A stretch of 64,000 nt of DNA, taken from Clostridia bacterium. GTDB taxonomy: Bacteria > Bacillota > Clostridia > Oscillospirales > Acutalibacteraceae. The position numbers and the translations under genes were made by a program. This document shows positions 1-64,000 of this stretch, in pieces; within the stretch, counting starts at the first letter, position 1, and each line of letters starts with the position of its first letter. Under the pieces are notes generated by a model that saw only the letters and a list, made by a program, of their open reading frames with translations, was not told the origin of the DNA and ran no database searches. The stretch covers positions 124,001 through 188,000 of the forward strand of contig JAFTLT010000009.1 of assembly GCA_017452785.1 (NCBI GenBank), given 5' to 3'.

Positions 1-782
1 TATATTATCTTGAAAGCAATGACGGTCTTGAAGTCAACATTGAAACTATGATGGTTAAACGTTCAGGTTCAAAGGATACGGTTCGTCTTACCTTCCCTGA
101 GGGCTGGACAATTGCACAAATCTTTGAGAAGATCGAAAAATATAATGTCTGCAGTGCAGATAAGCTCTATGCTAACCTTGATATGGTTGCCGATCAGTAT
201 GACTTCATTAAAGAGATTAATATGAAGTCAGGCAGATACTTAAAGGCAGAGGGCTATCTTTTCCCCGACACTTATGACTTCTTTATTGATGAAGGTCCTA
301 CGTCCGTGCTTAAAAAGCTTTTTGCAAACTTTGAAAACAGATGGACAGGTGACTACACTGCACGTATGAATGAGCTTGGAATGACAATGGATGAAATTAT
401 CAATATTGCTGCTATGATTCAGCGTGAAGCAAAAAACACTTCACAGATGAGTGTTATTTCAAGTGTTGTTCACAACAGACTTAAAAAGTCATCAACATTC
501 CCCACACTTGATATGAACTCTACAAGAGACTATATCACATCACTCAAGCCCTATAAGCTGTTCAGTGACTTCTATTATGAGCTTTATCTCGGCACATATA
601 ACACCTACAGTGCTCAGGGGCTTCCTCCCGGGCCGATATGTAATCCGGGCGCTGCAGCAATCAAAGCAGCCCTTTATCCCGCACAGACAGACTACTATTT
701 CTTTATGCACAGTCCGTCAGGTGAAATTTATCTTGCGAAAACAGCAGATGAGCATCAGGTTAACACAGAGCTCTATCTGTAA
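1..782 (+). CDS. mltG: Endolytic murein transglycosylase MltG (YceG-like), 5' partial
   Basis: The frame is open from base 3, so the N-terminus, including the expected membrane anchor, lies outside the window. MltG cleaves nascent glycan strands at the outer face of the membrane and so sets glycan chain length. The visible part covers the LysM-like and catalytic regions. EGYLFPDTYDF is a typical family block, IAAMIQREAKN carries the conserved Glu of the Q/E-x-E catalytic motif, VVHNRL is the following helix, and YNTYSAQGLPPGPICNPG with YYFFM closes the domain. The first Glu of the E-x-E pair seen in proteobacterial enzymes is Gln here, which I believe is common in Clostridia. The downstream U32 gene starts 16 bases after the stop, so the two are probably cotranscribed. 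Confidence 0.93.
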   Translation, partial: YYLESNDGLEVNIETMMVKRSGSKDTVRLTFPEGWTIAQIFEKIEKYNVCSADKLYANLDMVADQYDFIKEINMKSGRYLKAEGYLFPDTYDFFIDEGPTSVLKKLFANFENRWTGDYTARMNELGMTMDEIINIAAMIQREAKNTSQMSVISSVVHNRLKKSSTFPTLDMNSTRDYITSLKPYKLFSDFYYELYLGTYNTYSAQGLPPGPICNPGAAAIKAALYPAQTDYYFFMHSPSGEIYLAKTADEHQVNTELYL

Positions 783-797
783 AAATGAGGTTATTAA

Positions 798-2054
798 ATG
801 TCTGAAATTATAAAAAAGCCTGAGCTTCTGGCACCGGCAGGTGATATGGAAAGACTTCAGGCGGCTGTAAAATATGGCGCTGATGCAGTTTATCTCGGTG
901 GCAAGGCTTTTGGCATGAGAGCTGCACCGTCAAATTTCAGCGAAGAGGAGCTGCCGACGGCAGTTTCTTTTTGCCACGACCACGGAGTTAAGGTTTATCT
1001 CACCTGCAATGTGCTGCCGAGAAACAATGAGCTCTGTGAGCTTCCCGATTTTCTCATTAATGCGCAAAAGGCAGGCGTTGACGCACTTATTATCTCAGAT
1101 GTCGGAGTTTTAGAGTACGCTAAAAAGTATGTGCCGGAAATGGAAATTCACATTTCCACTCAGTCGGGCATCGTCAATTATGCCACTGCAAATGCTTTTT
1201 ACGCTTTGGGTGCTAAGAGAATAGTAACGGCACGTGAGCTTAAAATGAGTGAAATTGCTGAGATAAGAAAAAACATTCCCGATGATATGGATATTGAGTG
1301 CTTTGTCCACGGAGCAATGTGTGTGTCTTTTTCGGGCAGATGCCTTATTTCAAATTATCTTGTCGGCCGTGATGCCAACAGAGGTGAGTGCGCACAGCCT
1401 TGCCGCTGGAAATATGCACTTATGGAGGAAAAACGCCCCGGTCAATATTTTCCGGTTTATGAGGGTGACGGCGGCACCTATATAATGAACTCGAAGGATA
1501 TGTGCATGATTGAGCATATCCCTGAGATGATAAAGGCGGGTATTACTTCCTTTAAAATCGAGGGCAGAGCAAAGTCGGCTTATTACGTTTCAGCTGTTGT
1601 CAATGCCTACAGAAAAGCAATAGACGGTTATTTTGAAAATCCTTCAGATGATTACAAACCTAAGCAGTGGATTCTTGATGAAATGCGCAAAATCAGCTAC
1701 AGAGATTACTGCACGGGCTTCTTTTACGGGGACCCTGCCGACGACGCAAATGTCAGCTATAAAGGCGGATATAACCGTGAATGGGATGTTATGGCAATAG
1801 TGAAGCACTGGGAAAACGGTGTTGCCTATTGCTCACAGCGAAACAGATTTTTTGAGTGTGATGAGCTTGAGGCTCTCGAAGTGGGCAAGGCTCCTTTTAA
1901 GATAATTGCAAAGGGACTTCGCAATGCAGAGGGTGAAACTATAGAGGCTACACAGCACCCGATGATGGATTTCTCTTTTGAGTGTGAAACACCCCTTGAA
2001 GATGAAACCATTCTCAGAAAAGCAAGAACTGAAAAAGAACGTGTTATAATTTAA
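798..2054 (+). CDS. Peptidase U32 family protein (tRNA hydroxylation TrhP-type)
   Basis: This 418-aa protein begins with the U32 N-terminal signature KPELLAPAGDMERLQAAV and GADAVYLGG. It carries the family signature ECFVHGAMCVSFSGRCLISN near residues 167-186, followed by the Cys-containing GECAQPCRWKY. Family knowledge: U32 proteins of this architecture (YegQ/TrhP, YrrN/YrrO) supply or catalyse prephenate-dependent 5-hydroxyuridine formation at tRNA position 34, and the conserved Cys residues are consistent with an Fe-S or metal site. There is a single copy of the module plus a C-terminal beta domain. The ATG at 798 follows GAGG by 7 bases. It sits next to mltG, a common Clostridia arrangement. 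Whether it acts on tRNA, on rRNA (RlhA-like) or as a collagenase-like peptidase cannot be decided from sequence alone. Confidence 0.88.
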   Translation: MSEIIKKPELLAPAGDMERLQAAVKYGADAVYLGGKAFGMRAAPSNFSEEELPTAVSFCHDHGVKVYLTCNVLPRNNELCELPDFLINAQKAGVDALIISDVGVLEYAKKYVPEMEIHISTQSGIVNYATANAFYALGAKRIVTARELKMSEIAEIRKNIPDDMDIECFVHGAMCVSFSGRCLISNYLVGRDANRGECAQPCRWKYALMEEKRPGQYFPVYEGDGGTYIMNSKDMCMIEHIPEMIKAGITSFKIEGRAKSAYYVSAVVNAYRKAIDGYFENPSDDYKPKQWILDEMRKISYRDYCTGFFYGDPADDANVSYKGGYNREWDVMAIVKHWENGVAYCSQRNRFFECDELEALEVGKAPFKIIAKGLRNAEGETIEATQHPMMDFSFECETPLEDETILRKARTEKERVII

Positions 2055-2060
2055 TTTTAG

Positions 2061-2094
2061 CAGGTGGTAAATTTTACCGCCTGTTAATTTTTTT
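2061..2094 (+). terminator. Rho-independent terminator after the U32 gene
   Basis: A 10-bp stem (CAGGTGGTAA pairing with TTACCGCCTG, one G-U pair) with a 3-base loop is followed by TTAATTTTTTT. It lies 6 bases after the U32 stop codon. A TATAAT at 2103-2108 just downstream may be the -10 of glgP, but I see no matching -35. Confidence 0.85.
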
Positions 2095-2125
2095 CTTTTG
2101 CATATAATAAAAACGGTGATGAAAT

Positions 2126-4375
2126 ATGGATAAACCTTTTGAAGAAAAACTGAAAGTAATGTCCCGTGAGAAATACGGCAAAAGCATTGAAAAATTAGAT
2201 AGTGATGAATTATATTGTCTAATCGGTGCATATGTTAACGAAAAATGCGATAACCATAAGAAGGATGACCTTAAAAGAAGAAGAGCAGCTTATTTTTCAA
2301 TTGAATATCTCATAGGCAGACTTCTTGAATCAAATCTTTTTAATATGAGAAATATCGACCTTACCGAAAAAGGCCTCAACGATGTGGGACACTCTCTGAG
2401 TGAACTCAGCAAAATTGAAGATTATGCTTTCGGTAACGGTGGTCTCGGCAGACTTGCAGCGTGCTTTCTGGACTCTGCCGCTTCAATTGAGATTCCGCTT
2501 GACGGATATGGAATAAGATATAAATACGGTCTTTTCAGGCAAAGCTTTTCCCCTGACGGCTCACAGCAGGAGCATACTGACGACTGGCAGAAACACGGAG
2601 ACCCTTTCGGCATAAAAAAAGAAGGGGAAAGTGTGCAGGTAAATTTTGCCGATTACAGTGTCATAGCAGTGCCATATGATTACCATATAATAGGCTATAA
2701 TTTTAAATGTATAAACACTTTGCGGCTTTATGAGTGTCAAGGTGTTAACTGCAATGAAAGTGATGCTGAAAAGATATATGAGCATCTCTATCCTGATGAC
2801 AGCTCATGGGAGGGAAAACGCCTTCGTCTTCGGCAGCAGTACTTTTTAGCGAGCGCAGCACTGCAGAATATCGTAAACAAATACGGCCTTGATGATATAG
2901 AAAACAAAATTAAGATTCAGCTTAACGACACACATCCGGTCATTGCTATTCCCGAATTTATTAATATATGCATAAGACAAAATATGGGTTTTGACGATGC
3001 CCTGCTGCTTTGTGAAAAAATCTTTGCATATACAAACCACACTGTTATGCCTGAAGCTCTTGAAGAGTGGGACTGTGAGCTTATGCGGCAGACAATTCCC
3101 GAAGTATACGGCATAATTCAGAAAATTAATGATATGGTGCTTTTTCAGTTCAGCAATCATAAGGATATAGATTTTACAAAATGCGCAATTGTCATTGACG
3201 GCAAGGTTAAAATGGCAAATCTTGCCTGCTATGTCTGCAGTGATATAAACGGTGTTGCTTCGCTTCACACAGAGATATTAAAGAACCGAGTGCTCTCGCA
3301 TTGGTATAAAGTATATCCGGGTAAATTCAGTAATAAAACAAACGGCATAACACAGCGTCGCTGGCTCGGTTTATCTAATGTAAGTCTCAGTAACTTTCTG
3401 AGTGAACTGTGTGGGTGCGATATTATTGAAGAAATCGAAAAGCTCGAAGAACTGCTGAAATTTAAAGATGACGAAGAAGTAATCAGACAGCTTTGCGAAA
3501 TAAAAAAAGTCAACAAAAAAGCTCTTTGCCAGTATGTCAAAGAAAATGAAGAAACTGAAATTGATGCTGACAGCGTTTTCTTTGTGCAGGTTAAGAGAAT
3601 CCATGAATACAAAAGACAGCTTCTCGGAATATTTCTTGCAATACACTTTTATCTGTCTTTTAAGCAGGGTGTAAATAAGAATCTTCCGAATATGACATTT
3701 ATTTTTGGCGGAAAGGCAGCTGCTTCTTATAAAACAGCTAAATCAATAATCAGGTTTATCAATACGGTGGCAAAGACAATAAACAGTGACGAAAAAGTAA
3801 AAAGAAAAATCAAAGTTGTTTTCTGTGAAAACTATAATGTTTCTTATGCTGAAAAAATAATTCCTGCTGCCGATATTTCAATGCAGCTGTCTCTTGCAGG
3901 AACAGAAGCGAGCGGTACGGGAAATATGAAGTTTATGCTTAACGGTGCTGTTACACTGGGCACTTATGACGGCGCAAATATAGAAATATGTGAAAAGGCA
4001 GGGGAGGAAAACAACTACATTTTCGGTATGCGTGAAGATGAAGTAAGAGAAAGAAAGCTCCGCTACTGCCCAAAAGATTACTATGAGGGAAATGAAGAAA
4101 TAAAAAAACTTATTGATACCCTCGTTGACGGTACCTTTGGCGAAGAAAACAGCTTCTATGATATATATGACAGCTTACTGAACACACATGATGCTGACAG
4201 ATTTATGGTGTTGGCAGATCTCAGCGACTTGATTGCCACTGCCGAAAAAGCACTGGCGGACTATAAGGATGAAATAGGTTTTGGCAGAAAGTGTCTTATG
4301 AATATCGGCTCTGCGGCATATTTTTCTTCAGACAGAACCGTCAGAGAGTATGCTGAGGAAATATGGTTTAAATGA
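2126..4375 (+). CDS. glgP: Glycogen/starch/alpha-glucan phosphorylase
   Basis: This 749-aa GT35 enzyme releases glucose-1-phosphate from storage alpha-glucan. Visible blocks in order are RRAAYFSIEYLIGR, GNGGLGRLAACFLDS near residue 100, QLNDTHPVIAIPE, TNHTVMPEALE, KTNGITQRRWL, VKRIHEYKRQLL and the PLP-lysine region GTEASGTGNMKFMLNGA near residues 593-609, with DGANIEI after it. It is shorter than the roughly 800-840 residues of many bacterial homologues, mainly in the N-terminal regulatory part. Weak spacing before ATG 2126 (GGTGATG) is the only RBS. It is transcribed alone between two terminators, so it behaves as a monocistronic carbon-reserve gene. Confidence 0.95.
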   Translation: MDKPFEEKLKVMSREKYGKSIEKLDSDELYCLIGAYVNEKCDNHKKDDLKRRRAAYFSIEYLIGRLLESNLFNMRNIDLTEKGLNDVGHSLSELSKIEDYAFGNGGLGRLAACFLDSAASIEIPLDGYGIRYKYGLFRQSFSPDGSQQEHTDDWQKHGDPFGIKKEGESVQVNFADYSVIAVPYDYHIIGYNFKCINTLRLYECQGVNCNESDAEKIYEHLYPDDSSWEGKRLRLRQQYFLASAALQNIVNKYGLDDIENKIKIQLNDTHPVIAIPEFINICIRQNMGFDDALLLCEKIFAYTNHTVMPEALEEWDCELMRQTIPEVYGIIQKINDMVLFQFSNHKDIDFTKCAIVIDGKVKMANLACYVCSDINGVASLHTEILKNRVLSHWYKVYPGKFSNKTNGITQRRWLGLSNVSLSNFLSELCGCDIIEEIEKLEELLKFKDDEEVIRQLCEIKKVNKKALCQYVKENEETEIDADSVFFVQVKRIHEYKRQLLGIFLAIHFYLSFKQGVNKNLPNMTFIFGGKAAASYKTAKSIIRFINTVAKTINSDEKVKRKIKVVFCENYNVSYAEKIIPAADISMQLSLAGTEASGTGNMKFMLNGAVTLGTYDGANIEICEKAGEENNYIFGMREDEVRERKLRYCPKDYYEGNEEIKKLIDTLVDGTFGEENSFYDIYDSLLNTHDADRFMVLADLSDLIATAEKALADYKDEIGFGRKCLMNIGSAAYFSSDRTVREYAEEIWFK

Positions 4376-4383
4376 TTTAGTTG

Positions 4384-4422
4384 CAGCTTCAAAGGTAAAA
4401 AGTGCTTTGAAGCTGTTTTTTT
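4384..4422 (+). terminator. Rho-independent terminator after glgP
   Basis: A perfect 11-bp stem, CAGCTTCAAAG with CTTTGAAGCTG, has a 10-base loop and is followed by seven T residues. It begins 8 bases after the glgP stop. Confidence 0.93.
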
Positions 4423-4455
4423 AACAAAAAAGTTAAAAAAATTCATTAAAAACAG

Positions 4456-4484
4456 TTGGCAACCTTCAAATTTTATTATATAAT
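4456..4484 (+). promoter_or_regulatory. Sigma-A-type promoter for the hprK operon
   Basis: TTGGCA at 4456-4461 and TATAAT at 4479-4484 are separated by exactly 17 bases, 44 bases before the hprK ATG. The -35 begins with an in-frame TTG that could be mistaken for a start codon of the downstream gene. Confidence 0.8.
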
Positions 4485-4527
4485 GTATCAGTATAATTAT
4501 GTGTTACTATGCTTATGGAGGTGTCAT

Positions 4528-5496
4528 ATGTCCGGTAAATATTCAGTGTCGCTTGCAAAGATATTGAAGGATCATCAGTTTGAAACCTTATATCTTCCGA
4601 AGGATCCGTCAGATATTTTTATTTCTTCCCCTGATGTAAACAGACCCGGTCTTATACTTTCGGGATTTGAGAGCTTCTTTGACAGCGGCAGATTTAATTA
4701 TCTTGGCAAAACAGAGGTCGAATTTATAAATTCCTTCCCTGAGGAGGAAAGACTCAGCCGAGTTGACACCTTTATGTCCAAGGTGCCTGCATGCGTTGTG
4801 GTTACACGAAGTCTTCCCTGCCCTAAGGAAATACTTGAGCTTGCACCAAAGTACGGAGTACCTGTGCTTAAAACTATGGATACAACCTCACGCTCAATGG
4901 CTTCAATTATTGCTTATCTTAATGTTGAGCTTGCAGAGCGTATTACTCGACACGGTGTTTTTGTCGAGGTTTACGGTGAAGGTGTGCTTATTCTCGGTGA
5001 CAGCGGTGTTGGTAAAAGCGAGACTGCCGTTGAGCTTATCAAGAGAGGTCACAGACTTATTGCTGATGATGCGGTTGAAATTAAAAAGACAGGTCAGAAA
5101 ACAATTGTAGGCTCTGCGCCTGATAATATCAGACACTTTATCGAGCTTAGAGGCATCGGCATTATCAATGCACGCCGAATTTTCGGTATGGGTGCCGTAA
5201 AACTGGCTGAGAAAATTGATATGGTTATTCAGCTTGAACCGTGTGACAGCGAAAAGGTTTATGACAGAATGGGTATGGAAAACGAATATACTGAAATTTT
5301 AGGTGTTCAGGTTCCCCATACTGTGGTACCAGTAAAGCCCGGCCGTAACCTTGCAGTTATTATTGAGGTTGCAGCTATGAATAACAGACAAAAGAAAATG
5401 GGTTATAATGCTGCAAGAGAGCTTATGCATAATCTTGGCATGACCGACGATATAATTCCACAGGAAGATGAAATCAAAATGTGGGGAAATTTTTAA
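4528..5496 (+). CDS. hprK: HPr kinase/phosphorylase
   Basis: This 322-aa protein phosphorylates and dephosphorylates HPr at Ser46, the switch for carbon catabolite control in Firmicutes. The N-terminal domain is followed by Walker A LGDSGVGKSETAVELIKRGH near residues 152-171, the catalytic stretch HRLIADDAVEI, and the HprK signature region LRGIGIINARRIFGMGAV. The C-terminus is normal. I chose ATG 4528 because GGAGGTG lies 5-6 bases upstream; the longer TTG frame at 4456 overlaps the promoter. It heads an operon with glucokinase, murB and whiA. In many Clostridia rapZ and yvcK also sit in this cluster, but they are absent here. Confidence 0.96.
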   Translation: MSGKYSVSLAKILKDHQFETLYLPKDPSDIFISSPDVNRPGLILSGFESFFDSGRFNYLGKTEVEFINSFPEEERLSRVDTFMSKVPACVVVTRSLPCPKEILELAPKYGVPVLKTMDTTSRSMASIIAYLNVELAERITRHGVFVEVYGEGVLILGDSGVGKSETAVELIKRGHRLIADDAVEIKKTGQKTIVGSAPDNIRHFIELRGIGIINARRIFGMGAVKLAEKIDMVIQLEPCDSEKVYDRMGMENEYTEILGVQVPHTVVPVKPGRNLAVIIEVAAMNNRQKKMGYNAARELMHNLGMTDDIIPQEDEIKMWGNF

Positions 5497-5508
5497 GAGG
5501 TGAATAAT

Positions 5509-6459
5509 ATGTACAGAATCGGTGTAGATTTAGGTGGCACTAATATTGCAGTTGGTGTTATCAATGAAAATTATGAAATCAAAGCAAAGGCAACTGCCAA
5601 AACAAATATGCCCCGTCCTGCAAAAGAAATTTTTGCAGATATTGTCAATTGTGTTAAAGATGCGTGCACAAAGGCAGGAATCACACTCAGTCAGGTTAAG
5701 AGCATCGGCATTGGCACACCCGGCTCATGTGACAAGAAAAACGGCATAATTCTTTATGCCAACAATCTTGATTTCAATAATGTTCCTGCTGTTCAGCTCG
5801 TTCATGCTGAGCTTCCGGATATTCCCGTTTATATTGAAAACGATGCAAACTGTGCTGCTCTCGGTGAAGCGCTTGCCGGCTCAGGTATGGGTAAAAAGAG
5901 CTTTGTTGCAATCACTCTGGGCACAGGTGTCGGCGGCGGTGTAATTATGGACGGCAAGGTTCTTTCAGGCTGTAACGATGCAGGCGGCGAGCTCGGTCAC
6001 ATTTCAATTAAGTTTGACGGTGAAAAGTGCAACTGCGGCAGAGTGGGCTGCTGGGAAAGATATGCAAGTGCAACAGCTCTTGTTAACCAGACTAAGGTAG
6101 CTATGCTTGAGCACAAAGACAGCTGTATGTGGGATCTTTGCTCAGGCAATATTGAAAACGCAGGCGGCAGAACAGCTTTTGATGCAATGCGTGAAGGCGA
6201 TAAATGGGGCAAGGAAGTAGTTGACAATTACATCAGATATGTTGCTATCGGTACTACTGACATTGTAAATATATTCCAGCCTGAGATGCTCTGCTTTGGC
6301 GGCGGTATTTGCAATGAGGGAGAAACACTTTTAGCCCCTATAAGAGAATTTGTAGCAAGAGAGCGTTACAGTAAACATCAGGCAGTTCAGACTGAAATTT
6401 GCCGTGCTAAGCTCGGCAATGATGCAGGCATAATCGGTGCTGCTCTCGTTGAATATTAA
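5509..6459 (+). CDS. glcK: ROK-family glucokinase
   Basis: This is a 316-aa sugar kinase of the ROK family, predicted to phosphorylate cytoplasmic glucose using ATP. IGVDLGGTNIAVGV at the N-terminus is the phosphate-binding loop. ENDANCAALGEA contains the catalytic Asp. ITLGTGVGGGVI is the adenosine motif, and GELGHI plus CNCGRVGCWERYAS is the Zn-binding ROK signature (C-x-C-x4-C). ATG 5509 is preferred over GTG 5500 because AAGAGGTG sits 6 bases upstream. It begins 13 bases after hprK, so the PTS regulator and a PTS-independent glucose-phosphorylating enzyme are cotranscribed. Substrate specificity (glucose versus N-acetyl sugars) is inferred from overall resemblance. Confidence 0.9.
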   Translation: MYRIGVDLGGTNIAVGVINENYEIKAKATAKTNMPRPAKEIFADIVNCVKDACTKAGITLSQVKSIGIGTPGSCDKKNGIILYANNLDFNNVPAVQLVHAELPDIPVYIENDANCAALGEALAGSGMGKKSFVAITLGTGVGGGVIMDGKVLSGCNDAGGELGHISIKFDGEKCNCGRVGCWERYASATALVNQTKVAMLEHKDSCMWDLCSGNIENAGGRTAFDAMREGDKWGKEVVDNYIRYVAIGTTDIVNIFQPEMLCFGGGICNEGETLLAPIREFVARERYSKHQAVQTEICRAKLGNDAGIIGAALVEY

Positions 6460-6475
6460 TGCGGAGGGTCATATT

Positions 6476-7378
6476 TTGACTAATCTTATTAAGGTAATTG
6501 ATTTGCTCGGAGTTTCATATAAAACCGATGAGCCTATGAAAAATCACACGAGCTTTAAGACAGGCGGAAATGCTGCACTGTTTATTGAACCTTCAGATGA
6601 AGATGAGCTTATAAAGGTACTGTCAGCTTGCGCTGAAAGTAAGATTGACACTTTCGTCATAGGAAAAGGTTCAAACCTTCTTGTGAGTGATGACGGCATA
6701 AAAAATAGGGCTGTCATTCACATTGCGGGTGGCATGGACGAAATTATGCTCGTTGATGACACAACAATCAAGGCAGGGGCTGGTGCATCTCTTGCTTCCC
6801 TTTGCAAGTTTGCTTTGGCAAACAGCCTTACGGGTCTTGAGTTTGCCTACGGCATACCCGGTTCGTGCGGAGGTGCTGCGTTTATGAATGCAGGTGCTTA
6901 CGGCGGTGAAATGAAGGATGTGCTTATTTCATGTGAGCACATTGATAAAAACGGTGTCAAAGGCAGCTTTTCAGGTGATGAGCTTGATTTATCCTACCGT
7001 CACAGTGCTTACAGCGGCAGTAACCTCATTATCACATCTTTGACCATTAAGCTTCAAAAAGGTGAGAAGTCGGATATTGAAAGCAAAATGAATGAGCTTA
7101 TGGGAAGACGAAAGGATAAGCAGCCTCTTGAGTACCCCAGCGCAGGCAGTGTTTTTAAGCGCCCTGTGGGATATTTTGCAGGTGCACTTATTGAGCAGTC
7201 TGATCTTAAAGGCAAAATGATAGGCGGAGCAATGGTCAGCAAAAAGCATGCAGGCTTTATAATTAATTATGATAACTGTACAACATCCGATGTTATTGAG
7301 CTTATAAAGCATTGTCAGAAGACCGTTAAAGATAAATTCGGTGTTGATTTAGAAACTGAAATCAGATTTGTATTATAA
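6476..7378 (+). CDS. murB: UDP-N-acetylenolpyruvoylglucosamine reductase
   Basis: MurB (300 aa) reduces UDP-GlcNAc-enolpyruvate to UDP-MurNAc in the cytoplasm with NADPH and FAD. Visible are HTSFKTGGNA, the FAD-binding VIGKGSNLLVSD, GIPGSCGGAAFMNAGAYGGEM, the proton-donor Ser in YPSAGSVFKRP, and the terminal catalytic Glu in LETEIRF. The SAGSVFKRP form and length fit type II MurB. The start is TTG 6476, placed 8 bases after GGAGG; the frame runs further upstream into the glucokinase gene without an RBS. It lies in the hprK-whiA operon as in many Clostridia. Confidence 0.95.
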   Translation: MTNLIKVIDLLGVSYKTDEPMKNHTSFKTGGNAALFIEPSDEDELIKVLSACAESKIDTFVIGKGSNLLVSDDGIKNRAVIHIAGGMDEIMLVDDTTIKAGAGASLASLCKFALANSLTGLEFAYGIPGSCGGAAFMNAGAYGGEMKDVLISCEHIDKNGVKGSFSGDELDLSYRHSAYSGSNLIITSLTIKLQKGEKSDIESKMNELMGRRKDKQPLEYPSAGSVFKRPVGYFAGALIEQSDLKGKMIGGAMVSKKHAGFIINYDNCTTSDVIELIKHCQKTVKDKFGVDLETEIRFVL

Positions 7379-7396
7379 AGAAAGGGGAGGGTGTAT

Positions 7397-8329
7397 ATGT
7401 CATTTTCTTCTCAGATAAAAGACGAATTAATAAAAATTGATAATATGCCCTCTTGCTGCAGACATGCAATGGCATACGGAATGCTTTTGTTTGGCAGAAG
7501 CTTTAATGAAAACGACATTTCCATTATGACAGATAACAGTGCCGTTGGTGATAAATATATTGAGCTGGCAGAGGCCGAAACAGGTGTTAATGCTGAAAAG
7601 AGCGTTTCTGAGGCAGGAAAAACAACAGTCAGTTTTCCTGTTCTCACCGACAGAAAAAAAGTTCTTTCCTGCTTTTCAAACTCAGGTAACGAGAAGTTTA
7701 TGCGCATTGACAGGGGCAATCTTCTCAATGAGAGTGAAAGCGACGACATGGATTATGACTCGATAAACTGCTGCGATGCTGCTTTTCTCAGAGGTGCATT
7801 TTTATCCTGCGGCACATGCTCTGACCCTAATAAGAGCTATCATATTGAGTTTGTGGCTCCTTACCGAACTCTTAGCCTCGATCTGCTTAAAATTCTCACG
7901 GATTTCGGTCTTAATGCAAAGCATATGCTTCGCAGAGGTATAAATGTCATTTACATAAAAGACAGCAGCAGTATTGAGGATTTGCTGACACTTATGGGTG
8001 CTCAGCTTGCCTCTATGGAGATTATGAATATTAAAATCTATAAGAGTGTGCGCAATGTTACCAACAGACGCAGTAATTTTGAGAGTGCTAATTTTGACAG
8101 AACGGTTCTTGCTTCGTTTGATCAGGTTGAGTCTATAAAAAAGCTCAAAACCAAGGGTGTTTATCCCACACTGACAGATGATTTGAAGCTCATTGCAAAT
8201 CTCAGAACAGAGAACCCTGATATGAGTCTTCGTGAGATAGGTGAGCTTTGCTCGCCGCCGCTCAGCCGTTCTGCAGTGAATTACAGACTCAAGCGCCTTA
8301 TGGAAATTGCCCAGAAAACAGATGATTAA
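7397..8329 (+). CDS. whiA: DNA-binding regulator WhiA
   Basis: WhiA (310 aa) has an N-terminal LAGLIDADG-like fold (CDAAFLRGAFLSCGTCSDP around residues 117-135 and the following block) and a C-terminal helix-turn-helix with SLREIGELCSPPLSRSAVNYRLKRL. Family knowledge: it affects sporulation, cell division and chromosome segregation in Gram-positive bacteria. GGGGAGG lies 6 bases before ATG 7397; the alternative GTG six bases earlier abuts the RBS. It normally follows rapZ and yvcK, but here it follows murB directly. The last codons overlap the upstream in-frame extension of miaB, suggesting translational coupling. Confidence 0.94.
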   Translation: MSFSSQIKDELIKIDNMPSCCRHAMAYGMLLFGRSFNENDISIMTDNSAVGDKYIELAEAETGVNAEKSVSEAGKTTVSFPVLTDRKKVLSCFSNSGNEKFMRIDRGNLLNESESDDMDYDSINCCDAAFLRGAFLSCGTCSDPNKSYHIEFVAPYRTLSLDLLKILTDFGLNAKHMLRRGINVIYIKDSSSIEDLLTLMGAQLASMEIMNIKIYKSVRNVTNRRSNFESANFDRTVLASFDQVESIKKLKTKGVYPTLTDDLKLIANLRTENPDMSLREIGELCSPPLSRSAVNYRLKRLMEIAQKTDD

Positions 8330-8342
8330 AGAGGATAATAAC

Positions 8343-9761
8343 TTGAATAACAATAGATTTACGGTTCCTCAGGAGGAACTTGAAAAACAAAATGAATATT
8401 CGGCTTTAGCTGCTGAGCTTCTTTGCTCTTTGTACCCTGCCGAAAAGCCAAAGGCTTATGTGCATACCTATGGCTGTCAGGGTAACGTTTCAGACGGTGA
8501 ACGACTTCAAGGGCTTCTCAGGCAGATGGGTTATGATTTTGTCGATTCGGTTGAAGAGGCTGATTTAGTTCTTTATAATACCTGCGCAATAAGAGAGCAC
8601 GCCGAAGACAGGGTTTTCGGCAATGTGGGAGCGTTAAAGCCGATTAAGAAAACAAAACCGAATATGCTTATAGCTCTTTGCGGCTGTATGATGCAGCAGC
8701 AGGCAATTGCTGAAAAAATAAAAAACAGCTATAGCTTCGTTGACCTTGTGTTCGGCACTCATGTGCTTCACAAGCTGCCTGAGTTTATATATAAGCGCCT
8801 TTCAACAGGCAAAAGAGTTATAGATATAACCGAGAGTGATGGGGTTATTGCTGAAGGTCTTCCCGTTAAACGTGACGGAACATTTAAAGCATGGATTCCT
8901 ATTATGTACGGCTGCAATAACTTTTGTTCATACTGCATAGTGCCTTATGTCAGAGGCAGAGAGAGAAGCCGTGATTTTGAGGATATTTTGTCTGAGGTCA
9001 GAGAGGTTGTTTCTCTGGGATATAAAGAAATAACACTCCTCGGTCAGAATGTAAATTCATATAATAAAGATCTTCAGCAGGACAAGCAGTTCCCGGCACT
9101 TTTAAAGGCTATCAGTGAGATAGAGGGGGATTTTATAATCCGCTTTATGACTTCACATCCGAGAGACTGCACGAAGGAACTTCTCGATGTTATGGCTTCG
9201 AGCAATAAGATTGCAAAGCATCTTCATCTTCCTTTTCAGTCAGGCAATGACAGAGTGCTTAAGGAAATGAACAGACACTATGACCGTGAGAAGTATCTGA
9301 GCCTTATTAACTATGCTTATTCGGTTATGCCTGAGCTTTCAATAACAAGTGATGTTATTGTGGGCTTTCCCGGTGAAACCTATGAGGAGTTTAAAGACAC
9401 CTTATCGCTTATTGAAAGAGTAAAATACACTTCACTGTTTACCTTCATTTTTTCACCGAGACCGGGTACTAAGGCATACGCAATGCCTGACCCTGTCTCC
9501 CGTGAAGAAAAGGGAAAATGGTTTAAAGAGCTCACTGATTTGCAGGAAAGCATAGCCGGGCGGCGCACTGCTTCAATGAAAGGCAAAACTTACCGCGTAC
9601 TCATTGAAGAAAAAGCAAAAGGCGAAGGCATGCTTTCGGGCAGAACCGAGGGTAATGTAATAATTGAATTTTCCGGTGATGAAAATCTTATCGGTTCATT
9701 CAGAAATGTTAAAGTAACAAATCCGAGAACCTGGATTGTTTACGGTGAATTGGAAAAATAA
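8343..9761 (+). CDS. miaB: tRNA-2-methylthio-N6-dimethylallyladenosine synthase MiaB
   Basis: This 472-aa radical-SAM methylthiotransferase adds the ms2 group to i6A37 of tRNA. The N-terminal UPF0004 domain has its three cluster cysteines in HTYGCQGNVSDGE, YNTCAIREHAEDR and LCGCMMQQ. The radical-SAM cluster is in YGCNNFCSYCIVPYVRGRE. A C-terminal TRAM domain follows (VLIEEKAKGEG onward). I selected TTG 8343, which is 8 bases after AAAGAGG; ATG 8322 inside the whiA tail is an alternative that adds seven residues. miaA, which makes its substrate, is four genes downstream, and the next gene is a YlbF/RicA-type protein, an arrangement also seen in Bacillus (ymcB-ymcA). Confidence 0.95.
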   Translation: MNNNRFTVPQEELEKQNEYSALAAELLCSLYPAEKPKAYVHTYGCQGNVSDGERLQGLLRQMGYDFVDSVEEADLVLYNTCAIREHAEDRVFGNVGALKPIKKTKPNMLIALCGCMMQQQAIAEKIKNSYSFVDLVFGTHVLHKLPEFIYKRLSTGKRVIDITESDGVIAEGLPVKRDGTFKAWIPIMYGCNNFCSYCIVPYVRGRERSRDFEDILSEVREVVSLGYKEITLLGQNVNSYNKDLQQDKQFPALLKAISEIEGDFIIRFMTSHPRDCTKELLDVMASSNKIAKHLHLPFQSGNDRVLKEMNRHYDREKYLSLINYAYSVMPELSITSDVIVGFPGETYEEFKDTLSLIERVKYTSLFTFIFSPRPGTKAYAMPDPVSREEKGKWFKELTDLQESIAGRRTASMKGKTYRVLIEEKAKGEGMLSGRTEGNVIIEFSGDENLIGSFRNVKVTNPRTWIVYGELEK

Positions 9762-9817
9762 CTACTCGAAAACGGGTAATTATTAATAAATATTTTTATA
9801 TAAAGGAGTGCCACGAA

Positions 9818-10234
9818 ATGGACATTATTAAACTCACAAGAGAACTTGGTGCTGCAATTCAGCAGGACGAGCGTTACCTTGCTTTCCAGAAGGCTAAGGA
9901 AGCTAACGAAAAAGACGACGAGCTCAATGCTCTTATGGGCGAAATCCAGATGATTCAGATGAATTATCAGATGGAAGCATCAAAAGAAGAGCCCGATTCA
10001 GCAAAAATGCAGGAATTTGAAGCTGCATTCAACGAAAAGTATGAGCAGTTCATGTCAAATAAGAACATGCAGGCTTATGATGAAGCAAGAGGTCAGGTTG
10101 ACTCAATGATGAATTACATTATGCAGATTCTCGGTCTTTGTGTTAACGGTGCAGACCCCATGACATGTGAACCCGAAGAAGCTCACGAACATTCATGTGA
10201 CGGCTCATGCGGCAGCTGCGGCGGTTGCCACTAA
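9818..10234 (+). CDS. YlbF/YmcA (RicA/RicF-like) family protein with Cys-rich tail
   Basis: The first ~110 of 138 residues form the all-helical YlbF/YmcA fold (IIKLTRELGAAIQQDERYLAF, then Glu/Met-rich helices). In Bacillus subtilis YmcA, YlbF and YaaT form the RicAFT complex, which carries 4Fe-4S clusters and affects RNase Y-dependent mRNA maturation and biofilm/sporulation decisions. The last 30 residues contain six Cys and three His, ending in CDGSCGSCGGCH, which suggests metal or cluster binding. GGAG lies 9 bases before ATG 9818. The miaB-(this)-mutS-mutL order mirrors ymcB-ymcA-cotE-mutS-mutL. Which of RicA or RicF it represents is unresolved. Confidence 0.85.
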   Translation: MDIIKLTRELGAAIQQDERYLAFQKAKEANEKDDELNALMGEIQMIQMNYQMEASKEEPDSAKMQEFEAAFNEKYEQFMSNKNMQAYDEARGQVDSMMNYIMQILGLCVNGADPMTCEPEEAHEHSCDGSCGSCGGCH

Positions 10235-10274
10235 TCAATCATTTTAACGTAAAAATCACAGGAGGAAAAACAAA

Positions 10275-12905
10275 ATGTCTGAAATGACGCCTATGATGGC
10301 TCAATACTTGGAAATTAAAAAGGATTACCCGGATACTATTCTGTTTTTCCGCCTGGGTGATTTTTATGAGATGTTTTTTGACGATGCTCACACAGCTTCG
10401 AGTGTGCTTGAACTGACCTTGACGGCAAGAAGCTACTCTAAGGGTGAAAAAGCTCCTATGTGCGGTGTACCCTTTCACTCGGCGGAAAATTACATAGCCC
10501 GTCTTGTTAATAAGGGATATAAGGTTGCAATTTGTGAGCAGGTTGAAGACCCTGCAACAGCAAAGGGCATAGTTAAAAGAGATGTCATAAGAATCATCAC
10601 TAAGGGAAGTATCATTGAAAATGCTCTGCTTGACGAATCAAAAAACAATTATCTTGCAGTCATTTATCTTAATGAAGGCGGTGCTGGTCTTTGCTTTACC
10701 GATGTTTCAACGGGCATAGTTAATCTCACTCACTTTGAAGATGCCAACACTATTGAAAATAACATAATGAATGAGCTTGGCACATTCACACCGAGCGAAA
10801 TTGTGTTGAATGCTGCGTGTGCCGTTAACAAGACAATAGCATCATTTATTTCAAAGCGAATTGAGGCTTCATGCGAAATGCCTGATGAAGCATATTTTGA
10901 TTATGAAGACTGCTACAGTGCATGCAAAGAGCATTTCGGTGAGGATAAAATAAGAGAATCAGGTTTTGTTTCAGACAGTAAGGCTGTCATTGCTTTGGGC
11001 ACAGCACTGAAATATCTGAAAAATGTGCAGAAAAACGATCTTCAGAATATAAGAGAAGTCAACTTCTATTCGGATAATCAGTTTATGAAGCTTGATTACA
11101 GCACTCTCAGAAATCTTGAAATTATCCAGAGTATGAGAACAGGCGAAAAAAGAGGCTCTCTTTTATGGGTACTTGATAAGACTAACACTGCAATGGGTAA
11201 GCGACTTCTCAGAAGCTGGCTGGAAAAGCCTCTTGTCAGCATTGCGCAGATTTCAAGAAGACATAATGCAGTTGGCGAGCTTGTCAGTGACAGCACGATG
11301 CTCAGTGAGCTCTGTGAAAAATTCAGCAGTGTTTTTGATGTCGAACGTCTTATTACAAGAGTTATGTTTGAGTCGGCAAACGCTAAAGACCTGAATTCAC
11401 TTAAGCAGACTCTTGAGTGTATTCCTGAAATCAAGCTAATGCTTCACAACTGTAAAAGTGCATATCTCAGACAGCAATTCCTTAACCTTGATGTGCTCGA
11501 AGATGTCCGTGAGCTTATTCATGCTGCCATTGACGAGGATGCACCTTTCTCAATAAGGGAGGGCGGTCTCATAAAATCCGGCTTTAATGCAGAGCTTGAT
11601 GAGCTTCGCCATATTCAGCAGGGCGGCAAGGAATTTATACTAGATATTGAGCAACGTGAAAAAGAGCGTACGGGTATTCCTAAGCTTAAAATCGGATATA
11701 ACAGAGTTTTCGGTTACTATATTGAAATAACAAACTCATATAAAGATCTTGTGCCTGATGATTATATCAGAAAGCAGACTCTTGCAAACTGCGAAAGATA
11801 TATCACCCCAGAGCTTAAAGACCTTGAAAGCAAGGTTCTCGGTGCTCAGGAAAGAATAGTGAAGCTCGAATATGAAATATTCTGCCAGATAAGAAGTCAG
11901 GTTGCAAAGCAGTATAGCAGAATTAAAGCAACTGCATCGGCTCTTGCAATAACTGATGTTTTGTGTTCACTTGCAAGTGTTGCTATCAGTAACAACTATG
12001 TTTGTCCCACGATTCTTGACGGCACTGCAATAAAAATAAAAGACGGCAGACACCCTGTGGTTGAAGCTGTGCTTGAAGACAGTCCCTTTGTGCCTAATGA
12101 CACATATATGGACTGTGACAAAGAACGCTGTGCAATTATCACCGGCCCGAATATGGCAGGTAAATCGACATATATGAGGCAGGTTGCAATTATCTGTCTT
12201 ATGGCTCAGGCAGGCTCTTTTGTACCTGCTTCGAGTGCAGAGCTTTCTATCGTTGATAGCATCTTCACCCGTGTTGGTGCTTCAGATGACCTTGCAACTG
12301 GTCAGTCCACCTTTATGGTTGAGATGAATGAGGTATCAAACATCCTGAAAAATGCGAACAAAAACAGTCTTATCATACTCGATGAAGTCGGCAGAGGTAC
12401 CTCAACCTTTGACGGCATGAGTATAGCAAGAGCTGTGCTCGAATATATCGCTGATAAAAAGAAAATCGGTGCTAAAACCCTGTTTTCTACTCACTACCAT
12501 GAGCTGACAGAGCTTGAAGGACAGCTTGACGGTGTGAATAACTATAATATCTGCGTTAAAAAGAGGGGAGACACTATAACCTTCCTTCGCAGAATAGTCA
12601 GAGGCAGAGCAGACGGAAGCTATGGTATTGAGGTTGCTAAACTTGCAGGTATACCCAACAGTGTTGTTTCACGAGCAAGGGTTATTCTTCGTGAACTGGA
12701 GGCTGCTAACCCTGAAAGAACAGGCGTTATTAGCGAATTTATTTCTCAGGAAAGTGAAAATGAATTGCAGCTTTCAATAACTTCGACTCTCGATGACGAA
12801 ATAATTGATAATCTGAGAAATATTGATATAAATACACTTACACCTCTTGAAGCACTTACAACGCTTCACGAGCTCGTTGGTAAAGCAAGAAGAAGTAATA
12901 TTTAA
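10275..12905 (+). CDS. mutS: DNA mismatch repair protein MutS
   Basis: MutS (876 aa) recognises mismatches and small loops and recruits MutL. The mismatch-reading Phe-x-Glu is in GDFYEMFFDDA near residues 29-39. Connector, lever and clamp domains follow. The ATPase has Walker A GPNMAGKSTYMRQVA near residue 621, Walker B/D-loop ILDEVGRGTSTFDG, and the His switch STHYHELTELEG. The C-terminal helix-turn-helix region is present, so the length is full. AGGAGG is 8-9 bases before the ATG. mutL follows after 21 bases. Confidence 0.97.
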   Translation: MSEMTPMMAQYLEIKKDYPDTILFFRLGDFYEMFFDDAHTASSVLELTLTARSYSKGEKAPMCGVPFHSAENYIARLVNKGYKVAICEQVEDPATAKGIVKRDVIRIITKGSIIENALLDESKNNYLAVIYLNEGGAGLCFTDVSTGIVNLTHFEDANTIENNIMNELGTFTPSEIVLNAACAVNKTIASFISKRIEASCEMPDEAYFDYEDCYSACKEHFGEDKIRESGFVSDSKAVIALGTALKYLKNVQKNDLQNIREVNFYSDNQFMKLDYSTLRNLEIIQSMRTGEKRGSLLWVLDKTNTAMGKRLLRSWLEKPLVSIAQISRRHNAVGELVSDSTMLSELCEKFSSVFDVERLITRVMFESANAKDLNSLKQTLECIPEIKLMLHNCKSAYLRQQFLNLDVLEDVRELIHAAIDEDAPFSIREGGLIKSGFNAELDELRHIQQGGKEFILDIEQREKERTGIPKLKIGYNRVFGYYIEITNSYKDLVPDDYIRKQTLANCERYITPELKDLESKVLGAQERIVKLEYEIFCQIRSQVAKQYSRIKATASALAITDVLCSLASVAISNNYVCPTILDGTAIKIKDGRHPVVEAVLEDSPFVPNDTYMDCDKERCAIITGPNMAGKSTYMRQVAIICLMAQAGSFVPASSAELSIVDSIFTRVGASDDLATGQSTFMVEMNEVSNILKNANKNSLIILDEVGRGTSTFDGMSIARAVLEYIADKKKIGAKTLFSTHYHELTELEGQLDGVNNYNICVKKRGDTITFLRRIVRGRADGSYGIEVAKLAGIPNSVVSRARVILRELEAANPERTGVISEFISQESENELQLSITSTLDDEIIDNLRNIDINTLTPLEALTTLHELVGKARRSNI

Positions 12906-12926
12906 AAGAAAGGTTGTGACAGCTTT

Positions 12927-14987
12927 ATGGCTAGAATAAACGTCTTACCAAAACATATCGCAGAGCTTATTGCCGCCGGTGAAGTTGTCGAAAGACCTGC
13001 CAGCGTTGTCAAGGAACTTATGGAAAACGCTATTGATGCAGGTGCAACAACAATTACACTTGAAATCAGAAACGGCGGTGTGCGATATATCCGCATAACA
13101 GATAACGGCTGCGGAATTGAGCATGATGATGTGCCTAAGGCTTTTCTCAGCCACGCAACAAGCAAGATCAAGGATGAAAATGATCTGAACTCAATTTTCA
13201 CCCTCGGCTTCAGAGGCGAGGCACTTGCTTCAATTGCTGCAGTGTCGAAGACTGAAATTCTCACTAAAACGGCTGATGCAACGCTTGGCACATCATATGC
13301 CGTTGAGGGTGGTGTGCAGACCCGCTATGATGAAGCAGGCTGCCCAAACGGTACCACTATAGTTGTGCGTGATCTTTTCTATAATACTCCCGCAAGAATG
13401 AAGTTCTTGAAAAAAGATGTTTCAGAAGCCAATGCCGTTGCCGATATAGTTGACAAAATTGCTTTATCTCATCCTGAGGTCAGTGTCAGATTTATCCGCG
13501 AGGGCAAGCAGGCACTTATCACACCCGGTGACGGAAAACTCATGTCAACCATTTATTCTGTTTTCGGCAGAACATTTGCCGAGAGCCTTTTGGAGGTTGA
13601 CTATAAGCTCGACGGTGTGGAAGTCAAGGGTTTTGTGTGTAAGCCCATGTCTTCACGCCCCTCAAGAGCTATGCAGTATTTCTTTCTTGGCGGCAGATTT
13701 ATAAAAAGCAGAGCTTGTGTGGGAGCAATGGAAAATGCCTATAAAAACTCCATTATGGTGGGCAAATTTCCGAGCTGTGTGCTTAATATAAATGTCAGAC
13801 CCGACACAGTGGATGTCAATGTTCACCCTGCTAAAACTGAGGTTCGCTTCAGTGATGAAAGGCGTGTTTCCTCAGCTGTCTATTTTGCCGTGAAATCTGC
13901 TCTTGACAGCTTTGACACAATGCCTGAGGTTGATCTTGCCGCAAGAAATAAAGTTATGCAACGAGCAATGCCTGAAGCCGTTCAGCTCAATATGCTCGAC
14001 GATACACCCACAGTCAGGACTGAATTTTCATCGAGCCCCTTTGCCAAAAAGGAACAGCAAGCTGTTTCAAAGCAGGTTGAGCCTAAAAAGGATTTCTGGC
14101 AGAGCATGCCTGCAAAGGATTTTTCAAAAGCAGCAGAGGCTAAACATGAAAAGCCTGCAAGCAAAAAAGATGAAAGTGAGCCCGACCTTATTTCAGGCTT
14201 TATGACGGCACAAAAGCAAAAAAGTGCAGAAATAGCTGAAAGAAACAGACAAATTGCAGCAGTGGCAAAACAGCCTGTTAAGCCTGAGCGTTCAGCTTTT
14301 GTTAAAGAAGATATAAGTGATAAGCAAAGTTTTCAGCCAAAACCTGCACCTGCCACAGAAACAAAACTTGCTTCTGCGGAGAATAAAATCAGTGAGCAGA
14401 AAAATCTTCCGCCTAAGCCATTGAGGCTTTTAGGTGAGGCTTTTAAAACTTATATAATATGTGAATATGACAATAAAGTGGTGCTTATAGATAAGCATGC
14501 AGCCCATGAGAGAATAATATATAACAAAATGAAAGAAAACGCTAAAAATAACATTTCATCTCAGGTGCTGCTCACTCCCGTTAAAATTACTCTCAGCAAG
14601 ACTGAGTATAATATCATCACACAAAATCTTGAAGTCTTTTCAAAAGCAGGTTATCTTATTGAGGACTTTGAGGGTGGGGTAGTGATAGTAAGAGAGTGCC
14701 CTATGCTTATAAGCGGTGACGATATTGAAGACACGGTCATTGAAATAGCATCATATCTTGCTGAAAACAGAGTTAATGTTGAAAGCGAAAAAATCGACAG
14801 AATACATCACACTGCTGCTTGCAAGGCTGCAATAAAGGCAGGCTATAAAAACTCAACTGCTGAAATGAAAGTGTTGGCAGAACAGGTGCTTTATGACGAT
14901 GAAGTCAGATACTGTCCCCATGGCAGACCCGTTCTTATTGAACTTTCAAAATATGAGCTTGAAAAGCAGTTTGGCAGAATACAATAA
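12927..14987 (+). CDS. mutL: DNA mismatch repair endonuclease MutL
   Basis: MutL (686 aa) has the GHKL ATPase in its first ~330 residues: ELIAAGEVVERPASVVKEL, ENAIDAGA, ITDNGCGI, LSHATSKI and GFRGEALASIA. A long Lys/Gln/Ala-rich linker spans about residues 345-490. The C-terminal dimerisation/nuclease domain carries DKHAAHERIIYN, TAACKAAIKAG and CPHGRPV. The canonical metal motif is DQHA-x2-E-x4-E. Here Gln is Lys and the final Glu is Asn, while the ACKAAIK and CPHGRP motifs are intact, so nicking activity is likely but not certain. The gene has normal spacing to mutS and miaA. Confidence 0.95.
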   Translation: MARINVLPKHIAELIAAGEVVERPASVVKELMENAIDAGATTITLEIRNGGVRYIRITDNGCGIEHDDVPKAFLSHATSKIKDENDLNSIFTLGFRGEALASIAAVSKTEILTKTADATLGTSYAVEGGVQTRYDEAGCPNGTTIVVRDLFYNTPARMKFLKKDVSEANAVADIVDKIALSHPEVSVRFIREGKQALITPGDGKLMSTIYSVFGRTFAESLLEVDYKLDGVEVKGFVCKPMSSRPSRAMQYFFLGGRFIKSRACVGAMENAYKNSIMVGKFPSCVLNINVRPDTVDVNVHPAKTEVRFSDERRVSSAVYFAVKSALDSFDTMPEVDLAARNKVMQRAMPEAVQLNMLDDTPTVRTEFSSSPFAKKEQQAVSKQVEPKKDFWQSMPAKDFSKAAEAKHEKPASKKDESEPDLISGFMTAQKQKSAEIAERNRQIAAVAKQPVKPERSAFVKEDISDKQSFQPKPAPATETKLASAENKISEQKNLPPKPLRLLGEAFKTYIICEYDNKVVLIDKHAAHERIIYNKMKENAKNNISSQVLLTPVKITLSKTEYNIITQNLEVFSKAGYLIEDFEGGVVIVRECPMLISGDDIEDTVIEIASYLAENRVNVESEKIDRIHHTAACKAAIKAGYKNSTAEMKVLAEQVLYDDEVRYCPHGRPVLIELSKYELEKQFGRIQ

Positions 14988-15000
14988 TCGGAGATTGATA

Positions 15001-15930
15001 ATGGATAAACCCCTGGTAGTTGTTGTTGCAGGTCCCACTGCGTCGGGAAAAACTGCACTCGGCATTGAAATTGCAAAAAGATTCGGCGGCGAAATTGTAA
15101 GTGCTGATTCGATGCAGATTTATAAAAATATGGATATTGCCACTGCAAAGCCTACTAATCAGGAGCTTTCTGAGGCTGTGCATCATCTTATAGGCTTCCT
15201 TGATCCGGGCGAAGATTTCAGTGTTGCAAAGTATAAAGAACTGGCAGTAAAAACTATTGATGACATACTCTCACGCGGTAAATTACCTATTGTTGTCGGC
15301 GGTACGGGTCTCTATATTGATACTATAATTAACAACACTGAGTTTCTTGACTATGAAAAAAGTGATATAAGAGAAAGGCTTGAAAAGCGTGCAGATACTG
15401 AGGGTATCGGGATGCTTTTTGCCGAGCTTGAAAATCTTGACCCCGAAACAGCAAAACGCCTTCATATCAATGATAATAAAAGAATTATCAGAGCTTTGGA
15501 GGTTTTTTACTCCACGGGAAAAACAATATCACAGCAGTGTGAGCTTTCACATCTTGCAAAAAGTAAATACCGTTTTTGCATAATAGGTCTCACTGCTCAA
15601 GACAGACAGTTCCTTTATGACAGAATAAATCTTCGTGTTGATATGATGCTTAAAGACGGTCTTATTAAGGAAGCTGAGCAGTTTTTTGCTTTGGAGCTCG
15701 GCAGTACGGCAAAACAGGCTATAGGCTATAAAGAGATTAAACCTTATCTTGACGGACTGGTCAACCTTGAAGCCGCAAGCGAAAAACTTAAAATGGAAAC
15801 CAGACGATATGCTAAAAGACAGCTTACATGGTTCAGAAGAAATAAGGATATAAATTGGCTGTCTATTGATACTATGACAAAAGAATGTCTGTTTGAAAAG
15901 GCATGCGATATAATCAGTAATGAAAGGTGA
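15001..15930 (+). CDS. miaA: tRNA dimethylallyltransferase
   Basis: MiaA (310 aa) prenylates A37 of UNN-reading tRNAs, making the i6A that MiaB thiomethylates. The P-loop GPTASGKTALG is at residues 11-21, followed by IVSADSMQIYKNMDIATAKP, VVGGTGLYID and the C-terminal TRRYAKRQLTWFRR. ATG 15001 follows CGGAGA at suitable distance; an upstream in-frame extension runs inside mutL and lacks an RBS. The mutSL-miaA order is widespread in Firmicutes. The stop overlaps the SD region of the next gene. Confidence 0.96.
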   Translation: MDKPLVVVVAGPTASGKTALGIEIAKRFGGEIVSADSMQIYKNMDIATAKPTNQELSEAVHHLIGFLDPGEDFSVAKYKELAVKTIDDILSRGKLPIVVGGTGLYIDTIINNTEFLDYEKSDIRERLEKRADTEGIGMLFAELENLDPETAKRLHINDNKRIIRALEVFYSTGKTISQQCELSHLAKSKYRFCIIGLTAQDRQFLYDRINLRVDMMLKDGLIKEAEQFFALELGSTAKQAIGYKEIKPYLDGLVNLEAASEKLKMETRRYAKRQLTWFRRNKDINWLSIDTMTKECLFEKACDIISNER

Positions 15931-15935
15931 TTTGG

Positions 15936-17237
15936 ATGAAGCAGAAAATAAAGCTGAATAAAGATGCTAAAATAGCAGTAGTGCTTATCGGTGCATTTTT
16001 AGTTGTGCTGTGTATGTATGCAGTGAATGCTTTTTATCTCAGCCATAACGGCACCTTGGAAACTGAATTTATTTTGAACTATAATGAAAACAGCTCTCTT
16101 GCAGTGAACGGTTTTGCTGTTCGTGATGAGAGCAAGATTGTTGACGGCAAAAACACTTGTTTGCTAAGCAAAAACGATAATTATGTTTATGTGCCCGTAA
16201 TCTCTGACAGTGAAAATGTTTCAAAAAAAGGTGTAATTGCTCTTGCTTTTTTGAGTGAAACCGAAGCAAATGCTTATGTTGAAGAGCAGGAACTGAGAGA
16301 AAAGCTCGCTTCAATCAAAGAAATTGAACGAAGTGAAGAGCTTAGTTACAGCAATATTCTCTTTTTGAATTCACAGCTTAATCTTAACGTTTCAGGCTAT
16401 CTTTCATGTGTCGGCGGTTCAGATGTTTCAGATATTGACAGCTATCTTGAAAGCATTACAAATAACATTACTTCAAAGCAGATTGCCACAGGTGAGGACC
16501 TTGATTATAAGACCATTATCAATGACTATAACAAGAAAATCAAAGAACTGAAAAGCTCATATAAAATTGTTGATAAAATAACTTCACCCTATGCCGGATA
16601 TTTTGTCAGCGGTACTGACGGCTATGAGGACACATTTTCTTTTGCAACAGCCGAAAAGAAAAAAGTGGAAAAGGGTCAGGGTGAAAAGCTCGTTTCATCT
16701 GCACCTTCAGCTCAGGAAAATATTTACGGCAAAGTTATTCTTCAGCACACTTGGTATTATATTTTTGATGTTGATATTGATGATTCATCTTCGTTTAAAA
16801 ACGGATATTGGGTCAGTGTCAGTTTTGATGAGTTGGGTCTTAAAGATATTGATATGCAGATTTATGATATTTCTGAGCTGGAAAACGGCAAGGTTACTGT
16901 AACACTTAAGTGTACCTCTATGAATGAGGAGCTTTCTAAAATCAGAAAAGAAACAGCGAAAATCACGCTTAGTGAGTTTGATGGCTTTAAAATCAGCAAC
17001 GAAGCTCTGACTGAAAATGAAGACGGCATTACGGGTGTGTACGCTATAGTCGGCAACATTATGAAGTTTTCGCCTGTCGAGGTTGAGTTTTATGGCGACG
17101 GTTATGTTGTTGCAGTCGGCAAAAAGGTTCTTCGTGATGAGAAAAATGAAAAATTCGGCTATTATCATGTGCTCAGACAGTATGATAAAATCATTGTGAA
17201 AGGAATGAATCTGAAAGATGGTACCATTGTCGAGTGA
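15936..17237 (+). CDS. HlyD-like membrane-anchored protein
   Basis: This 433-aa protein has a short basic N-terminus, one membrane helix at about residues 11-32 (KIAVVLIGAFLVVLCMYAV) and a large extracytoplasmic domain. The order of elements, with a barrel/lipoyl-like segment (LAVNGFAVRDES), a helical hairpin near residues 110-210 and a return beta region (ITSPYAGYFVSGTDGYED), resembles HlyD-family adaptor proteins found next to yggS-sepF in Clostridia. That similarity is by pattern, not by a diagnostic motif. ATG 15936 is 8 bases from GAAAGG; a GTG at 15927 overlaps it. The gene overlaps yggS by 20 bases. No cognate ABC transporter or outer-membrane channel is nearby, so a role in envelope or division is inference. 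Confidence 0.6.
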   Translation: MKQKIKLNKDAKIAVVLIGAFLVVLCMYAVNAFYLSHNGTLETEFILNYNENSSLAVNGFAVRDESKIVDGKNTCLLSKNDNYVYVPVISDSENVSKKGVIALAFLSETEANAYVEEQELREKLASIKEIERSEELSYSNILFLNSQLNLNVSGYLSCVGGSDVSDIDSYLESITNNITSKQIATGEDLDYKTIINDYNKKIKELKSSYKIVDKITSPYAGYFVSGTDGYEDTFSFATAEKKKVEKGQGEKLVSSAPSAQENIYGKVILQHTWYYIFDVDIDDSSSFKNGYWVSVSFDELGLKDIDMQIYDISELENGKVTVTLKCTSMNEELSKIRKETAKITLSEFDGFKISNEALTENEDGITGVYAIVGNIMKFSPVEVEFYGDGYVVAVGKKVLRDEKNEKFGYYHVLRQYDKIIVKGMNLKDGTIVE

Positions 17238-17940
17238 AGAGAGATTTAAAAATATTGAACATAATCTTACGGTAATCAGACAAAAAATTGCCTTTGCTGC
17301 AAGGGAAAGCGGCAGAAAGCCTGAGGATGTAAAGCTCATGGCAGTTACAAAAACTGTTGAGCCTATATTCATAAACCACGCAATTGAGTGTGGAATTGAT
17401 TTGATTGGCGAAAATAAGGTTCAGGAGTTCCTTTCAAAAAAGCCCTATCTTAAGCTTGACGGTTGTGAGGCTCATCTTATCGGTCATCTTCAGACAAATA
17501 AGGTAAGGCAGATTGTTTCTGAGGTATCTATGATTCAGTCTGTGGACAGTATTAAGCTGGCAAAGGAGATTTCAAAGAGAAGTCAGGCTCTCGGAATTAC
17601 AACTGAATGTCTTATTGAAGTCAATATCGGTGACGAGGAAAGCAAAACAGGTCTCGACCTTGCACTTCTTATGAATACAATTGAAGAAATATCCGTTTTG
17701 CCGTCTGTTAAGATTAAAGGTCTTATGACTATTCCGCCGATTTGCGACGATGATGCTCAGCTGAGTCAATATTTTTATAAAATGCACGAAATATTTGTTG
17801 ACATAAAGGGCAAAAAGATAGATAATATAGATATGTCTATACTTTCAATGGGAATGTCGGGGGACTATGAAGCGGCAGTAAGACACGGTTCAAATCTTGT
17901 CAGAGTCGGTTCCGCAATTTTTGGTCCCAGATTATATTAA
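17218..17940 (+). CDS. YggS/PLPBP family pyridoxal phosphate homeostasis protein
   Basis: This 240-aa TIM-barrel protein binds PLP without known catalysis and affects vitamin B6 and amino-acid homeostasis. The PLP Lys lies in LMAVTKTVEP. Other blocks are IGENKVQEF, HLIGHLQTNKVRQI, QSVDSIKLA, IEVNIGDEESKTGL, LMTIPP and LSMGMSGDYEAAVRHGSNLVRVGSAIFG. ATG 17218 overlaps the previous gene; TTG 17227 is an alternative start. It is followed after 15 bases by sepF, the standard ylmE-sepF arrangement of Firmicutes. Confidence 0.94.
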   Translation: MVPLSSEERFKNIEHNLTVIRQKIAFAARESGRKPEDVKLMAVTKTVEPIFINHAIECGIDLIGENKVQEFLSKKPYLKLDGCEAHLIGHLQTNKVRQIVSEVSMIQSVDSIKLAKEISKRSQALGITTECLIEVNIGDEESKTGLDLALLMNTIEEISVLPSVKIKGLMTIPPICDDDAQLSQYFYKMHEIFVDIKGKKIDNIDMSILSMGMSGDYEAAVRHGSNLVRVGSAIFGPRLY

Positions 17941-17955
17941 AAGGAGATAAATAAA

Positions 17956-18570
17956 ATGGATATTAAAAATATTTTTGGTAAGGTTCAGAATTTAAGGAAT
18001 TTAATTGACTCTGACACAGATGAGGATATACTTGAAAATGCTGTCAGCGGTGATGACTATGAAGATAGCAAAAAGCCAAGACGTACAGCAAAAGGAATCT
18101 TTGATGACGATGAAGATGATGCAACAAATGTGGCTGATTTTTCTTCACCTTACAGTTATTCTCCAACTGCAGCTCTGCCTAAGTTTGACAGTGATTTTTC
18201 AGATGAATTTCCGCCTATTAAAGGTATTGATGAAGCTCCTGCACCTTCGGCTGAAAAAAACGGTCCTGTGCTTTTCGATATTAAGTCTGCTCCCAGAGCT
18301 TCTACTTCAAAGTTTAAGCTTACATTTATTTCACTTCACGATATTTTTGATGCACGAAATGTTGCAAATCTAATGATGGACAAAAGCTCTATTGTTGTTG
18401 TTAATCTTTCACTTCTCAGTGATGAGCAAAGCAGACGTGCAATGGATTTCCTTGACGGTGCAAAATATGTTACTCAGAGTGTTTTTGCAAGGTTTACTGA
18501 GAGCATCTGTGCTTTTATTCCGTCAGATATAGAGCTCCACGGAGATTTCTACAATCAGGTTGAATTATAA
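17956..18570 (+). CDS. sepF: Cell division protein SepF
   Basis: SepF (204 aa) anchors and bundles FtsZ at the septum. The N-terminus MDIKNIFGKVQNLRNLI can serve as the amphipathic membrane-binding helix. An acidic, low-complexity linker spans about residues 18-115. The C-terminal DUF552 fold contains DIFDARNVANLMMDKSSIVVVNLSLL, RRAMDFLDGAKYV and SICAFIPSDIEL. The linker is longer than in Bacillus SepF (about 150 aa). AAAGGAG precedes ATG 17956. ylmG and ylmH, which usually follow, are missing between sepF and divIVA. Confidence 0.92.
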   Translation: MDIKNIFGKVQNLRNLIDSDTDEDILENAVSGDDYEDSKKPRRTAKGIFDDDEDDATNVADFSSPYSYSPTAALPKFDSDFSDEFPPIKGIDEAPAPSAEKNGPVLFDIKSAPRASTSKFKLTFISLHDIFDARNVANLMMDKSSIVVVNLSLLSDEQSRRAMDFLDGAKYVTQSVFARFTESICAFIPSDIELHGDFYNQVEL

Positions 18571-18609
18571 TTAAAACAGTTTAAAAATTAATATAAAGGA
18601 GAGAGTAAA

Positions 18610-19620
18610 ATGTCTGACAATAAAATACTGAACTATTCATTTGCATCAGCCGGCAAAAACAAATACTATGCTTCAGAGGTTGATGAATATTTAAGAAGTA
18701 TCAGTGAAAGCTATGACTCTATGTATAAAAGCTATAAAGCTCTCGACAAAAAAATGAAAGCTCTTGCGCCTGCAATAGAAGAGTATAAAAGTAACAAGAA
18801 TATTATTGTTTCCTCTATTGTCAGAGCTGAGAAATATTATGAAGATGTTAAAGCTCAGGCAAATGAGAGCTCAGCTGAGATAATTAGAAAAGCAAGTGAG
18901 GAAGCTGAAAATCTGTTGCTTACTAAAAAGGCAGAGGCAGAGGCATATCACTATAATCTTACCCACGATGCTGATGAGAAACTTAAGCAGCTTGAAACAG
19001 ATATTGAAAATCTTGAAAATCATGCTCTTGAGCTTCAGGAAAAGTATCTTGCTCAGACTAAAGAAAAGGCTGCTGAGATAATTGACAATGCAAAAACTAA
19101 AGCTGCTGAAATTGTTGCAGCTGCATATCAGGATGCGAAAACAGCCAGACAGCAGAGCGATGAAATAATTACTGCAACTAATGCCGAGCTGCAGAGACTT
19201 AAGGCAGAAATAGCTAAGTATAAAAATGAAATTTTCAGTGTTGTTGCAACGATAAAGCCTGCGGTTGATTCCATAACTGCGGATGCTGAGTTTGATTTTG
19301 CACCTACAGAGGTTGAGGTTGATACTGACAGCCTTACCGGTGAAATGCCTGAATTCAGCCTTGATATGGAATTTGAAAAGCCTGTCAGTGAGCCTGAGGA
19401 GGATCTTTACGAAGACATCAGCTCATTTACTGATCCTGAATTAGCGTTTGCTCAGCCGGAAGGCATTCCTTTCACAGAAGAAGTATATGCTGAAGATAAA
19501 ACTACAGCTATTCCCGATTTAAGCTCAGGCATTTTCAGCGATGACGAAAATGATGATTCTGTTGTTGATTTTGCATATCACAGTGATTTTGACTCTCTGT
19601 TTGAGGGAACGGATAACTAA
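18610..19620 (+). CDS. DivIVA-domain coiled-coil protein
   Basis: This 336-aa protein begins with a DivIVA-like N-terminal segment (YYASEVDEYLRSISESYDSMY). A long coiled coil rich in Ala, Glu and Lys runs over about residues 50-215 (SAEIIRKASEEAENLL, KAAEIIDNAKTKAAEIVAAA). An acidic, disordered tail of about 120 residues follows. DivIVA proteins bind negatively curved membrane at poles and septa and recruit partners. Position downstream of sepF supports a division role. It could instead be a GpsB/SepIVA-like variant; the long acidic tail is unlike Bacillus DivIVA. Confidence 0.82.
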   Translation: MSDNKILNYSFASAGKNKYYASEVDEYLRSISESYDSMYKSYKALDKKMKALAPAIEEYKSNKNIIVSSIVRAEKYYEDVKAQANESSAEIIRKASEEAENLLLTKKAEAEAYHYNLTHDADEKLKQLETDIENLENHALELQEKYLAQTKEKAAEIIDNAKTKAAEIVAAAYQDAKTARQQSDEIITATNAELQRLKAEIAKYKNEIFSVVATIKPAVDSITADAEFDFAPTEVEVDTDSLTGEMPEFSLDMEFEKPVSEPEEDLYEDISSFTDPELAFAQPEGIPFTEEVYAEDKTTAIPDLSSGIFSDDENDDSVVDFAYHSDFDSLFEGTDN

Positions 19621-19646
19621 TTTTCGCCTACGGAAGAAGTGATTAT

Positions 19647-20168
19647 TTGAAAAACTCCAAGATTTCTCCAATGAAAATTAAGCTTGCTTCGTTGGCTGCA
19701 ATTGCTTTGTTGGTCGGGGCAGATCAGCTCATAAAATATTTTGTTGATTTATATCTCAAGCCTTTAGGCAGCGTTGTCGTTATTCCGAAAATTCTGCAAT
19801 TCAGCTATTATGAAAATGACGGCGCAATGATGGGTATGATGAGCGGAAAAACAACTGTTATGACTGTTTTTGCAGCTTTGTGCCTTATATTGGTTTGTTA
19901 TATTCTTTATACAGGCAAATTAGGCTACGGCATAGACTTCTGGAGTGTTGTTTTTGTTACTGCCGGCGGTGTGGGTAATCTTATTGACAGAGTTTTCAGA
20001 GGCTATGTAATAGATTATATAGAAGTTTTGTTTGTTGATTTTTATATTTTTAATTTTGCTGACTGTCTTGTAACGTGTGCAGCCGCAGTTATAATTATCA
20101 GTCAGATATATCAGTTTAAAAGAGATTCAAAGAAAAATAAAGAGGAAGCGAATGCATCAGATGATTAA
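19647..20168 (+). CDS. lspA: Lipoprotein signal peptidase (signal peptidase II)
   Basis: LspA (173 aa) cleaves prolipoprotein signal peptides after diacylglyceryl modification. Four membrane helices are visible. The family blocks are GADQLIKYFV, YYENDGAMMGMMSG, GGVGNLIDRVFRGYVIDYIEV with the first catalytic Asp, and IFNFADCLVTCAA with the second. The start is TTG 19647, 10 bases after GGAAG; ATG 19671 is a possible internal start that still keeps the first helix. It overlaps rluD by 17 bases, consistent with coupled translation. Confidence 0.93.
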   Translation: MKNSKISPMKIKLASLAAIALLVGADQLIKYFVDLYLKPLGSVVVIPKILQFSYYENDGAMMGMMSGKTTVMTVFAALCLILVCYILYTGKLGYGIDFWSVVFVTAGGVGNLIDRVFRGYVIDYIEVLFVDFYIFNFADCLVTCAAAVIIISQIYQFKRDSKKNKEEANASDD

Positions 20169-21084
20169 TGCACACATTATTAGTGTTCCCCCTGAAAAAG
20201 CAGGGGAGCGTATAGATAAAATAATCTGCAGTGCAGTTGATACACTCAGCCGCAGTGCTGTGCAAAAAATCATAGATGAAGGCGGTGTCAGTGTCGGTGG
20301 CATCATTATAAGCAAAAACTATAAGGTACGCCCAAATGACATTATCAAATTGGTTATCCCTGAAGCTAAAGAGCTAGAGGTGACAGCTGAAAATATTCCT
20401 CTTGATATACGCTATGAAGACAGCGACCTTTTGGTTGTCAATAAGCCTAAGGGGATGGTTGTTCATCCTGCTGCTGGTAACTATGACGGCACATTGGTCA
20501 ATGCGCTTTTATATCACTGCAAGGGCAGCCTGTCAGGCATTAACGGTGTTATCAGACCGGGTATAGTTCACCGCATTGACAAAGACACAAGCGGTTTGCT
20601 CATAGTTGCAAAAAACGATATGGCTCATATTTCACTTGCCGAGCAGATAAAGGTTCACTCTTTCACAAGAGAATATCAGAGTGTGGTTTATGGCAGGATG
20701 AAGCAGGAAAGCGGTACCGTTGATGCACCTATAGGAAGACACCCCGTTGACAGAAAGAAAATGACTGTCACACCGAAAAACTCAAAAAATGCAGTTACAC
20801 ACTACAGTGTTATTAATGAATACAGAGACTTTACTCATCTCAGACTTCGTCTTGAAACGGGCAGAACCCATCAGATCAGAGTGCATATGTCTTATATCGG
20901 TCATCCTGTTGCAGGGGATGCGGTTTATGGCCCTAAAAAAGTAATTGAATATCTTTCGGGTCAATGTTTACATGCAGGTTTAATCGGCTTTAAGCACCCG
21001 AAAACAAATGAATATATAGAGATAAAAAGTGAATTACCTGAGTATTTCACAGATTTTCTCAGGAGGATTGGTAACAATGGTTAA
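20152..21084 (+). CDS. RluA/RluD-family ribosomal large-subunit pseudouridine synthase
   Basis: This 310-aa enzyme has an N-terminal S4 RNA-binding domain (ERIDKIICSAVDTLSRSAVQ, then VSVGGIIISKNYKV) and a catalytic domain with GIVHRIDKDTSGLLIVAKND, containing the catalytic Asp. Further blocks are VVNKPKGMVVHPAAGN, RLETGRTHQIRVHM and HPVAGDAVYG. ATG 20152 has GAGG 6 bases upstream, inside the lspA end; ATG 20161 would be poorly spaced. lspA-rluD adjacency is standard in Firmicutes. The precise 23S positions modified are not shown by the sequence. Confidence 0.94.
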   Translation: MHQMINAHIISVPPEKAGERIDKIICSAVDTLSRSAVQKIIDEGGVSVGGIIISKNYKVRPNDIIKLVIPEAKELEVTAENIPLDIRYEDSDLLVVNKPKGMVVHPAAGNYDGTLVNALLYHCKGSLSGINGVIRPGIVHRIDKDTSGLLIVAKNDMAHISLAEQIKVHSFTREYQSVVYGRMKQESGTVDAPIGRHPVDRKKMTVTPKNSKNAVTHYSVINEYRDFTHLRLRLETGRTHQIRVHMSYIGHPVAGDAVYGPKKVIEYLSGQCLHAGLIGFKHPKTNEYIEIKSELPEYFTDFLRRIGNNG

Positions 21085-21922
21085 AGAAAAAGAAAAAATC
21101 GATTTGTCGTCATGGCTTCTTGCAAGTGATATTGACGGCACAATTAACGATAAAACAAGAAGATTGGTTCAGCGTAACTATGACATGGTGCATAAGTTTG
21201 TTGACGAATTTGGCGGTAATTTTACTTTGGCTTCAGGCAGAAGCCCTGAATCAATGAGAAAACACTTCAAGCGCCTTGATATACCTGACGGAAAGGCTGT
21301 TGTTTTAAACGGCGCAGGCATTTATGATTTTGCCACAGAGCAGATGATTTGGCAAAGTCCTCTTAATGAACACTGTATCGACATGGTCAGAAAGAGCGTG
21401 AAGAAATTTCCGTTTCTTGCTTTTCAGGTTGTTTCAGATAAAGCTGTTTATCTTTTCAGACCTACACCTGCTTCAAGAATACTTGCAATAAATGCAAAAA
21501 AAGAAGTCAAATATTTTTATGATTTTGAAAAAATTCCGAAAGAAAACTGGTATAAGGTTATTTATTCCGGTTTGCCCGCTCAAATGAAATTGCTTGAAAA
21601 GTATATCGTCAGCATGTCAAACACAACAGATAATCTTATGTACTCCTCGGTTTGCAGCTATGAGATGGTTAACGAAGACACAAATAAAGGTGTTGCTGTT
21701 CTCAAGCTCGCTGAAATGCTTGGTGTAGATAAGAGCAAAACCGCTGCAATAGGAGATTATTTCAATGATTATCAGATGCTCAAGCGTGTTGCCCTTCCTG
21801 CGTGCTGCGGTCAGGCTCCTCAGGGCATGAAAAAGATAGCTAAGTTTGTTTCTTGTCACTGCAATGACGGTGCAGTTGCAGACTTAATTGAATACATTAT
21901 AAAAAACCATAGTAATTTTTAA
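21077..21922 (+). CDS. HAD-superfamily (Cof-like) phosphatase
   Basis: This 281-aa hydrolase has motif I LLASDIDGTIND near residues 16-27 (nucleophile Asp in D-x-D-G-T), motif II LASGRSPESM, a Cof-type cap domain, and motif IV AAIGDYFNDYQML with the Mg-binding aspartates. The usual substrates are sugar phosphates, FMN or PLP; the actual substrate is unknown. AGGAGG is 10 bases before ATG 21077, which overlaps the rluD stop by 8 bases. The frame extends 16 codons upstream with no RBS. Confidence 0.88.
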   Translation: MVKEKEKIDLSSWLLASDIDGTINDKTRRLVQRNYDMVHKFVDEFGGNFTLASGRSPESMRKHFKRLDIPDGKAVVLNGAGIYDFATEQMIWQSPLNEHCIDMVRKSVKKFPFLAFQVVSDKAVYLFRPTPASRILAINAKKEVKYFYDFEKIPKENWYKVIYSGLPAQMKLLEKYIVSMSNTTDNLMYSSVCSYEMVNEDTNKGVAVLKLAEMLGVDKSKTAAIGDYFNDYQMLKRVALPACCGQAPQGMKKIAKFVSCHCNDGAVADLIEYIIKNHSNF

Positions 21923-21933
21923 GGAGGATTAAT

Positions 21934-22776
21934 ATGGAAGACAGTAAAAAACTCTCACTCAAGAAGATTGCCGTTGATGTGCGTAAAGGCATTATCGAAG
22001 GCACCTTCAACGCAAAATCAGGACATCCCGGCGGATCGCTCTCAATTGCTGATATTATGACTTATCTCTATTTCAGCGAAATGAATGTTGATCCGAAAAA
22101 TCCTGCTGACGAAAACAGAGACAGACTTGTTCTCTCAAAAGGTCACACAGCTCCTGCACTTTATGCTGCACTTGCTCACAAAGGATTTTTTGATGTTGAG
22201 CTTCTTAAGACACTTCGTAAGCCTGACTCAATGCTTCAAGGTCACCCCAGCATGAGATATACACCCGGTGTTGATATGAGCACAGGCTCACTTGGTCAGG
22301 GCATTTCAGTTGCTTGCGGTATGGCTCTTGCAGGCAAGCTCAAGGGCAAGGACTACAGAGTTTATGTACCCCTTGGCGACGGTGAAATTGAAGAAGGTCA
22401 GGTATGGGAAGCTGCAATGTTTGCAGGAAACCGTAAGCTTGACAACCTTTGTGCTATAGTTGACTATAACAATCTTCAAATTGACGGCACTCTTGATGAA
22501 GTTAACTCACCTTATCCCATTAAGGAAAAGTTTGAATCCTTTGGTTGGAACGTAGTTGAAATCTGCGGTCACTGCTTTGATCAGATTGAAGATGCTTTTG
22601 AAGCTGCTAAGGCTTGCAAGGGCAAACCTACCTGTATTGTTGCCAAGACAGTTAAAGGTAAAGGGGTTTCATTTATGGAAGACAAATGTGACTGGCACGG
22701 CAGTGCTCCCAATGCTGAGCAGTATGCAATAGCAATGGATGAGCTTGACGAAGCTGCAAAGAGCTTGGAGGTGTAA
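21934..22776 (+). CDS. Transketolase, N-terminal (thiamine-diphosphate) subunit
   Basis: This 280-aa subunit equals the N-terminal domain of full transketolase. SGHPGGSLSIADI, LSKGHTAPALYAAL, PGVDMSTGSLGQGISVACGMA and the ThDP/Mg motif GDGEIEEGQVWEA with IVDYNNLQIDG are visible. With its partner, encoded 2 bases downstream, it transfers two-carbon units in the non-oxidative pentose phosphate pathway. Split transketolases are common in Clostridia and archaea. AAGGAGG precedes the ATG at good spacing. Confidence 0.95.
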   Translation: MEDSKKLSLKKIAVDVRKGIIEGTFNAKSGHPGGSLSIADIMTYLYFSEMNVDPKNPADENRDRLVLSKGHTAPALYAALAHKGFFDVELLKTLRKPDSMLQGHPSMRYTPGVDMSTGSLGQGISVACGMALAGKLKGKDYRVYVPLGDGEIEEGQVWEAAMFAGNRKLDNLCAIVDYNNLQIDGTLDEVNSPYPIKEKFESFGWNVVEICGHCFDQIEDAFEAAKACKGKPTCIVAKTVKGKGVSFMEDKCDWHGSAPNAEQYAIAMDELDEAAKSLEV

Positions 22777-22778
22777 TT

Positions 22779-23723
22779 ATGGCTGATGTAATCAAATGTG
22801 CAACCCGTGATGCTTACGGTGCTGCTTTAAAGGAACTTGGCACAAGAGATGATATTCTCGTGCTCGACGCTGACCTTGCAAAGGCAACTAAGACAATAAC
22901 ATTTAAAAAGGAATTCCCTGAAAAGTTTATTGATTGCGGTATTGCTGAAGCTAACATGATGGGTGTTGCTGCAGGTCTTGCCACTGCAGGATACACAGTT
23001 TTTGCTTCAAGCTTCGCTATGTTTGCGGCAGGCAGAGCTTTTGAGCAGGTAAGAAACTCAATTGCGTACCCGAAGCTCAATGTTAAAATCGGTGCTACTC
23101 ATGCAGGTATTTCTGTTGGTGAAGACGGTGCAAGCCATCAATGCTGCGAAGATATTGCTCTTATGCGCTCAATTCCCGGTATGGTTATTATCAACCCTGC
23201 TGATGATGTTGAGGCTAAGGCTGCTGTGCACGCTGCTGCAGCTCACAAAGGCCCTGTTTATATGCGCTTTGGCAGACTTGCAGTGCCCCGTGTAAATGCT
23301 GAAGACTATAAGTTTGAGCTTGGCAAGGGTGTTGAGCTTAAAGAGGGTAATGATGTAACTATTGTTGCAACCGGTCTTATGGTTAACGAAGCTCTTATCG
23401 CTGCTGAAACTCTTAAAAACGAAGGCATTGATGCAAGAGTTATTAACATTCATACAATTAAGCCTATTGATAAGGATATCCTTGTTAAGGCTGCTAAGGA
23501 AACAGGTGCAATTGTTACAGCTGAAGAGCACAGCATTATCGGCGGTCTCGGCAGTGCTGTTACAGAGGCTCTCGCTGAGGAATATCCCGTTCCTGTTGTA
23601 AGACTTGGTGTAAACGATACTTTCGGTAAATCAGGTCCTGCTCTCGAACTTCTCAAGATTTTTGGCCTTGATGCTGCTAATATCGTAGAAAAAGCTAAGA
23701 AGGCTGTTTCTTTAAAGAAATAA
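22779..23723 (+). CDS. Transketolase, C-terminal (pyrimidine-binding) subunit
   Basis: This 314-aa subunit supplies the pyrimidine-binding and C-terminal domains. Blocks are DILVLDADLAKATKT, FIDCGIAEANMMGVAAGLA, HAGISVGEDGASHQCCEDIALMRS (its first part is the ThDP-pyrimidine loop), MRFGRLAVP, and TAEEHSIIGGLGSAV in the C-terminal domain. It begins with GGAGG inside the end of the preceding gene, so synthesis of the two subunits is coupled. It is distinguished from 1-deoxyxylulose-5-phosphate synthase by its split form and length. Confidence 0.95.
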   Translation: MADVIKCATRDAYGAALKELGTRDDILVLDADLAKATKTITFKKEFPEKFIDCGIAEANMMGVAAGLATAGYTVFASSFAMFAAGRAFEQVRNSIAYPKLNVKIGATHAGISVGEDGASHQCCEDIALMRSIPGMVIINPADDVEAKAAVHAAAAHKGPVYMRFGRLAVPRVNAEDYKFELGKGVELKEGNDVTIVATGLMVNEALIAAETLKNEGIDARVINIHTIKPIDKDILVKAAKETGAIVTAEEHSIIGGLGSAVTEALAEEYPVPVVRLGVNDTFGKSGPALELLKIFGLDAANIVEKAKKAVSLKK

Positions 23724-23747
23724 TTTATCCTGAAAGGAATTATAACT

Positions 23748-23951
23748 ATGAAAGAAATCACTAAAGATATGTGCATCGGTGACATTCTTGATGCAGACGG
23801 CGGTACTGCTGTTTTCTTCTTTGAAATGGGTATGCACTGCCTTGGTTGCCCCGCTTCAAGAGGCGAAAGCGTTGAAGAAGCATGTGCAGTTCACGGCGTA
23901 GATTGTGATGCTCTCGTTGCGAGAATTAACGAGTATCTCGCTTCAAAATAA
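23748..23951 (+). CDS. DUF1858-domain small protein
   Basis: This 67-aa protein matches the DUF1858 pattern: KDMCIGDILDADGGTAVFFFEMGMHCLGCPASRGESVEEAC, broken here by a C-x2-C pair (residues 30-33), then a helical end VARINEYLASK. Family members are small redox or ligand-binding proteins of unknown function found alone or fused to hybrid-cluster-type proteins. GAAAGG precedes ATG 23748 at good distance. It follows the transketolase pair by 24 bases and ends just before a hairpin, so it probably closes that operon. Confidence 0.85.
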   Translation: MKEITKDMCIGDILDADGGTAVFFFEMGMHCLGCPASRGESVEEACAVHGVDCDALVARINEYLASK

Positions 23952-23961
23952 GTATCATGTC

Positions 23962-23987
23962 GGAGCCACCTTTCAATGGGTGGCTCC
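23962..23987 (+). terminator. Strong hairpin after the DUF1858 gene, weak U-tract
   Basis: A perfect 9-bp G+C-rich stem (GGAGCCACC with GGTGGCTCC) has an 8-base loop and is followed by CTTTGTTG rather than a clean T-run. It may be a leaky terminator or an mRNA 3'-end stabiliser between the transketolase operon and trmK. Confidence 0.6.
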
Positions 23988-24005
23988 CTTTGTTGAGGTA
24001 GATTT

Positions 24006-24698
24006 ATGATTAAACTTGATGCTCGTCTGAGTGCCGTTGCCTCTCTTGTACGTGAGGGAGTGCGTGTGGCAGATATAGGCACAGACCACGCCTATCTGGT
24101 GGCATACCTAATTAAAAAGGGAATATGTCCTTGCGGCATAGCTGCAGACCTGAGAAAAGGTCCTCTTGAAAATGCAAAACAGACTGTGATTGATGAAGGC
24201 CTGTCTGATAAGGTTGAGCTTATCCTTTCTGACGGACTTCAGAATATTGAAGACAACTCCTGCGACGATATTGTTATTGCAGGAATGGGTGGCAATTTAA
24301 TTGCCGAAATTTTATCAAAAGCTCAGTGGATAAAAAACGAAAATATAAATATTGTTGCTCAGCCTATGACTCATGCTGAGGTCTTAAGGCAGTTTTTTAT
24401 TGATAACGGTTTTGAGATAACCAAAGAAAAAACTGCAACTGACGGCAGACACTATTACTGCATAATGTCAGCTCACTATGTGGGTACAAATAAAAAGCAC
24501 GATATTTCTTACATATATACAGGTCAGCTTTTTGAAAGCAGTGACGAAATAACCTATAGATATATTGAAAAAATGCTGACAACACTTAAAAAGAAACACT
24601 CTGCACTTATCATTGCAGGAAAGCCGGATGAGGAAAATCTCGGCAGAATTATTGATGAAATTAAAAATAATATGGAGAAAACAGAATGGTTACTGTAA
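24006..24698 (+). CDS. trmK: tRNA (adenine22-N1)-methyltransferase TrmK
   Basis: This 230-aa Rossmann methyltransferase of COG2384 makes m1A22 in tRNA. The SAM-binding block is VRVADIGTDHAYLVAYLIKKG near residues 19-39, with AADLRKGPLENA, ELILSDGLQNI and VIAGMGGNLIAEIL after it. The C-terminal part is a helical coiled-coil region typical of TrmK. ATG 24006 follows TTGAGG. The next gene overlaps by 13 bases; trmK next to the Nif3/YqfO gene is a conserved Firmicutes pair. Confidence 0.93.
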   Translation: MIKLDARLSAVASLVREGVRVADIGTDHAYLVAYLIKKGICPCGIAADLRKGPLENAKQTVIDEGLSDKVELILSDGLQNIEDNSCDDIVIAGMGGNLIAEILSKAQWIKNENINIVAQPMTHAEVLRQFFIDNGFEITKEKTATDGRHYYCIMSAHYVGTNKKHDISYIYTGQLFESSDEITYRYIEKMLTTLKKKHSALIIAGKPDEENLGRIIDEIKNNMEKTEWLL

Positions 24699-25447
24699 AA
24701 GATATTTCCGATTTTATTGATTTACTTGCACCTTACAGCACAAAGTGTGAGTGGGATAATTGTGGGATATTGGTTGGTGATGAAAGTAAAGAAGTGCATA
24801 AAATCGGCTTTGCTCTTGATTTAACATCCGAGACGCTCCGTGATGCAATTGAAAACAAAGTGGATTTGATTGTTACTCACCACCCGATTATTTTTAAGGC
24901 ACAAAAGAATTTTCTTAAGGGTAATTTGGCTTATGAGCTTGCAAGCCACGGCATCAGTGCTGTGAGTGCGCACACATGCTTTGACTGTGCTGTCGGTGGT
25001 GTAAATGACATTTTATGCAATATACTTGACATAAAAAATGCTATCGGTGTGCCATCACAGGAATGTGTTTGCCCCATGGCAAGAATAGGTGATATTGAAG
25101 AAATGAGTTCAGCGGATTTTGCTAATAAAGTAGCTAAAAAGCTCGGCACTGTCTGCCGTGTTGCTGACAGCATGAACATGGTAAAAAAAGTTGCTGTCTG
25201 TGGCGGAGCTGGTATGGATTTCTTTTTTGAAAGTGTGAAAATGGGTGCTGACGCTTATGTTACGGGCGAAGTAAAGCACCACGAGTTTTTAATGGCAAAG
25301 GATGTGGGTGTTACCGTAATTGAAGCAGGACATTTTGAAACAGAAAATCCTTCTATGGCATATCTTAAAAAATATATTGAAGAAGAATTCCCGGATGTTG
25401 AAACAGTGCTTTTGAAGCAAAGCAATCCTGTTAAGTTTATAGATTAA
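24686..25447 (+). CDS. Nif3-like dinuclear metal centre protein (YqfO family)
   Basis: This 253-aa protein has the Nif3/DUF34 metal ligands: VTHHPIIF near residue 65, SAHTCFDCAVGGVND near residues 94-108, and EAGHFETE near residue 212. Members form hexameric toroids with two metals per subunit and have been linked to GTP cyclohydrolase-like activity and metal homeostasis; the physiological function is unsettled. It is shorter than Bacillus YqfO (about 370 aa) because the inserted PII-like domain is absent. The start overlaps the trmK end and uses GGAG in that gene. Confidence 0.92.
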   Translation: MVTVKDISDFIDLLAPYSTKCEWDNCGILVGDESKEVHKIGFALDLTSETLRDAIENKVDLIVTHHPIIFKAQKNFLKGNLAYELASHGISAVSAHTCFDCAVGGVNDILCNILDIKNAIGVPSQECVCPMARIGDIEEMSSADFANKVAKKLGTVCRVADSMNMVKKVAVCGGAGMDFFFESVKMGADAYVTGEVKHHEFLMAKDVGVTVIEAGHFETENPSMAYLKKYIEEEFPDVETVLLKQSNPVKFID

Positions 25448-25465
25448 GGTTATTATAGGTGATTT

Positions 25466-27211
25466 ATGGCTCTCGACGGTTTATTTCTAAGCAAAATTAA
25501 AGATGAACTTCTCACTAAAGCTGTGGGACTGCGTGTTGATAAGGTCAACCAGCCCACAAAAGATGAGATAATTCTCAATCTCAGAGGAAAAGGATGTAAT
25601 TATAAGCTGCTGTTATGTGTGCGTGCAGACAGTCCGAGGGTTCATTTTACTTCTCACAATATTGATAATCCACCTGTACCGCCAATGTTTTGCATGCTTC
25701 TTCGCAAGCATCTTACAAGTGCTATGGTTAAAAATATCCGTCAGCACGAAAGTGACAGAATACTGTTTATTGACTTTGACGCAACAAATGAAATTGGTGA
25801 CAGGGTTGAGCTTACGGTTTGCATTGAGATAATGGGTAAGTATTCAAACCTTATTCTGATTTCCGGGGAAAAGATAATTGACTCTGCCAAAAGAGTTGAC
25901 TACACAACTTCAAGCGTCAGACAGATTTTACCCGGACTTGATTATCAGCTTCCGCCTTCTCAGGATAAACTGAGCCTTGAAAATGAAGATATTACTGTAA
26001 TTGTCGACAGAATACTCTCATATAAGGAAAAACATCTCTCCTCAGCGATTATTAATTCGCTTCAGGGCGTGTCACCTGTTGTCAGCCGTGAAATAGCTTC
26101 AAGAGCCGCAGGAGATGATATAGCTGTTAATGCACTGACAAATGAGCAGATTAACAGGCTCACCTGTCTGTTAAGTGAAATTAAATCAAAACTTCACAGC
26201 GGCAGTGAAGTTTATATGCTCTGTGAAAAGAACGGAAAACCAAAGGATATTTCCCACATCCATGTCACACAGTATGGTGATCTGCTTGAAGTCAGGAAGT
26301 ATGATAGCTGCTCGGAATTGCTCGACGATTTCTATTTTGAAAGAGACCGACTCAACAGAATTAACCACAGAGCCCACGAACTGCTTAAACTGCTGAATAA
26401 TCTGCTTGAAAGAACTGTGAGAAAGCTTGCACTGCAGCGAGAAGAACTCAAAAAGTGTGAAGACAAAGAAAGTCTTAAGCTTTACGGTGAGCTTATATTA
26501 GCTAATCTTTACAGATTGGAAAAAGGGGTCAGTTTTTACGAGGTTGAAAATTATTATGATAACTGTAATATTATAAAAATACCTTGCAATCCTGCACTTT
26601 CACCAACTGAAAATCAGAAGAAATATTATAAGGAATACCGCAAGGCTCAAACAGCTGAAAAAATGCTTGCTGAGCTGATTGTGCAAGGGGAGCAGGAAAT
26701 AATTTATCTTGAAAGTGTGCTTGATGAGCTTTCAAGAGCTGACACAGACAGCGAAATATCCGCTATACGCCTTGAATTGCAGGCGGGTGGATATATCAAG
26801 AATATAAAAGGTAAAAAGAAAAAGCCTCCAAAGGAGCTGCCACCTATTGAGTTTAAATCAAGCGACGGATTTAAAATTCTCGTGGGCAGGAACAATGCGC
26901 AGAACGAAAGACTTTCACTTAAAACAGCGGCAAAAAATGATATGTGGCTTCACACACAAAAAACTCCAGGCTCTCATGTCGTTATTTTTGGTGAAGGCAA
27001 AGAAATATCAGATGAAGCTATTGAAGAAGCGGCAGTTATTGCGGCTTATCACAGCAAAGCAAAGGATTCTTCACTTGTACCCGTAGATTACACGAGAGCA
27101 AAGGCGCTTAAAAAGCCGAATGGCGGAAAGACCGGTATGGTTATATATCACGAATACTGGACAATAATTGTTAACCCGGATAAGGAACTTGTTGAGAAAT
27201 TAAAAGTATAA
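25466..27211 (+). CDS. rqcH: RqcH (NFACT/Rqc2 homologue, FbpA-like)
   Basis: RqcH (581 aa) binds obstructed 50S subunits with peptidyl-tRNA and recruits tRNA-Ala to add C-terminal alanine tails that mark stalled peptides for proteolysis. The NFACT-N domain starts ALDGLFLSKIKDELL. A helix-hairpin-helix and long coiled coil occupy about residues 270-430. The NFACT-R (DUF814) domain has LVGRNNAQNERLSLK, NDMWLHTQKTPGSHVVI and YTRAKALKKPNGGKTGMV. It was formerly annotated as fibronectin-binding protein. It lies between trmK-nif3 and dnaE on the same strand. Confidence 0.95.
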   Translation: MALDGLFLSKIKDELLTKAVGLRVDKVNQPTKDEIILNLRGKGCNYKLLLCVRADSPRVHFTSHNIDNPPVPPMFCMLLRKHLTSAMVKNIRQHESDRILFIDFDATNEIGDRVELTVCIEIMGKYSNLILISGEKIIDSAKRVDYTTSSVRQILPGLDYQLPPSQDKLSLENEDITVIVDRILSYKEKHLSSAIINSLQGVSPVVSREIASRAAGDDIAVNALTNEQINRLTCLLSEIKSKLHSGSEVYMLCEKNGKPKDISHIHVTQYGDLLEVRKYDSCSELLDDFYFERDRLNRINHRAHELLKLLNNLLERTVRKLALQREELKKCEDKESLKLYGELILANLYRLEKGVSFYEVENYYDNCNIIKIPCNPALSPTENQKKYYKEYRKAQTAEKMLAELIVQGEQEIIYLESVLDELSRADTDSEISAIRLELQAGGYIKNIKGKKKKPPKELPPIEFKSSDGFKILVGRNNAQNERLSLKTAAKNDMWLHTQKTPGSHVVIFGEGKEISDEAIEEAAVIAAYHSKAKDSSLVPVDYTRAKALKKPNGGKTGMVIYHEYWTIIVNPDKELVEKLKV

Positions 27212-27228
27212 TATAAAGGAGGGATAAG

Positions 27229-30200
27229 ATGTCGTTTACTCATTTGCATCTTCATACTGAATACAGCTTGCTTGACGGAGCTTGCAGGATAAACAAGCTT
27301 ATGGACCGTGTGGCTGAACTCGGTCAGAAAAGCGTTGCAATAACTGATCACGGTGTTATGTACGGTGTTATTGATTTCTATAAAGCTGCAAAAGAAAAGG
27401 GTATTAAGCCCATTATAGGCTGCGAATGTTATGTGGCATCCCGTTCAAGGCACAATAAAGTGCACGGTCTGGATAATCAGCGATATCATCTTGTTCTTCT
27501 TTGTAAAAATAATGTTGGATATCAGAACCTTATTGCTATGGTCAGCAAGGCATGGACAGAAGGATTTTACACAAAGCCGAGAATTGACCGTGAACTTCTT
27601 GAAAAGCACAGCGAAGGTCTCATTGCCCTTTCGGCTTGTCTTGCAGGTGAAATTCCTCAGCTCCTCTTAAGAGGTGATTATGACAAGGCAAAAGAGACAG
27701 CTTTGTGGTACCGTGACCTTTTCGGTGCAGGAAACTATTACATCGAAATTCAGAATCACGGACTGAGAGAGCAGCTTGATATTTTGCCTGATTTAGTGCG
27801 TCTCTCCCGTGAAACAGCTATTCCTCTTGTTGCGACTAATGACGCACACTATATAAATAAAGAGGATTCCTCTGTGCAGCAGGTGCTTATCTGTATTCAG
27901 ACAAACCATGTTTTAGGTGAAGAAACAGGTCTCGAATTTACAACTGATGAGTTTTATTTAAAGAGTGAACAGGAAATGCGAGCCGCTTTCCCTGAGCTTC
28001 CCGAAGCTATTGAAAACACATCTCTTATAGCAGAAAAATGTAATGTTGAGTTTGAATTCGGCAACACGAAGCTTCCACATTTCGAGGTACCGAATAATCT
28101 TGATCATTTTGAATATTTCAAAAATCAGTGCTTCTTCGGCCTTTCAATGCACAAGGGCGAAAATCCTCCTCAGGAATATATAGACAGACTGAATTATGAG
28201 CTTGAAGTTATCAATAAAATGGGATATGTTGATTACTTCCTCATAGTACACGATTTTATCCGCTACGCAAAAAGTAAGAATATACCCGTCGGACCGGGCA
28301 GAGGCTCAGGTGCAGGCTCGCTTGCTGCCTACTGCATAGGAATTACAGGCATTGACCCGCTTAAATACAACTTGTTGTTTGAGCGTTTCCTCAACCCTGA
28401 AAGAGTAAGTATGCCTGACTTTGATATAGATTTTTGCTATGTCAGACGTCAGGAGGTTATTGACTATGTCATAAGAAAATACGGTGACGATCATGTTGCG
28501 CAGATTGTAACCTTCGGTACTATGGCAGCCAGGGGAGCGGTGCGTGATGTCGGCAGGGTACTCGGAATGCCCTATAATGTTGTTGATGAGGTAGCAAAGG
28601 CAATTCCTAACGAGCTAAAAATCACAATAGACAAGTCGCTGAAATATTCAGAGGATCTTAAAACCCTTTACAGCACCAATGATGATGTTAAAAAGCTCCT
28701 TGACATTGCAAGACAGGTTGAGGGGATGCCCCGTCATGCTTCAACTCACGCTGCAGGTGTTGTTATCACACGTGATCCTGTTTCTTCATATGTGCCCCTT
28801 GCGGTCAATGACGAAAGCGTTGTAACACAGTTTACAATGGTCACACTGGAAAATTTGGGGCTTCTTAAAATGGACTTTCTCGGTCTTCGTACCTTGACTG
28901 TTATTGATGATGCAGTTAAGCTTATTAAGAGGTCAAATTCCGATTTTGATATAAATAAAATTGATCTAAAGGACGAGGCAACCTTTGATATGCTTTCACA
29001 AGGCAGGACAGATGCGGTTTTCCAGTACGAATCTGCAGGAATGAGAAGTGTTCTTTCACGTCTTAAGCCTCAGAGCCTTGAGGATCTTATTGCTGTCATT
29101 TCTCTGTACCGACCGGGCCCGGCTGATTCTATTGACACATATATTCACAACCGTCATAATCCTAAGGACACAAAATATAAATCCGAGCTTCTCAGAGATA
29201 TACTTGATGTTACCTACGGCTGCATGGTTTATCAGGAGCAGGTAATGGAAATCTGCCGTAAGCTCGCAGGCTATTCCTATGGCAGAGCTGACCTTGTGCG
29301 CCGTGCCATGTCAAAGAAAAAACTTGATGTCATGGAAAAAGAAAGACAGAATTTTATTTACGGACTCAGAAATGATAAGGGTGAAACCGAATGCTGCGGC
29401 TGTCTTGCAAACGGTGTGTCAGCAGAAACAGCCAATGATATTTTTGATGAGATGTCAAATTTTGCCAAGTACGCTTTCAATAAGTCGCATGCAGCTGCCT
29501 ATGCCTATGTTTCATATCAGACTGCATGGCTTAAGTGTCATTATCCGTGTGAATTGCTTGCTGCAACTCTGACAAGTGTTCTTGACTCGAGTGCAAAGGT
29601 TTCAACTTATATTGCTGAAGCAACGAGGCTTGGAATTAAAGTGCTTGCACCTAATGTCAACAGCAGCTTTGAAGGCTTTACAGTTAAAAACGGAGCAATA
29701 CGCTTCGGATTGCTTGCAATAAAAAATCTCGGCAGAGGCTTTATTAAAACGATAATCGATAACCGTGAACAAGGCGGCAAATATACTGATTTTTATACCT
29801 TCTGCAAAAGAGTTTACTCAAAGGAATTTAACAGAAGGGCAGTGGAAAGCCTGATTAAGTGCGGCGCACTTGACGGCCTTGGTCTTAACCGCAATCAGAT
29901 GCTGCATATGCTGCCTGCGATTATATCTGATCTTGATGCTGATAAAAATAAAAATGTTGTCGGTCAGATAGGTTTTTTTGATGAGGACTCAGGATTCTCA
30001 TATTCAAATGAGTTTGAAGCACCGGATATTGAAGAAATGCCTTATAATGAATTGCTTTCACTTGAAAAGCAGATAACGGGACTTTATATTTCCGGGCATC
30101 CTATGGATGAATATAAGGATATTGCAAAGATAGTCAATGCTGACATTATTGCGGATATTCTTGAGAGCGATTCATCTTTCGGCTCAAAATATAAGGATAA

Positions 30201-30705
30201 TTCAAAGGTCAGACTTTACGGCATTATATCTAAAGTTGAAAAGAAAAGCACTAAGAGCAATTCTACAATGTGCTTTGTAATTTTAGAGGATCTCAGCGCA
30301 TCAATAGAGTGCATTGTTTTCTCAAGGCAATACGCTGAAAGAGTTCATCTTCTGCAAGCAGGCAATATAGTTCTGATAAACGGTAGACTCAGTCTTCGTG
30401 AAGACAGAGAGCCCAGCGTTGTTTGCGAGACTATAGAGCCCAATCCTAAAAATATTCTCAAGCAAGAGATAAAAAAAGAGAAAAAACAGCGTAAGGGCAT
30501 TTTCCTTCGTGTTGAGAATGCGGAATGTGAAGGCATGAGTAAAATCAAAACTCTTATTGATATTTTTGAAGGGGACTTTCCTGTGTATATTTTCTTTAAA
30601 GACACGGGAAAATATGAACGTATGGGTTTTGTCAGAATGAACACACCTATGTGTGCTGAGTTTAAAGAAATAATCGGTGACGAAAATGTTGTCGTCAGAG
30701 GTTAA
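27229..30705 (+). CDS. dnaE: DNA polymerase III alpha subunit, DnaE type
   Basis: This 1158-aa replicative polymerase has an N-terminal PHP domain (HLHLHTEYSLLDGACRI, ITDHGVMYG), the palm catalytic motifs GPGRGSGAGSL and MPDFDIDFCYVRRQEV (two catalytic Asp), FGTMAARGAVRDVGR, and HASTHAAGVVI. The finger motifs, helix-hairpin-helix and a C-terminal OB fold (VRLYGIISKVEKKSTKSN) follow. AAAGGAGGG precedes ATG 27229. In Firmicutes with PolC, DnaE usually extends primers on the lagging strand; polC is not in this window. There is no obvious terminator before the pfkA promoter. Confidence 0.96.
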   Translation: MSFTHLHLHTEYSLLDGACRINKLMDRVAELGQKSVAITDHGVMYGVIDFYKAAKEKGIKPIIGCECYVASRSRHNKVHGLDNQRYHLVLLCKNNVGYQNLIAMVSKAWTEGFYTKPRIDRELLEKHSEGLIALSACLAGEIPQLLLRGDYDKAKETALWYRDLFGAGNYYIEIQNHGLREQLDILPDLVRLSRETAIPLVATNDAHYINKEDSSVQQVLICIQTNHVLGEETGLEFTTDEFYLKSEQEMRAAFPELPEAIENTSLIAEKCNVEFEFGNTKLPHFEVPNNLDHFEYFKNQCFFGLSMHKGENPPQEYIDRLNYELEVINKMGYVDYFLIVHDFIRYAKSKNIPVGPGRGSGAGSLAAYCIGITGIDPLKYNLLFERFLNPERVSMPDFDIDFCYVRRQEVIDYVIRKYGDDHVAQIVTFGTMAARGAVRDVGRVLGMPYNVVDEVAKAIPNELKITIDKSLKYSEDLKTLYSTNDDVKKLLDIARQVEGMPRHASTHAAGVVITRDPVSSYVPLAVNDESVVTQFTMVTLENLGLLKMDFLGLRTLTVIDDAVKLIKRSNSDFDINKIDLKDEATFDMLSQGRTDAVFQYESAGMRSVLSRLKPQSLEDLIAVISLYRPGPADSIDTYIHNRHNPKDTKYKSELLRDILDVTYGCMVYQEQVMEICRKLAGYSYGRADLVRRAMSKKKLDVMEKERQNFIYGLRNDKGETECCGCLANGVSAETANDIFDEMSNFAKYAFNKSHAAAYAYVSYQTAWLKCHYPCELLAATLTSVLDSSAKVSTYIAEATRLGIKVLAPNVNSSFEGFTVKNGAIRFGLLAIKNLGRGFIKTIIDNREQGGKYTDFYTFCKRVYSKEFNRRAVESLIKCGALDGLGLNRNQMLHMLPAIISDLDADKNKNVVGQIGFFDEDSGFSYSNEFEAPDIEEMPYNELLSLEKQITGLYISGHPMDEYKDIAKIVNADIIADILESDSSFGSKYKDNSKVRLYGIISKVEKKSTKSNSTMCFVILEDLSASIECIVFSRQYAERVHLLQAGNIVLINGRLSLREDREPSVVCETIEPNPKNILKQEIKKEKKQRKGIFLRVENAECEGMSKIKTLIDIFEGDFPVYIFFKDTGKYERMGFVRMNTPMCAEFKEIIGDENVVVRG

Positions 30706-30730
30706 ATCTTGTAGATTTTATGGATAAAAC

Positions 30731-30758
30731 TTGACTTTTGCACTTTATAGTGTATAAT
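30731..30758 (+). promoter_or_regulatory. Sigma-A-type promoter for pfkA
   Basis: TTGACT at 30731-30736 and TATAAT at 30753-30758 are 16 bases apart, with about 90 bases of leader before pfkA. The leader holds a small GTGCA/TGCAC hairpin at 30814-30826. Confidence 0.72.
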
Positions 30759-30852
30759 ATTCGTAATAATTTAAAAACATATTTAACAAACTCTGTGTGG
30801 ATATTGTTTCACGGTGCATGGTGCACTATGGAGAGTATAGGAGGACGTAATA

Positions 30853-31818
30853 ATGGTTAAAACAATTGGTGTATTAACAAGTGGTGGCGATGCACCCGGT
30901 ATGAATGCTGCTATTCGTGCTGTTGTTCGTGCTGCTTGTGAACTTGGAATGAAGGTTTACGGCGTAAACAGAGGCTACAACGGTCTTATGGAAAACGATA
31001 TGTTTGAAATGAATCTTCGTTCAGTTTCAGATATAATCAACAGAGGCGGCACAATTCTTTATTCTGCAAGAAGCCCTCGTTTTAAGACTGAAGAAGGTAT
31101 GCAGGATGCTATCGATGCCTGCAAGGAAAGAGGTATTGAGGGTCTTGTTGTTATCGGTGGTGACGGCTCTTTCAGAGGCGCAAGAGACCTTTCACTTCGT
31201 GGCATTCCCTGTGTTGCTATACCCGGCACAATCGATAACGATATCGGCTGCTGTGATTACACAATCGGTTATGACACTGCAATGAACACTATTATGCAGA
31301 TGGTTGACATAATCAGAGACACTGCTGAGTCACATGACCGCTGTGCTGTTGTTGAGGTTATGGGCAGAGGTGCAGGTTACCTCGCACTTTCAGCAGGTAT
31401 TGCTTGCGGTGCTACTTCCATACTTATTCCTGAAGTACCCTATGATTTTGAGCGTGATGTTATCGAAAGAATGAAGAGAACTCAGAAGAGTAACAAGGTT
31501 CATTTTGTTATTCTTGTTTCAGAAGCTATCGGTGGCGTTGAAGACATGGCAAAGAGAATTCAGTCAGAAACCGGTGTTGAAGCAAGAGCTACAATTCTCG
31601 GACACGTTCAGCGTGGAGGTTCACCCACAGCAAAGGATAGAATTGTTGCAAGCCAGATGGGTTATCACGCTGTTCAGCTCCTCAAAGAGGGTATCGGCAA
31701 CCGTGTTGTTGCAATGCAGAAGGAAAAAATTCTCGATTTCGATATTTTCGAAGCTCTTACAATGAAAAACTCAGTTGATCTTGATATGTACAAGATGAAT
31801 CTTGATATTTCTATCTAA
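30853..31818 (+). CDS. pfkA: ATP-dependent 6-phosphofructokinase
   Basis: PfkA (321 aa) makes fructose-1,6-bisphosphate, the committed glycolytic step. It shows LTSGGDAPGMNAAIRA, VVIGGDGSFRGA (the ATP-binding GGDGS form), the catalytic PGTIDNDI, EVMGRGAGYLAL and LGHVQRGGSPTAKDR with effector/substrate contacts. The GGDGS sequence, with Gly at the second G-D-G position, is the ATP-dependent rather than PPi-dependent form. AGGAGG precedes ATG 30853. It has its own promoter and terminator. Confidence 0.96.
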   Translation: MVKTIGVLTSGGDAPGMNAAIRAVVRAACELGMKVYGVNRGYNGLMENDMFEMNLRSVSDIINRGGTILYSARSPRFKTEEGMQDAIDACKERGIEGLVVIGGDGSFRGARDLSLRGIPCVAIPGTIDNDIGCCDYTIGYDTAMNTIMQMVDIIRDTAESHDRCAVVEVMGRGAGYLALSAGIACGATSILIPEVPYDFERDVIERMKRTQKSNKVHFVILVSEAIGGVEDMAKRIQSETGVEARATILGHVQRGGSPTAKDRIVASQMGYHAVQLLKEGIGNRVVAMQKEKILDFDIFEALTMKNSVDLDMYKMNLDISI

Positions 31819-31838
31819 GGTTTTCAGATAATAAATAA

Positions 31839-31870
31839 GGGGTCTGTTGTTGCAGACCCTATTGTTTTAG
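31839..31870 (+). terminator. Terminator after pfkA
   Basis: GGGTCTG pairs with CAGACCC around a TTGTTG loop, with an added G-U pair, followed by ATTGTTTT. It lies 20 bases after the pfkA stop. Confidence 0.8.
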
Positions 31871-31882
31871 AAGGTGAAATGT

Positions 31883-32605
31883 ATGGCTGACAGCAAAAAG
31901 AATGTGCACCATGGTCACAGGCAAAAGGTAAGAGACAGATATTATGAAACAGGACTCACAGGTATGCCTGACCATAACATCCTTGAGTTTCTTCTGTTTT
32001 TCGGAATACCGCAAAGGGACACAAATGAAATGGCACATGAGCTTATTGACAGGTTTGGTTCATTTTCAGGTGTTCTTGAAGCAAAAAGAACGGATCTTCT
32101 CGACGTTAAGGGTATGACTGAAACTGCTGCCTGTCTGCTGACGCTGTTTTTGCCTGTATATAAAAGATATGTCGAAGATATTCATAAGAAAAGGCCTGTT
32201 CTTGCAACTAAAAAAGAATATATCAAATATCTTAAGCATCTGTATCTTGATAGTCCTAACAATGAGAGAATATATATACTTTGCTTCGATTCTAATAACA
32301 GACTCATTGCCTGCAGAAAGATAAGTGAGGGTGATTTTACATCGGCACTTTTTGATATAAGAAAGATTGCAAGTGCTGTTCTTGAAGTAAATGCAAAAAA
32401 AATTGTTTTATCTCACAATCATCCTAACGGTTCTCTTGAGCCATCACGGGATGACTGCAATATTACAGCCGAGCTCAGAGATTTGCTCAGTCTGCTTAAG
32501 GTCAAGTTTGTTGACCACGTAATTATTACCGATACAAGTCATTTTTCAATGAGCAGTTCGGGAAGGTATACTCACCTTATAAACGGAGGAGAGCCGCTTA
32601 TTTAA
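31883..32605 (+). CDS. radC: RadC-family JAMM protein
   Basis: This 240-aa protein has an N-terminal helix-hairpin-helix region (DHNILEFLLFFGIPQRDTNEMAHEL) and a C-terminal JAMM/MPN+ domain. The metal motif is LSHNHPNGSLEPSRDD, with an upstream Glu in SEGDFTSALFDIRKI. Despite the name, its role in DNA repair is unproven. ATG 31883 has AAGGTGA 6 bases upstream; GTG 31874 overlaps that RBS. It ends at a shared terminator facing the SDR gene. Confidence 0.9.
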   Translation: MADSKKNVHHGHRQKVRDRYYETGLTGMPDHNILEFLLFFGIPQRDTNEMAHELIDRFGSFSGVLEAKRTDLLDVKGMTETAACLLTLFLPVYKRYVEDIHKKRPVLATKKEYIKYLKHLYLDSPNNERIYILCFDSNNRLIACRKISEGDFTSALFDIRKIASAVLEVNAKKIVLSHNHPNGSLEPSRDDCNITAELRDLLSLLKVKFVDHVIITDTSHFSMSSSGRYTHLINGGEPLI

Positions 32606-32613
32606 TTACATAG

Positions 32614-32644
32614 AAAAATTCACTCGGCACTGAGTGGATTTTTT
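32614..32644. terminator. Bidirectional terminator between radC and the SDR gene
   Basis: TTCACTC pairs with GAGTGGA, with an A-run before and a T-run after, so it works for both convergent genes. Confidence 0.8.
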
Positions 32645-32647
32645 ATC

Positions 32648-33442
32648 TTATTTTGCATAAAGCATACCTACAATATAATTTCTTATCCTGCAGGGGAAAA
32701 CTCTGCAAAGCACACTGAGAAATTTATAAGTTACTCCTATGGCGTAAAGGGGCTTGACATTCTTTTTCAGGGCAATTTTTGCTATGTACCTGCCTGCAAC
32801 ATCAGGCTTCATGCCCTTTTGCTCATCTTTTTCCATACTTGTAACACTGCGTGAAATTCTGCCTTCATAGACATCGTCGCCTACGTTTGTCTTCTCCCTT
32901 GCATTGGTAAAGCCTGTGCAGATATCGCCCGGCTGAATTGAAGCAACGCTTATACCGAAAGGCTTCACTTCGTTAGCTAATGCGGCAGAGTACGAATCAA
33001 TAGCAGCCTTTGAAGCAGAGTAAAATGTCTGGAAGGGTATGTGTGCTACTGCTGCAACTGAGCTGATATTGACAATTCTTCCACTGCGGTTTTGCCTTAA
33101 ATAGGGGATGAATATGCGGTTGACATTGACGGTGCCGAAAAAGTTAACTTCAAACTGTGATTTTGCACTTTCGAGAGTAGTGAATTCCACTGCACCTGAA
33201 ATGCCGAAGCCTGCGCAGTTTATAACTATATCGACCTTACCTTCAGCTTTGATGATTTCTTCTGCGGCGTTTTTTATATCATTTTCCTTTGTTACATCTG
33301 CCCTGATATGTTTTATGCCGTCTGTGGGAATTTCTCTACGGCTGAGCTCATACACTGTGCAGCCCATATCCTTTAAGGCGATGGCAGTTTCTTTTCCTAT
33401 GCCTGAGTTACCGCCTGTAACAACTGCGATTTTCTTATTCAT
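32648..33442 (-). CDS. Short-chain dehydrogenase/reductase (SDR)
   Basis: This 264-aa classical SDR has the NAD(P)-binding Rossmann motif VVTGGNSGIGKE at the N-terminus, INCAGFG, the catalytic Ser in IVNISSVAA, and the Y-x3-K motif FYSASKAAIDSYS. The ELSRRE following beta-2 suggests an NADP preference. Substrate unknown; such enzymes often act on lipids, steroids or ketones in gut Clostridia. ATG 33442 has AAAGGAG 10 bases upstream; the GTG 9 bases earlier overlaps the RBS. The promoter and a palindromic operator candidate lie just upstream, divergent from the redox operon. Confidence 0.88.
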   Translation of the reverse strand: MNKKIAVVTGGNSGIGKETAIALKDMGCTVYELSRREIPTDGIKHIRADVTKENDIKNAAEEIIKAEGKVDIVINCAGFGISGAVEFTTLESAKSQFEVNFFGTVNVNRIFIPYLRQNRSGRIVNISSVAAVAHIPFQTFYSASKAAIDSYSAALANEVKPFGISVASIQPGDICTGFTNAREKTNVGDDVYEGRISRSVTSMEKDEQKGMKPDVAGRYIAKIALKKNVKPLYAIGVTYKFLSVLCRVFPCRIRNYIVGMLYAK

Positions 33443-33463
33443 ATCAATCACACTCCTTTGATT

Positions 33464-33492
33464 ATTCTATAATAAATGACATTAGATGTCAA
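33464..33492 (-). promoter_or_regulatory. SDR promoter with overlapping 15-bp palindrome
   Basis: On the minus strand TTGACA (33492-33487) and TAGAAT (33469-33464) are 17 bases apart. A perfect inverted repeat, TGACATTAGATGTCA at 33477-33491, covers most of the -35 and part of the spacer, as expected for a repressor site. Confidence 0.72.
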
Positions 33493-33508
33493 TAATGTTT
33501 TATTTTTG

Positions 33509-33537
33509 TTGACTTTGATTTGATAAGGGTTTATAAT
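33509..33537 (+). promoter_or_regulatory. Sigma-A-type promoter for the redox operon
   Basis: TTGACT (33509-33514) and TATAAT (33532-33537) are separated by 17 bases, 33 bases before the VTT-domain gene. The palindrome at 33477-33491 lies about 20 bases upstream, so one regulator could affect both divergent units. Confidence 0.78.
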
Positions 33538-33570
33538 TATGTAAATATTATATATGAATGGAGAAAAATA

Positions 33571-34299
33571 ATGACCACCAAAGAAAATAAATACGGAAAG
33601 CTTATAAAGGTTCTGCAGATTTTGTCCTTTGCTTTTATCCTTGCTATGCTTGTGACATGCGCAGTGTTTCTTGTAAAAAATGACATCTCTGTGAGTAATG
33701 TCAGTGCACTTACTCAATATCTTACAGGTGGTACTCTTACAGTTGCGGCGATTATAGTAGGTTTCAGCGTTATAAAATCCTTTGCACTGATTTTTCCTCC
33801 AATTGTATTGTTTGTTATTTCAGGCTTGATTTTTGATAATCTGCTAACTGCAGTGGCTGTTAACTTTGTTGCATCAGCTGCAAGTCTTATATTGCCCTAT
33901 TATCTCGGCAAATTTATGGGAATGGACGCAGTCAACTCTCTTAAAGGCAAGTTTAAGGCAATTAAAAAAATAGACGATTTTGCCGATGAAAACTCATTTG
34001 CACTCATTCTTGTTATCAAGGGTGGCGGACTTATGCCGTCAGATCTCAGCAGTCTTGTTTTCGGTGCAATGAATATACCTTTCGGCAAGTATTATCTTGC
34101 TTCAAACTTAGGTCTGCTTATACTCAATGTGCTGTGGACACTTCTCGGTGCAAAGGGTGATCTGACCAATCCGCTATCTTATCTTTATGCGCTGCCTGCC
34201 CTTATTTTTGCACTGTGCGCATCAATATTTATGAGCAAGAGAAAAAAGAAAAAACAATTAACTGAAAATATAACCACTGAAACGGAGGAAAAAAGATGA
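33571..34299 (+). CDS. VTT-domain (TVP38/TMEM64-like) membrane protein
   Basis: This 242-aa integral membrane protein has helices near residues 11-33, 50-70, 74-100, 165-185 and 190-208. FPPIVLFVISGLIFDN and the following SLILPYYLGKF, with a Gly-rich reentrant-like KGGGLMPSD, match the TVP38/VTT (DedA-related) pattern. Family members are lipid scramblases or transporters of unclear substrate. The basic tail SKRKKKKQ faces the cytosol. ATG 33571 has GGAGA upstream. Its stop overlaps the start of the FAD oxidoreductase by four bases (ATGA), so the two are translationally coupled. Confidence 0.72.
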   Translation: MTTKENKYGKLIKVLQILSFAFILAMLVTCAVFLVKNDISVSNVSALTQYLTGGTLTVAAIIVGFSVIKSFALIFPPIVLFVISGLIFDNLLTAVAVNFVASAASLILPYYLGKFMGMDAVNSLKGKFKAIKKIDDFADENSFALILVIKGGGLMPSDLSSLVFGAMNIPFGKYYLASNLGLLILNVLWTLLGAKGDLTNPLSYLYALPALIFALCASIFMSKRKKKKQLTENITTETEEKR

Positions 34300-35852
34300 A
34301 AACCTATGACGTAATTGTTATCGGTGCAGGTAACGGTGGTCTTGCTGCTGCAGCAACCTGCGCAAAAGAAGGTCTTTCAACTCTTCTTCTTGAAAGACAC
34401 AACATTCCCGGCGGTTCAGCTTCTTCATTTGTTAGAGGCAGATTTGAATTTGAACCCTCACTTCACGAGCTTGCAGGTGTAGGTGCACCTGATAAAAGCG
34501 GTCAGATTGAGGATATGTTCATTCGCCTTGAGGGCAATGTTGACTGGTGCACACACGATTCAACCTTCCGACTTGTTGTGCCGGCTAAAGCAGGAGAGAA
34601 GGATGCATTTGTCAGCGAAGACGGTGTGCTTGTAACAGTTGACGCTCGCATGCCTGTAGGCTTCGAGCCCTTTGCTAAGAAGCTTGACGAAATTGTGCCC
34701 GGTTCATATGAAAGCTGTATGGCAGCATTCGATTTATCAGCACGTATGTTCAAGGCTTTTGAGTGCCTTAATGATCCCGGCAAAATTCCGGGCAGCGTGA
34801 AAGACCTGCCTGATATTATGCGAATGGTATCACACACAATCAAAGAAGCTCTTGATACTCTCGGAATGCCTAAGAAGGCTCAGGATATATTTAACACATA
34901 TTGGTGCTATATGGGCTCACCTGCTTCAAAGTTCGACTTCCTTTATTATATGGCAGTGCTTCATAGCTATGTTAAAAACGGTACCGGTATACCTAAGCTG
35001 CGTTCACATGAAATGAGTCTTGCTCTCGATGAGGTTATCCGCAAACACGGCGGCAACATCTGGTATAACTCTGAGGTTACAAAAGTTATAATGAAAGACG
35101 GCAAACCTGCAGGTGTTGTTATAAACGGTGAAAAGGAAGTTTACGGCAAATATATCATCTGCAACTCCTATCCCTATGCTGTATTCAAAGATCTTTTTGA
35201 CAAGAAAGATGTGCCCGAAAAGCAGCTTAAAATGCTCAAATCAAGAAAGACCGCATGCTCACTCACAACAGTTTATCTTGGTATGAACAAGACGAAAGAG
35301 GAGCTTGGCATCAAGGACTACTCTGTGTTTATTGCTCCCGACTCAGATTCAGACAAGCAGTATGAGGCTGCTCAGAATTTCAAGAGTGGTTTCTGCATTA
35401 TCAACTGCCTTAACGAAATTATTCCTGATTGTACTCCTGAGGGTACCAGTCAGCTTTTCTTGACAACTATGACCTTTGGCGATGTTATGAAAGATGTAAG
35501 ACCTCAGGACTATAAGAAGTTTAAAACAGAAATTGCAAAGGATATGATTGAAACCTGCGAAAAGGCTCTCAATATTTCTATTATGCCCTATATTGAGGAA
35601 ATAGAAATAGCACTGCCCCCCACATTTGCACGCTATCTCAACACACCTCTCGGCACACCCTACGGTTATATGCTTGAAAAGTGGGATAGTATGATTCCCC
35701 GTACAGTGCAGTATTTAGGTGACCAGCCATTTGACAATTTCTTCTTCTGCGGTGCTTCTCAGGAAAGAGGCGACGGCTATGGTTGTGCATATTACACAGG
35801 TGAAAAAGCAGGCGGCTTAGTTGTCAAAGCAATCAAAAAGGAGGGCAAATAA
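34296..35852 (+). CDS. CrtI-like FAD-dependent oxidoreductase
   Basis: This 518-aa flavoprotein has an N-terminal dinucleotide motif, VIVIGAGNGGLAAAATCAKEG, then LLLERHNIPGGSASSF, typical of phytoene desaturase/RetSat-type amine-oxidase-fold enzymes. The C-terminal FAD block is FFFCGASQERGDGYGCAYYTGEKAGG. There are no phytoene synthase or carotenoid genes nearby, so a carotenoid role is unlikely. A desaturase or saturase acting on a lipid or isoprenoid is the family-based inference. It is coupled to the VTT membrane protein upstream and lies immediately before an FAD/2Fe-2S reductase that could supply electrons. Confidence 0.82.
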   Translation: MKTYDVIVIGAGNGGLAAAATCAKEGLSTLLLERHNIPGGSASSFVRGRFEFEPSLHELAGVGAPDKSGQIEDMFIRLEGNVDWCTHDSTFRLVVPAKAGEKDAFVSEDGVLVTVDARMPVGFEPFAKKLDEIVPGSYESCMAAFDLSARMFKAFECLNDPGKIPGSVKDLPDIMRMVSHTIKEALDTLGMPKKAQDIFNTYWCYMGSPASKFDFLYYMAVLHSYVKNGTGIPKLRSHEMSLALDEVIRKHGGNIWYNSEVTKVIMKDGKPAGVVINGEKEVYGKYIICNSYPYAVFKDLFDKKDVPEKQLKMLKSRKTACSLTTVYLGMNKTKEELGIKDYSVFIAPDSDSDKQYEAAQNFKSGFCIINCLNEIIPDCTPEGTSQLFLTTMTFGDVMKDVRPQDYKKFKTEIAKDMIETCEKALNISIMPYIEEIEIALPPTFARYLNTPLGTPYGYMLEKWDSMIPRTVQYLGDQPFDNFFFCGASQERGDGYGCAYYTGEKAGGLVVKAIKKEGK

Positions 35853-35853
35853 T

Positions 35854-37056
35854 ATGGCAGACCTTAAATCATTAAAAGCAACGAAATTTATAAATGTGCT
35901 TTCGCATCGTCAGGCAAAATTTGAGGTTGCACAGGCAGAGTTCCCTAATTTTTCAGATAATGCAAGCGTGCTTGCTAAGGCTCTGCATCCGAAGCGTCAG
36001 TATCTTAAGATAGAGAGCATTCAGGAAAGAGGCGAGGACTGTAAGAGCTTCACTCTTGTGCCTGACGAAGAAAAAGGTACAACATCACTGGCATATTTTG
36101 GTGCAGGTAAGTATCTGACAGTTTTTGAAACAATTGAAGGTATGCCCGTTACAAGAGCGTATTCCATTTCGTCTTCACCTAAAGATTCACTTGAGGGCAA
36201 ATATGTGCTGACAATAAAGCTCGTTGACGGCGGCCTTATGTCAAAGTATATCTTCGATACCTGGGAAGTAGGCTCAAAGGTTGAGGTTTCCGCACCTGCA
36301 GGCAACTTTGAATATCAGCCTCTCAGAGATGCAAAGAAGGTTATCTGTCTTGCAGGCGGCAGCGGTATTACTCCATTCATTTCAATGGCAAACGCAATTA
36401 ATGACGGTGACGAAGACTTTGAAATGACACTTCTTTACGGCAGCAGAAACAGTGAGTGCATTCTCTTTAAGGATGAGCTTGCAGAGCTCGAAAAGAAGTG
36501 CGATAAGATTAAGGTTATCCACGTGCTCAGCGAAGAAAAGGGTAAGGCTAAAAAAGATACAGAAAAAGGATTTATTTCAGCTGAGCTTATTAAGAAGTAC
36601 GCTCCCGAAAATGAACCTTACTCAGTTTTCCTTTGCGGACCGCAGCAGATGTACGCTTTTGTTGACAATGAGCTTGAAAAATTAGGACTTGAAAAGAAGT
36701 TCGTCCGTCACGAAATGTTCGGTGAATTCCATAATCCTGTAACTCAGGCAGACTACCCCTCAGAAGTGCCTGAAACAGTTAAAATCACTGTTTCAATTCA
36801 GGATAACACATATACTGTTGAAGGTAAAACAGGAGACAGTGTTATGCAGACACTTGAAAAAAACGGCATAGCAGTGCCTGCACGCTGCAGAAGCGGTGAG
36901 TGCGGCTTCTGTCATTCGCATCTTCTTTCAGGCAAGGTTTATGTGCCGAAAAATCTTGAGTACCGCAGACTTGCCGACTATAAATTCGGTTGTATTCATC
37001 CGTGCTGCAGTTTCCCTCTTACAGATCTTGTTATGGATGTTCCTGCTGCAAAATAA
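35854..37056 (+). CDS. FAD/NAD(P)-binding reductase with C-terminal 2Fe-2S domain
   Basis: This 400-aa protein contains a ferredoxin-reductase FAD domain (TRAYSISSSPKDS, the R-x-Y-S motif near residue 100), an NAD(P) domain (VICLAGGSGITPFISMA, then VFLCGPQQMYAF) and a plant-type 2Fe-2S ferredoxin domain whose ligands are CRSGECGFC plus a Cys in FGCIHPCC. It resembles the reductase subunits of oxygenases and flavodoxin reductases. GGAGG precedes ATG 35854. It begins one base after the CrtI-like gene, which suggests it reduces that enzyme. A terminator follows. Confidence 0.9.
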   Translation: MADLKSLKATKFINVLSHRQAKFEVAQAEFPNFSDNASVLAKALHPKRQYLKIESIQERGEDCKSFTLVPDEEKGTTSLAYFGAGKYLTVFETIEGMPVTRAYSISSSPKDSLEGKYVLTIKLVDGGLMSKYIFDTWEVGSKVEVSAPAGNFEYQPLRDAKKVICLAGGSGITPFISMANAINDGDEDFEMTLLYGSRNSECILFKDELAELEKKCDKIKVIHVLSEEKGKAKKDTEKGFISAELIKKYAPENEPYSVFLCGPQQMYAFVDNELEKLGLEKKFVRHEMFGEFHNPVTQADYPSEVPETVKITVSIQDNTYTVEGKTGDSVMQTLEKNGIAVPARCRSGECGFCHSHLLSGKVYVPKNLEYRRLADYKFGCIHPCCSFPLTDLVMDVPAAK

Positions 37057-37065
37057 GTCAATATG

Positions 37066-37098
37066 AGACCTTTGCTGTTTTAGCAGAGGTCTTTTTTA
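37066..37098 (+). terminator. Terminator after the redox operon
   Basis: An 11-bp stem, AGACCTTTGCT with AGCAGAGGTCT (one G-U pair), is followed by six T residues. Confidence 0.88.
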
Positions 37099-37244
37099 TT
37101 CAACAGCTGATGATTTCGGCGCAATGATTTATTTACAACAGTTTAGCAATTGTTTAACAAATGATATGTAGAATTATTGCTATAATAAATCGTGACAAGA
37201 TGTAACAGAACTTGAGGGTAAAGTTGTTATATTTGGAGGAGTAT

Positions 37245-38711
37245 ATGGAAAAGCAACAGATACATGCAATTGTTGAAAATCAAAAAGCATATTTTGATTC
37301 CGGTGCAACAAAATGCGTTGATGTGAGAATTGGTTATCTCAAAAAAATTAAAGAGTACATAATTAAAAATGAAAGCACAATTGCAGCTGCGCTTAAAGCA
37401 GATCTTGGCAAAAGTGCTTATGAGTCATATCTTTGCGAAATTGCAGTAGTTTTGGCAGAAGTAAACTATATGCTTAAAAACATAAGAAGGCTAACTAAAA
37501 ATAAAACAGTACCCACACCCTTTGGTCAGCAGCTGTCACACAGTTATGTCAGACCGACACCCTATGGCACTGTGCTTGTTATGAGCCCGTGGAACTATCC
37601 CTTTATGCTGACTATACCGCCTGTTATTGATGCTGTTGCCGCAGGTAATACCTGCATTGTTAAAACAAGTGCTTATTCACCTAACACAAGTAAACTCGTT
37701 AAGGATATGCTTGAGAGCATTTTCCCTCAGGAGTATGTCAGTGTCATAACCGGTGGCAGAGAGGAAAACACATATCTGCTTGATGAAAAGTTTGATTATA
37801 TTTTCTTCACCGGCAGCAAAAATGTTGGCAAGCTCATTCTCAGAAAGGCTGCAGAAAATTTAACACCTGTAACTCTTGAGCTTGGCGGTAAGAGCCCGAC
37901 TATTGTTGATGAAACAGCAAGCCTAAGAATTGCTGCAAGACGACTTGTTTTCGGCAAGGGCTTCAATGTCGGTCAGACATGTGTTGCACCAGACTATGTT
38001 TATGTTCACCGCAGCATCAAAGATAAATTTCTTACGCTTGTTAAGGAAGAGATTACCCGTCAGTTCGGTGATTGCCTGAATAATGAGTATTACGGCTGCA
38101 TAATAAATGATAAGCATTTCGAGCGAGTGTGCTCGCTTATTGATCATAGTAAAGTTATTCATGGTGGCAAGAGCGACCCCGCAACAAGAAAAATTCAGAT
38201 GACAGTAATGGATAATGTAACATGGGACGATGCTGTAATGAAAGAAGAAATATTCGGCCCGATTATCCCTGTTCTCACCTATGACAGACTCGATGATGTT
38301 ATAGCTGAAATTAAAAAGCGTGACAAGCCGTTGGCACTTTATATTTTCTCGTCAAGCAAGGCTAATATAGAAAAAGTTCATTCATCATGTTCTTTTGGCG
38401 GCGGCTGCATCAACGAAACTGATATACATGTTATTACAACAGCTATGGGCTTCGGTGGTGTTGGTGAAAGCGGTATGGGTCAGTATCACGGTAAAGACGG
38501 CTTTGATACCTTTACACACTACACAAGTATTGTTGACAAAAAGACATGGATTGATTTGGGCCAGCGTTATCAGCCCTACAATAAAATGAATCTCTGGTTT
38601 TCCAGAAACCTTAATTTTGGTTCAACTATCCACAAAACTCTGAAAATGGATTGCAATACTCTTCCAAATTCTTTTAATGAGCTTTTAGGTTTCTATTTCA
38701 GAAAAAAATAA
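37245..38711 (+). CDS. Aldehyde dehydrogenase (class-3-like)
   Basis: This 488-aa NAD(P)-dependent enzyme oxidises aldehydes to acids. MSPWNYPFMLTIPPVIDAVA and CIVKTSAYSPNTS form the cofactor site. FTGSKNVGKLILRKAAENL and LELGGKSPTIVD contain the general-base Glu. FNVGQTCVAPDYV carries the nucleophilic Cys, and EEIFGPIIPVL follows. Lack of the ~20-residue N-terminal extension, together with the sequence pattern, fits the ALDH3/YwdH group that handles medium- and long-chain fatty aldehydes. GGAGG lies before ATG 37245. A TATAAT at 37181-37186 may be its -10, but no good -35 is seen. Confidence 0.9.
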   Translation: MEKQQIHAIVENQKAYFDSGATKCVDVRIGYLKKIKEYIIKNESTIAAALKADLGKSAYESYLCEIAVVLAEVNYMLKNIRRLTKNKTVPTPFGQQLSHSYVRPTPYGTVLVMSPWNYPFMLTIPPVIDAVAAGNTCIVKTSAYSPNTSKLVKDMLESIFPQEYVSVITGGREENTYLLDEKFDYIFFTGSKNVGKLILRKAAENLTPVTLELGGKSPTIVDETASLRIAARRLVFGKGFNVGQTCVAPDYVYVHRSIKDKFLTLVKEEITRQFGDCLNNEYYGCIINDKHFERVCSLIDHSKVIHGGKSDPATRKIQMTVMDNVTWDDAVMKEEIFGPIIPVLTYDRLDDVIAEIKKRDKPLALYIFSSSKANIEKVHSSCSFGGGCINETDIHVITTAMGFGGVGESGMGQYHGKDGFDTFTHYTSIVDKKTWIDLGQRYQPYNKMNLWFSRNLNFGSTIHKTLKMDCNTLPNSFNELLGFYFRKK

Positions 38712-38715
38712 AATC

Positions 38716-38750
38716 TTCCCCGAACTTATAATTCGGGGAAAAATTTTTTA
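38716..38750. terminator. Bidirectional terminator between aldehyde dehydrogenase and the polyferredoxin gene
   Basis: A perfect 9-bp stem, TTCCCCGAA with TTCGGGGAA, is followed by a T-run on the plus strand and a U-rich tail on the minus strand. Confidence 0.88.
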
Positions 38751-39620
38751 TTCGCATTTATTTTTTACAGCTATTTGCAGTGCATCAACCGGACATTCGC
38801 TGACACATTTACCGCAGCGGATACACTCGGTACTGTCAGGAATTTTAGTCGGATCAACATTCATTTTGCACACCCTTGCACATTTGCCGCAGCTGACACA
38901 TTTGCTCTCATCACACCTGAGTTTAAAAACGGAAATCTTATTGAAAGCACTGTAAATTGCACCTAAGGGGCAGATGTATTTGCAGAAGGGTCTGTAAATT
39001 ATGAGGGAAACTATAACGAGTACCACAAGTATAACAACCTTATAAGCATATAGCCATCCTATTGAAGCGCGTATGCCCTCGTTCAAAACAGCAAGAGGCA
39101 ACCCGCCCTCTAAGGTTCCTGCAGGGCAAATATATTTGCAGAACCATGGATCACTCATTTTATATTCGTCAAGCGCAAACATCGGCAAAATGATAACAAA
39201 CAAAGCAAGGATAACATATTTCAGATATCTGAGTATTTTATCGCCTTTGAAAGTCTTTATCTTTTTGAAAAAGGGTATTTTGTGAATAAGGTCCTGAATC
39301 AAACCAAACGGACAAAGCCAGCCGCAGACAAATCTGCCGCAAACAGCACCGACGAACATAAGAAATCCGATAACATAAAAGGCAAATTTATGACTGCCTG
39401 AGCCAAAGACAGCCTGAAGTGCACCTATGGGGCAAGAGCCCAACGCACCGGGGCAGGAGTAGCAGTTAAGGCCGGGTACACAAAAATATTTAAGCTTTCC
39501 GGTGTATATTTTGCCCTTTAAAAAACCTGTTATAAAGCTGTTGGTTACAACGCCCCAGACAGCCTGAAACTTGTGACGAAAGGAGTCACTGTATAATTTT
39601 TTCTTTTTGCTTTTATCCAA
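38748..39620 (-). CDS. 4Fe-4S membrane polyferredoxin (NapH/CcoG-like)
   Basis: This 290-aa protein has about four membrane helices and several cysteine groups. The first are [16 protein letters not shown] and [23 protein letters not shown] and [14 protein letters not shown] follow. Two ferredoxin clusters near the C-terminus are [17 protein letters not shown] and [15 protein letters not shown]. It resembles NapH/MauN/RdxA electron-transfer proteins and would carry electrons across or along the membrane. The start appears to be TTG 39620, whose codon overlaps the stop of the 48-aa CxxC gene upstream, with GGAG about 10 bases before. No catalytic partner such as a reductase is in the window. 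Confidence 0.85.
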
Positions 39621-39759
39621 TTCCTATACACTCCAGACATACACGAATTGCTTTTGCAAGCACAATATCTGCTTCACCGCTATAAGCACCGAAAGCCATT
39701 AAGCCAAGACCGAGTAAGGCCGTGATTATGCCTTTATAGGGAACACTCTTTTTATTCAT
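39613..39759 (-). CDS. Small CxxC membrane protein (CD1871A-like), 48 aa
   Basis: The translation runs [19 protein letters not shown] at the start and ends [10 protein letters not shown]. It has one hydrophobic helix near residues 9-27, then a helix ending in a C-x2-C pair (residues 41 and 44). This matches what I recall of the CD1871A-family CxxC proteins encoded beside 4Fe-4S membrane proteins in Clostridia. It is upstream of, and overlaps, the polyferredoxin gene by eight bases, so the two are translationally coupled. The RBS is weak. Function unknown; the CxxC could carry electrons or bind metal. Confidence 0.72.
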
Positions 39760-39810
39760 ATAACCACTCTTTCTCTGTTATGTTTTTATAATATCATAAA
39801 TCAGCAAAAA

Positions 39811-39840
39811 TTTACAGTAATTTTTATAAAATACTATTAT
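39811..39840 (+). promoter_or_regulatory. Possible promoter for azlCD
   Basis: TTTACA (39811-39816) and TATTAT (39835-39840) are 18 bases apart in an A+T-rich region, about 75 bases before azlC. An imperfect GAGGA/TCCTC hairpin lies at 39872-39889, just before the Shine-Dalgarno. Confidence 0.4.
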
Positions 39841-39914
39841 TTTTATAAATTGGAAAAATGAAGCGCTTTTTGAGGAATATAATATCCTCGTTATTATTAA
39901 GGAGGTGTTATGCT

Positions 39915-40649
39915 GTGAAAGCTCTGAGCAAAGAAAAGATAAGTATGCTTAAAAGAGCTGCCTATGTTGCTTTTCCACATTCTCTGCCTATTCTTGCAGG
40001 TTACGGTTTTTTAGGTCTTGCATACGGAATATGTATGAGCGTTAACGGTCTTTCACCTTGGTATACATTTTTTATGTGTTGGTTGGTTTACGGTGGCTCA
40101 ACGCAGATTGTCGGTGTGAGTCTGCTCACTGCTGCGTTTGACCCTCTCAACGCATTTATAATAACCTTTGTGCTTTGTGCAAGGCACATCTTTTATGGCA
40201 TATCTATGCTTGAAAAATATAAAAATCTCGGACTCAAGAAAATTTATATGATATTCGGTATGGTAGACGAAACCTTTGCCATTAACTATTCCGCTGAGCC
40301 GCCAAAGGATGTTGACAGGGGATGGTTTATGTTTTTTGTCACTATCTTTAATCAGGTTTATTGGGTAATAGGTTCAACCTTGGGTGCTGTTTTAGGCACA
40401 TTGATTAATTTCAGCACCGAGGGTATTGAATTTGTTATGACTTCAATGTTTGTTGTTATCTTTATGGAACAGTGGAAAAAGGATAAAAGCCACTTAAGCG
40501 CATATTTAGGTCTTGCAATTTCTGCTGTTTGCCTTGCCGTATTCGGTGCTGATAATTTTATAATTCCGTCTATGATAGGCATATTCCTGTCTCTGACTCT
40601 TTCAAAGAAGTATCTTGAGAGAAAGGTGGGCGACGAAAATGACCTTTAA
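39915..40649 (+). CDS. azlC: AzlC-family branched-chain amino-acid exporter subunit
   Basis: This 244-aa membrane protein shows [39 protein letters not shown] and [13 protein letters not shown], all typical of AzlC, the large subunit of the two-component branched-chain amino-acid exporter. About seven helices are visible. The start is GTG 39915, 9 bases after AGGAGG. An out-of-frame ATG-CTG-TGA at 39910-39918 overlaps that start. azlD follows with an 11-base overlap. Confidence 0.9.
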
Positions 40650-40965
40650 TGAAAAACTGATAACAATAGGCATGATAATTCTTGCAACACTGATAATGAG
40701 GTTTCTTCCTTTCATTATTTTTCCTGACAACAAACCTACACCCAAGTTTATTCAGTATATGGGCAAGGTTTTGCCGGGAGCAGTTTTCAGCCTGCTTATT
40801 ATTTATTCTCTCAAGAGTGTGGATATTCTTTCCGGCGGCCACGGTTTGCCTGAGCTTATTGCAATTGTTATAACAGAGCTGTGCCATTTGTGGAAAAAGC
40901 AGATGCTCATTTCAATTTGTGCAGGCACTGTCAGCTACATGCTGCTCGTGCAGTTTGTGTTTTGA
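40639..40965 (+). CDS. azlD: AzlD-family exporter subunit
   Basis: This 108-aa protein has four predicted helices with [17 protein letters not shown], typical of AzlD. It complexes with AzlC to export branched-chain amino acids or analogues. ATG 40639 is preceded by GAAAGGTGGG within azlC; the frame extends eight codons upstream without support. The gene ends one base before a terminator stem. Confidence 0.9.
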
Positions 40966-40990
40966 GGCGGTTATAAAACTGCCTTTTTAT
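40966..40990 (+). terminator. Terminator after azlCD
   Basis: GGCGGTT pairs with AACTGCC (one G-U pair) around a short loop, followed by TTTTTATT. It begins directly at the azlD stop. Confidence 0.75.
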
Positions 40991-40993
40991 TTC

Positions 40994-41022
40994 TTGACAG
41001 TAGACAATATATTTTATATAAT
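40994..41022 (+). promoter_or_regulatory. Perfect-consensus sigma-A promoter for the esterase gene
   Basis: TTGACA (40994-40999), 17 bases, TATAAT (41017-41022): both hexamers match consensus exactly. The esterase ATG is 33 bases downstream. Confidence 0.88.
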
Positions 41023-41055
41023 GTTAGCAATTTATTGTTGATGCGGAGAATTCAG

Positions 41056-42237
41056 ATGAAAAAACTTTTTCGTGCAATAAGAATACTTTTTCTGTTTTGT
41101 GTGCTTGTCGGATTGTCAACAGGTCTGTATTTTTATATAACTTCAGATGAGGAGGAATATTATTTCGTGTCACCCTTTAAAGAAAGCGAATATGTTGAAT
41201 ACAACCCAACAGAAGATAATGTCAAAGCTATTGGCAGAACTTATTATGAAAACGGTGTGCGCTATCTGTCACACTCAGGCAGCGGAGTTGAATTTCGCTT
41301 TAAAGGCGATTATGCCATAGTAAAGATCATCGGTGACGCTGTGGAAACACAGAGTGAAAACCATTATGCACGTTTTGCAATATATAAAAACGCTCAGCTT
41401 ATTGCTGATGAAACTGTCAGCCGTCCTGAGAAAACATTTCGTATTGAATCAGACTCAAATGATGAGCAGACTATCATCACAGTTATTAAACTTTCCGAGG
41501 CAAAACGCTCTGCTTTCGGTGTAGGCACAATAGGTGTTTTTTCTGACAGAAAGATTATGCCGACAGCTGATAAAGAGCTGAAAATTGAGTTTATAGGTGA
41601 TTCTATTACCTGTGGCTACGGTATTGATGAGGCAGATCCTGACGGTAATTTTTCTACTTCCACGGAAAACTTCACAAAGACTTATGCATATCTTACTGCA
41701 CAGAATCTTAATGCCGATTATTCTGTTGTTGCCTTTTCCGGCTACGGAGTAATTTCAGGCTTCACTTCAAACGGCATCAGAAATGAAGAAGCAACAGTAG
41801 GGCAGTATTACGATGAAAGTGTGTTTCTTTCTTACGGTAGAGCAATGCCTTGGTATTTTCCTGATTTTATAAGTGATATTGTTGTTATAAATCTCGGCAC
41901 CAACGATGCCTCCTATTGCTCAGGGAGCTATCAAAGGCGGCAGATGTTTATAAGTGAATATGTGTCTTTATTGCGTACAGTGCGAAGCTATAACCCTCAG
42001 GCACATATATTGTGCATTCTCGGTGATATGAATAACTATCTTTATTCTTCAATTGAGCAGGCAGTGGAGCAGTATAAATCTGAAACTGCTGATATGGCGG
42101 TTGAAGCAATGACGGTAGATTACCGCATGGATATTAACGACATAGTTATTGATGGCCATCCGGGATATATGTCAAATATTTATGCCGCAGGAGTGCTCAG
42201 TGAAAAAATTAATTCCCTTTTGCCGACCGTTAACTGA
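41056..42237 (+). CDS. Secreted/anchored SGNH esterase (CE2-like)
   Basis: This 393-aa protein has a membrane segment near residues 7-27 (signal anchor or signal peptide), a beta-rich N-terminal domain (about 45-170) and an SGNH hydrolase domain. The catalytic Ser is in FIGDSITCGYG near residue 183, the oxyanion Asn in LGTNDA near residue 281, and the Asp/His pair in DGHPG near residue 365. This jelly-roll-plus-SGNH layout is that of CE2 carbohydrate esterases, which deacetylate plant polysaccharides. CGGAGA precedes ATG 41056. There are no glycoside hydrolases nearby to confirm the substrate, and the lack of a lipobox suggests a retained anchor. Confidence 0.86.
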   Translation: MKKLFRAIRILFLFCVLVGLSTGLYFYITSDEEEYYFVSPFKESEYVEYNPTEDNVKAIGRTYYENGVRYLSHSGSGVEFRFKGDYAIVKIIGDAVETQSENHYARFAIYKNAQLIADETVSRPEKTFRIESDSNDEQTIITVIKLSEAKRSAFGVGTIGVFSDRKIMPTADKELKIEFIGDSITCGYGIDEADPDGNFSTSTENFTKTYAYLTAQNLNADYSVVAFSGYGVISGFTSNGIRNEEATVGQYYDESVFLSYGRAMPWYFPDFISDIVVINLGTNDASYCSGSYQRRQMFISEYVSLLRTVRSYNPQAHILCILGDMNNYLYSSIEQAVEQYKSETADMAVEAMTVDYRMDINDIVIDGHPGYMSNIYAAGVLSEKINSLLPTVN

Positions 42238-42261
42238 CTTTATGAAAAGAGGCGTAGTCTT

Positions 42262-43275
42262 TTGAAAGATATTTTTATGTTTTCTTTTAATGCGGTAATG
42301 CCGATATTGATTCTGTTTGTAATCGGTTATCTGCTCAGACGCATTGGTTTTGCGGATGAAAACTTTTTTAAAAAGGCAAATGCAATGGTTTTTAAAGTGT
42401 TTTTGCCTGTGCTTTTATTTAAAAATGTTTATGACATTGAGTCGCTTTCTCAGATTAACCTGCCTGCGATTGCATATTGTCTTTGCGCTGTTTTGGTTCT
42501 TTGTCTTATAGGCTTCATAACTGCAAAGCTGACAGCAAAAAGCAGAAACCAGACAGGTGTAATCACTCAGTGCACATTTCGCTCTAATTATGCCATAATC
42601 GGAATACCTCTTGCCGAAACACTCGGCGGTGCAGAGGCAGCGGGATTTGCGAGCATACTTTCAGCCTCGTCAATACCTCTTTTCAACGTGTTGGCAGTTA
42701 TTCTTCTGTCACATTACAGTGAGGATGAACATAATGCCAGTGTTAAAGCTACAATTAAAAAGACCGCAAAAAATCCGCTTATTATAGGTGTTCTTTCAGG
42801 TGTTGCTGCTGTTGCAATGCGTCAGCTCCTGCCTCTTAACGAAGCTATGGAGCCTATTTTTTCACTGCAAAGAGATTTGCCTTTTATTTACTCGGCAATA
42901 AGCAGCATTGCAAAAGGTACAACACCACTGGCTCTGATTGTTTTAGGTGCAAGGTTTGATTTTGCTGCTGTGAAAGGTCTTTTCAGGCAAATTGTTACTG
43001 CAACCTTTATGCGCCTTGTGGTTGCACCGCTTGTTGGTGTCGGCTGCGCAGTGCTTCTCAGTACCCGCTCAGGCTTCCTTAGTTTATCTGCAACCGAGTA
43101 CCCGGCACTTATATCTCTTTTTTCCACTCCGGTTGCTGTATCGAGTGCAGTTATGGTTGGGGAAATCGGCGGTGACGAGCAATTGGCAGGGCAGCTTGTT
43201 GTGTGGACAAGTGTTTTTTCAATGCTCAGCATGTTTGCAGTAATATTCATTATGAAAAGTACAGCATTAATTTAA
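42262..43275 (+). CDS. AEC-family transporter
   Basis: This 337-aa protein has about ten membrane helices and the AEC (auxin efflux carrier/malate permease) pattern: VMPILILFVIGYLLRRIGF at the N-terminus, FRSNYAIIGIPLA in the middle and a mirrored C-terminal half with SLFSTPVAVSSAVM. Bacterial members move organic acids or other small anions. The start is TTG 42262, 9 bases after AGAGG; ATG 42277 would drop five residues. It follows the esterase by 24 bases, so the two could be cotranscribed. Confidence 0.88.
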   Translation: MKDIFMFSFNAVMPILILFVIGYLLRRIGFADENFFKKANAMVFKVFLPVLLFKNVYDIESLSQINLPAIAYCLCAVLVLCLIGFITAKLTAKSRNQTGVITQCTFRSNYAIIGIPLAETLGGAEAAGFASILSASSIPLFNVLAVILLSHYSEDEHNASVKATIKKTAKNPLIIGVLSGVAAVAMRQLLPLNEAMEPIFSLQRDLPFIYSAISSIAKGTTPLALIVLGARFDFAAVKGLFRQIVTATFMRLVVAPLVGVGCAVLLSTRSGFLSLSATEYPALISLFSTPVAVSSAVMVGEIGGDEQLAGQLVVWTSVFSMLSMFAVIFIMKSTALI

Positions 43276-43294
43276 TTTGATTGGGAGTGTAATT

Positions 43295-43621
43295 ATGGAA
43301 CGAGAAGAAATATTTGTGCCGCTTCTGACTTGGCTTATAGGTGCTTCGAGAATTGGCGGAAAATATAATTACTATACCGGTTCAAGGGGGACGGATTCCT
43401 CTCTTGGTATGCTTGATAAAAAGGTTTTCAATTACCGCATCTGGCTTGAAAAGCTTGATGAAAGAGAAATACTCAAAGCAGCAGTTTATTACGGTGATAA
43501 ATGCTATGAGTGTCAGAATGAAGATGATGTGGAAGTTAAGGTATATGAGCCCGAACCGGAATGCCTCAGCGAGATTAAAGGCTGGATTGAAGAAAAATGC
43601 AGTTCATATCTTGATAATTAA
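43295..43621 (+). CDS. Hypothetical protein, 108 aa
   Basis: I do not recognise this family. The protein is soluble and acidic, with EEIFVPLLTWLIGASRIGGKY at the start split by a Gly turn, LDKKVFNYRIWLEKLDERE, a C-x2-C-like KCYECQNEDD near residue 70, and a Glu-rich, helical end. A possible SD (TTGGGAG) lies upstream of ATG 43295. It starts 20 bases after the AEC transporter and is followed by a strong terminator, so it probably ends that transcription unit. Codon usage resembles its neighbours. It may be a small Clostridia-specific protein. Confidence 0.65.
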   Translation: MEREEIFVPLLTWLIGASRIGGKYNYYTGSRGTDSSLGMLDKKVFNYRIWLEKLDEREILKAAVYYGDKCYECQNEDDVEVKVYEPEPECLSEIKGWIEEKCSSYLDN

Positions 43622-43640
43622 TTATATTTAATCAAAAAAC

Positions 43641-43671
43641 TTCTCCCTTTTTCTTTGGGAGAAATTTTTTT
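43641..43671 (+). terminator. Terminator before the pot operon
   Basis: TTCTCCC pairs with GGGAGAA around a 9-base loop, flanked by an A-run and followed by ATTTTTTT. The rest of the gap from 43672 to 43797 is A+T-rich with nothing I can assign. Confidence 0.85.
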
Positions 43672-43797
43672 GAAAATGACGAAAAAACTTTTTTTGAGGA
43701 TTTAAGAGAAAAACAGCGAAAATCAAAGCAATTTAAAGATTTCATCTAAATGCAGCAATTTTGAGCCGAGTTTTTGCCGAAAAATGCAAAAAAACTG

Positions 43798-43826
43798 TTG
43801 ACATTTGCTCAAAATTGTTCTATATT
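43798..43826 (+). promoter_or_regulatory. Sigma-A-type promoter for potABCD
   Basis: TTGACA (43798-43803), 17 bases, TATATT (43821-43826). It leaves a leader of roughly 150 bases before potA. Confidence 0.82.
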
Positions 43827-43836
43827 GTGTGTTATA

Positions 43837-43963
43837 AAAGATGTATATTTTTGCAATAATTCTGCAATTAAAAATCCCGGGGAAACGAGTGCTGTTTGCA
43901 TGTTTTCTTGGGATATTTATGAGCCAACATCTTTCTTATTCGAGCGCGCATGATTTTTCATGC
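43837..43963 (+). ncRNA. Structured 5' leader of potABCD, class unknown
   Basis: Several pairings nest in the leader. AAAGATGT (43837-43844) pairs with ACATCTTT (43927-43934) as an outer stem. TTGCA (43851-43855) pairs with TGCAA (43863-43867). ATCCC (43874-43878) pairs with GGGAT (43910-43914), enclosing GGGGAAACGAG. A separate hairpin, GCATGA-tttt-TCATGC (43948-43963), sits just before the Shine-Dalgarno. The arrangement looks like a multi-stem cis-regulatory RNA acting on translation. I could not match it to a riboswitch class I know, and no intrinsic terminator is visible in it. Confidence 0.45.
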
Positions 43964-43982
43964 AGGGAAAGGGGTTTTATCA

Positions 43983-45107
43983 ATGGGAGATAATTATATT
44001 ATCAAACTTCAGAACATCTCAAAGAAATTTGAAGATGATGTTATTCTTGACTCAATTAATCTTAGCATAAAAGACAAGGAATTTATGACTTTTCTCGGTC
44101 CGTCAGGCTGTGGAAAAACAACCACACTGAGAATTATAGCAGGCTTTCTTGAGGCTGACAGCGGACAGGTTATTTTTGAGGGTAAGGATATCAACAGCTT
44201 GCCTCCTCACAAGAGACAGGTTAACACTATATTTCAGCGATATGCTCTGTTTCCGCACCTTAACGTGTATGATAATATAGCTTTCGGTCTTCGTATAAAG
44301 AAGATGAAGGAAAAGGATATTGCAAAAAAAGTCGGTGAGATGCTTGAGCTTGTTAACCTTAAAGGCTTTCAGAAAAGAGATATATCATCACTTTCAGGTG
44401 GTCAGCAGCAAAGAGTTGCCATTGCCAGAGCCCTTGCAGTTGAGCCAAGGGTGCTGCTTCTTGATGAGCCTTTGGGTGCACTTGACCTCAAGCTCAGAAA
44501 GGATATGCAGGTCGAGCTTAAAAATATTCAAAAAAGAATGGGTATTACTTTTATCTATGTTACCCACGATCAGCAGGAAGCTCTGTCAATGAGTGACACT
44601 GTTGTTGTTATGAATGACGGTAAGATTCAGCAGATCGGCACACCGATAGATATTTATAACGAGCCCAAAAACGCCTTTGTAGCCGATTTTATCGGTGAAA
44701 GTAATATTCTTGACGGTGTAATGCTTGACGACTTTAAAGCCAAGTTTTCAGGCGCAATATTCCAGTGTCTTGATAAGGGATTTGCAGTTAATGAGAGTGT
44801 TGATATCGTTGTTCGTCCTGAGGATGTGGATGTTGTTCCTTATGGCGAGGGTACCATCAGCGGTGTTATAACCTCAAACACCTTCAAGGGCGTGCACTTT
44901 GAAATGATTGTTGATATTGATAACTTCAAGTGGATGATTCAGACAACCGATTATTACCCCGTCGGCACTAAGATCGGCATTGTAATTGAACCTGATGCTA
45001 TCCATGTTATGAAAAAGAGTGAATATTCAGGTATGTTCGGTGACTACAGCTCGTTCAGTGATGAGCTGGAGCACCTCAGTGATGTTACGGCAGAAGAGGA
45101 GGAGTGA
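43983..45107 (+). CDS. potA: Spermidine/putrescine ABC transporter ATP-binding protein
   Basis: This 374-aa ATPase has Walker [14 protein letters not shown] near residues 39-51, Q-loop [12 protein letters not shown], signature [16 protein letters not shown], Walker [12 protein letters not shown], and H-loop [15 protein letters not shown]-terminal TOBE/OB domain ([14 protein letters not shown]) is typical of PotA. It energises polyamine import through PotB and PotC. ATG 43983 follows AAAGGGG; an upstream extension crosses the leader hairpin. The operon potABCD has spacings of 3, -4 and -4 bases. Confidence 0.94.
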
Positions 45108-45110
45108 TAA

Positions 45111-45938
45111 ATGAAAAAAACTTCTCTTGGTAAGAAACTTACCGCTTCCCCTTATATTGTGTGGTCTATGTTATTTATCATTGTTCCGCTGATTTTTGTT
45201 GCTTATTATTCCGTAACAGATGCTTCAGGCAACTTTACGCTTGAATATATAAGTGACATCGGCAGATATAAGGATGTTATGCTTAACTCTATATGGCTGG
45301 GCTTTATTGCAACAGTTATCAGCCTTATTTTGGCATACCCCTTGGCATATATTATGGCAAGAAGCAAGGCTAATGTGCAGCGCACAATGATGATGCTTGT
45401 TATGCTGCCTATGTGGATGAATCTTCTTATAAGAACTTATTCAATGATGATTCTCATGCAGGATACAGGTGTTATTAACTCTGTGCTCAGCTTCTTGAAT
45501 TTACCAAATGTTCATATGATCAACACTCAGGGTGCTGTTGTTTTCGGTATGGTTTACAACTACATTCCTTATATGATTTTGCCTCTTTATAATATTATGG
45601 CAAAAATGGATCACAGCCTTATTGAGGCAGCAGAGGATTTAGGTGCAAATAAGCTGACAGTGCTTAAGAATATAATTTTCCCTCTTAGTCTACCCGGTGT
45701 GGCTTCGGGCTTCACAATGGTTTTTGTACCGAGTGTTTCAACCTTCTATATTTCAAAGAAGCTGGGCGGCAACACATTCTCACTTATCGGAGACGTTATA
45801 GAGATGCAGTTTAAATCTGCAAATAACTATAATTTGGGTGCTGCACTTTCAATGGTGCTCATGGTGCTGATTATTATCTGTATGATGGTTATGAACCGCT
45901 TTACAGGCGACGATGACGACGGAGGTGTGCTGATATGA
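45111..45938 (+). CDS. potB: Spermidine/putrescine ABC transporter permease PotB
   Basis: This 275-aa protein has six membrane helices and the EAA-type cytoplasmic loop IEAAEDLGANKLTVLKNIIFPLSLPG, of which EAAEDLGA is the ATPase contact. LAYPLAYIMARSKA and MLPMWMNLLIRTYSMMILMQ are PotB-like. It overlaps potC by four bases and is in the operon with potA. Confidence 0.92.
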   Translation: MKKTSLGKKLTASPYIVWSMLFIIVPLIFVAYYSVTDASGNFTLEYISDIGRYKDVMLNSIWLGFIATVISLILAYPLAYIMARSKANVQRTMMMLVMLPMWMNLLIRTYSMMILMQDTGVINSVLSFLNLPNVHMINTQGAVVFGMVYNYIPYMILPLYNIMAKMDHSLIEAAEDLGANKLTVLKNIIFPLSLPGVASGFTMVFVPSVSTFYISKKLGGNTFSLIGDVIEMQFKSANNYNLGAALSMVLMVLIIICMMVMNRFTGDDDDGGVLI

Positions 45939-46771
45939 AAATGAAAATGTCACCTCTTTCAAAGCTATATGTTGCTTTTATTATGCTTTTGCTTTATTCT
46001 CCCATCGTGCTGATGATTGTGTTCTCCTTTAACTCATCAGCAAGCACAAGCGTTATTACAGGTTTTTCTCTTCGTTGGTACGAATCACTGCTTCACGATA
46101 GTGCAACAATGAATGCTCTTAAAAATACTCTTATACTTGCAGTTTCATCTTCGCTTATTGCAACTGTTATGGGTACTGCTGCCGCTGTGGGTATAAACGC
46201 ATTCAGAAACAAGTTTGTGAAAAAGACAGTTATGGGTGTTACAAATATTCCTATGATGAACCCTGAAATAGTAACAGGTATATCTATGATGCTTCTGTTT
46301 ATTTTCTGTGCTAAGCTCATAGGTGTAACGGATGCCTTAGGTTTTGCAACAATGCTTATTGCTCATGTAACCTTTAACCTGCCTTATGTTATTTTATCGG
46401 TGCTGCCTAAACTCAGACAGCTTGACAAATATCTTCCTGAGGCAGCTATGGATTTAGGCTGCACACCTGTTCAGGCTTTCTTTAAGGTTATTCTGCCGTC
46501 AATTTCAACGGGTATCGTCTCTGGTCTTATGATGTCCTTTACGCTTTCACTTGATGACTTTGTTATCAGCTACTTCACTCAGGGCCCGTCTTTTGAGACA
46601 CTGCCTATCAGAATTTTCTCTATGACAAAGAAGAGAGTTACCCCTGACATGTATGCTCTTTCAACACTTATATTTGTTGCGATTCTGCTTCTTCTCGTTC
46701 TTCTCAATGTTTCACAGGTCAGAGGCGAAAAGAAAATGAACAACAAACTCAATAAGGGGGGCAAGAGATGA
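45935..46771 (+). CDS. potC: Spermidine/putrescine ABC transporter permease PotC
   Basis: This 278-aa permease has six helices, LYSPIVLMIVFSFNSS near the N-terminus and the EAA-type loop LPEAAMDLGCTPVQAFFKVILPS. DDFVISYFTQGP is typical of PotC. It partners PotB. Its end overlaps potD by four bases. Confidence 0.92.
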   Translation: MKMKMSPLSKLYVAFIMLLLYSPIVLMIVFSFNSSASTSVITGFSLRWYESLLHDSATMNALKNTLILAVSSSLIATVMGTAAAVGINAFRNKFVKKTVMGVTNIPMMNPEIVTGISMMLLFIFCAKLIGVTDALGFATMLIAHVTFNLPYVILSVLPKLRQLDKYLPEAAMDLGCTPVQAFFKVILPSISTGIVSGLMMSFTLSLDDFVISYFTQGPSFETLPIRIFSMTKKRVTPDMYALSTLIFVAILLLLVLLNVSQVRGEKKMNNKLNKGGKR

Positions 46772-47985
46772 AAAAACTATACACTTTTGTCTTAACCCTT
46801 GCTGTTTTGTTTGCTCTCTCTGCTTTCGGTGCTTCTGCCTATGAAAACGAAGATTTTTATAAAAACACGGGACTTGAGGGTACCGAAATAAATGTTTTTA
46901 ACTGGGGTGAATATATCAGCGACAGCTATGAGGACGGCTGTATTGATGTTAACCGTGAGTTTGAAAAGCTCACCGGTATTAAGGTAAACTATGTAACCTA
47001 TGAAAGCAATGAGGATATGTATCCCAAAATCAAAAACGGTGGTGCAAGCTATGATATTGTTATACCGTCAGATTATATGATCGAGCGTATGATTTCTGAA
47101 AATATGCTCCTTGAGATTGATACATCAGCACTGCCTAATTATAAATATATTGCAGATGAATATAAGAATATGTACTATGACCCTGACAATAGCTTTTCAG
47201 TGCCCTATAATGTGGGAATGGTCGGTCTCATTTACAACACAAAAATGGTTGAGGAAGCACCCACAAGCTGGACTGCGCTCTGGGACGAAAGATATTCAGG
47301 AAAAATCCTGATGATTGACAATCCCCGTGATGCTTTTGCAATTCCGCAAAAAATTCTCGGCTACTCACTTAACTCTACAGATGAAAAAGAGCTTTCAGAC
47401 GTTGCGCAGATGCTTATTGAGCAAAAACCTCTTTTGCAGGGCTATGTTATGGATGAAATCTATAACAAAATGGAAAGCGGAGAAGCTGCAATGGTGCCTT
47501 ACTATGTTGGAGACTTTGTGCTTATGAAGGATATAAATCCCGACCTTGATTTTGTTTATCCTAAAGAAGGCGTAAATATATTCGTTGATGCGATTTGTAT
47601 ACCTAAATGCACACAGAATTACGATGCTGCTATGCTTTATATTAACTTCCTTCTTGACCCTGAAGTTGCACTAAGTAATGCTTTTTATATCGGATACGCT
47701 ACACCTAACACAGGTGTGCTTGAGCATGAAGATTATGCTGATATGCGTGAGAATGAGTATCTTTATCCAAGTGAAGAAAATATGCCCGACACCGAATATT
47801 TCAGAAACCTTCCTCAGGAAACACTCGACAGATTTTCTGAGCTTTGGAATGAGATAAGAATTCACGGTACCGATAACACTCATATATATATCGGCTTTGC
47901 TCTTGTCGGTGCTGCTGCACTGTTCTTCATAATAAGAAAGAGTATTATTAAAAAACGCAGAGAATATTGGTATAATTCACTTTGA
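46768..47985 (+). CDS. potD: PotD-like polyamine-binding protein with C-terminal membrane anchor
   Basis: This 405-aa substrate-binding protein has a signal peptide (residues 1-24, ending ASA before YENED) with no lipobox Cys. The mature part starts INVFNWGEYISDSY, the classic PotD/PotF opening, and contains SYDIVIPSDYMIERM, VPYNVGMVGLIYN and VDAICIPKCTQNYDAAMLYINFLLDP. Near residues 374-390 is a hydrophobic helix, YIGFALVGAAALFFIIR, followed by a basic tail KSIIKKRREYW, so the protein should be tethered by its C-terminus instead of a lipid. It is the last gene of the operon before a terminator. Confidence 0.92.
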   Translation: MKKLYTFVLTLAVLFALSAFGASAYENEDFYKNTGLEGTEINVFNWGEYISDSYEDGCIDVNREFEKLTGIKVNYVTYESNEDMYPKIKNGGASYDIVIPSDYMIERMISENMLLEIDTSALPNYKYIADEYKNMYYDPDNSFSVPYNVGMVGLIYNTKMVEEAPTSWTALWDERYSGKILMIDNPRDAFAIPQKILGYSLNSTDEKELSDVAQMLIEQKPLLQGYVMDEIYNKMESGEAAMVPYYVGDFVLMKDINPDLDFVYPKEGVNIFVDAICIPKCTQNYDAAMLYINFLLDPEVALSNAFYIGYATPNTGVLEHEDYADMRENEYLYPSEENMPDTEYFRNLPQETLDRFSELWNEIRIHGTDNTHIYIGFALVGAAALFFIIRKSIIKKRREYWYNSL

Positions 47986-48018
47986 AATAAAGGCAGTTAA
48001 CGGCTGCCTTTATTTTTA
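47985..48018 (+). terminator. Terminator after potABCD
   Basis: A perfect 12-bp stem, AAATAAAGGCAG with CTGCCTTTATTT, has a 7-base loop and T-rich tail. It overlaps the last base of potD. Confidence 0.92.
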
Positions 48019-48027
48019 TGTTTCGAC

Positions 48028-48056
48028 TTGACAAATGAAGGCAATAATAGTAAAAT
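48028..48056 (+). promoter_or_regulatory. Sigma-A-type promoter for alaS
   Basis: TTGACA (48028-48033), 17 bases, TAAAAT (48051-48056), about 20 bases before the start of the T-box leader. Confidence 0.8.
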
Positions 48057-48078
48057 AACAGTGTTGATATTTAATAAA

Positions 48079-48297
48079 AGCTATGACGAAAGAAACGTTC
48101 CGCTTATTTCATTGCAGAGAGAGGGGGAGGGTGTAAGCCCCTTATGAAGGACGGAAATGTGCTGCTTTCACCAGTTGCACCCGAAAGGGTCTGCCGTAAA
48201 TCTGCGTTAAGGATATTGAGTGGTGCTTTATGCACAATTCGGGTGGTACCGTGGACTTGTTTCACCCCGAGGTGTGTATGATGCGCTTTATTTTTTT
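48079..48297 (+). ncRNA. T-box riboswitch, alanine-specific, upstream of alaS
   Basis: The leader has the T-box order. Stem I begins near AGCTATGACGAAAG. An AG-rich box (AGAGAG) is near 48116. A specifier region GTGCTG at 48159-48164 holds GCT, an Ala codon, followed by G. The conserved T-box TGGTACCGTGG is at 48244-48254, and the leader ends before a run of seven T residues at 48291-48297. The TGGT can pair with the uncharged tRNA end ACCA if the discriminator is A, as in tRNA-Ala. Uncharged tRNA-Ala should stabilise the antiterminator and raise alaS expression. Confidence 0.9.
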
Positions 48298-48332
48298 GTA
48301 AATTATTTGTTCTTTAGAAAGGAATGTTTATT

Positions 48333-50969
48333 ATGAAATGGATGGGACTTAACGAGATAAGAGAAAAATATCTCGCCTTTTTTGAAAGCAAGGAGCATAT
48401 GAGACTTCCCAGCTTTTCTCTTGTGCCCCAAGGTGATAAGAGTATTCTGCTTATCAATGCAGGTATGACACCTATGAAAAAGTATTTCACAGGTGAGGTT
48501 ACACCTCCGAGCAAGAGAGTAACAACATGTCAGAAGTGCATTCGTACCCCTGATATTGAAAACGTTGGTAAGACTGCACGTCACGGCACATATTTTGAGA
48601 TGCTCGGTAACTTCTCTTTTGGAGATTACTTTAAAAGAGAGGCAACAGCATGGGCATGGGAGTTCTTTACAAAGGTAATGGAAATTCCGGAAGAGCTGCT
48701 TTATGTGAGCGTTTATCTTGATGACGATGAAGCCTTTGACATATGGACAAAAGAGGTGGGTGTTGATCCCTCACACATGGTGCGCTTCGGTAAAGAAGAT
48801 AACTTCTGGGAGCATGGTGCAGGCCCTTGCGGCCCATGCTCAGAAATTTATTTTGACAGAGGCCCTTCAAAGGGTTGCGGAAACCCCGACTGTAAGGTAG
48901 GCTGTGACTGCGACAGATTTATTGAAGTGTGGAACCTTGTTTTCACTCAGTTTGAAAATGATGGCAATAACAATTACACACCGCTTGCTCACCCGAATAT
49001 TGATACCGGTATGGGTCTTGAAAGACTTGCATGTGTTATGCAGGATGTTGACAATCTCTTTGAGGTTGACACTGTGCAGAATATTATGAAGCACATTATT
49101 AAAATTGCAGGAATCAACTATCACGATGATGCAAATAAGGATGTCTCTCTTCGTGTTATTACCGACCACATCAGAAGCACAACATTTATGGTTGGTGACG
49201 GTGTTATTCCTTCAAACAGCGGCAGAGGCTATGTTCTCAGAAGGCTTCTTCGCCGTGCAGCAAGACATGGCAGACTTATAGGCATCGACAGACCCTTCCT
49301 TGCAGAGGTTTGTGATACGGTTATTACTGAAAATGCAAATGCATATCCCAATCTTGTTGAAAAGCAGGATTACATTAAAAAGGTTATTGCTATGGAAGAG
49401 GACTCCTTCTATAAAACAATTGACTCAGGTCTCGGACTTCTTAACGAAATGATGTCTAAGAGTGAGGGCGGCGTGTTATCAGGTGAGGATGCTTTCAAGC
49501 TTCAGGATACCTACGGTTTCCCCATCGACCTGACAAAGGAAATTGCTGCTGAAAACAGCATGAGCGTTGATGAAGAAAAGTTCAGAGCTCTTGTTGAAGA
49601 AGCTCGTCTCAAAGCAAAAAATGCAAAGCGTGATGCTGCTGACAGTGACTGGAGAAACTCAGGCGTTTCACTTAAGGATATCGCAGCAACAGAGTTTACC
49701 GGCTACAGTGAAAACGGAACATCTGCAACAGTGCTTGCAATTATTGCCGGCGGTGAAAGAAAAGACATAATCGAAGACGGTGACGATGCCTTTATAGTGC
49801 TTGATAAAACTTCTTTCTATGCCGAAAGCGGCGGTCAGGTTGGTGACTGCGGTGTCATCACAATAGGCGATAGCTCATTTGAGGTTGACAAAACAACTAA
49901 GGATGCAGACGGTGTTGTGCTTCATCACGGTACTCTTTCAGGTGACAGCATAAAAGTAGGTGACAGTGCCGTAACGGTTTATGATGAAAAAATCAGAAAA
50001 GCCACAATGAGAAACCACACATCTGCCCACCTTCTGCAGGCAGCACTTCGTGAAATTCTCGGATCACATGTTGAGCAGGCAGGTCAGCTTGTTGACAGTC
50101 AGCTCTGCCGATTTGATTTCGTTCACTTCTCAGCTATGACAAAGGATGAAATTAAAAATGTAGAAGACAGAGTAAACGAAATTATCCTTGAAGGTATTGA
50201 GCTTCTGATAAAGGAAATGCCTATTGAAGAAGCTAAGGCTATGGGTGCAATGGCTCTCTTCTCAGAAAAGTACGGTGACACAGTTCGTGTTGTAAAGGCA
50301 GGAGATTTCTCCACAGAGCTTTGCGGCGGCACTCATGTTGATAACACTGCTAAGATAGGCCTATTTAAAATTGTGGGTGAATCATCAGTTGCAGCAGGTG
50401 TCAGAAGAATTGAAGCTGTAACCGGCGCAAATGTTATGAGCTTTATTGACGGCAAGCTCAGCCTTATTGCAGATACTGCAGCAGCACTCAAAGCAGCTAA
50501 TGCTAATGATATTGCATCAAAAGCAGCTTCAGTTATGACTGATGTAAAAGCTAAAGAAAAAGAAATTGAAAAGCTTTCAGGTGTGCTTGCTAACATCAAG
50601 ACAGAATCAATGCTCTCAAATGCAAAGCAGGTTGGCTCAGTTATGCTTGTTACCGCTTTCCTTGAGGACACTACTCCCGATGAGCTTCGCAGTGTGTGTG
50701 ACCTTGTTAAGAGCAAGGGTGACAATTACGTCGGTGTTATTGCAGGTGTGCAAAAGGCTAAAGGCACAGGTAACATCTCAGTTTGCTGCGGCAAAGAGGC
50801 TGTGGCTGCAGGTGCTCACTCAGGCAACCTCGCAAGAGAAGTTGCAAAACTTGCAGGTGGCTCAGGTGGTGGCAAGCCTGATAGTGCGATGGCAGGTGCA
50901 AAAGATGTGTCAGCACTTCCCGAAGCAATTAAAAAGGCTGAGGAGATTCTCAGCAGTATGCTTAAATAA
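48333..50969 (+). CDS. alaS: Alanyl-tRNA synthetase
   Basis: AlaS (878 aa) charges tRNA-Ala and edits Ser/Gly mischarging. The class II catalytic core contains REKYLAFFESKEHMRLPSFS, NAGMTPMKKYF, RHGTYFEMLGNFSFGDYF and GMGLERLACVMQ. The editing domain has HTSAHLLQAALREILG and the Zn-site CGGTHVDNTAKIG. A C-Ala domain ends the protein with a Gly-rich LAGGSGGGKPDSAMAGAKD. ATG 48333 is 9-10 bases from AGAAAGGA, while ATG 48324 overlaps it. Regulated by the upstream T-box. Confidence 0.96.
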   Translation: MKWMGLNEIREKYLAFFESKEHMRLPSFSLVPQGDKSILLINAGMTPMKKYFTGEVTPPSKRVTTCQKCIRTPDIENVGKTARHGTYFEMLGNFSFGDYFKREATAWAWEFFTKVMEIPEELLYVSVYLDDDEAFDIWTKEVGVDPSHMVRFGKEDNFWEHGAGPCGPCSEIYFDRGPSKGCGNPDCKVGCDCDRFIEVWNLVFTQFENDGNNNYTPLAHPNIDTGMGLERLACVMQDVDNLFEVDTVQNIMKHIIKIAGINYHDDANKDVSLRVITDHIRSTTFMVGDGVIPSNSGRGYVLRRLLRRAARHGRLIGIDRPFLAEVCDTVITENANAYPNLVEKQDYIKKVIAMEEDSFYKTIDSGLGLLNEMMSKSEGGVLSGEDAFKLQDTYGFPIDLTKEIAAENSMSVDEEKFRALVEEARLKAKNAKRDAADSDWRNSGVSLKDIAATEFTGYSENGTSATVLAIIAGGERKDIIEDGDDAFIVLDKTSFYAESGGQVGDCGVITIGDSSFEVDKTTKDADGVVLHHGTLSGDSIKVGDSAVTVYDEKIRKATMRNHTSAHLLQAALREILGSHVEQAGQLVDSQLCRFDFVHFSAMTKDEIKNVEDRVNEIILEGIELLIKEMPIEEAKAMGAMALFSEKYGDTVRVVKAGDFSTELCGGTHVDNTAKIGLFKIVGESSVAAGVRRIEAVTGANVMSFIDGKLSLIADTAAALKAANANDIASKAASVMTDVKAKEKEIEKLSGVLANIKTESMLSNAKQVGSVMLVTAFLEDTTPDELRSVCDLVKSKGDNYVGVIAGVQKAKGTGNISVCCGKEAVAAGAHSGNLAREVAKLAGGSGGGKPDSAMAGAKDVSALPEAIKKAEEILSSMLK

Positions 50970-51023
50970 AAAATACACCCTGCTTTTACATAAGTCAGGG
51001 GCGTAAACAAAGGAGAAACTACT

Positions 51024-51365
51024 ATGGATTGTATTTTTTGTAAAATAATCAAAGGTGAAATTCCTTCAAATAAAGTTTATGAGGACGATACTGTGCTCGC
51101 TTTTCACGATATCGCACCTCAGATGCCTGTACACGTTATAGTTATTCCAAAACAGCACATTGAATGTGCCGCCGATATAAAAGAAGACAACAGTGCGGTT
51201 GTTGCTCATATTTTTGAGGTTATAGCAAAAATCGGCAAAGACCTTGGTCTTGCAAACGGCTACCGTATTATAAACAACTGCGGTGAAGACGGTGGACAGA
51301 CTGTAAAGCATCTCCATTTCCACCTGCTTGGCGGTGAAAAATTAGGCGAAAAGCTTGTTAAATAA
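51024..51365 (+). CDS. HIT-family (HinT-like) nucleotide hydrolase
   Basis: This 113-aa protein has CIFCKIIKGEIPSNKVYEDD with a C-x2-C Zn pair, the middle block HVIVIPKQHI, and the histidine triad HLHFHLLGG near residues 97-105. HinT proteins hydrolyse nucleoside phosphoramidates and acyl-AMP by-products of tRNA synthetases, which fits its place 54 bases after alaS. AAAGGAG precedes the ATG. Confidence 0.95.
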   Translation: MDCIFCKIIKGEIPSNKVYEDDTVLAFHDIAPQMPVHVIVIPKQHIECAADIKEDNSAVVAHIFEVIAKIGKDLGLANGYRIINNCGEDGGQTVKHLHFHLLGGEKLGEKLVK

Positions 51366-51382
51366 TATGTGAGGTGAAGGAT

Positions 51383-51919
51383 ATGGCAATGTACAAAATG
51401 ACAATTGCAGGTCTTGAGAGAGAACTTCCTATTTGCAAGGTAAATGACCATCTTGATATAGCAGGTTTTGTTATTTTCGGTGACACTGAAATAACTGTTG
51501 CATCGGCTGCAGAGCTTCTGAAAAAATGCCCTGAATTTGATTTTATTGTTGCGCCTGAAGCTAAGGCAATTCCTCTTGCACATGAGATGTCAAGACAAAG
51601 CGGAAAAAAATATTTCATCTGCCGAAAGAGTGCAAAGCTCTATATGCAAAGCCCTGTCAGTGTTAACGTTCGCTCAATAACAACTGATAAGGAGCAGACT
51701 CTTTATATGGATTCACTTGAGGGTGAGCAGCTCAGGGGCAAAAAAGTAATCATCCTTGATGATGTTATCAGCACCGGTGAATCTCTTGCTGCTGTTGAAA
51801 AGCTCCTTGAGCAGTTTAATGCAAAGGTTGTTGCAAAGGCTGCTATCCTCGCTGAGGGTGATGCTGCAAAGAGAGACGACATAATCTTCCTTGAAGAGCT
51901 TCCGTTATTCTTTCATTAA
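51383..51919 (+). CDS. Purine phosphoribosyltransferase-family protein
   Basis: This 178-aa type I PRTase has the PRPP-binding loop VIILDDVISTGESLAAVE near residues 124-141 and a FIVAPEAKAIPLAHEMSRQ block near residue 56. It resembles adenine or xanthine phosphoribosyltransferases, though the N-terminal hood differs, so the base specificity is uncertain. ATG 51383 has GAGGTG 6 bases upstream; GTG 51374 lies in that RBS and ATG 51392 is a later option. It follows the HIT gene by 17 bases. Confidence 0.85.
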   Translation: MAMYKMTIAGLERELPICKVNDHLDIAGFVIFGDTEITVASAAELLKKCPEFDFIVAPEAKAIPLAHEMSRQSGKKYFICRKSAKLYMQSPVSVNVRSITTDKEQTLYMDSLEGEQLRGKKVIILDDVISTGESLAAVEKLLEQFNAKVVAKAAILAEGDAAKRDDIIFLEELPLFFH

Positions 51920-52030
51920 GACAAAACTTTAAATTTTATTAAAAATTTTCAATTTAAAGACTGTTTTATCACACAGATTTCACTTTTGTGTTGATAATAT
52001 AAAATAATACTGTATATTTTCTTTTCGCAA

Positions 52031-52059
52031 TTGACAGAAAAGGAATAAAGTGGTATTAT
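52031..52059 (+). promoter_or_regulatory. Sigma-A-type promoter for the BspA-like gene
   Basis: TTGACA (52031-52036), 17 bases, TATTAT (52054-52059), 40 bases before the ATG. The gap 51920-52030 is A+T-rich with no clear terminator. Confidence 0.8.
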
Positions 52060-52099
52060 ACAGTAGATAATATTCATTTTAAATATGGATGGTGAAATT

Positions 52100-54184
52100 A
52101 TGAAAAACTTATTCAAAAAACTTTTAGTTCCTGCCCTTATGGTGTTTGCAATTGTTTGTGCTTCACCTATGGCAAATGCCGCCGACTATCCTTTTTCATA
52201 TGAAGTTAGAGACGGTGGAGTAGTAATTGTTGCTGGCAAGGCCGATTATGTAGGTGAAGTTGTAATTCCTGAAAAGATTGACGGAGTTCCTGTAACAATT
52301 ATTTCTGACGGTGCTTTCTACGGTGCTGAAGATGTAACAGCTGTTAAGCTTCCCGCATCACTTAAGACAATCGGTAACTCAGCTTTTGAGGGCTGCGTTA
52401 CAATTGAAGAAATCGTAATTCCTGACAGCGTAACTTCAGTTGGCGAAGGTGCATTTGCATCATGTGCTTCACTTAAGAGCGTAAGCATCGGTAAAGGTAT
52501 CGACGCAATCAGCAAAGGCATGTTTGAGGGATGCTCATCATTAAACGGAGTTATTCTTCCCGATAACATCAAGACTATTGATGAATATGCATTCAGCTGC
52601 TGCGACAGTCTTGAAACAATTGCTGTTTATCCTCACGTAACTAAAGTTGGTAACTATGCATTTTATGACTGCGATTCACTCGCAAAGATTGCACTTCCCG
52701 AAACAATTACAGTTATCGGTGAAGGTACTTTTGCAGAATGTGAAAAGTTAGCATCAGTTTCACTTCATAACACAGTAACTGAGATTGAAGCTCTTGCATT
52801 TGACGGCTGTGACAAAATGACGGTTTATTACACCGGCTCAATGGCAGCATGGGCACACATTGCAATTGAAGAAGAAGGCAATGACCCTCTCACAACTGCA
52901 ACAATTGCTGTTGGTCATAAGCACGACAATAAAGAGGATGTTCTTGTTACACCCACATGCACAGAAAAAGGTATCGGTGATTTCTCTTGCGAATGTGGCT
53001 ATGCATATAAGGGTGAAATCCCTGCATTGGGTCACAGCAAGGTTAACATTCCCGAAATTCCTGCTACCTGCACTACTGCAGGCTCAACTTCAGGTGAAGA
53101 GTGTTCAAGATGCCACGTTATCCTTACTCAGCCTCAGACAATTCCTGCTCCCGGACATGCAGAAGTAGTTGATGCAGCTGTTGAACCCACATGCACAGAA
53201 GAAGGTAAGACAAGAGGTAGCCACTGCGATGCTTGCGGTGAAGTTTTTGTTAAGCAGGAAATCATTGAAAAGAAGCCTCATAATGATACACACGAAATCA
53301 CTAAGGCAACAACCTCCAAAAACGGTAAGAAGATATCAACCTGTAAGGATTGCGGTGATGTAAGAACAACAATTCTTTACAATGTTTCACAGTTTAAGCT
53401 TGCTGACACTTCATATGCTTACACAGGTAAGGTTATAACTCCTACTGTGACTGTTAAGGACAGTGACGGTAACACCCTCAAGGAAGATGTTGATTACACA
53501 GTTACATATCCCGAAGGCAGAAAGGCAATCGGTAAGTATACTGTTAAAGTTACCCTCAAGGGTGACTATTCAGGCAGCAAGAAGGTTTCCTTTACAATCA
53601 CACCTGCAAAGACAGCTAAGATTACAAGCAAGACAACAGATAAATCAGTTGCTCTTACATGGGATGCAGTAAAGGGTGCAACCGGCTACAGAGTTTATGT
53701 GTATAAGACAGTTGCCGGCAAAACAAGAGTAAAGCTCGCTTCAGTAACAGGCAAGACAACATATACTGCTCTTAAGGACTATAACGGCAAGGCACTCAAG
53801 GCAGGCGAGACATATAAGTTTGCTATTCAGGCTTATAAGAAGTATAAAGACGGCACAGTTATCTATGCTAAGAACGGTGTTGCATATACAGTTACAATTC
53901 CTCCCACAACTCCCACAAGCCTTAAGGTTACATCAACTGCAAAGGGTAAGGTTAACCTTTCATGGACAAACGTTGCAGGTGAGGACGGATATACTGTATT
54001 CTACTCAACATCAAAGAATGGCACCTATAAGAAGCTCAACGGCACTAAGGCTGATGTTGCAAAGCTCACAGCAAGCCTCACAAGCGGCAAGACCTACTAT
54101 TTCAAGGTCAGAGCATATTGCGCAGGCACTGACGGCAACGTAAGAAGCGGCTATTCACCTGTTAAGAGTGTTAAGGTTAAATAA
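52100..54184 (+). CDS. Secreted BspA-like leucine-rich-repeat/FN3 protein
   Basis: This 694-aa protein has a signal peptide (residues 1-27, ANA before ADYP) and then about seven LRR_5/BspA repeats of ~23 residues over about 45-255 (pattern IPDSVTSVGEGAFASCASLKS). Two C-x2-C modules with the form PTCTEKG...CECG and ATCTTAG...CSRC, plus a third PTCTEEG...CDACG and a CKDCG, span about 280-410. An Ig-like domain follows (SYAYTGKVITPTVTV), then two FN3-like domains (ALTWDAVKGATGYRVYVY; LSWTNVAGEDGYTVFYS). No LPxTG, SLH or dockerin is visible. Such proteins bind host or polysaccharide surfaces in gut Firmicutes; the partner here is unknown. GGTGA precedes ATG 52100. Confidence 0.9.
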   Translation: MKNLFKKLLVPALMVFAIVCASPMANAADYPFSYEVRDGGVVIVAGKADYVGEVVIPEKIDGVPVTIISDGAFYGAEDVTAVKLPASLKTIGNSAFEGCVTIEEIVIPDSVTSVGEGAFASCASLKSVSIGKGIDAISKGMFEGCSSLNGVILPDNIKTIDEYAFSCCDSLETIAVYPHVTKVGNYAFYDCDSLAKIALPETITVIGEGTFAECEKLASVSLHNTVTEIEALAFDGCDKMTVYYTGSMAAWAHIAIEEEGNDPLTTATIAVGHKHDNKEDVLVTPTCTEKGIGDFSCECGYAYKGEIPALGHSKVNIPEIPATCTTAGSTSGEECSRCHVILTQPQTIPAPGHAEVVDAAVEPTCTEEGKTRGSHCDACGEVFVKQEIIEKKPHNDTHEITKATTSKNGKKISTCKDCGDVRTTILYNVSQFKLADTSYAYTGKVITPTVTVKDSDGNTLKEDVDYTVTYPEGRKAIGKYTVKVTLKGDYSGSKKVSFTITPAKTAKITSKTTDKSVALTWDAVKGATGYRVYVYKTVAGKTRVKLASVTGKTTYTALKDYNGKALKAGETYKFAIQAYKKYKDGTVIYAKNGVAYTVTIPPTTPTSLKVTSTAKGKVNLSWTNVAGEDGYTVFYSTSKNGTYKKLNGTKADVAKLTASLTSGKTYYFKVRAYCAGTDGNVRSGYSPVKSVKVK

Positions 54185-54200
54185 CCGAAACTGAATATTA

Positions 54201-54233
54201 AAGCTCCGGAGTTAATCTTCGGGGCTTTCTTTT
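54201..54233 (+). terminator. Terminator after the BspA-like gene
   Basis: An 11-bp stem, AAGCTCCGGAG with CTTCGGGGCTT (two G-U pairs), is followed by TCTTTTAT. Confidence 0.85.
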
Positions 54234-54402
54234 ATGTACGCGGGGCAGGAGAGTACCGCTATTTTTGCCATATTCCGCCAAATAAGGAGGTTTTACTGTT
54301 TTGATGGGAAAGACGCTTGTGCCGTCCTTTTTATCGAGCCAGTCCTCGTTTTTGCACAGCCCTTTTTGTTTTCCGCCGGGCAAGCGGTAGATTTTGGATA
54401 TG
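54234..54402. other. Unassigned G+C-richer intergenic segment
   Basis: This stretch is visibly richer in G+C than its flanks (for example CCGCCGGGCAAGCGG near 54373). It is open in one frame on each strand (61 codons minus, 80 codons plus), but neither frame has a Shine-Dalgarno, recognisable domain or normal codon use. I read it as a remnant or dispersed intergenic element rather than a gene. Confidence 0.35.
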
Positions 54403-54428
54403 AAAAAAGCACCCGATTAAAGGTGCTT
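54403..54428 (-). terminator. Terminator after the 35-aa peptide gene
   Basis: On the minus strand AAGCACC pairs with GGGTGCTT around TTTAATC and runs into TTTTTT. It begins 4-5 bases after the peptide stop. Confidence 0.85.
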
Positions 54429-54431
54429 AAG

Positions 54432-54539
54432 TCAACTATTGTGTTTTTCTTTCAGTATAAATATCAGCAAGGCTAATAACATAACAACTATGCTGATAAT
54501 ATAAACTGATATTTTGTATTTCATATAGAAGTCAAGCAT
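54432..54539 (-). CDS. Small single-helix membrane peptide, 35 aa
   Basis: The translation begins MLDFYMKYKISVYIISIVV, continues with more aliphatic residues and ends ILKEKHNS. The core from about residue 9 to 29 is a single hydrophobic helix with a short basic tail. AAAGGAG lies 9 bases before the ATG, and a terminator follows closely, so it has the layout of a real small gene. It sits just after the terminator of the MuF-53-aa unit. Candidates are a type I toxin-like peptide, a holin remnant or a phage-associated regulator; none is proved. Confidence 0.55.
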   Translation of the reverse strand: MLDFYMKYKISVYIISIVVMLLALLIFILKEKHNS

Positions 54540-54560
54540 TTTATCAACTCCTTTTTGGGT

Positions 54561-54593
54561 ATAAGAAAACCGCCCTCATAACGAAAGCGGTTT
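54561..54593 (-). terminator. Terminator after the 53-aa gene
   Basis: On the minus strand AAACCGC pairs with GCGGTTT across a 13-base loop and is followed by TCTTAT. It closes the MuF-53-aa unit. Confidence 0.7.
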
Positions 54594-54601
54594 AATATAA
54601 G

Positions 54602-54763
54602 TTATTTAAGCCTATCAAGTTCTTCAGCAGATAAATCTTCAAACCTTTTGCCAGTCTCTTTTAAGTACTCACAAACCTTAGGTATATTATAACCGAATGA
54701 TTTTAATTCTGTTTGTTCTTTATTTCCAACAACAAAGTTATCGCAATCAGAAATCTTTTTCAC
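54602..54763 (-). CDS. Small acidic protein, 53 aa, coupled to the MuF-GNAT gene
   Basis: The start is GTG 54763 with an ideal GGAGG 8 bases upstream, the RBS lying within the end of the MuF gene. The translation starts MKKISDCDNFVVGNKEQT, has SFGYNIPKVCEYLKETG in the middle and ends FEDLSAEELDRLK. It is soluble and helical by appearance, with no membrane segment. It begins 5 bases after the stop codon of the phage head/GNAT protein, so the two are translationally coupled. By analogy with MuF polymorphic toxins it could be an immunity protein, but this is inference; I do not recognise the family. Confidence 0.65.
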   Translation of the reverse strand: MKKISDCDNFVVGNKEQTELKSFGYNIPKVCEYLKETGKRFEDLSAEELDRLK

Positions 54764-54768
54764 AAGTA

Positions 54769-55890
54769 TTACCTCCACTCAAAATTATAAGTATCTAAGA
54801 TGTTTTTTATTGCGTTACCCTCAAGTAAAAACCTATATGGATTTTCTCTTGTTGGTATCGGTATAGCTTTAAATTCATTTACAAAGAATTTAAACAACTC
54901 TTTGTTTGCTGCATCTGCATATATATAACCGCCAAATCCGTTTTTTATTGATTCTTGTGCAGCAATCGCAAACAAGTGACCGCCAACCCCATTGTATTTT
55001 TTCATTGGATTGTTTTTGGTTATGCGATTATGTGGAGCTGCATTGCCCCAAAACATATATGTAGCATATGCGGCATCATCGTTTTTCAGAGCAATCAAGC
55101 CTTCAATTTCGTCACTACCTTTAACGCGTAGTGCAAAAACTTTGCTATCCTTAGGTGGATGATTCCAAGGAAAATCCCAACCATATTTTTCAGTACATTT
55201 AGATAATTTTCTAAAGTCAGTTATTTGTTCAACATCTGTATCGACAATTCTACCTGTACTATTTTCTTTTAAACAAGGAACAAGTTCATCTATGTCAATA
55301 CTGATTATACCACTTTCTGCCGAATTGTCAACCGATTTCTGCTTCCATTCAGCATAAGTCATATCACTTGGCACAGCGTAAGCCTTGCCGTCTTTATCCC
55401 TTGCAAACCTCTGACCAACACCCACCATATCTTCATAATACGGTGCAGTTGTACCTCTGCACCAGGGGTGAAAAGGCGGTGCTGTAGTGCCTGACTGCAT
55501 CTTGTTTACAGGGAAGACCTTGCCATCCATTTCACCGCACAACGGACAGGTGATATGGTCAAGTGTTTCAACAACCTCATATTCGTCTGCACCTAATTCT
55601 TTATAGCACTCTTTTTGTGATTCGGTGGCGAAGTGTGCACTTTCCGTCATAACGACACGGCCTGCGTTGCTTTTTGAGGTCTGAAGCTGTTTTGCAACTC
55701 TGTCAATGGTCTTTCTCGGTGCTTCACCTGTTGCTACCATTCGGGTGATTTCCTGATTAAGAACTTCAACGAGCTTCGCTTTATCAGTCCAACAACGTGC
55801 AATGAAAGTCTGATTATCCACAGTCCAAGGAGTATTCAGCACCTTTTCAAGTTTAACTCTGTCAATACTCTGCAGAGAGAAACCTACACT
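54769..55890 (-). pseudogene. Truncated phage MuF/SPP1-gp7 head protein with C-terminal GNAT-like domain
   Basis: The frame is open from an in-frame TGA at 55891-55893 to 54769; the first possible start is GTG 55842 (357 aa). The N-terminal ~150 residues match the C-terminal half of Mu-F/SPP1 gp7 minor head proteins: SIDRVKLEKVLNTPWT, QTSKSNAGRVVMTESAHF, then CPLCGEMDGKVFPV and PPFHPWCRGTTAPYYED. The remaining ~170 residues, after a linker, look like a GNAT acyltransferase: VFALRVKGSDEIEGLIAL, then the P-loop-like YNGVGGHLFAIAAQESI and GFGGYIYADAANKELFKFF. The head-protein N-terminus and all other phage genes are missing, so packaging function is lost, while the C-terminal domain could still be made. 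Confidence 0.75.
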
Positions 55891-55939
55891 TCATTGATTT
55901 GGCGGTAAGTTACTACTCTCTCAAAATTACCTCTTCGCC

Positions 55940-55971
55940 ATTCATAATTCCTCATTCATAAATTCATAATT
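55940..55971. repeat. ATTCATAA direct repeats at the phage-fragment boundary
   Basis: ATTCATAATT occurs at 55940-55949 and 55962-55971, with ATTCATAA at 55954-55961. The cluster lies about 50 bases from the point where the phage gene is cut off. Confidence 0.55.
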
Positions 55972-55991
55972 AACTCCGTCGGCAGAGTACC

Positions 55992-56026
55992 AAAAAGGCC
56001 ACTGCAAAAACGCAGTAGCCTTTTTT
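55992..56026. terminator. Bidirectional terminator after the giant gene
   Basis: A stem of AAAAAGGC...GCCTTTTTT with an inner CACTGC/GCAGT pairing around AAAAAC is symmetrical. On the minus strand it ends the giant gene 15-16 bases after its stop. Confidence 0.85.
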
Positions 56027-56041
56027 CCATTTTTAACTCTA

Positions 56042-59000
56042 TTAGAAGAGGTTTTTGAAGAAGTCGGCAATCTTTCTGAACCATTCAGCGATTTTCTTGA
56101 AGAATGCGATAAATCCGTTAGGTGCAAGACCTTCTTCAGTATCCAAAACATCTTCAAATGTGTCAGAACCAAGGAGTTCATCAAGAAGCTCCCAAGCTGT
56201 GGGGCTCTTTGTCTTGAGCTTATCCATAGCCTTCTGCCATTCAGAGTTGAGGTCCTTGACGCCGTCAGCGGTTTCGCCAACACCGATGTCAGTGCCGTAG
56301 AAGAGGTAGTAAACTGTTGCCAATGCCTTATCCATGCCGAGATAAGTTTCAGTTGTGCATTCAGCTATGACATGAAGCACGCCTCTTACATATTTTTCAG
56401 CTTCTTCATTCATGCCGAGATAATCCTTGAGAAGACCGATAAACGTCTCTCTGTTATCCTCGGTCATAAGGAAGGTTATGAGCAGTCTCATTATGATAGT
56501 TACCATTTCAGCCTTTGCTGTTTCTGACTGATAAACCATCTTATAAGCTGTTTTTCCGTTTGCTGACTCATAGGAAACAAGTTTACCTACTGTAAGCTCA
56601 GCAATAGTGTTAAGGTCTATGCCTGTGAATTCATAGCCTGTGCTTTCCTTGATTGCTTCAATAGCATATTCAAAGAGGCTCTCGAAGGTTACTTCGTCAA
56701 GTCTTACACCAATGAGCTCATAAAGGTCAACTTCAACAAGAGGCTCAAGAGCACCAAGAAGAGTGTAAACTGCATTCAGTGCGTTCTTAAAGCAGGTGTC
56801 AAGTCCGTTTGAATTAATGAAATAGATGATTGCGGGAAGCATTTCAAGAATTTCATCAGCAGGCTGAGCCATAATTGCATCGAGTCTGTCAAACAGCGGA
56901 TTAAGAATTGCAGTAAGAAGTGCATTTTCATCAGCGTCTGCAGCGGCATAGTAAGCATCGGGAGTGAGAATATTTTCACAGCCGAGAACCTCAAGCAGGG
57001 GAATGATACCGTATGCATAGCCCTCTGCGCCAAGCAGTGTGATAAGGTCATTCTTTTCTTCGTCAGTAAAGAATGAGAAGTCTTCATTGCAAAGTGCCCA
57101 TTTAAGCACGGGGTAGATAGGAGTAATTATCTGACAAATTGTCTGAGTGAAGAGTGTACGGTCATCTTCAAACTGCGGGATAGACATTGTGCTCCATGCA
57201 TCAAGATCAACGCCGATTGAAGTCTTGATAAGAGCTTTAATATGCTGAGCACCGTCAAGAGCATTGATTTCATTTGTGAGTGAAAGCATTGCATCGAGAA
57301 TAGCCTGAGCATTTTTGCTGTTATAAAGTGAGCCGTTGATTGCAGTGTTCAGGAGCTCTTTGAGGCTATCAACAGTTATGCCGTCAATTTCAATGCCGAG
57401 AAGATAGATGATGTTATCGATGAATTCATCAATGTTATCAGCAATATACTGTGCCATTTCTTCTGTATAAAGAGGACCGTACTGGTGGTCTGCATAAAGC
57501 TCTGAGCTTTCCATAGCTGAGAAAGTGAAGTCTGTATCAGCCTTATCCTTATACATATAAGAGATTTCCTGCATATCAGCTTTTCTCAGATTGAGAATAT
57601 TGAGAATTGCTGTGTAAACATCTTCGCCAAAGAGAGATTTGATGTTTTCTTCGTTGTCACCGAGCTCGATAACCTGAATGAATACTGTGATAATCAGTGT
57701 GAGCATATCTTTTCTGTCAAGGTCACTGTTATAGCTCATCTTGTAAGCATATTCACCGCTGACTGACTGATATGTCTTTATTGTACCGACGCAAAGACCG
57801 CCGAACAGATCCTTAACGGGTGTGAGGTCAAGGTCAGTTGCTTCTTCAATAAGACCAACAAGTGCAACGAATGAAAGGTCGTTAAGATCAATGCCGATAA
57901 GGTCATTAATGTTAATTTCAGCACCAAGACCGCTGAGTGACTCAATAAGAGCATATGCTGCACTGAGTGTGTTGTAAAGTGAAGCTGTAAGACCGTCTGC
58001 ATTCAGGAAATAAATTACATTGGGAAGCACCTCAAGAATCTTGTTTGCCGGGTCTGAGAGTATATCATCAAGACGGGCAAATGCGGAATTGAGAATAAGC
58101 TCGGTAGCATTTACTTCTGTGCCGTCGGGAAGGTTTTCACAGCCGAGAGCTTCAAGCATGAGAGCTATGCCGTTCTTATAGCCTTCTGCACCTTTTATTG
58201 TGATGATGTCGTTGTAAACATATTCGCCGTTTTCGTCAACATCTGTGCCGGTGAAGAATGCGTAATCTTCGCCGAAGAGAAGCCAATTAACAATGCCGTC
58301 AACATAGCCGAGAATTTTAACAAGTTCAGCTGTGAATTCATCAGCTGAGTCAACACCTTCTGGAGCAACATAAGCATCAAGTGCTGCAAAGTCAACGCCG
58401 AGGATTGTGTCTGCTGCATTGAGAAGGGTCTTATCAATATCTTTAAGAAGATCTGAAATACCGTCAGCAATTGCCTGTGCGTTTTCAGTTGTGTAAATGT
58501 TTACACTGTCAGAGAGCATATCAGCAAGATTTGTATATTTCTCCTCGCTGATAAGTGTAACGATCTGTGAAACTATATCGTCAAGGTTGTCATTAAGATA
58601 TGCTGCACTGCTTTCTGTCCAGTTGTTGGGATAAGTAACAGCATAAATTGTGGGCTCAATATTAACGCCTGTGTCAAAGTCGTAATCAGTGAAGTCATGC
58701 TCCTCACCGAAGTAGTACATCCAGTCAACTGTCTTTGTTTCAGGGTCAGTGCCGTTGAATACTGCGAGAAGTGAAGCTGTGAAGTTCTCTGCGCCGATGA
58801 GTGCGTCAAATGCTTCTGCGTTTCCTTCTGCTTCGAGCATTTCGAGCATATAGCTGATAATAACAGTGATCATATCAGCTCTGTCAAATGTTCCTTCAGT
58901 GTAAGCACCCTTCTTACCCGTGCCGACAAATGCGCTTGCTGATGTATATTTGGTACCAATGATTGTGCATACATCATAAATAAGAGTCTTGAGTGCACTT

Positions 59001-62000
59001 AGGTTGAGTCCTGTTGCATTTTCAATAAGGCCGACGATTGTATCAACGCCAATGTTTTCAATATCGATTTCTACAGCTTCTTCGCCTTCTTCTGTTTCAG
59101 CGGCAGGAATAAGTGTCAAAAGGTCGATATTATAGATAGGACGAAGTGTATCGAATATTACATAGATAGGATGAAGAAGATTTCTGATTGTTGTTGAAAT
59201 TCCGTCACTTGCGATGTAATAAAGTGCGCCGGGAAGAATGTCAAGGATTTCATTTATAGGATCTGCAGCAAGCTTGTCAAGTCTGTCAATAAGTGAATAA
59301 ATAACAGCCTTGAGTGTATCTTCAGCAGCTAAGCTGTCAAAAGTTTCCTTTGACATAACATCACAGCCAAGTGCCTCAAGCAGAGGTACAATAGCGTTAT
59401 CATAGCCTTCGTTGCCATAGAATGTTACGAGATCATTACCATTAACATCGTTAAAGAGTGTGAGACTTTCATCTGAAAGCAGGAAGCCGTAAAGAGGAGC
59501 AAGAGGGGAGAGTACATCAAGGAGAGCATCGATAAATGCATCTGTGTCACCATCTTCAAAGCCCCAGTTTGTGTCGTCAGATATTTCAGCGTACTTTTGG
59601 AATTCGCTGAGGTCAACACCGAGCTCATTTTTAACTATGTCGATAATCTTGCTTTCAAGCTCTAATGAGCCGAGAGCCTTTGCAATTGCAGTTACATTTG
59701 CATTAGTGTAAATGCCGCTGATTGCCTTTGTTATTTCATCTGAAAGGTCAATTTCTGAGCCTGCAACTGTCATAATTGAGTTGATTATATCTGTGAGATT
59801 TTCGTCAACATAATCAGCTGTATCCTTTGTCCAGTTGTTTGTATGGCTAAGGTAAACAAGTGCTGCGGGGGTGATACCTTCAACTGTGCCGCCGACGCTA
59901 CCGTCATACCATGAGTAATCCTCAAGTGCATATTCTGTCTGATTGAGAAGCTCAATTATTGCAGCAATTGCAAGGTCGGGATTTGTGTAGATGTTTGTGA
60001 TAATATCCTTAAGCTCAGGTGTAAGCTCAGTTTCTGTGCCGTCTTCAGCCGGAACAAACATTGACATGAGAGTCTTTACAAATTCTTCATCACCAAGGCA
60101 TGAAACAAGGTAGTTAAGGAAAGCCATAAAGACATCTGCCTTGTCTGCCTCGAAGTTAATGCGCTTACCGTCTGTACGCTTTGTTGTTGCGTTTTTGTTG
60201 AGCTTTGCGTATGTTATAAACTCACCTGAGTTGAGAATGGGCATATCGTTTACATCAAGACCGGGCATAAATGATGAAAGAAGCATGCCGATAATTGAAC
60301 TGAAGGATGAAATATCAAAGTCGAGTTCAAGTGTGTCTTTTGTGAGGAATGTGTTGAATTCAATGGGATATGTATCCTGAATAACATTGATGCCGAGGTA
60401 AGTATCTTCAACAAGATAGTTAAGGTCAATGTTGAGCTTATCAATTAAATCCCAGAGCTTATCAAAGGGAATTGCATAAGCGAGATTCGGAAGAATGGAT
60501 GCTACTGTGTCAACGGGAGCATTAGCAAGCTTGTTTTCAACGAAATTAATAATCGGATTGAAAATTGCATCAACGAACTGTCTTGAAGTTGTGTAGCCCT
60601 TAACAGTATTGTAATTCTTGATATCGCTTGCGTTGCAGCCGATAGCCTCAAGGATGGGTACAACAACATTTGAGTAACCGGGACATCCGTTTGCTGTTAT
60701 GGTAAGGTCACCTTTGAGTGTAATTGGAAATTCGCCAAGGAAACCTAAATCAACGGTATAAGTTGCACCGCCTGCTTCTTCATAGAAAAGTTCAAGACTG
60801 TCATTGTCAGCCAAGAGTGCCTGAACCAAAGGAAGAATAGCGTCAAACGATTCAGCCATTGCACCAAGGAACTTACTCTTTTTAGCTGTCAGATAATCTG
60901 TGGTTGAAGCGTAGTTTTCAGGTACGATTGAATCTATACCCCAGTCAAGAGTGAGATTGCCGTCTTCGTCTTTAAGTGCATCCCAAGTAGATGCCTTTGA
61001 GAGCTGTGTTTTTGCTGTGCCGTAGCCCGATGCAATATAATCATCAACCTGATTGGGATAGATACCCAGGCCTAATCCTTTTACGATGTCTCTGAGAGGA
61101 TCATAGCTGATGTCAAGAGGTACAGTAACATCAACACCAACAAGGGTTGTTTCAAAATCATAATGAGGAGGAAGTGTGCTGTAAACATCCTCAAGGGCTC
61201 CTACGATTGCAGGATAAACAATGCCCATAAGCATATTAACAAAATCATTTGTATAGAAGTTTTCAGCCATAACTTCCTTGATGAAGTCGCTGAGGAGAAT
61301 ATTTCTGTCAGGATTCTGATCAATGTCAACAAGCTCGGTGAAATCATTGCTTGTAAGGAAATCGTCAAGCTTTTCAATTGTCTTGAGTACGATTTCTTCT
61401 GTTACGTCATAGTTTTCGCCTGCAACTCTTGCCTTGTCTTCATCAGTGGGATAGCGTGTAACAAACACACCGTTTTCATCGTGAAGGTGCTTCTGCTCAT
61501 GGTCTGCAAGTCCGTCTGATGCAATAAACTGATTATATTTAACAAGAATTGTTGAAAGCTTGTTATAGTTTGAACGAAGCTCACTTGAAATAATGGAGGG
61601 GTTATTCTTGTTTATGTAGTCCCAGATGTTTGTTTCAACTCTGCCGATTGCTTCTTTAACTGCAACAAAGTTTTCAAAGTTTACTTCGCCGAAAGCATCG
61701 TAGTAGCCAACTGCTGTATCAACCTCAGCAGTGAGTCTTGCAAGGATAACATCATAGAGTCTTGCAATATAATCATCTATAATATAGCCGAGTGCGTTTT
61801 CACCTTCGCCGAAGATGCTTTCCATTGTGTCAGCGCCGATAAGACCTGTGTACTTTGTATACATCGCATCAAAAGCATCGTCTTTCTTTTCTGCGTTGGG
61901 AAGGTTAGGTGTTGTTTCAGCTACACCCTCACCAATGAGTGTTTCTGTGTCGTACTGGGTAAGGTCATCATAAACAAGAGGAATGAACCACTCATAATAT

Positions 62001-63502
62001 GAGCCGTATTCAGCTTTAGCACCTCTCAGGTCGATTTCGTACTGAACTTCACTCTTGAAAACAGTGAGATAGGTTGTACCGTCTGTGAAAACTTCAGCAA
62101 TATTTTCCTGCTTGAAGTTTTTAAGTGCAGCAATGTAACCTGCGAGTTTACCGTTAAGAGCGGAGAGGTTAGCGTTATCGTTTATGTAGTTGCCGTCTGC
62201 ATCGGTGTCAATAAGTGCAATTGCTGCAGCATCGGGATACTGGGCACGCAGTGCATCAACAGCAGCTTTTATCTCTCTGAGTTTATAAAGCTCAATGTCT
62301 TTAGCAAGCTGAACCATAAATGCCTGTGAGTTGGTAAGTGAGAAATTATCATAGCCTGCAAAGTTATTGCCTACATATTCAAGAACCTCTGCTTCATAGG
62401 AATTAAGGTTATTAAGATGAGGTGCGCAGGTTGTGTAGATATTTTCCATTTCTTCAAGGTTATTTGTATCGTAACCTGCCTTCATTGCGTTGTTAAGCGC
62501 ATCGATAGCGGGCAGTGCGTTGATAACCTTCTGAGCGAAAAGACAGTTAGCCATAAATGTGTCAACAGCATCCATATCAAAGAAATGATTCTTTACATTT
62601 TGACTGTAGCTGTTGAGTTTTGCATAAGCAGTATTGTTAGCTGTGATAAGAGCACTGATTTCTGTTGCTGTCATTTTACTCAGTTGCTCAATTGTTTTGT
62701 TAACATTGCCGCTTTTAATAAAGTGGTCATTGAAAGCGTGGAGATTTTTGTAGGCAGCTGTATCTTTCGAGTTAACCGTCCTTGAAATACCGGTCAGATA
62801 ATGCCATGAGCAGGTCAGCCAATCCCATCTTCTTTGAGGGTTCCAAAATGAACCGCTATCAGTGCTTTTTTTCTCATAACCATTTTCATAGGAATGGGTA
62901 TAAGTGTATGTAACTTTGAGCAATATTTCTGATGGCACCTCTGAAAGATTTAATCTTAATAAGATGTTTTCGAGGTTGGCACTTACTGATTTGGTTACAG
63001 TTTTTCCTGATGTAACCTTATATGACAACTTTCCGGTATCAAAGTCCCATACAGATACACGATGACCACTGTAATAACCGGTCTTCAAGCTTGAAGATGT
63101 CTTATACTGTGAGTCATCAACAACACCACTTGTCGGCAATAAAGCGTCAATAAGTGTGTTATAGGATGAACCGACGGCACTCTTCGCACTGCTGTTCAAA
63201 TCACGAACCGAGTTGTTGGAGTAAGTAGTAACCGAATAGTTGTGATAATCGTTACTTGTGTCAGTAGCAGTGTTCTTACTCCATCTTGTGCTAATCCAAT
63301 CATACAATGCATCAGCAGCATTTAATAATGTTCCGTCACCGCTTGTTAGATTAGTTGTGTTTGTGATAGCTTGAAAAGCTGATTTCAGTTGTGTGTTGTT
63401 TGTTGCTGCATGTGCTGTTATGGGCGCAAAGCACACGTTAACACAACTGACAAGTATGAGCATAGTTAAAATTACGCTCAAGGTTTTCTTGCAAAGTTTC
63501 AT
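56042..63502 (-). CDS. Giant secreted repeat protein, 2486 aa, unknown family
   Basis: The N-terminus MKLCKKTLSVILTMLILVSC with a following AHA-A cleavage site is a signal peptide (cut near residue 33); an LVSC sequence could also read as a lipobox. Residues ~34-330 form a Tyr/Trp/Ser-rich domain (WDWLTCSWHYLTG). Residues ~330-890 are helical and Asn/Asp/Ala-rich. From ~890 to ~2300 there are four degenerate modules of about 387-424 residues, each with a GY-x3-I-x2-LLEALGC block (conserved Cys 956, 1380, 1788, 2175) and an ILxxLPxxIYFxxxDGL block. The C-terminus is an amphipathic helix, IAEWFRKIADFFKNLF. No LPxTG, SLH or known catalytic motif is visible. AAGGAGG precedes the ATG. I do not recognise the family; a surface or matrix protein is inferred. 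Confidence 0.9.
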   Translation of the reverse strand: MKLCKKTLSVILTMLILVSCVNVCFAPITAHAATNNTQLKSAFQAITNTTNLTSGDGTLLNAADALYDWISTRWSKNTATDTSNDYHNYSVTTYSNNSVRDLNSSAKSAVGSSYNTLIDALLPTSGVVDDSQYKTSSSLKTGYYSGHRVSVWDFDTGKLSYKVTSGKTVTKSVSANLENILLRLNLSEVPSEILLKVTYTYTHSYENGYEKKSTDSGSFWNPQRRWDWLTCSWHYLTGISRTVNSKDTAAYKNLHAFNDHFIKSGNVNKTIEQLSKMTATEISALITANNTAYAKLNSYSQNVKNHFFDMDAVDTFMANCLFAQKVINALPAIDALNNAMKAGYDTNNLEEMENIYTTCAPHLNNLNSYEAEVLEYVGNNFAGYDNFSLTNSQAFMVQLAKDIELYKLREIKAAVDALRAQYPDAAAIALIDTDADGNYINDNANLSALNGKLAGYIAALKNFKQENIAEVFTDGTTYLTVFKSEVQYEIDLRGAKAEYGSYYEWFIPLVYDDLTQYDTETLIGEGVAETTPNLPNAEKKDDAFDAMYTKYTGLIGADTMESIFGEGENALGYIIDDYIARLYDVILARLTAEVDTAVGYYDAFGEVNFENFVAVKEAIGRVETNIWDYINKNNPSIISSELRSNYNKLSTILVKYNQFIASDGLADHEQKHLHDENGVFVTRYPTDEDKARVAGENYDVTEEIVLKTIEKLDDFLTSNDFTELVDIDQNPDRNILLSDFIKEVMAENFYTNDFVNMLMGIVYPAIVGALEDVYSTLPPHYDFETTLVGVDVTVPLDISYDPLRDIVKGLGLGIYPNQVDDYIASGYGTAKTQLSKASTWDALKDEDGNLTLDWGIDSIVPENYASTTDYLTAKKSKFLGAMAESFDAILPLVQALLADNDSLELFYEEAGGATYTVDLGFLGEFPITLKGDLTITANGCPGYSNVVVPILEAIGCNASDIKNYNTVKGYTTSRQFVDAIFNPIINFVENKLANAPVDTVASILPNLAYAIPFDKLWDLIDKLNIDLNYLVEDTYLGINVIQDTYPIEFNTFLTKDTLELDFDISSFSSIIGMLLSSFMPGLDVNDMPILNSGEFITYAKLNKNATTKRTDGKRINFEADKADVFMAFLNYLVSCLGDEEFVKTLMSMFVPAEDGTETELTPELKDIITNIYTNPDLAIAAIIELLNQTEYALEDYSWYDGSVGGTVEGITPAALVYLSHTNNWTKDTADYVDENLTDIINSIMTVAGSEIDLSDEITKAISGIYTNANVTAIAKALGSLELESKIIDIVKNELGVDLSEFQKYAEISDDTNWGFEDGDTDAFIDALLDVLSPLAPLYGFLLSDESLTLFNDVNGNDLVTFYGNEGYDNAIVPLLEALGCDVMSKETFDSLAAEDTLKAVIYSLIDRLDKLAADPINEILDILPGALYYIASDGISTTIRNLLHPIYVIFDTLRPIYNIDLLTLIPAAETEEGEEAVEIDIENIGVDTIVGLIENATGLNLSALKTLIYDVCTIIGTKYTSASAFVGTGKKGAYTEGTFDRADMITVIISYMLEMLEAEGNAEAFDALIGAENFTASLLAVFNGTDPETKTVDWMYYFGEEHDFTDYDFDTGVNIEPTIYAVTYPNNWTESSAAYLNDNLDDIVSQIVTLISEEKYTNLADMLSDSVNIYTTENAQAIADGISDLLKDIDKTLLNAADTILGVDFAALDAYVAPEGVDSADEFTAELVKILGYVDGIVNWLLFGEDYAFFTGTDVDENGEYVYNDIITIKGAEGYKNGIALMLEALGCENLPDGTEVNATELILNSAFARLDDILSDPANKILEVLPNVIYFLNADGLTASLYNTLSAAYALIESLSGLGAEININDLIGIDLNDLSFVALVGLIEEATDLDLTPVKDLFGGLCVGTIKTYQSVSGEYAYKMSYNSDLDRKDMLTLIITVFIQVIELGDNEENIKSLFGEDVYTAILNILNLRKADMQEISYMYKDKADTDFTFSAMESSELYADHQYGPLYTEEMAQYIADNIDEFIDNIIYLLGIEIDGITVDSLKELLNTAINGSLYNSKNAQAILDAMLSLTNEINALDGAQHIKALIKTSIGVDLDAWSTMSIPQFEDDRTLFTQTICQIITPIYPVLKWALCNEDFSFFTDEEKNDLITLLGAEGYAYGIIPLLEVLGCENILTPDAYYAAADADENALLTAILNPLFDRLDAIMAQPADEILEMLPAIIYFINSNGLDTCFKNALNAVYTLLGALEPLVEVDLYELIGVRLDEVTFESLFEYAIEAIKESTGYEFTGIDLNTIAELTVGKLVSYESANGKTAYKMVYQSETAKAEMVTIIMRLLITFLMTEDNRETFIGLLKDYLGMNEEAEKYVRGVLHVIAECTTETYLGMDKALATVYYLFYGTDIGVGETADGVKDLNSEWQKAMDKLKTKSPTAWELLDELLGSDTFEDVLDTEEGLAPNGFIAFFKKIAEWFRKIADFFKNLF
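56500..60860 (-). repeat. Four tandem degenerate modules inside the giant gene
   Basis: Anchor blocks with the form G-x-E/P-G-Y-x2-x-I-x-P-x-LEALGC lie at 60626-60687, 59359-59416, 58133-58193 and 56965-57031. The Cys codons are 1272, 1224 and 1161 bases apart (424, 408 and 387 codons). Each module continues with a D-x-LxDxLPxxIYF block, a DLxxLIGxxL block, a RxDMxTxIIxxxLxxLE block and an IYTxxNAQAIxDxL block. The modules are diverged at DNA level, implying an old duplication. Confidence 0.8.
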
Positions 63503-63611
63503 AATAGAACCTCCTTAAATTTTGAAGTTATTTCGAGTAAACAAAAAGTCAATTGGCAATAAAGTAAAAACCAAATTTCCATAAACTCAAAATAAACTTT
63601 CAATTATATGT

Positions 63612-63640
63612 AGTATAACATATTAATAAAAAATTTACAA
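63612..63640 (-). promoter_or_regulatory. Promoter of the giant gene
   Basis: On the minus strand TTGTAA (63640-63635) and TATACT (63617-63612) are 17 bases apart, about 110 bases before the start. The leader between them and the gene is A+T-rich, with no clear structure. Confidence 0.68.
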
Positions 63641-63714
63641 GTGTCATTTTTGACATAATCGCTTAAATTGTTAAAACGAGATGTTTTTCGTGTTGTTGAA
63701 AAGTAAACAAATTA

Positions 63715-63737
63715 AGAACACGCTCTGAACGTGTTCT
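63715..63737 (-). terminator. Hairpin after the sigma factor gene
   Basis: An 8-bp perfect stem, AGAACACG with CGTGTTCT, with a 7-base loop, lies just after the sigma gene; the tail TAATTTG is only moderately U-rich. Confidence 0.65.
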
Positions 63738-63746
63738 ATAAATAGA

Positions 63747-64000
63747 TTATATAATTATTTTCTGATGACTTTTGATTTTTTCAAGTGCACCCTTTTCGAG
63801 TCTTGATACCTGTGCCTGTGAAATGCCTATTTCTTTTGCAACCTCTGTCTGAGTCAATCCGTTCATAAACCTGAGTGAAAGAATGGTCTTTTCTCTTTCT
63901 CCTAAATCGTTTATCGCTTTTTTCAGCAGAATTTCATCTATCCAGTTTACATCAGAGTTGCTGTCACCTATCTGATCCATAACATAAATTGTGTCGCCTG
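63747..64000 (-). CDS. sigG: Sporulation sigma factor, SigG-like, 5' partial
   Basis: The last ~84 residues of a sigma-70 family factor are visible; the frame stays open to the window edge (GDTIYVMDQIGDS precedes the first internal Met). Region 4 is complete: LGEREKTILSLRFMNGLTQTEVAKEIGISQAQVSRLEKGALEKI. The combination of DxIYVMDQI, the TQTEVAKEIGISQAQVSRLEK recognition helix and the short C-terminus matches SigG, the late forespore factor, more closely than SigF or SigB. SigF is the main alternative. It supports an endospore-forming host. Confidence 0.85.
   Translation of the reverse strand, partial: GDTIYVMDQIGDSNSDVNWIDEILLKKAINDLGEREKTILSLRFMNGLTQTEVAKEIGISQAQVSRLEKGALEKIKSHQKIII

Follow-up and report, generated by a model that had tools for sequence, protein, structure and literature searches.

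A putative surface-displayed helical stalk and a shared C-terminal tail in a lineage of gut Clostridia

A single gene in the window (the whole 64,000-nucleotide stretch of DNA analyzed here) encodes a protein of 2486 amino acids, which raises the question of what a cell would do with so large a product and where it would keep it. Judging from its sequence, we consider it an even call whether the protein is a surface-displayed helical stalk of adjustable length. The gene lies on the minus strand at window positions 56042–63502, where the initial annotation had placed it, and is intact, with an ATG start and 2486 codons. Its parts and immediate surroundings are as follows.

56042..63502, minus strand: gene for the 2486-aa modular protein, predicted to be exported (reading frame; pN/pS against the G009 orthologue)
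63404..63502, minus strand: signal peptide, residues 1–33, cleavage site approximate (hydrophobicity scan; similar N-terminus in orthologues)
61136..63403, minus strand: N-terminal head, residues 34–789 (orthologue identities; homologous heads in long members)
59834..61135, minus strand: module 1, strongly diverged, residues 790–1223, Cys 956 (46 bits, compared with 4.6 for the best of 200 shuffles)
58622..59833, minus strand: module 2, first type, residues 1224–1627, Cys 1380 (HMM match; clade of its own)
57470..58621, minus strand: module 3, internal type, residues 1628–2011, Cys 1788 (HMM match; internal clade, 1–3 copies per protein)
56303..57469, minus strand: module 4, last type, residues 2012–2400, Cys 2175 (orthologue identity; clade support 100/100)
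56120..56302, minus strand: variable linker, residues 2401–2461 (30–48% identity in orthologues)
56045..56119, minus strand: C-terminal amphipathic aromatic helix, residues 2462–2486, NGFIAFFKKIAEWFRKIADFFKNLF (helical moment; shared tail)
63510..63515, minus strand: AGGAGG ribosome-binding site preceding the ATG (read from the sequence)
63612..63640, minus strand: sigma-A-like promoter match, TTGTAA-17-TATACT with TG before the second hexamer (9/12 consensus match only)
63715..63737, minus strand: terminator-like hairpin between sigG and the 2486-aa gene (sequence scan)
56001..56016, listed on the plus strand: terminator-like hairpin just past the 2486-aa gene (sequence scan)

Orthologues of about equal length and 54% to 62% identity were found in 3 related genomes (G009, G017, and G026), and partial orthologues with 61% identity in 2 more (G022 and G024), both on cut contigs. 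Two of the relatives are Clostridia metagenome-assembled genomes, one of them from goat cecum. A codon comparison with the G009 orthologue gave a pS of 0.78 and a pN of 0.25. Given these values and the similar lengths of the orthologues, we count the gene as maintained; on this comparison, it is under purifying selection. The gene stands alone, and its neighbors differ in all 4 genomes compared, as read by eye from the ORF lists. A promoter and terminator of its own, as initially annotated, are plausible: the upstream region contains 9 promoter-like matches, compared with 4.7 ± 2.0 in shuffles, and 3 terminator-like matches, compared with 0.8 ± 0.9. The hairpin past the end of the gene may act in both directions.

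The 4 diverged modules of about 400 residues described initially were borne out by profile searches. Three clear copies of about 390 residues (residues 1224–1627, 1628–2011, and 2012 to approximately 2400) are accompanied by one strongly diverged copy within residues 790–1223. Modules 2, 3, and 4, each compared with an HMM of the other two, scored 165, 179, and 194 bits, and module 1 scored 46 bits against an HMM of modules 2 to 4, while the best of 200 shuffles was at most 7.4 bits in each case. Against module 3 alone, module 1 remained at shuffle level (6.8 and 7.4 bits, compared with 6.8 and 6.2). The internal similarity is thus significant by HMM, but it is absent from a plain BLASTP self-comparison, which returned the full self-match only and no internal repeats; profile methods were therefore needed to detect the modules.

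In an alignment of 60 module copies out of 12 family frames, the most conserved positions were a G-x-x-G-Y block, a P-x-L-E-A-L-G block, another proline, an L-P pair, and a tyrosine. The 4 cysteines that had been singled out as invariant (residues 956, 1380, 1788, and 2175) are all present, but the column is not invariant across the family, as it holds cysteine in 32 of at least 54 copies and isoleucine, valine, alanine, leucine, or methionine in 22. This substitution pattern suggests a buried rather than a catalytic position, and neither a catalytic nor a disulfide role is favored for it. Likewise, the LPxxIYF block thought to be shared by all modules is intact in module 3 (residue 1826) and module 4 (residue 2222), but degenerate in module 1 (LPNLAYA, residue 1004) and module 2 (LPGALYY, residue 1423). 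That the modules are helical, as first annotated, is probable from hydrophobic periodicity, the one and rather weak line of evidence for it: helix-like windows numbered 201 of 370, exceeding the best of 200 shuffles (178), and strand-like windows numbered 56, below the lowest shuffle (64), but the spectrum of the whole module has its peak at 110 degrees, with a low value at 100.

No known domain was found in the libraries searched. The 2486-aa protein had no family match in Pfam or NCBIfam at E ≤ 1, nor any curated wall-binding domain in these searches, and the whole protein had no match among PDB sequences at E ≤ 1. The module profile matched only 2 dihydrodipicolinate synthase sequences in the PDB (E 0.11 over 66 positions), which we took as chance. 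The module family is thus undescribed in Pfam, NCBIfam, and PDB sequences; large modular surface proteins are themselves a known kind. In the literature, the titles and opening parts of abstracts among the papers listed contained no description of the tail or of the module, which is not proof of absence, and the terms “amphipathic,” “amphiphilic,” and “hydrophobic tail” were not found in the available part of a review of Gram-positive surface display (PMC5817068).

Searches of mobile elements gave no credible match either. The best hit in PHROGs had an E-value of 0.055, one module found nothing in a phage collection, the module alignment matched 98 stretches of viral contigs by pattern with none confirmed, and both one module and the whole protein had no match among plasmids. 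A 357-aa frame adjoining the giant gene (window 54769–55842, minus strand) matches the phage SPP1 gp7/Mu F minor capsid domain and is a possible prophage remnant, and the G009 orthologue is flanked by phage-like genes, as judged by eye. A role as phage structural protein or cargo was nevertheless rejected, as the family is genus-wide and absent from the phage records searched; the phage-like neighbors look coincidental.

Members of the module family were detected in all 35 genomes of the genus and in 1 of 25 other genomes in that sample. Within the taxonomic family, 44 of 300 genomes and 19 of 135 genera had a module match. Only 3 of 295 genomes in the order did so, including the own genome and another of the same taxonomic family, and only 2 of 299 in the phylum, again including the own genome, the other having one weak match over 74 positions. 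Based on the counts for order and phylum, the module family is, as far as sequence searches reach, restricted to this lineage and rare elsewhere. This survey rests on genome searches; a scan of genome contigs gave only 2 loci.

The survey of relatives also showed that module number varies widely between family members. Two further members are encoded in the own genome (G000): C21, a paralogue of 3029 aa, and C27, a membrane-anchored protein of 873 aa with 2 module matches. Member lengths range from about 870 to more than 9000 residues, and frames reach 11,501 codons in the genus. One single frame of 9354 codons (G017:C12, 143502–171566, minus strand; loci L033 and L105), which was read through, carries a signal peptide, 16 module matches, and the tail. 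In a tree of the 29 copies scoring over 95 bits, of 58 listed, the first, internal, and last modules of long members formed separate clades, and small, giant, and out-of-genus copies branched elsewhere; 8 of its 26 inner branches were weakly supported. The number of internal copies is 1 in the 2486-aa protein, 2 in the 3029-aa paralogue, and 3 in the long member of G027.

The ends of the protein carry the remaining evidence for its placement in the cell. The N-terminus is the sole part with 19-mers above the transmembrane-like threshold in a hydrophobicity scan, and the orthologues have similar N-termini, which supports the signal peptide initially annotated; export is predicted by this hydrophobicity heuristic only. 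Behind it, residues 34–260 are 53%, 52%, and 35% identical in the orthologues of G009, G017, and G026, and form on average the most variable large region, with the exception of G017, in which residues 261–480 are as variable (50%, compared with 52%). Identity is 64%, 64%, and 60% over residues 481–789, and module 4 is the most conserved large region (70%, 67%, and 62%). The N-terminal domain had been called unique, which it is not: homologous heads are common to other long family members, namely, the 3029-aa paralogue, the G027 member, and, more weakly, a member of G001. From the conserved last module, the varying number of internal copies, and the variable residues 34–260, we infer a stalk whose base is conserved, whose shaft can be adjusted, and whose tip is exposed.

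At the other end, only one of the protein's 2469 windows exceeds the last 18-mer of the tail in helical moment. The tail does not qualify as a classical membrane span, as the hydrophobicity scan found no transmembrane-like 19-mer at the C-terminus. Its consensus reads I-x-x-F-F-x-[KR]-I-x-x-[FW]-F-K-N-L-F. With a first, narrower tail profile, for which matches were listed up to E 1, 24 of 30 loci fell no more than 10 residues from a stop; with a second profile, this held for all 30 best-match loci, and all 8 of these 30 proteins with a visible N-terminus have a signal peptide. The tail profile was built from 14 ends, all from the genus, and is blind to more distant tails. It matched 34 of the 35 genus genomes at E ≤ 0.001, counting the module proteins themselves, 1 of which is the sole match in G011. 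The genome without a match at this threshold is G027, yet the C-terminus of its long member is a related helix.

The tail also occurs on proteins unrelated to the module family. Among 10 tailed proteins from G020, G017, and G009 scanned by Pfam, 7 had a domain over cut-off (a papain-family protease with a lectin domain, CotH, GH2, GDPD, Cthe_2159, and two of BspA-type LRR) and 3 had none. Export was assigned to 8 of the 10 by eye or heuristic, all but the L115 protein, which is cut at its N-terminus, and the L109 protein. These 2 are the GH2-type enzyme (L115 2–6715, plus strand; a 2238-aa frame cut N-terminally by the contig end) and the papain-lectin protease (L109 5792–7927, minus strand), and the tail may hold such degradative enzymes on the surface. 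In a sample from the own genome, the tail was found on 4 of 34 secreted, 1 of 67 membrane-type, and none of 156 soluble proteins, a small and partly biased enrichment, since 2 of the 4 secreted proteins (the 2486-aa protein and that of L104) and the membrane-type one (C21) came from stretches chosen for their matches; the sample also missed a tailed 1266-aa frame crossing a stretch boundary. An alpha/beta-hydrolase-like protein (by eye) encoded next to the 3029-aa paralogue (L026 4829–5752, minus strand) has the same kind of helix at its start rather than its end (MWEKIVAFFMSIIAFFTSLFGFGG), and the tail profiles match it at this N-terminus.

Within the taxonomic family, 18 of 150 genomes, representing 14 of 135 genera, had a tail match. 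Of 9 loci checked, 8 had it at the C-terminus and one, L189, had it internally; G036 and G181 have modules without a tail match in this search. Among 117 genomes of the order, E ≤ 0.001 was reached only by the own genome and by G049, the latter with an internal match. Outside the taxonomic family, where matches are mostly background, 3 of 13 loci with matches up to E 0.01 (L123, L133, and L134) have the match 10 aa or less from the stop. Two signal-peptide proteins from outside the taxonomic family (L120 in G149 and L134 in G474) have a similar end helix 11 and 3 aa from the stop. As these look like real tails, the tail may be used sporadically elsewhere, and it is concentrated in this lineage rather than proven exclusive to it. 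Ten of the 14 tail genera also had modules, compared with 19 of 135 overall (Fisher p 2e-7), an overlap that is partly circular because module proteins carry tails, and that compares 2 samples of different size.

Gram-positive LPXTG-anchored multi-domain adhesins are large modular stalk or adhesin proteins. Like these, the 2486-aa protein has a signal peptide, a variable head, tandem modules of varying number, and a putative C-terminal attachment element. Unlike these, its modules are about 390 aa long, probably helical, and without a Pfam match, and attachment would be by an amphipathic helix instead of LPXTG. An LPXTG-like motif with a hydrophobic span and a basic tail was not found at its C-terminus. 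The only candidate, LAPNG at the junction of linker and helix, was rejected as not conserved, since it reads IAPNG, LASGG, or LASNG in orthologues. At the same end, as recognized by eye, small module members have a transmembrane helix and a basic tail, and 2 homologues have sortase-type signals (G036:C14, VDTGD...RKKKEK; G731:C2, VPTGD...RKKKHA; loci L088 and L199); in the 2486-aa protein and in its long relatives, the amphipathic helix takes this place. The strongest argument that the tail is probably an anchor is this replacement among homologous module proteins. The earlier view that no anchoring domain is present is probably wrong, as the last 25 residues are a helix found on unrelated proteins and exchanged for transmembrane or sortase-type ends in homologues.

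Several other explanations bear on the same data. Small membrane-anchored members (847–886 aa) adjoin a gene for a fused ABC-ATPase/FtsX-type permease of about 911–928 residues in 12 of 15 loci from 3 genera (8 of 9 in one set and 4 of 6 in another), at a distance of within about 15 bases in 11 loci and about 350 in one; these 15 loci were chosen by frame length rather than at random, and the ABC neighbor was identified by Pfam for L027, by phmmer in the six-locus set, and, for the remaining loci of the nine-locus set, by motif and length. According to the available parts of the respective papers, the mechanotransmitter FtsX works with PcsB, EnvC binds FtsX (PMC6355983, PMC7668044), and MacB-type proteins act in lipoprotein trafficking and sensing (PMC5985334). 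The module could thus be the extracellular partner of a MacB/FtsX-type ABC protein, relaying force or handling a surface polymer, a peptide, or tailed proteins, with the long and giant members as further partners or substrates. As with FtsEX and EnvC/PcsB, a membrane-anchored module protein is encoded beside the ABC protein, but here the partner belongs to an undescribed family, and the 2486-aa protein is not linked, as its gene has no ABC-type neighbor. Moreover, the ABC protein is widespread in the order, with matches, some of them partial, in 40 of 59 genomes (the own among them), and no module gene lay beside it in 11 loci outside the genus (flanks of up to 1.5 kb, at least 2 of them cut by contig ends). 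The one small ABC-linked module protein scanned had no Pfam hydrolase domain. We consider envelope machinery an unlikely explanation of the 2486-aa protein; as the small anchored member is genetically tied to the ABC protein, the module may also bind MacB/FtsX-type machinery.

Alternatively, the protein might be released, its tail being removed or only loosely membrane-active, as in a comparison with phenol-soluble modulins, and its modules might form an extracellular matrix or biofilm. The amphipathic rather than membrane-spanning tail without an LPXTG-type end would allow this, and the giant members would suit a matrix, but we judge it unlikely, given the ends that homologues have in place of the tail and the enzymes and binding proteins carrying it, which would gain from retention. 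The tail could also act in processing or secretion, as a C-terminal sorting signal recognized by a dedicated enzyme that would process the proteins and then move them to the wall or out of the cell, a possibility that we judge quite unlikely and that can overlap with the stalk. A short homology that follows a variable linker at the very C-terminus of unrelated exported proteins of one lineage resembles PEP-CTERM and GlyGly-CTERM, as described in the available parts of 2 papers (PMC1569441, PMC3237569), and all 35 genus genomes encode a sortase-domain protein (PF04203 over cut-off). In contrast to those systems, the tail of the 2486-aa protein shows no transmembrane span, no invariant PEP or GG motif, and no known partner enzyme; no invariant motif precedes the helix across unrelated carriers, no CTERM model of NCBIfam matched the 10 tailed proteins at E ≤ 0.001, and the sortase-domain protein of the own genome shows, by eye, no sign of a special role. 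That protein, the only sortase-domain match of the own genome (L181 4704–6455, plus strand), is 583 aa in length and has a long N-terminal region rich in proline and glutamine; such frames are about 490–730 aa long in most genus genomes, G029 excepted. Finally, we regard a role in the spore coat, as initially suggested, or in the exosporium, with production late in sporulation, as highly improbable. The idea is unsupported beyond the adjacency of sigG, which lies directly upstream (window 63747–64000, continuing in L028 7748–8536, minus strand; NF006071 above cut-off, TIGR02850 below its own cut-off), and a module gene of G036 has another sigG at a distance of about 2 kb (L083). However, reading the ORF lists by eye showed no sigma factor beside the orthologues in G009, G017, and G026, a terminator-like hairpin and a sigma-A-like match separate sigG from the gene, and the export signal and tail also argue against it.

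We therefore prefer the surface-tethered stalk. Sec would export the 2486-aa protein, and the C-terminal amphipathic helix would hold it at the outer face of the membrane, with the last and most conserved module nearest the membrane. The internal module or modules would serve as length-setting spacers in a rod-shaped shaft, and the variable N-terminal head would project into the gut milieu, where it would probably serve in attachment or binding. The new surface-type family proposed initially is partly supported, fitting the lack of a known domain, the export signal, and the varying module number, while we infer its anchoring, fold, and function.

More broadly, and more tentatively, the tail may be this lineage's own surface-retention code, used on many unrelated exoproteins, with helical-module stalks of more than 10,000 codons as its top users and small relatives coupling to a MacB/FtsX-type ABC mechanotransmitter. 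The pairing of small members with the ABC gene offers a testable link to MacB/FtsX mechanotransmission. Very long frames of these genomes belong to the module family, although Pfam, NCBIfam, and PDB sequences gave no match for it. What specialists would find surprising is the lineage-wide tail with its putative anchoring role. If it does anchor, it would provide gut Clostridia known here as metagenome assemblies with a simple, transplantable means of retaining enzymes and binding proteins at the surface, and annotators could tell surface-held from released proteins, such as the GH2 enzyme and the papain-type protease.
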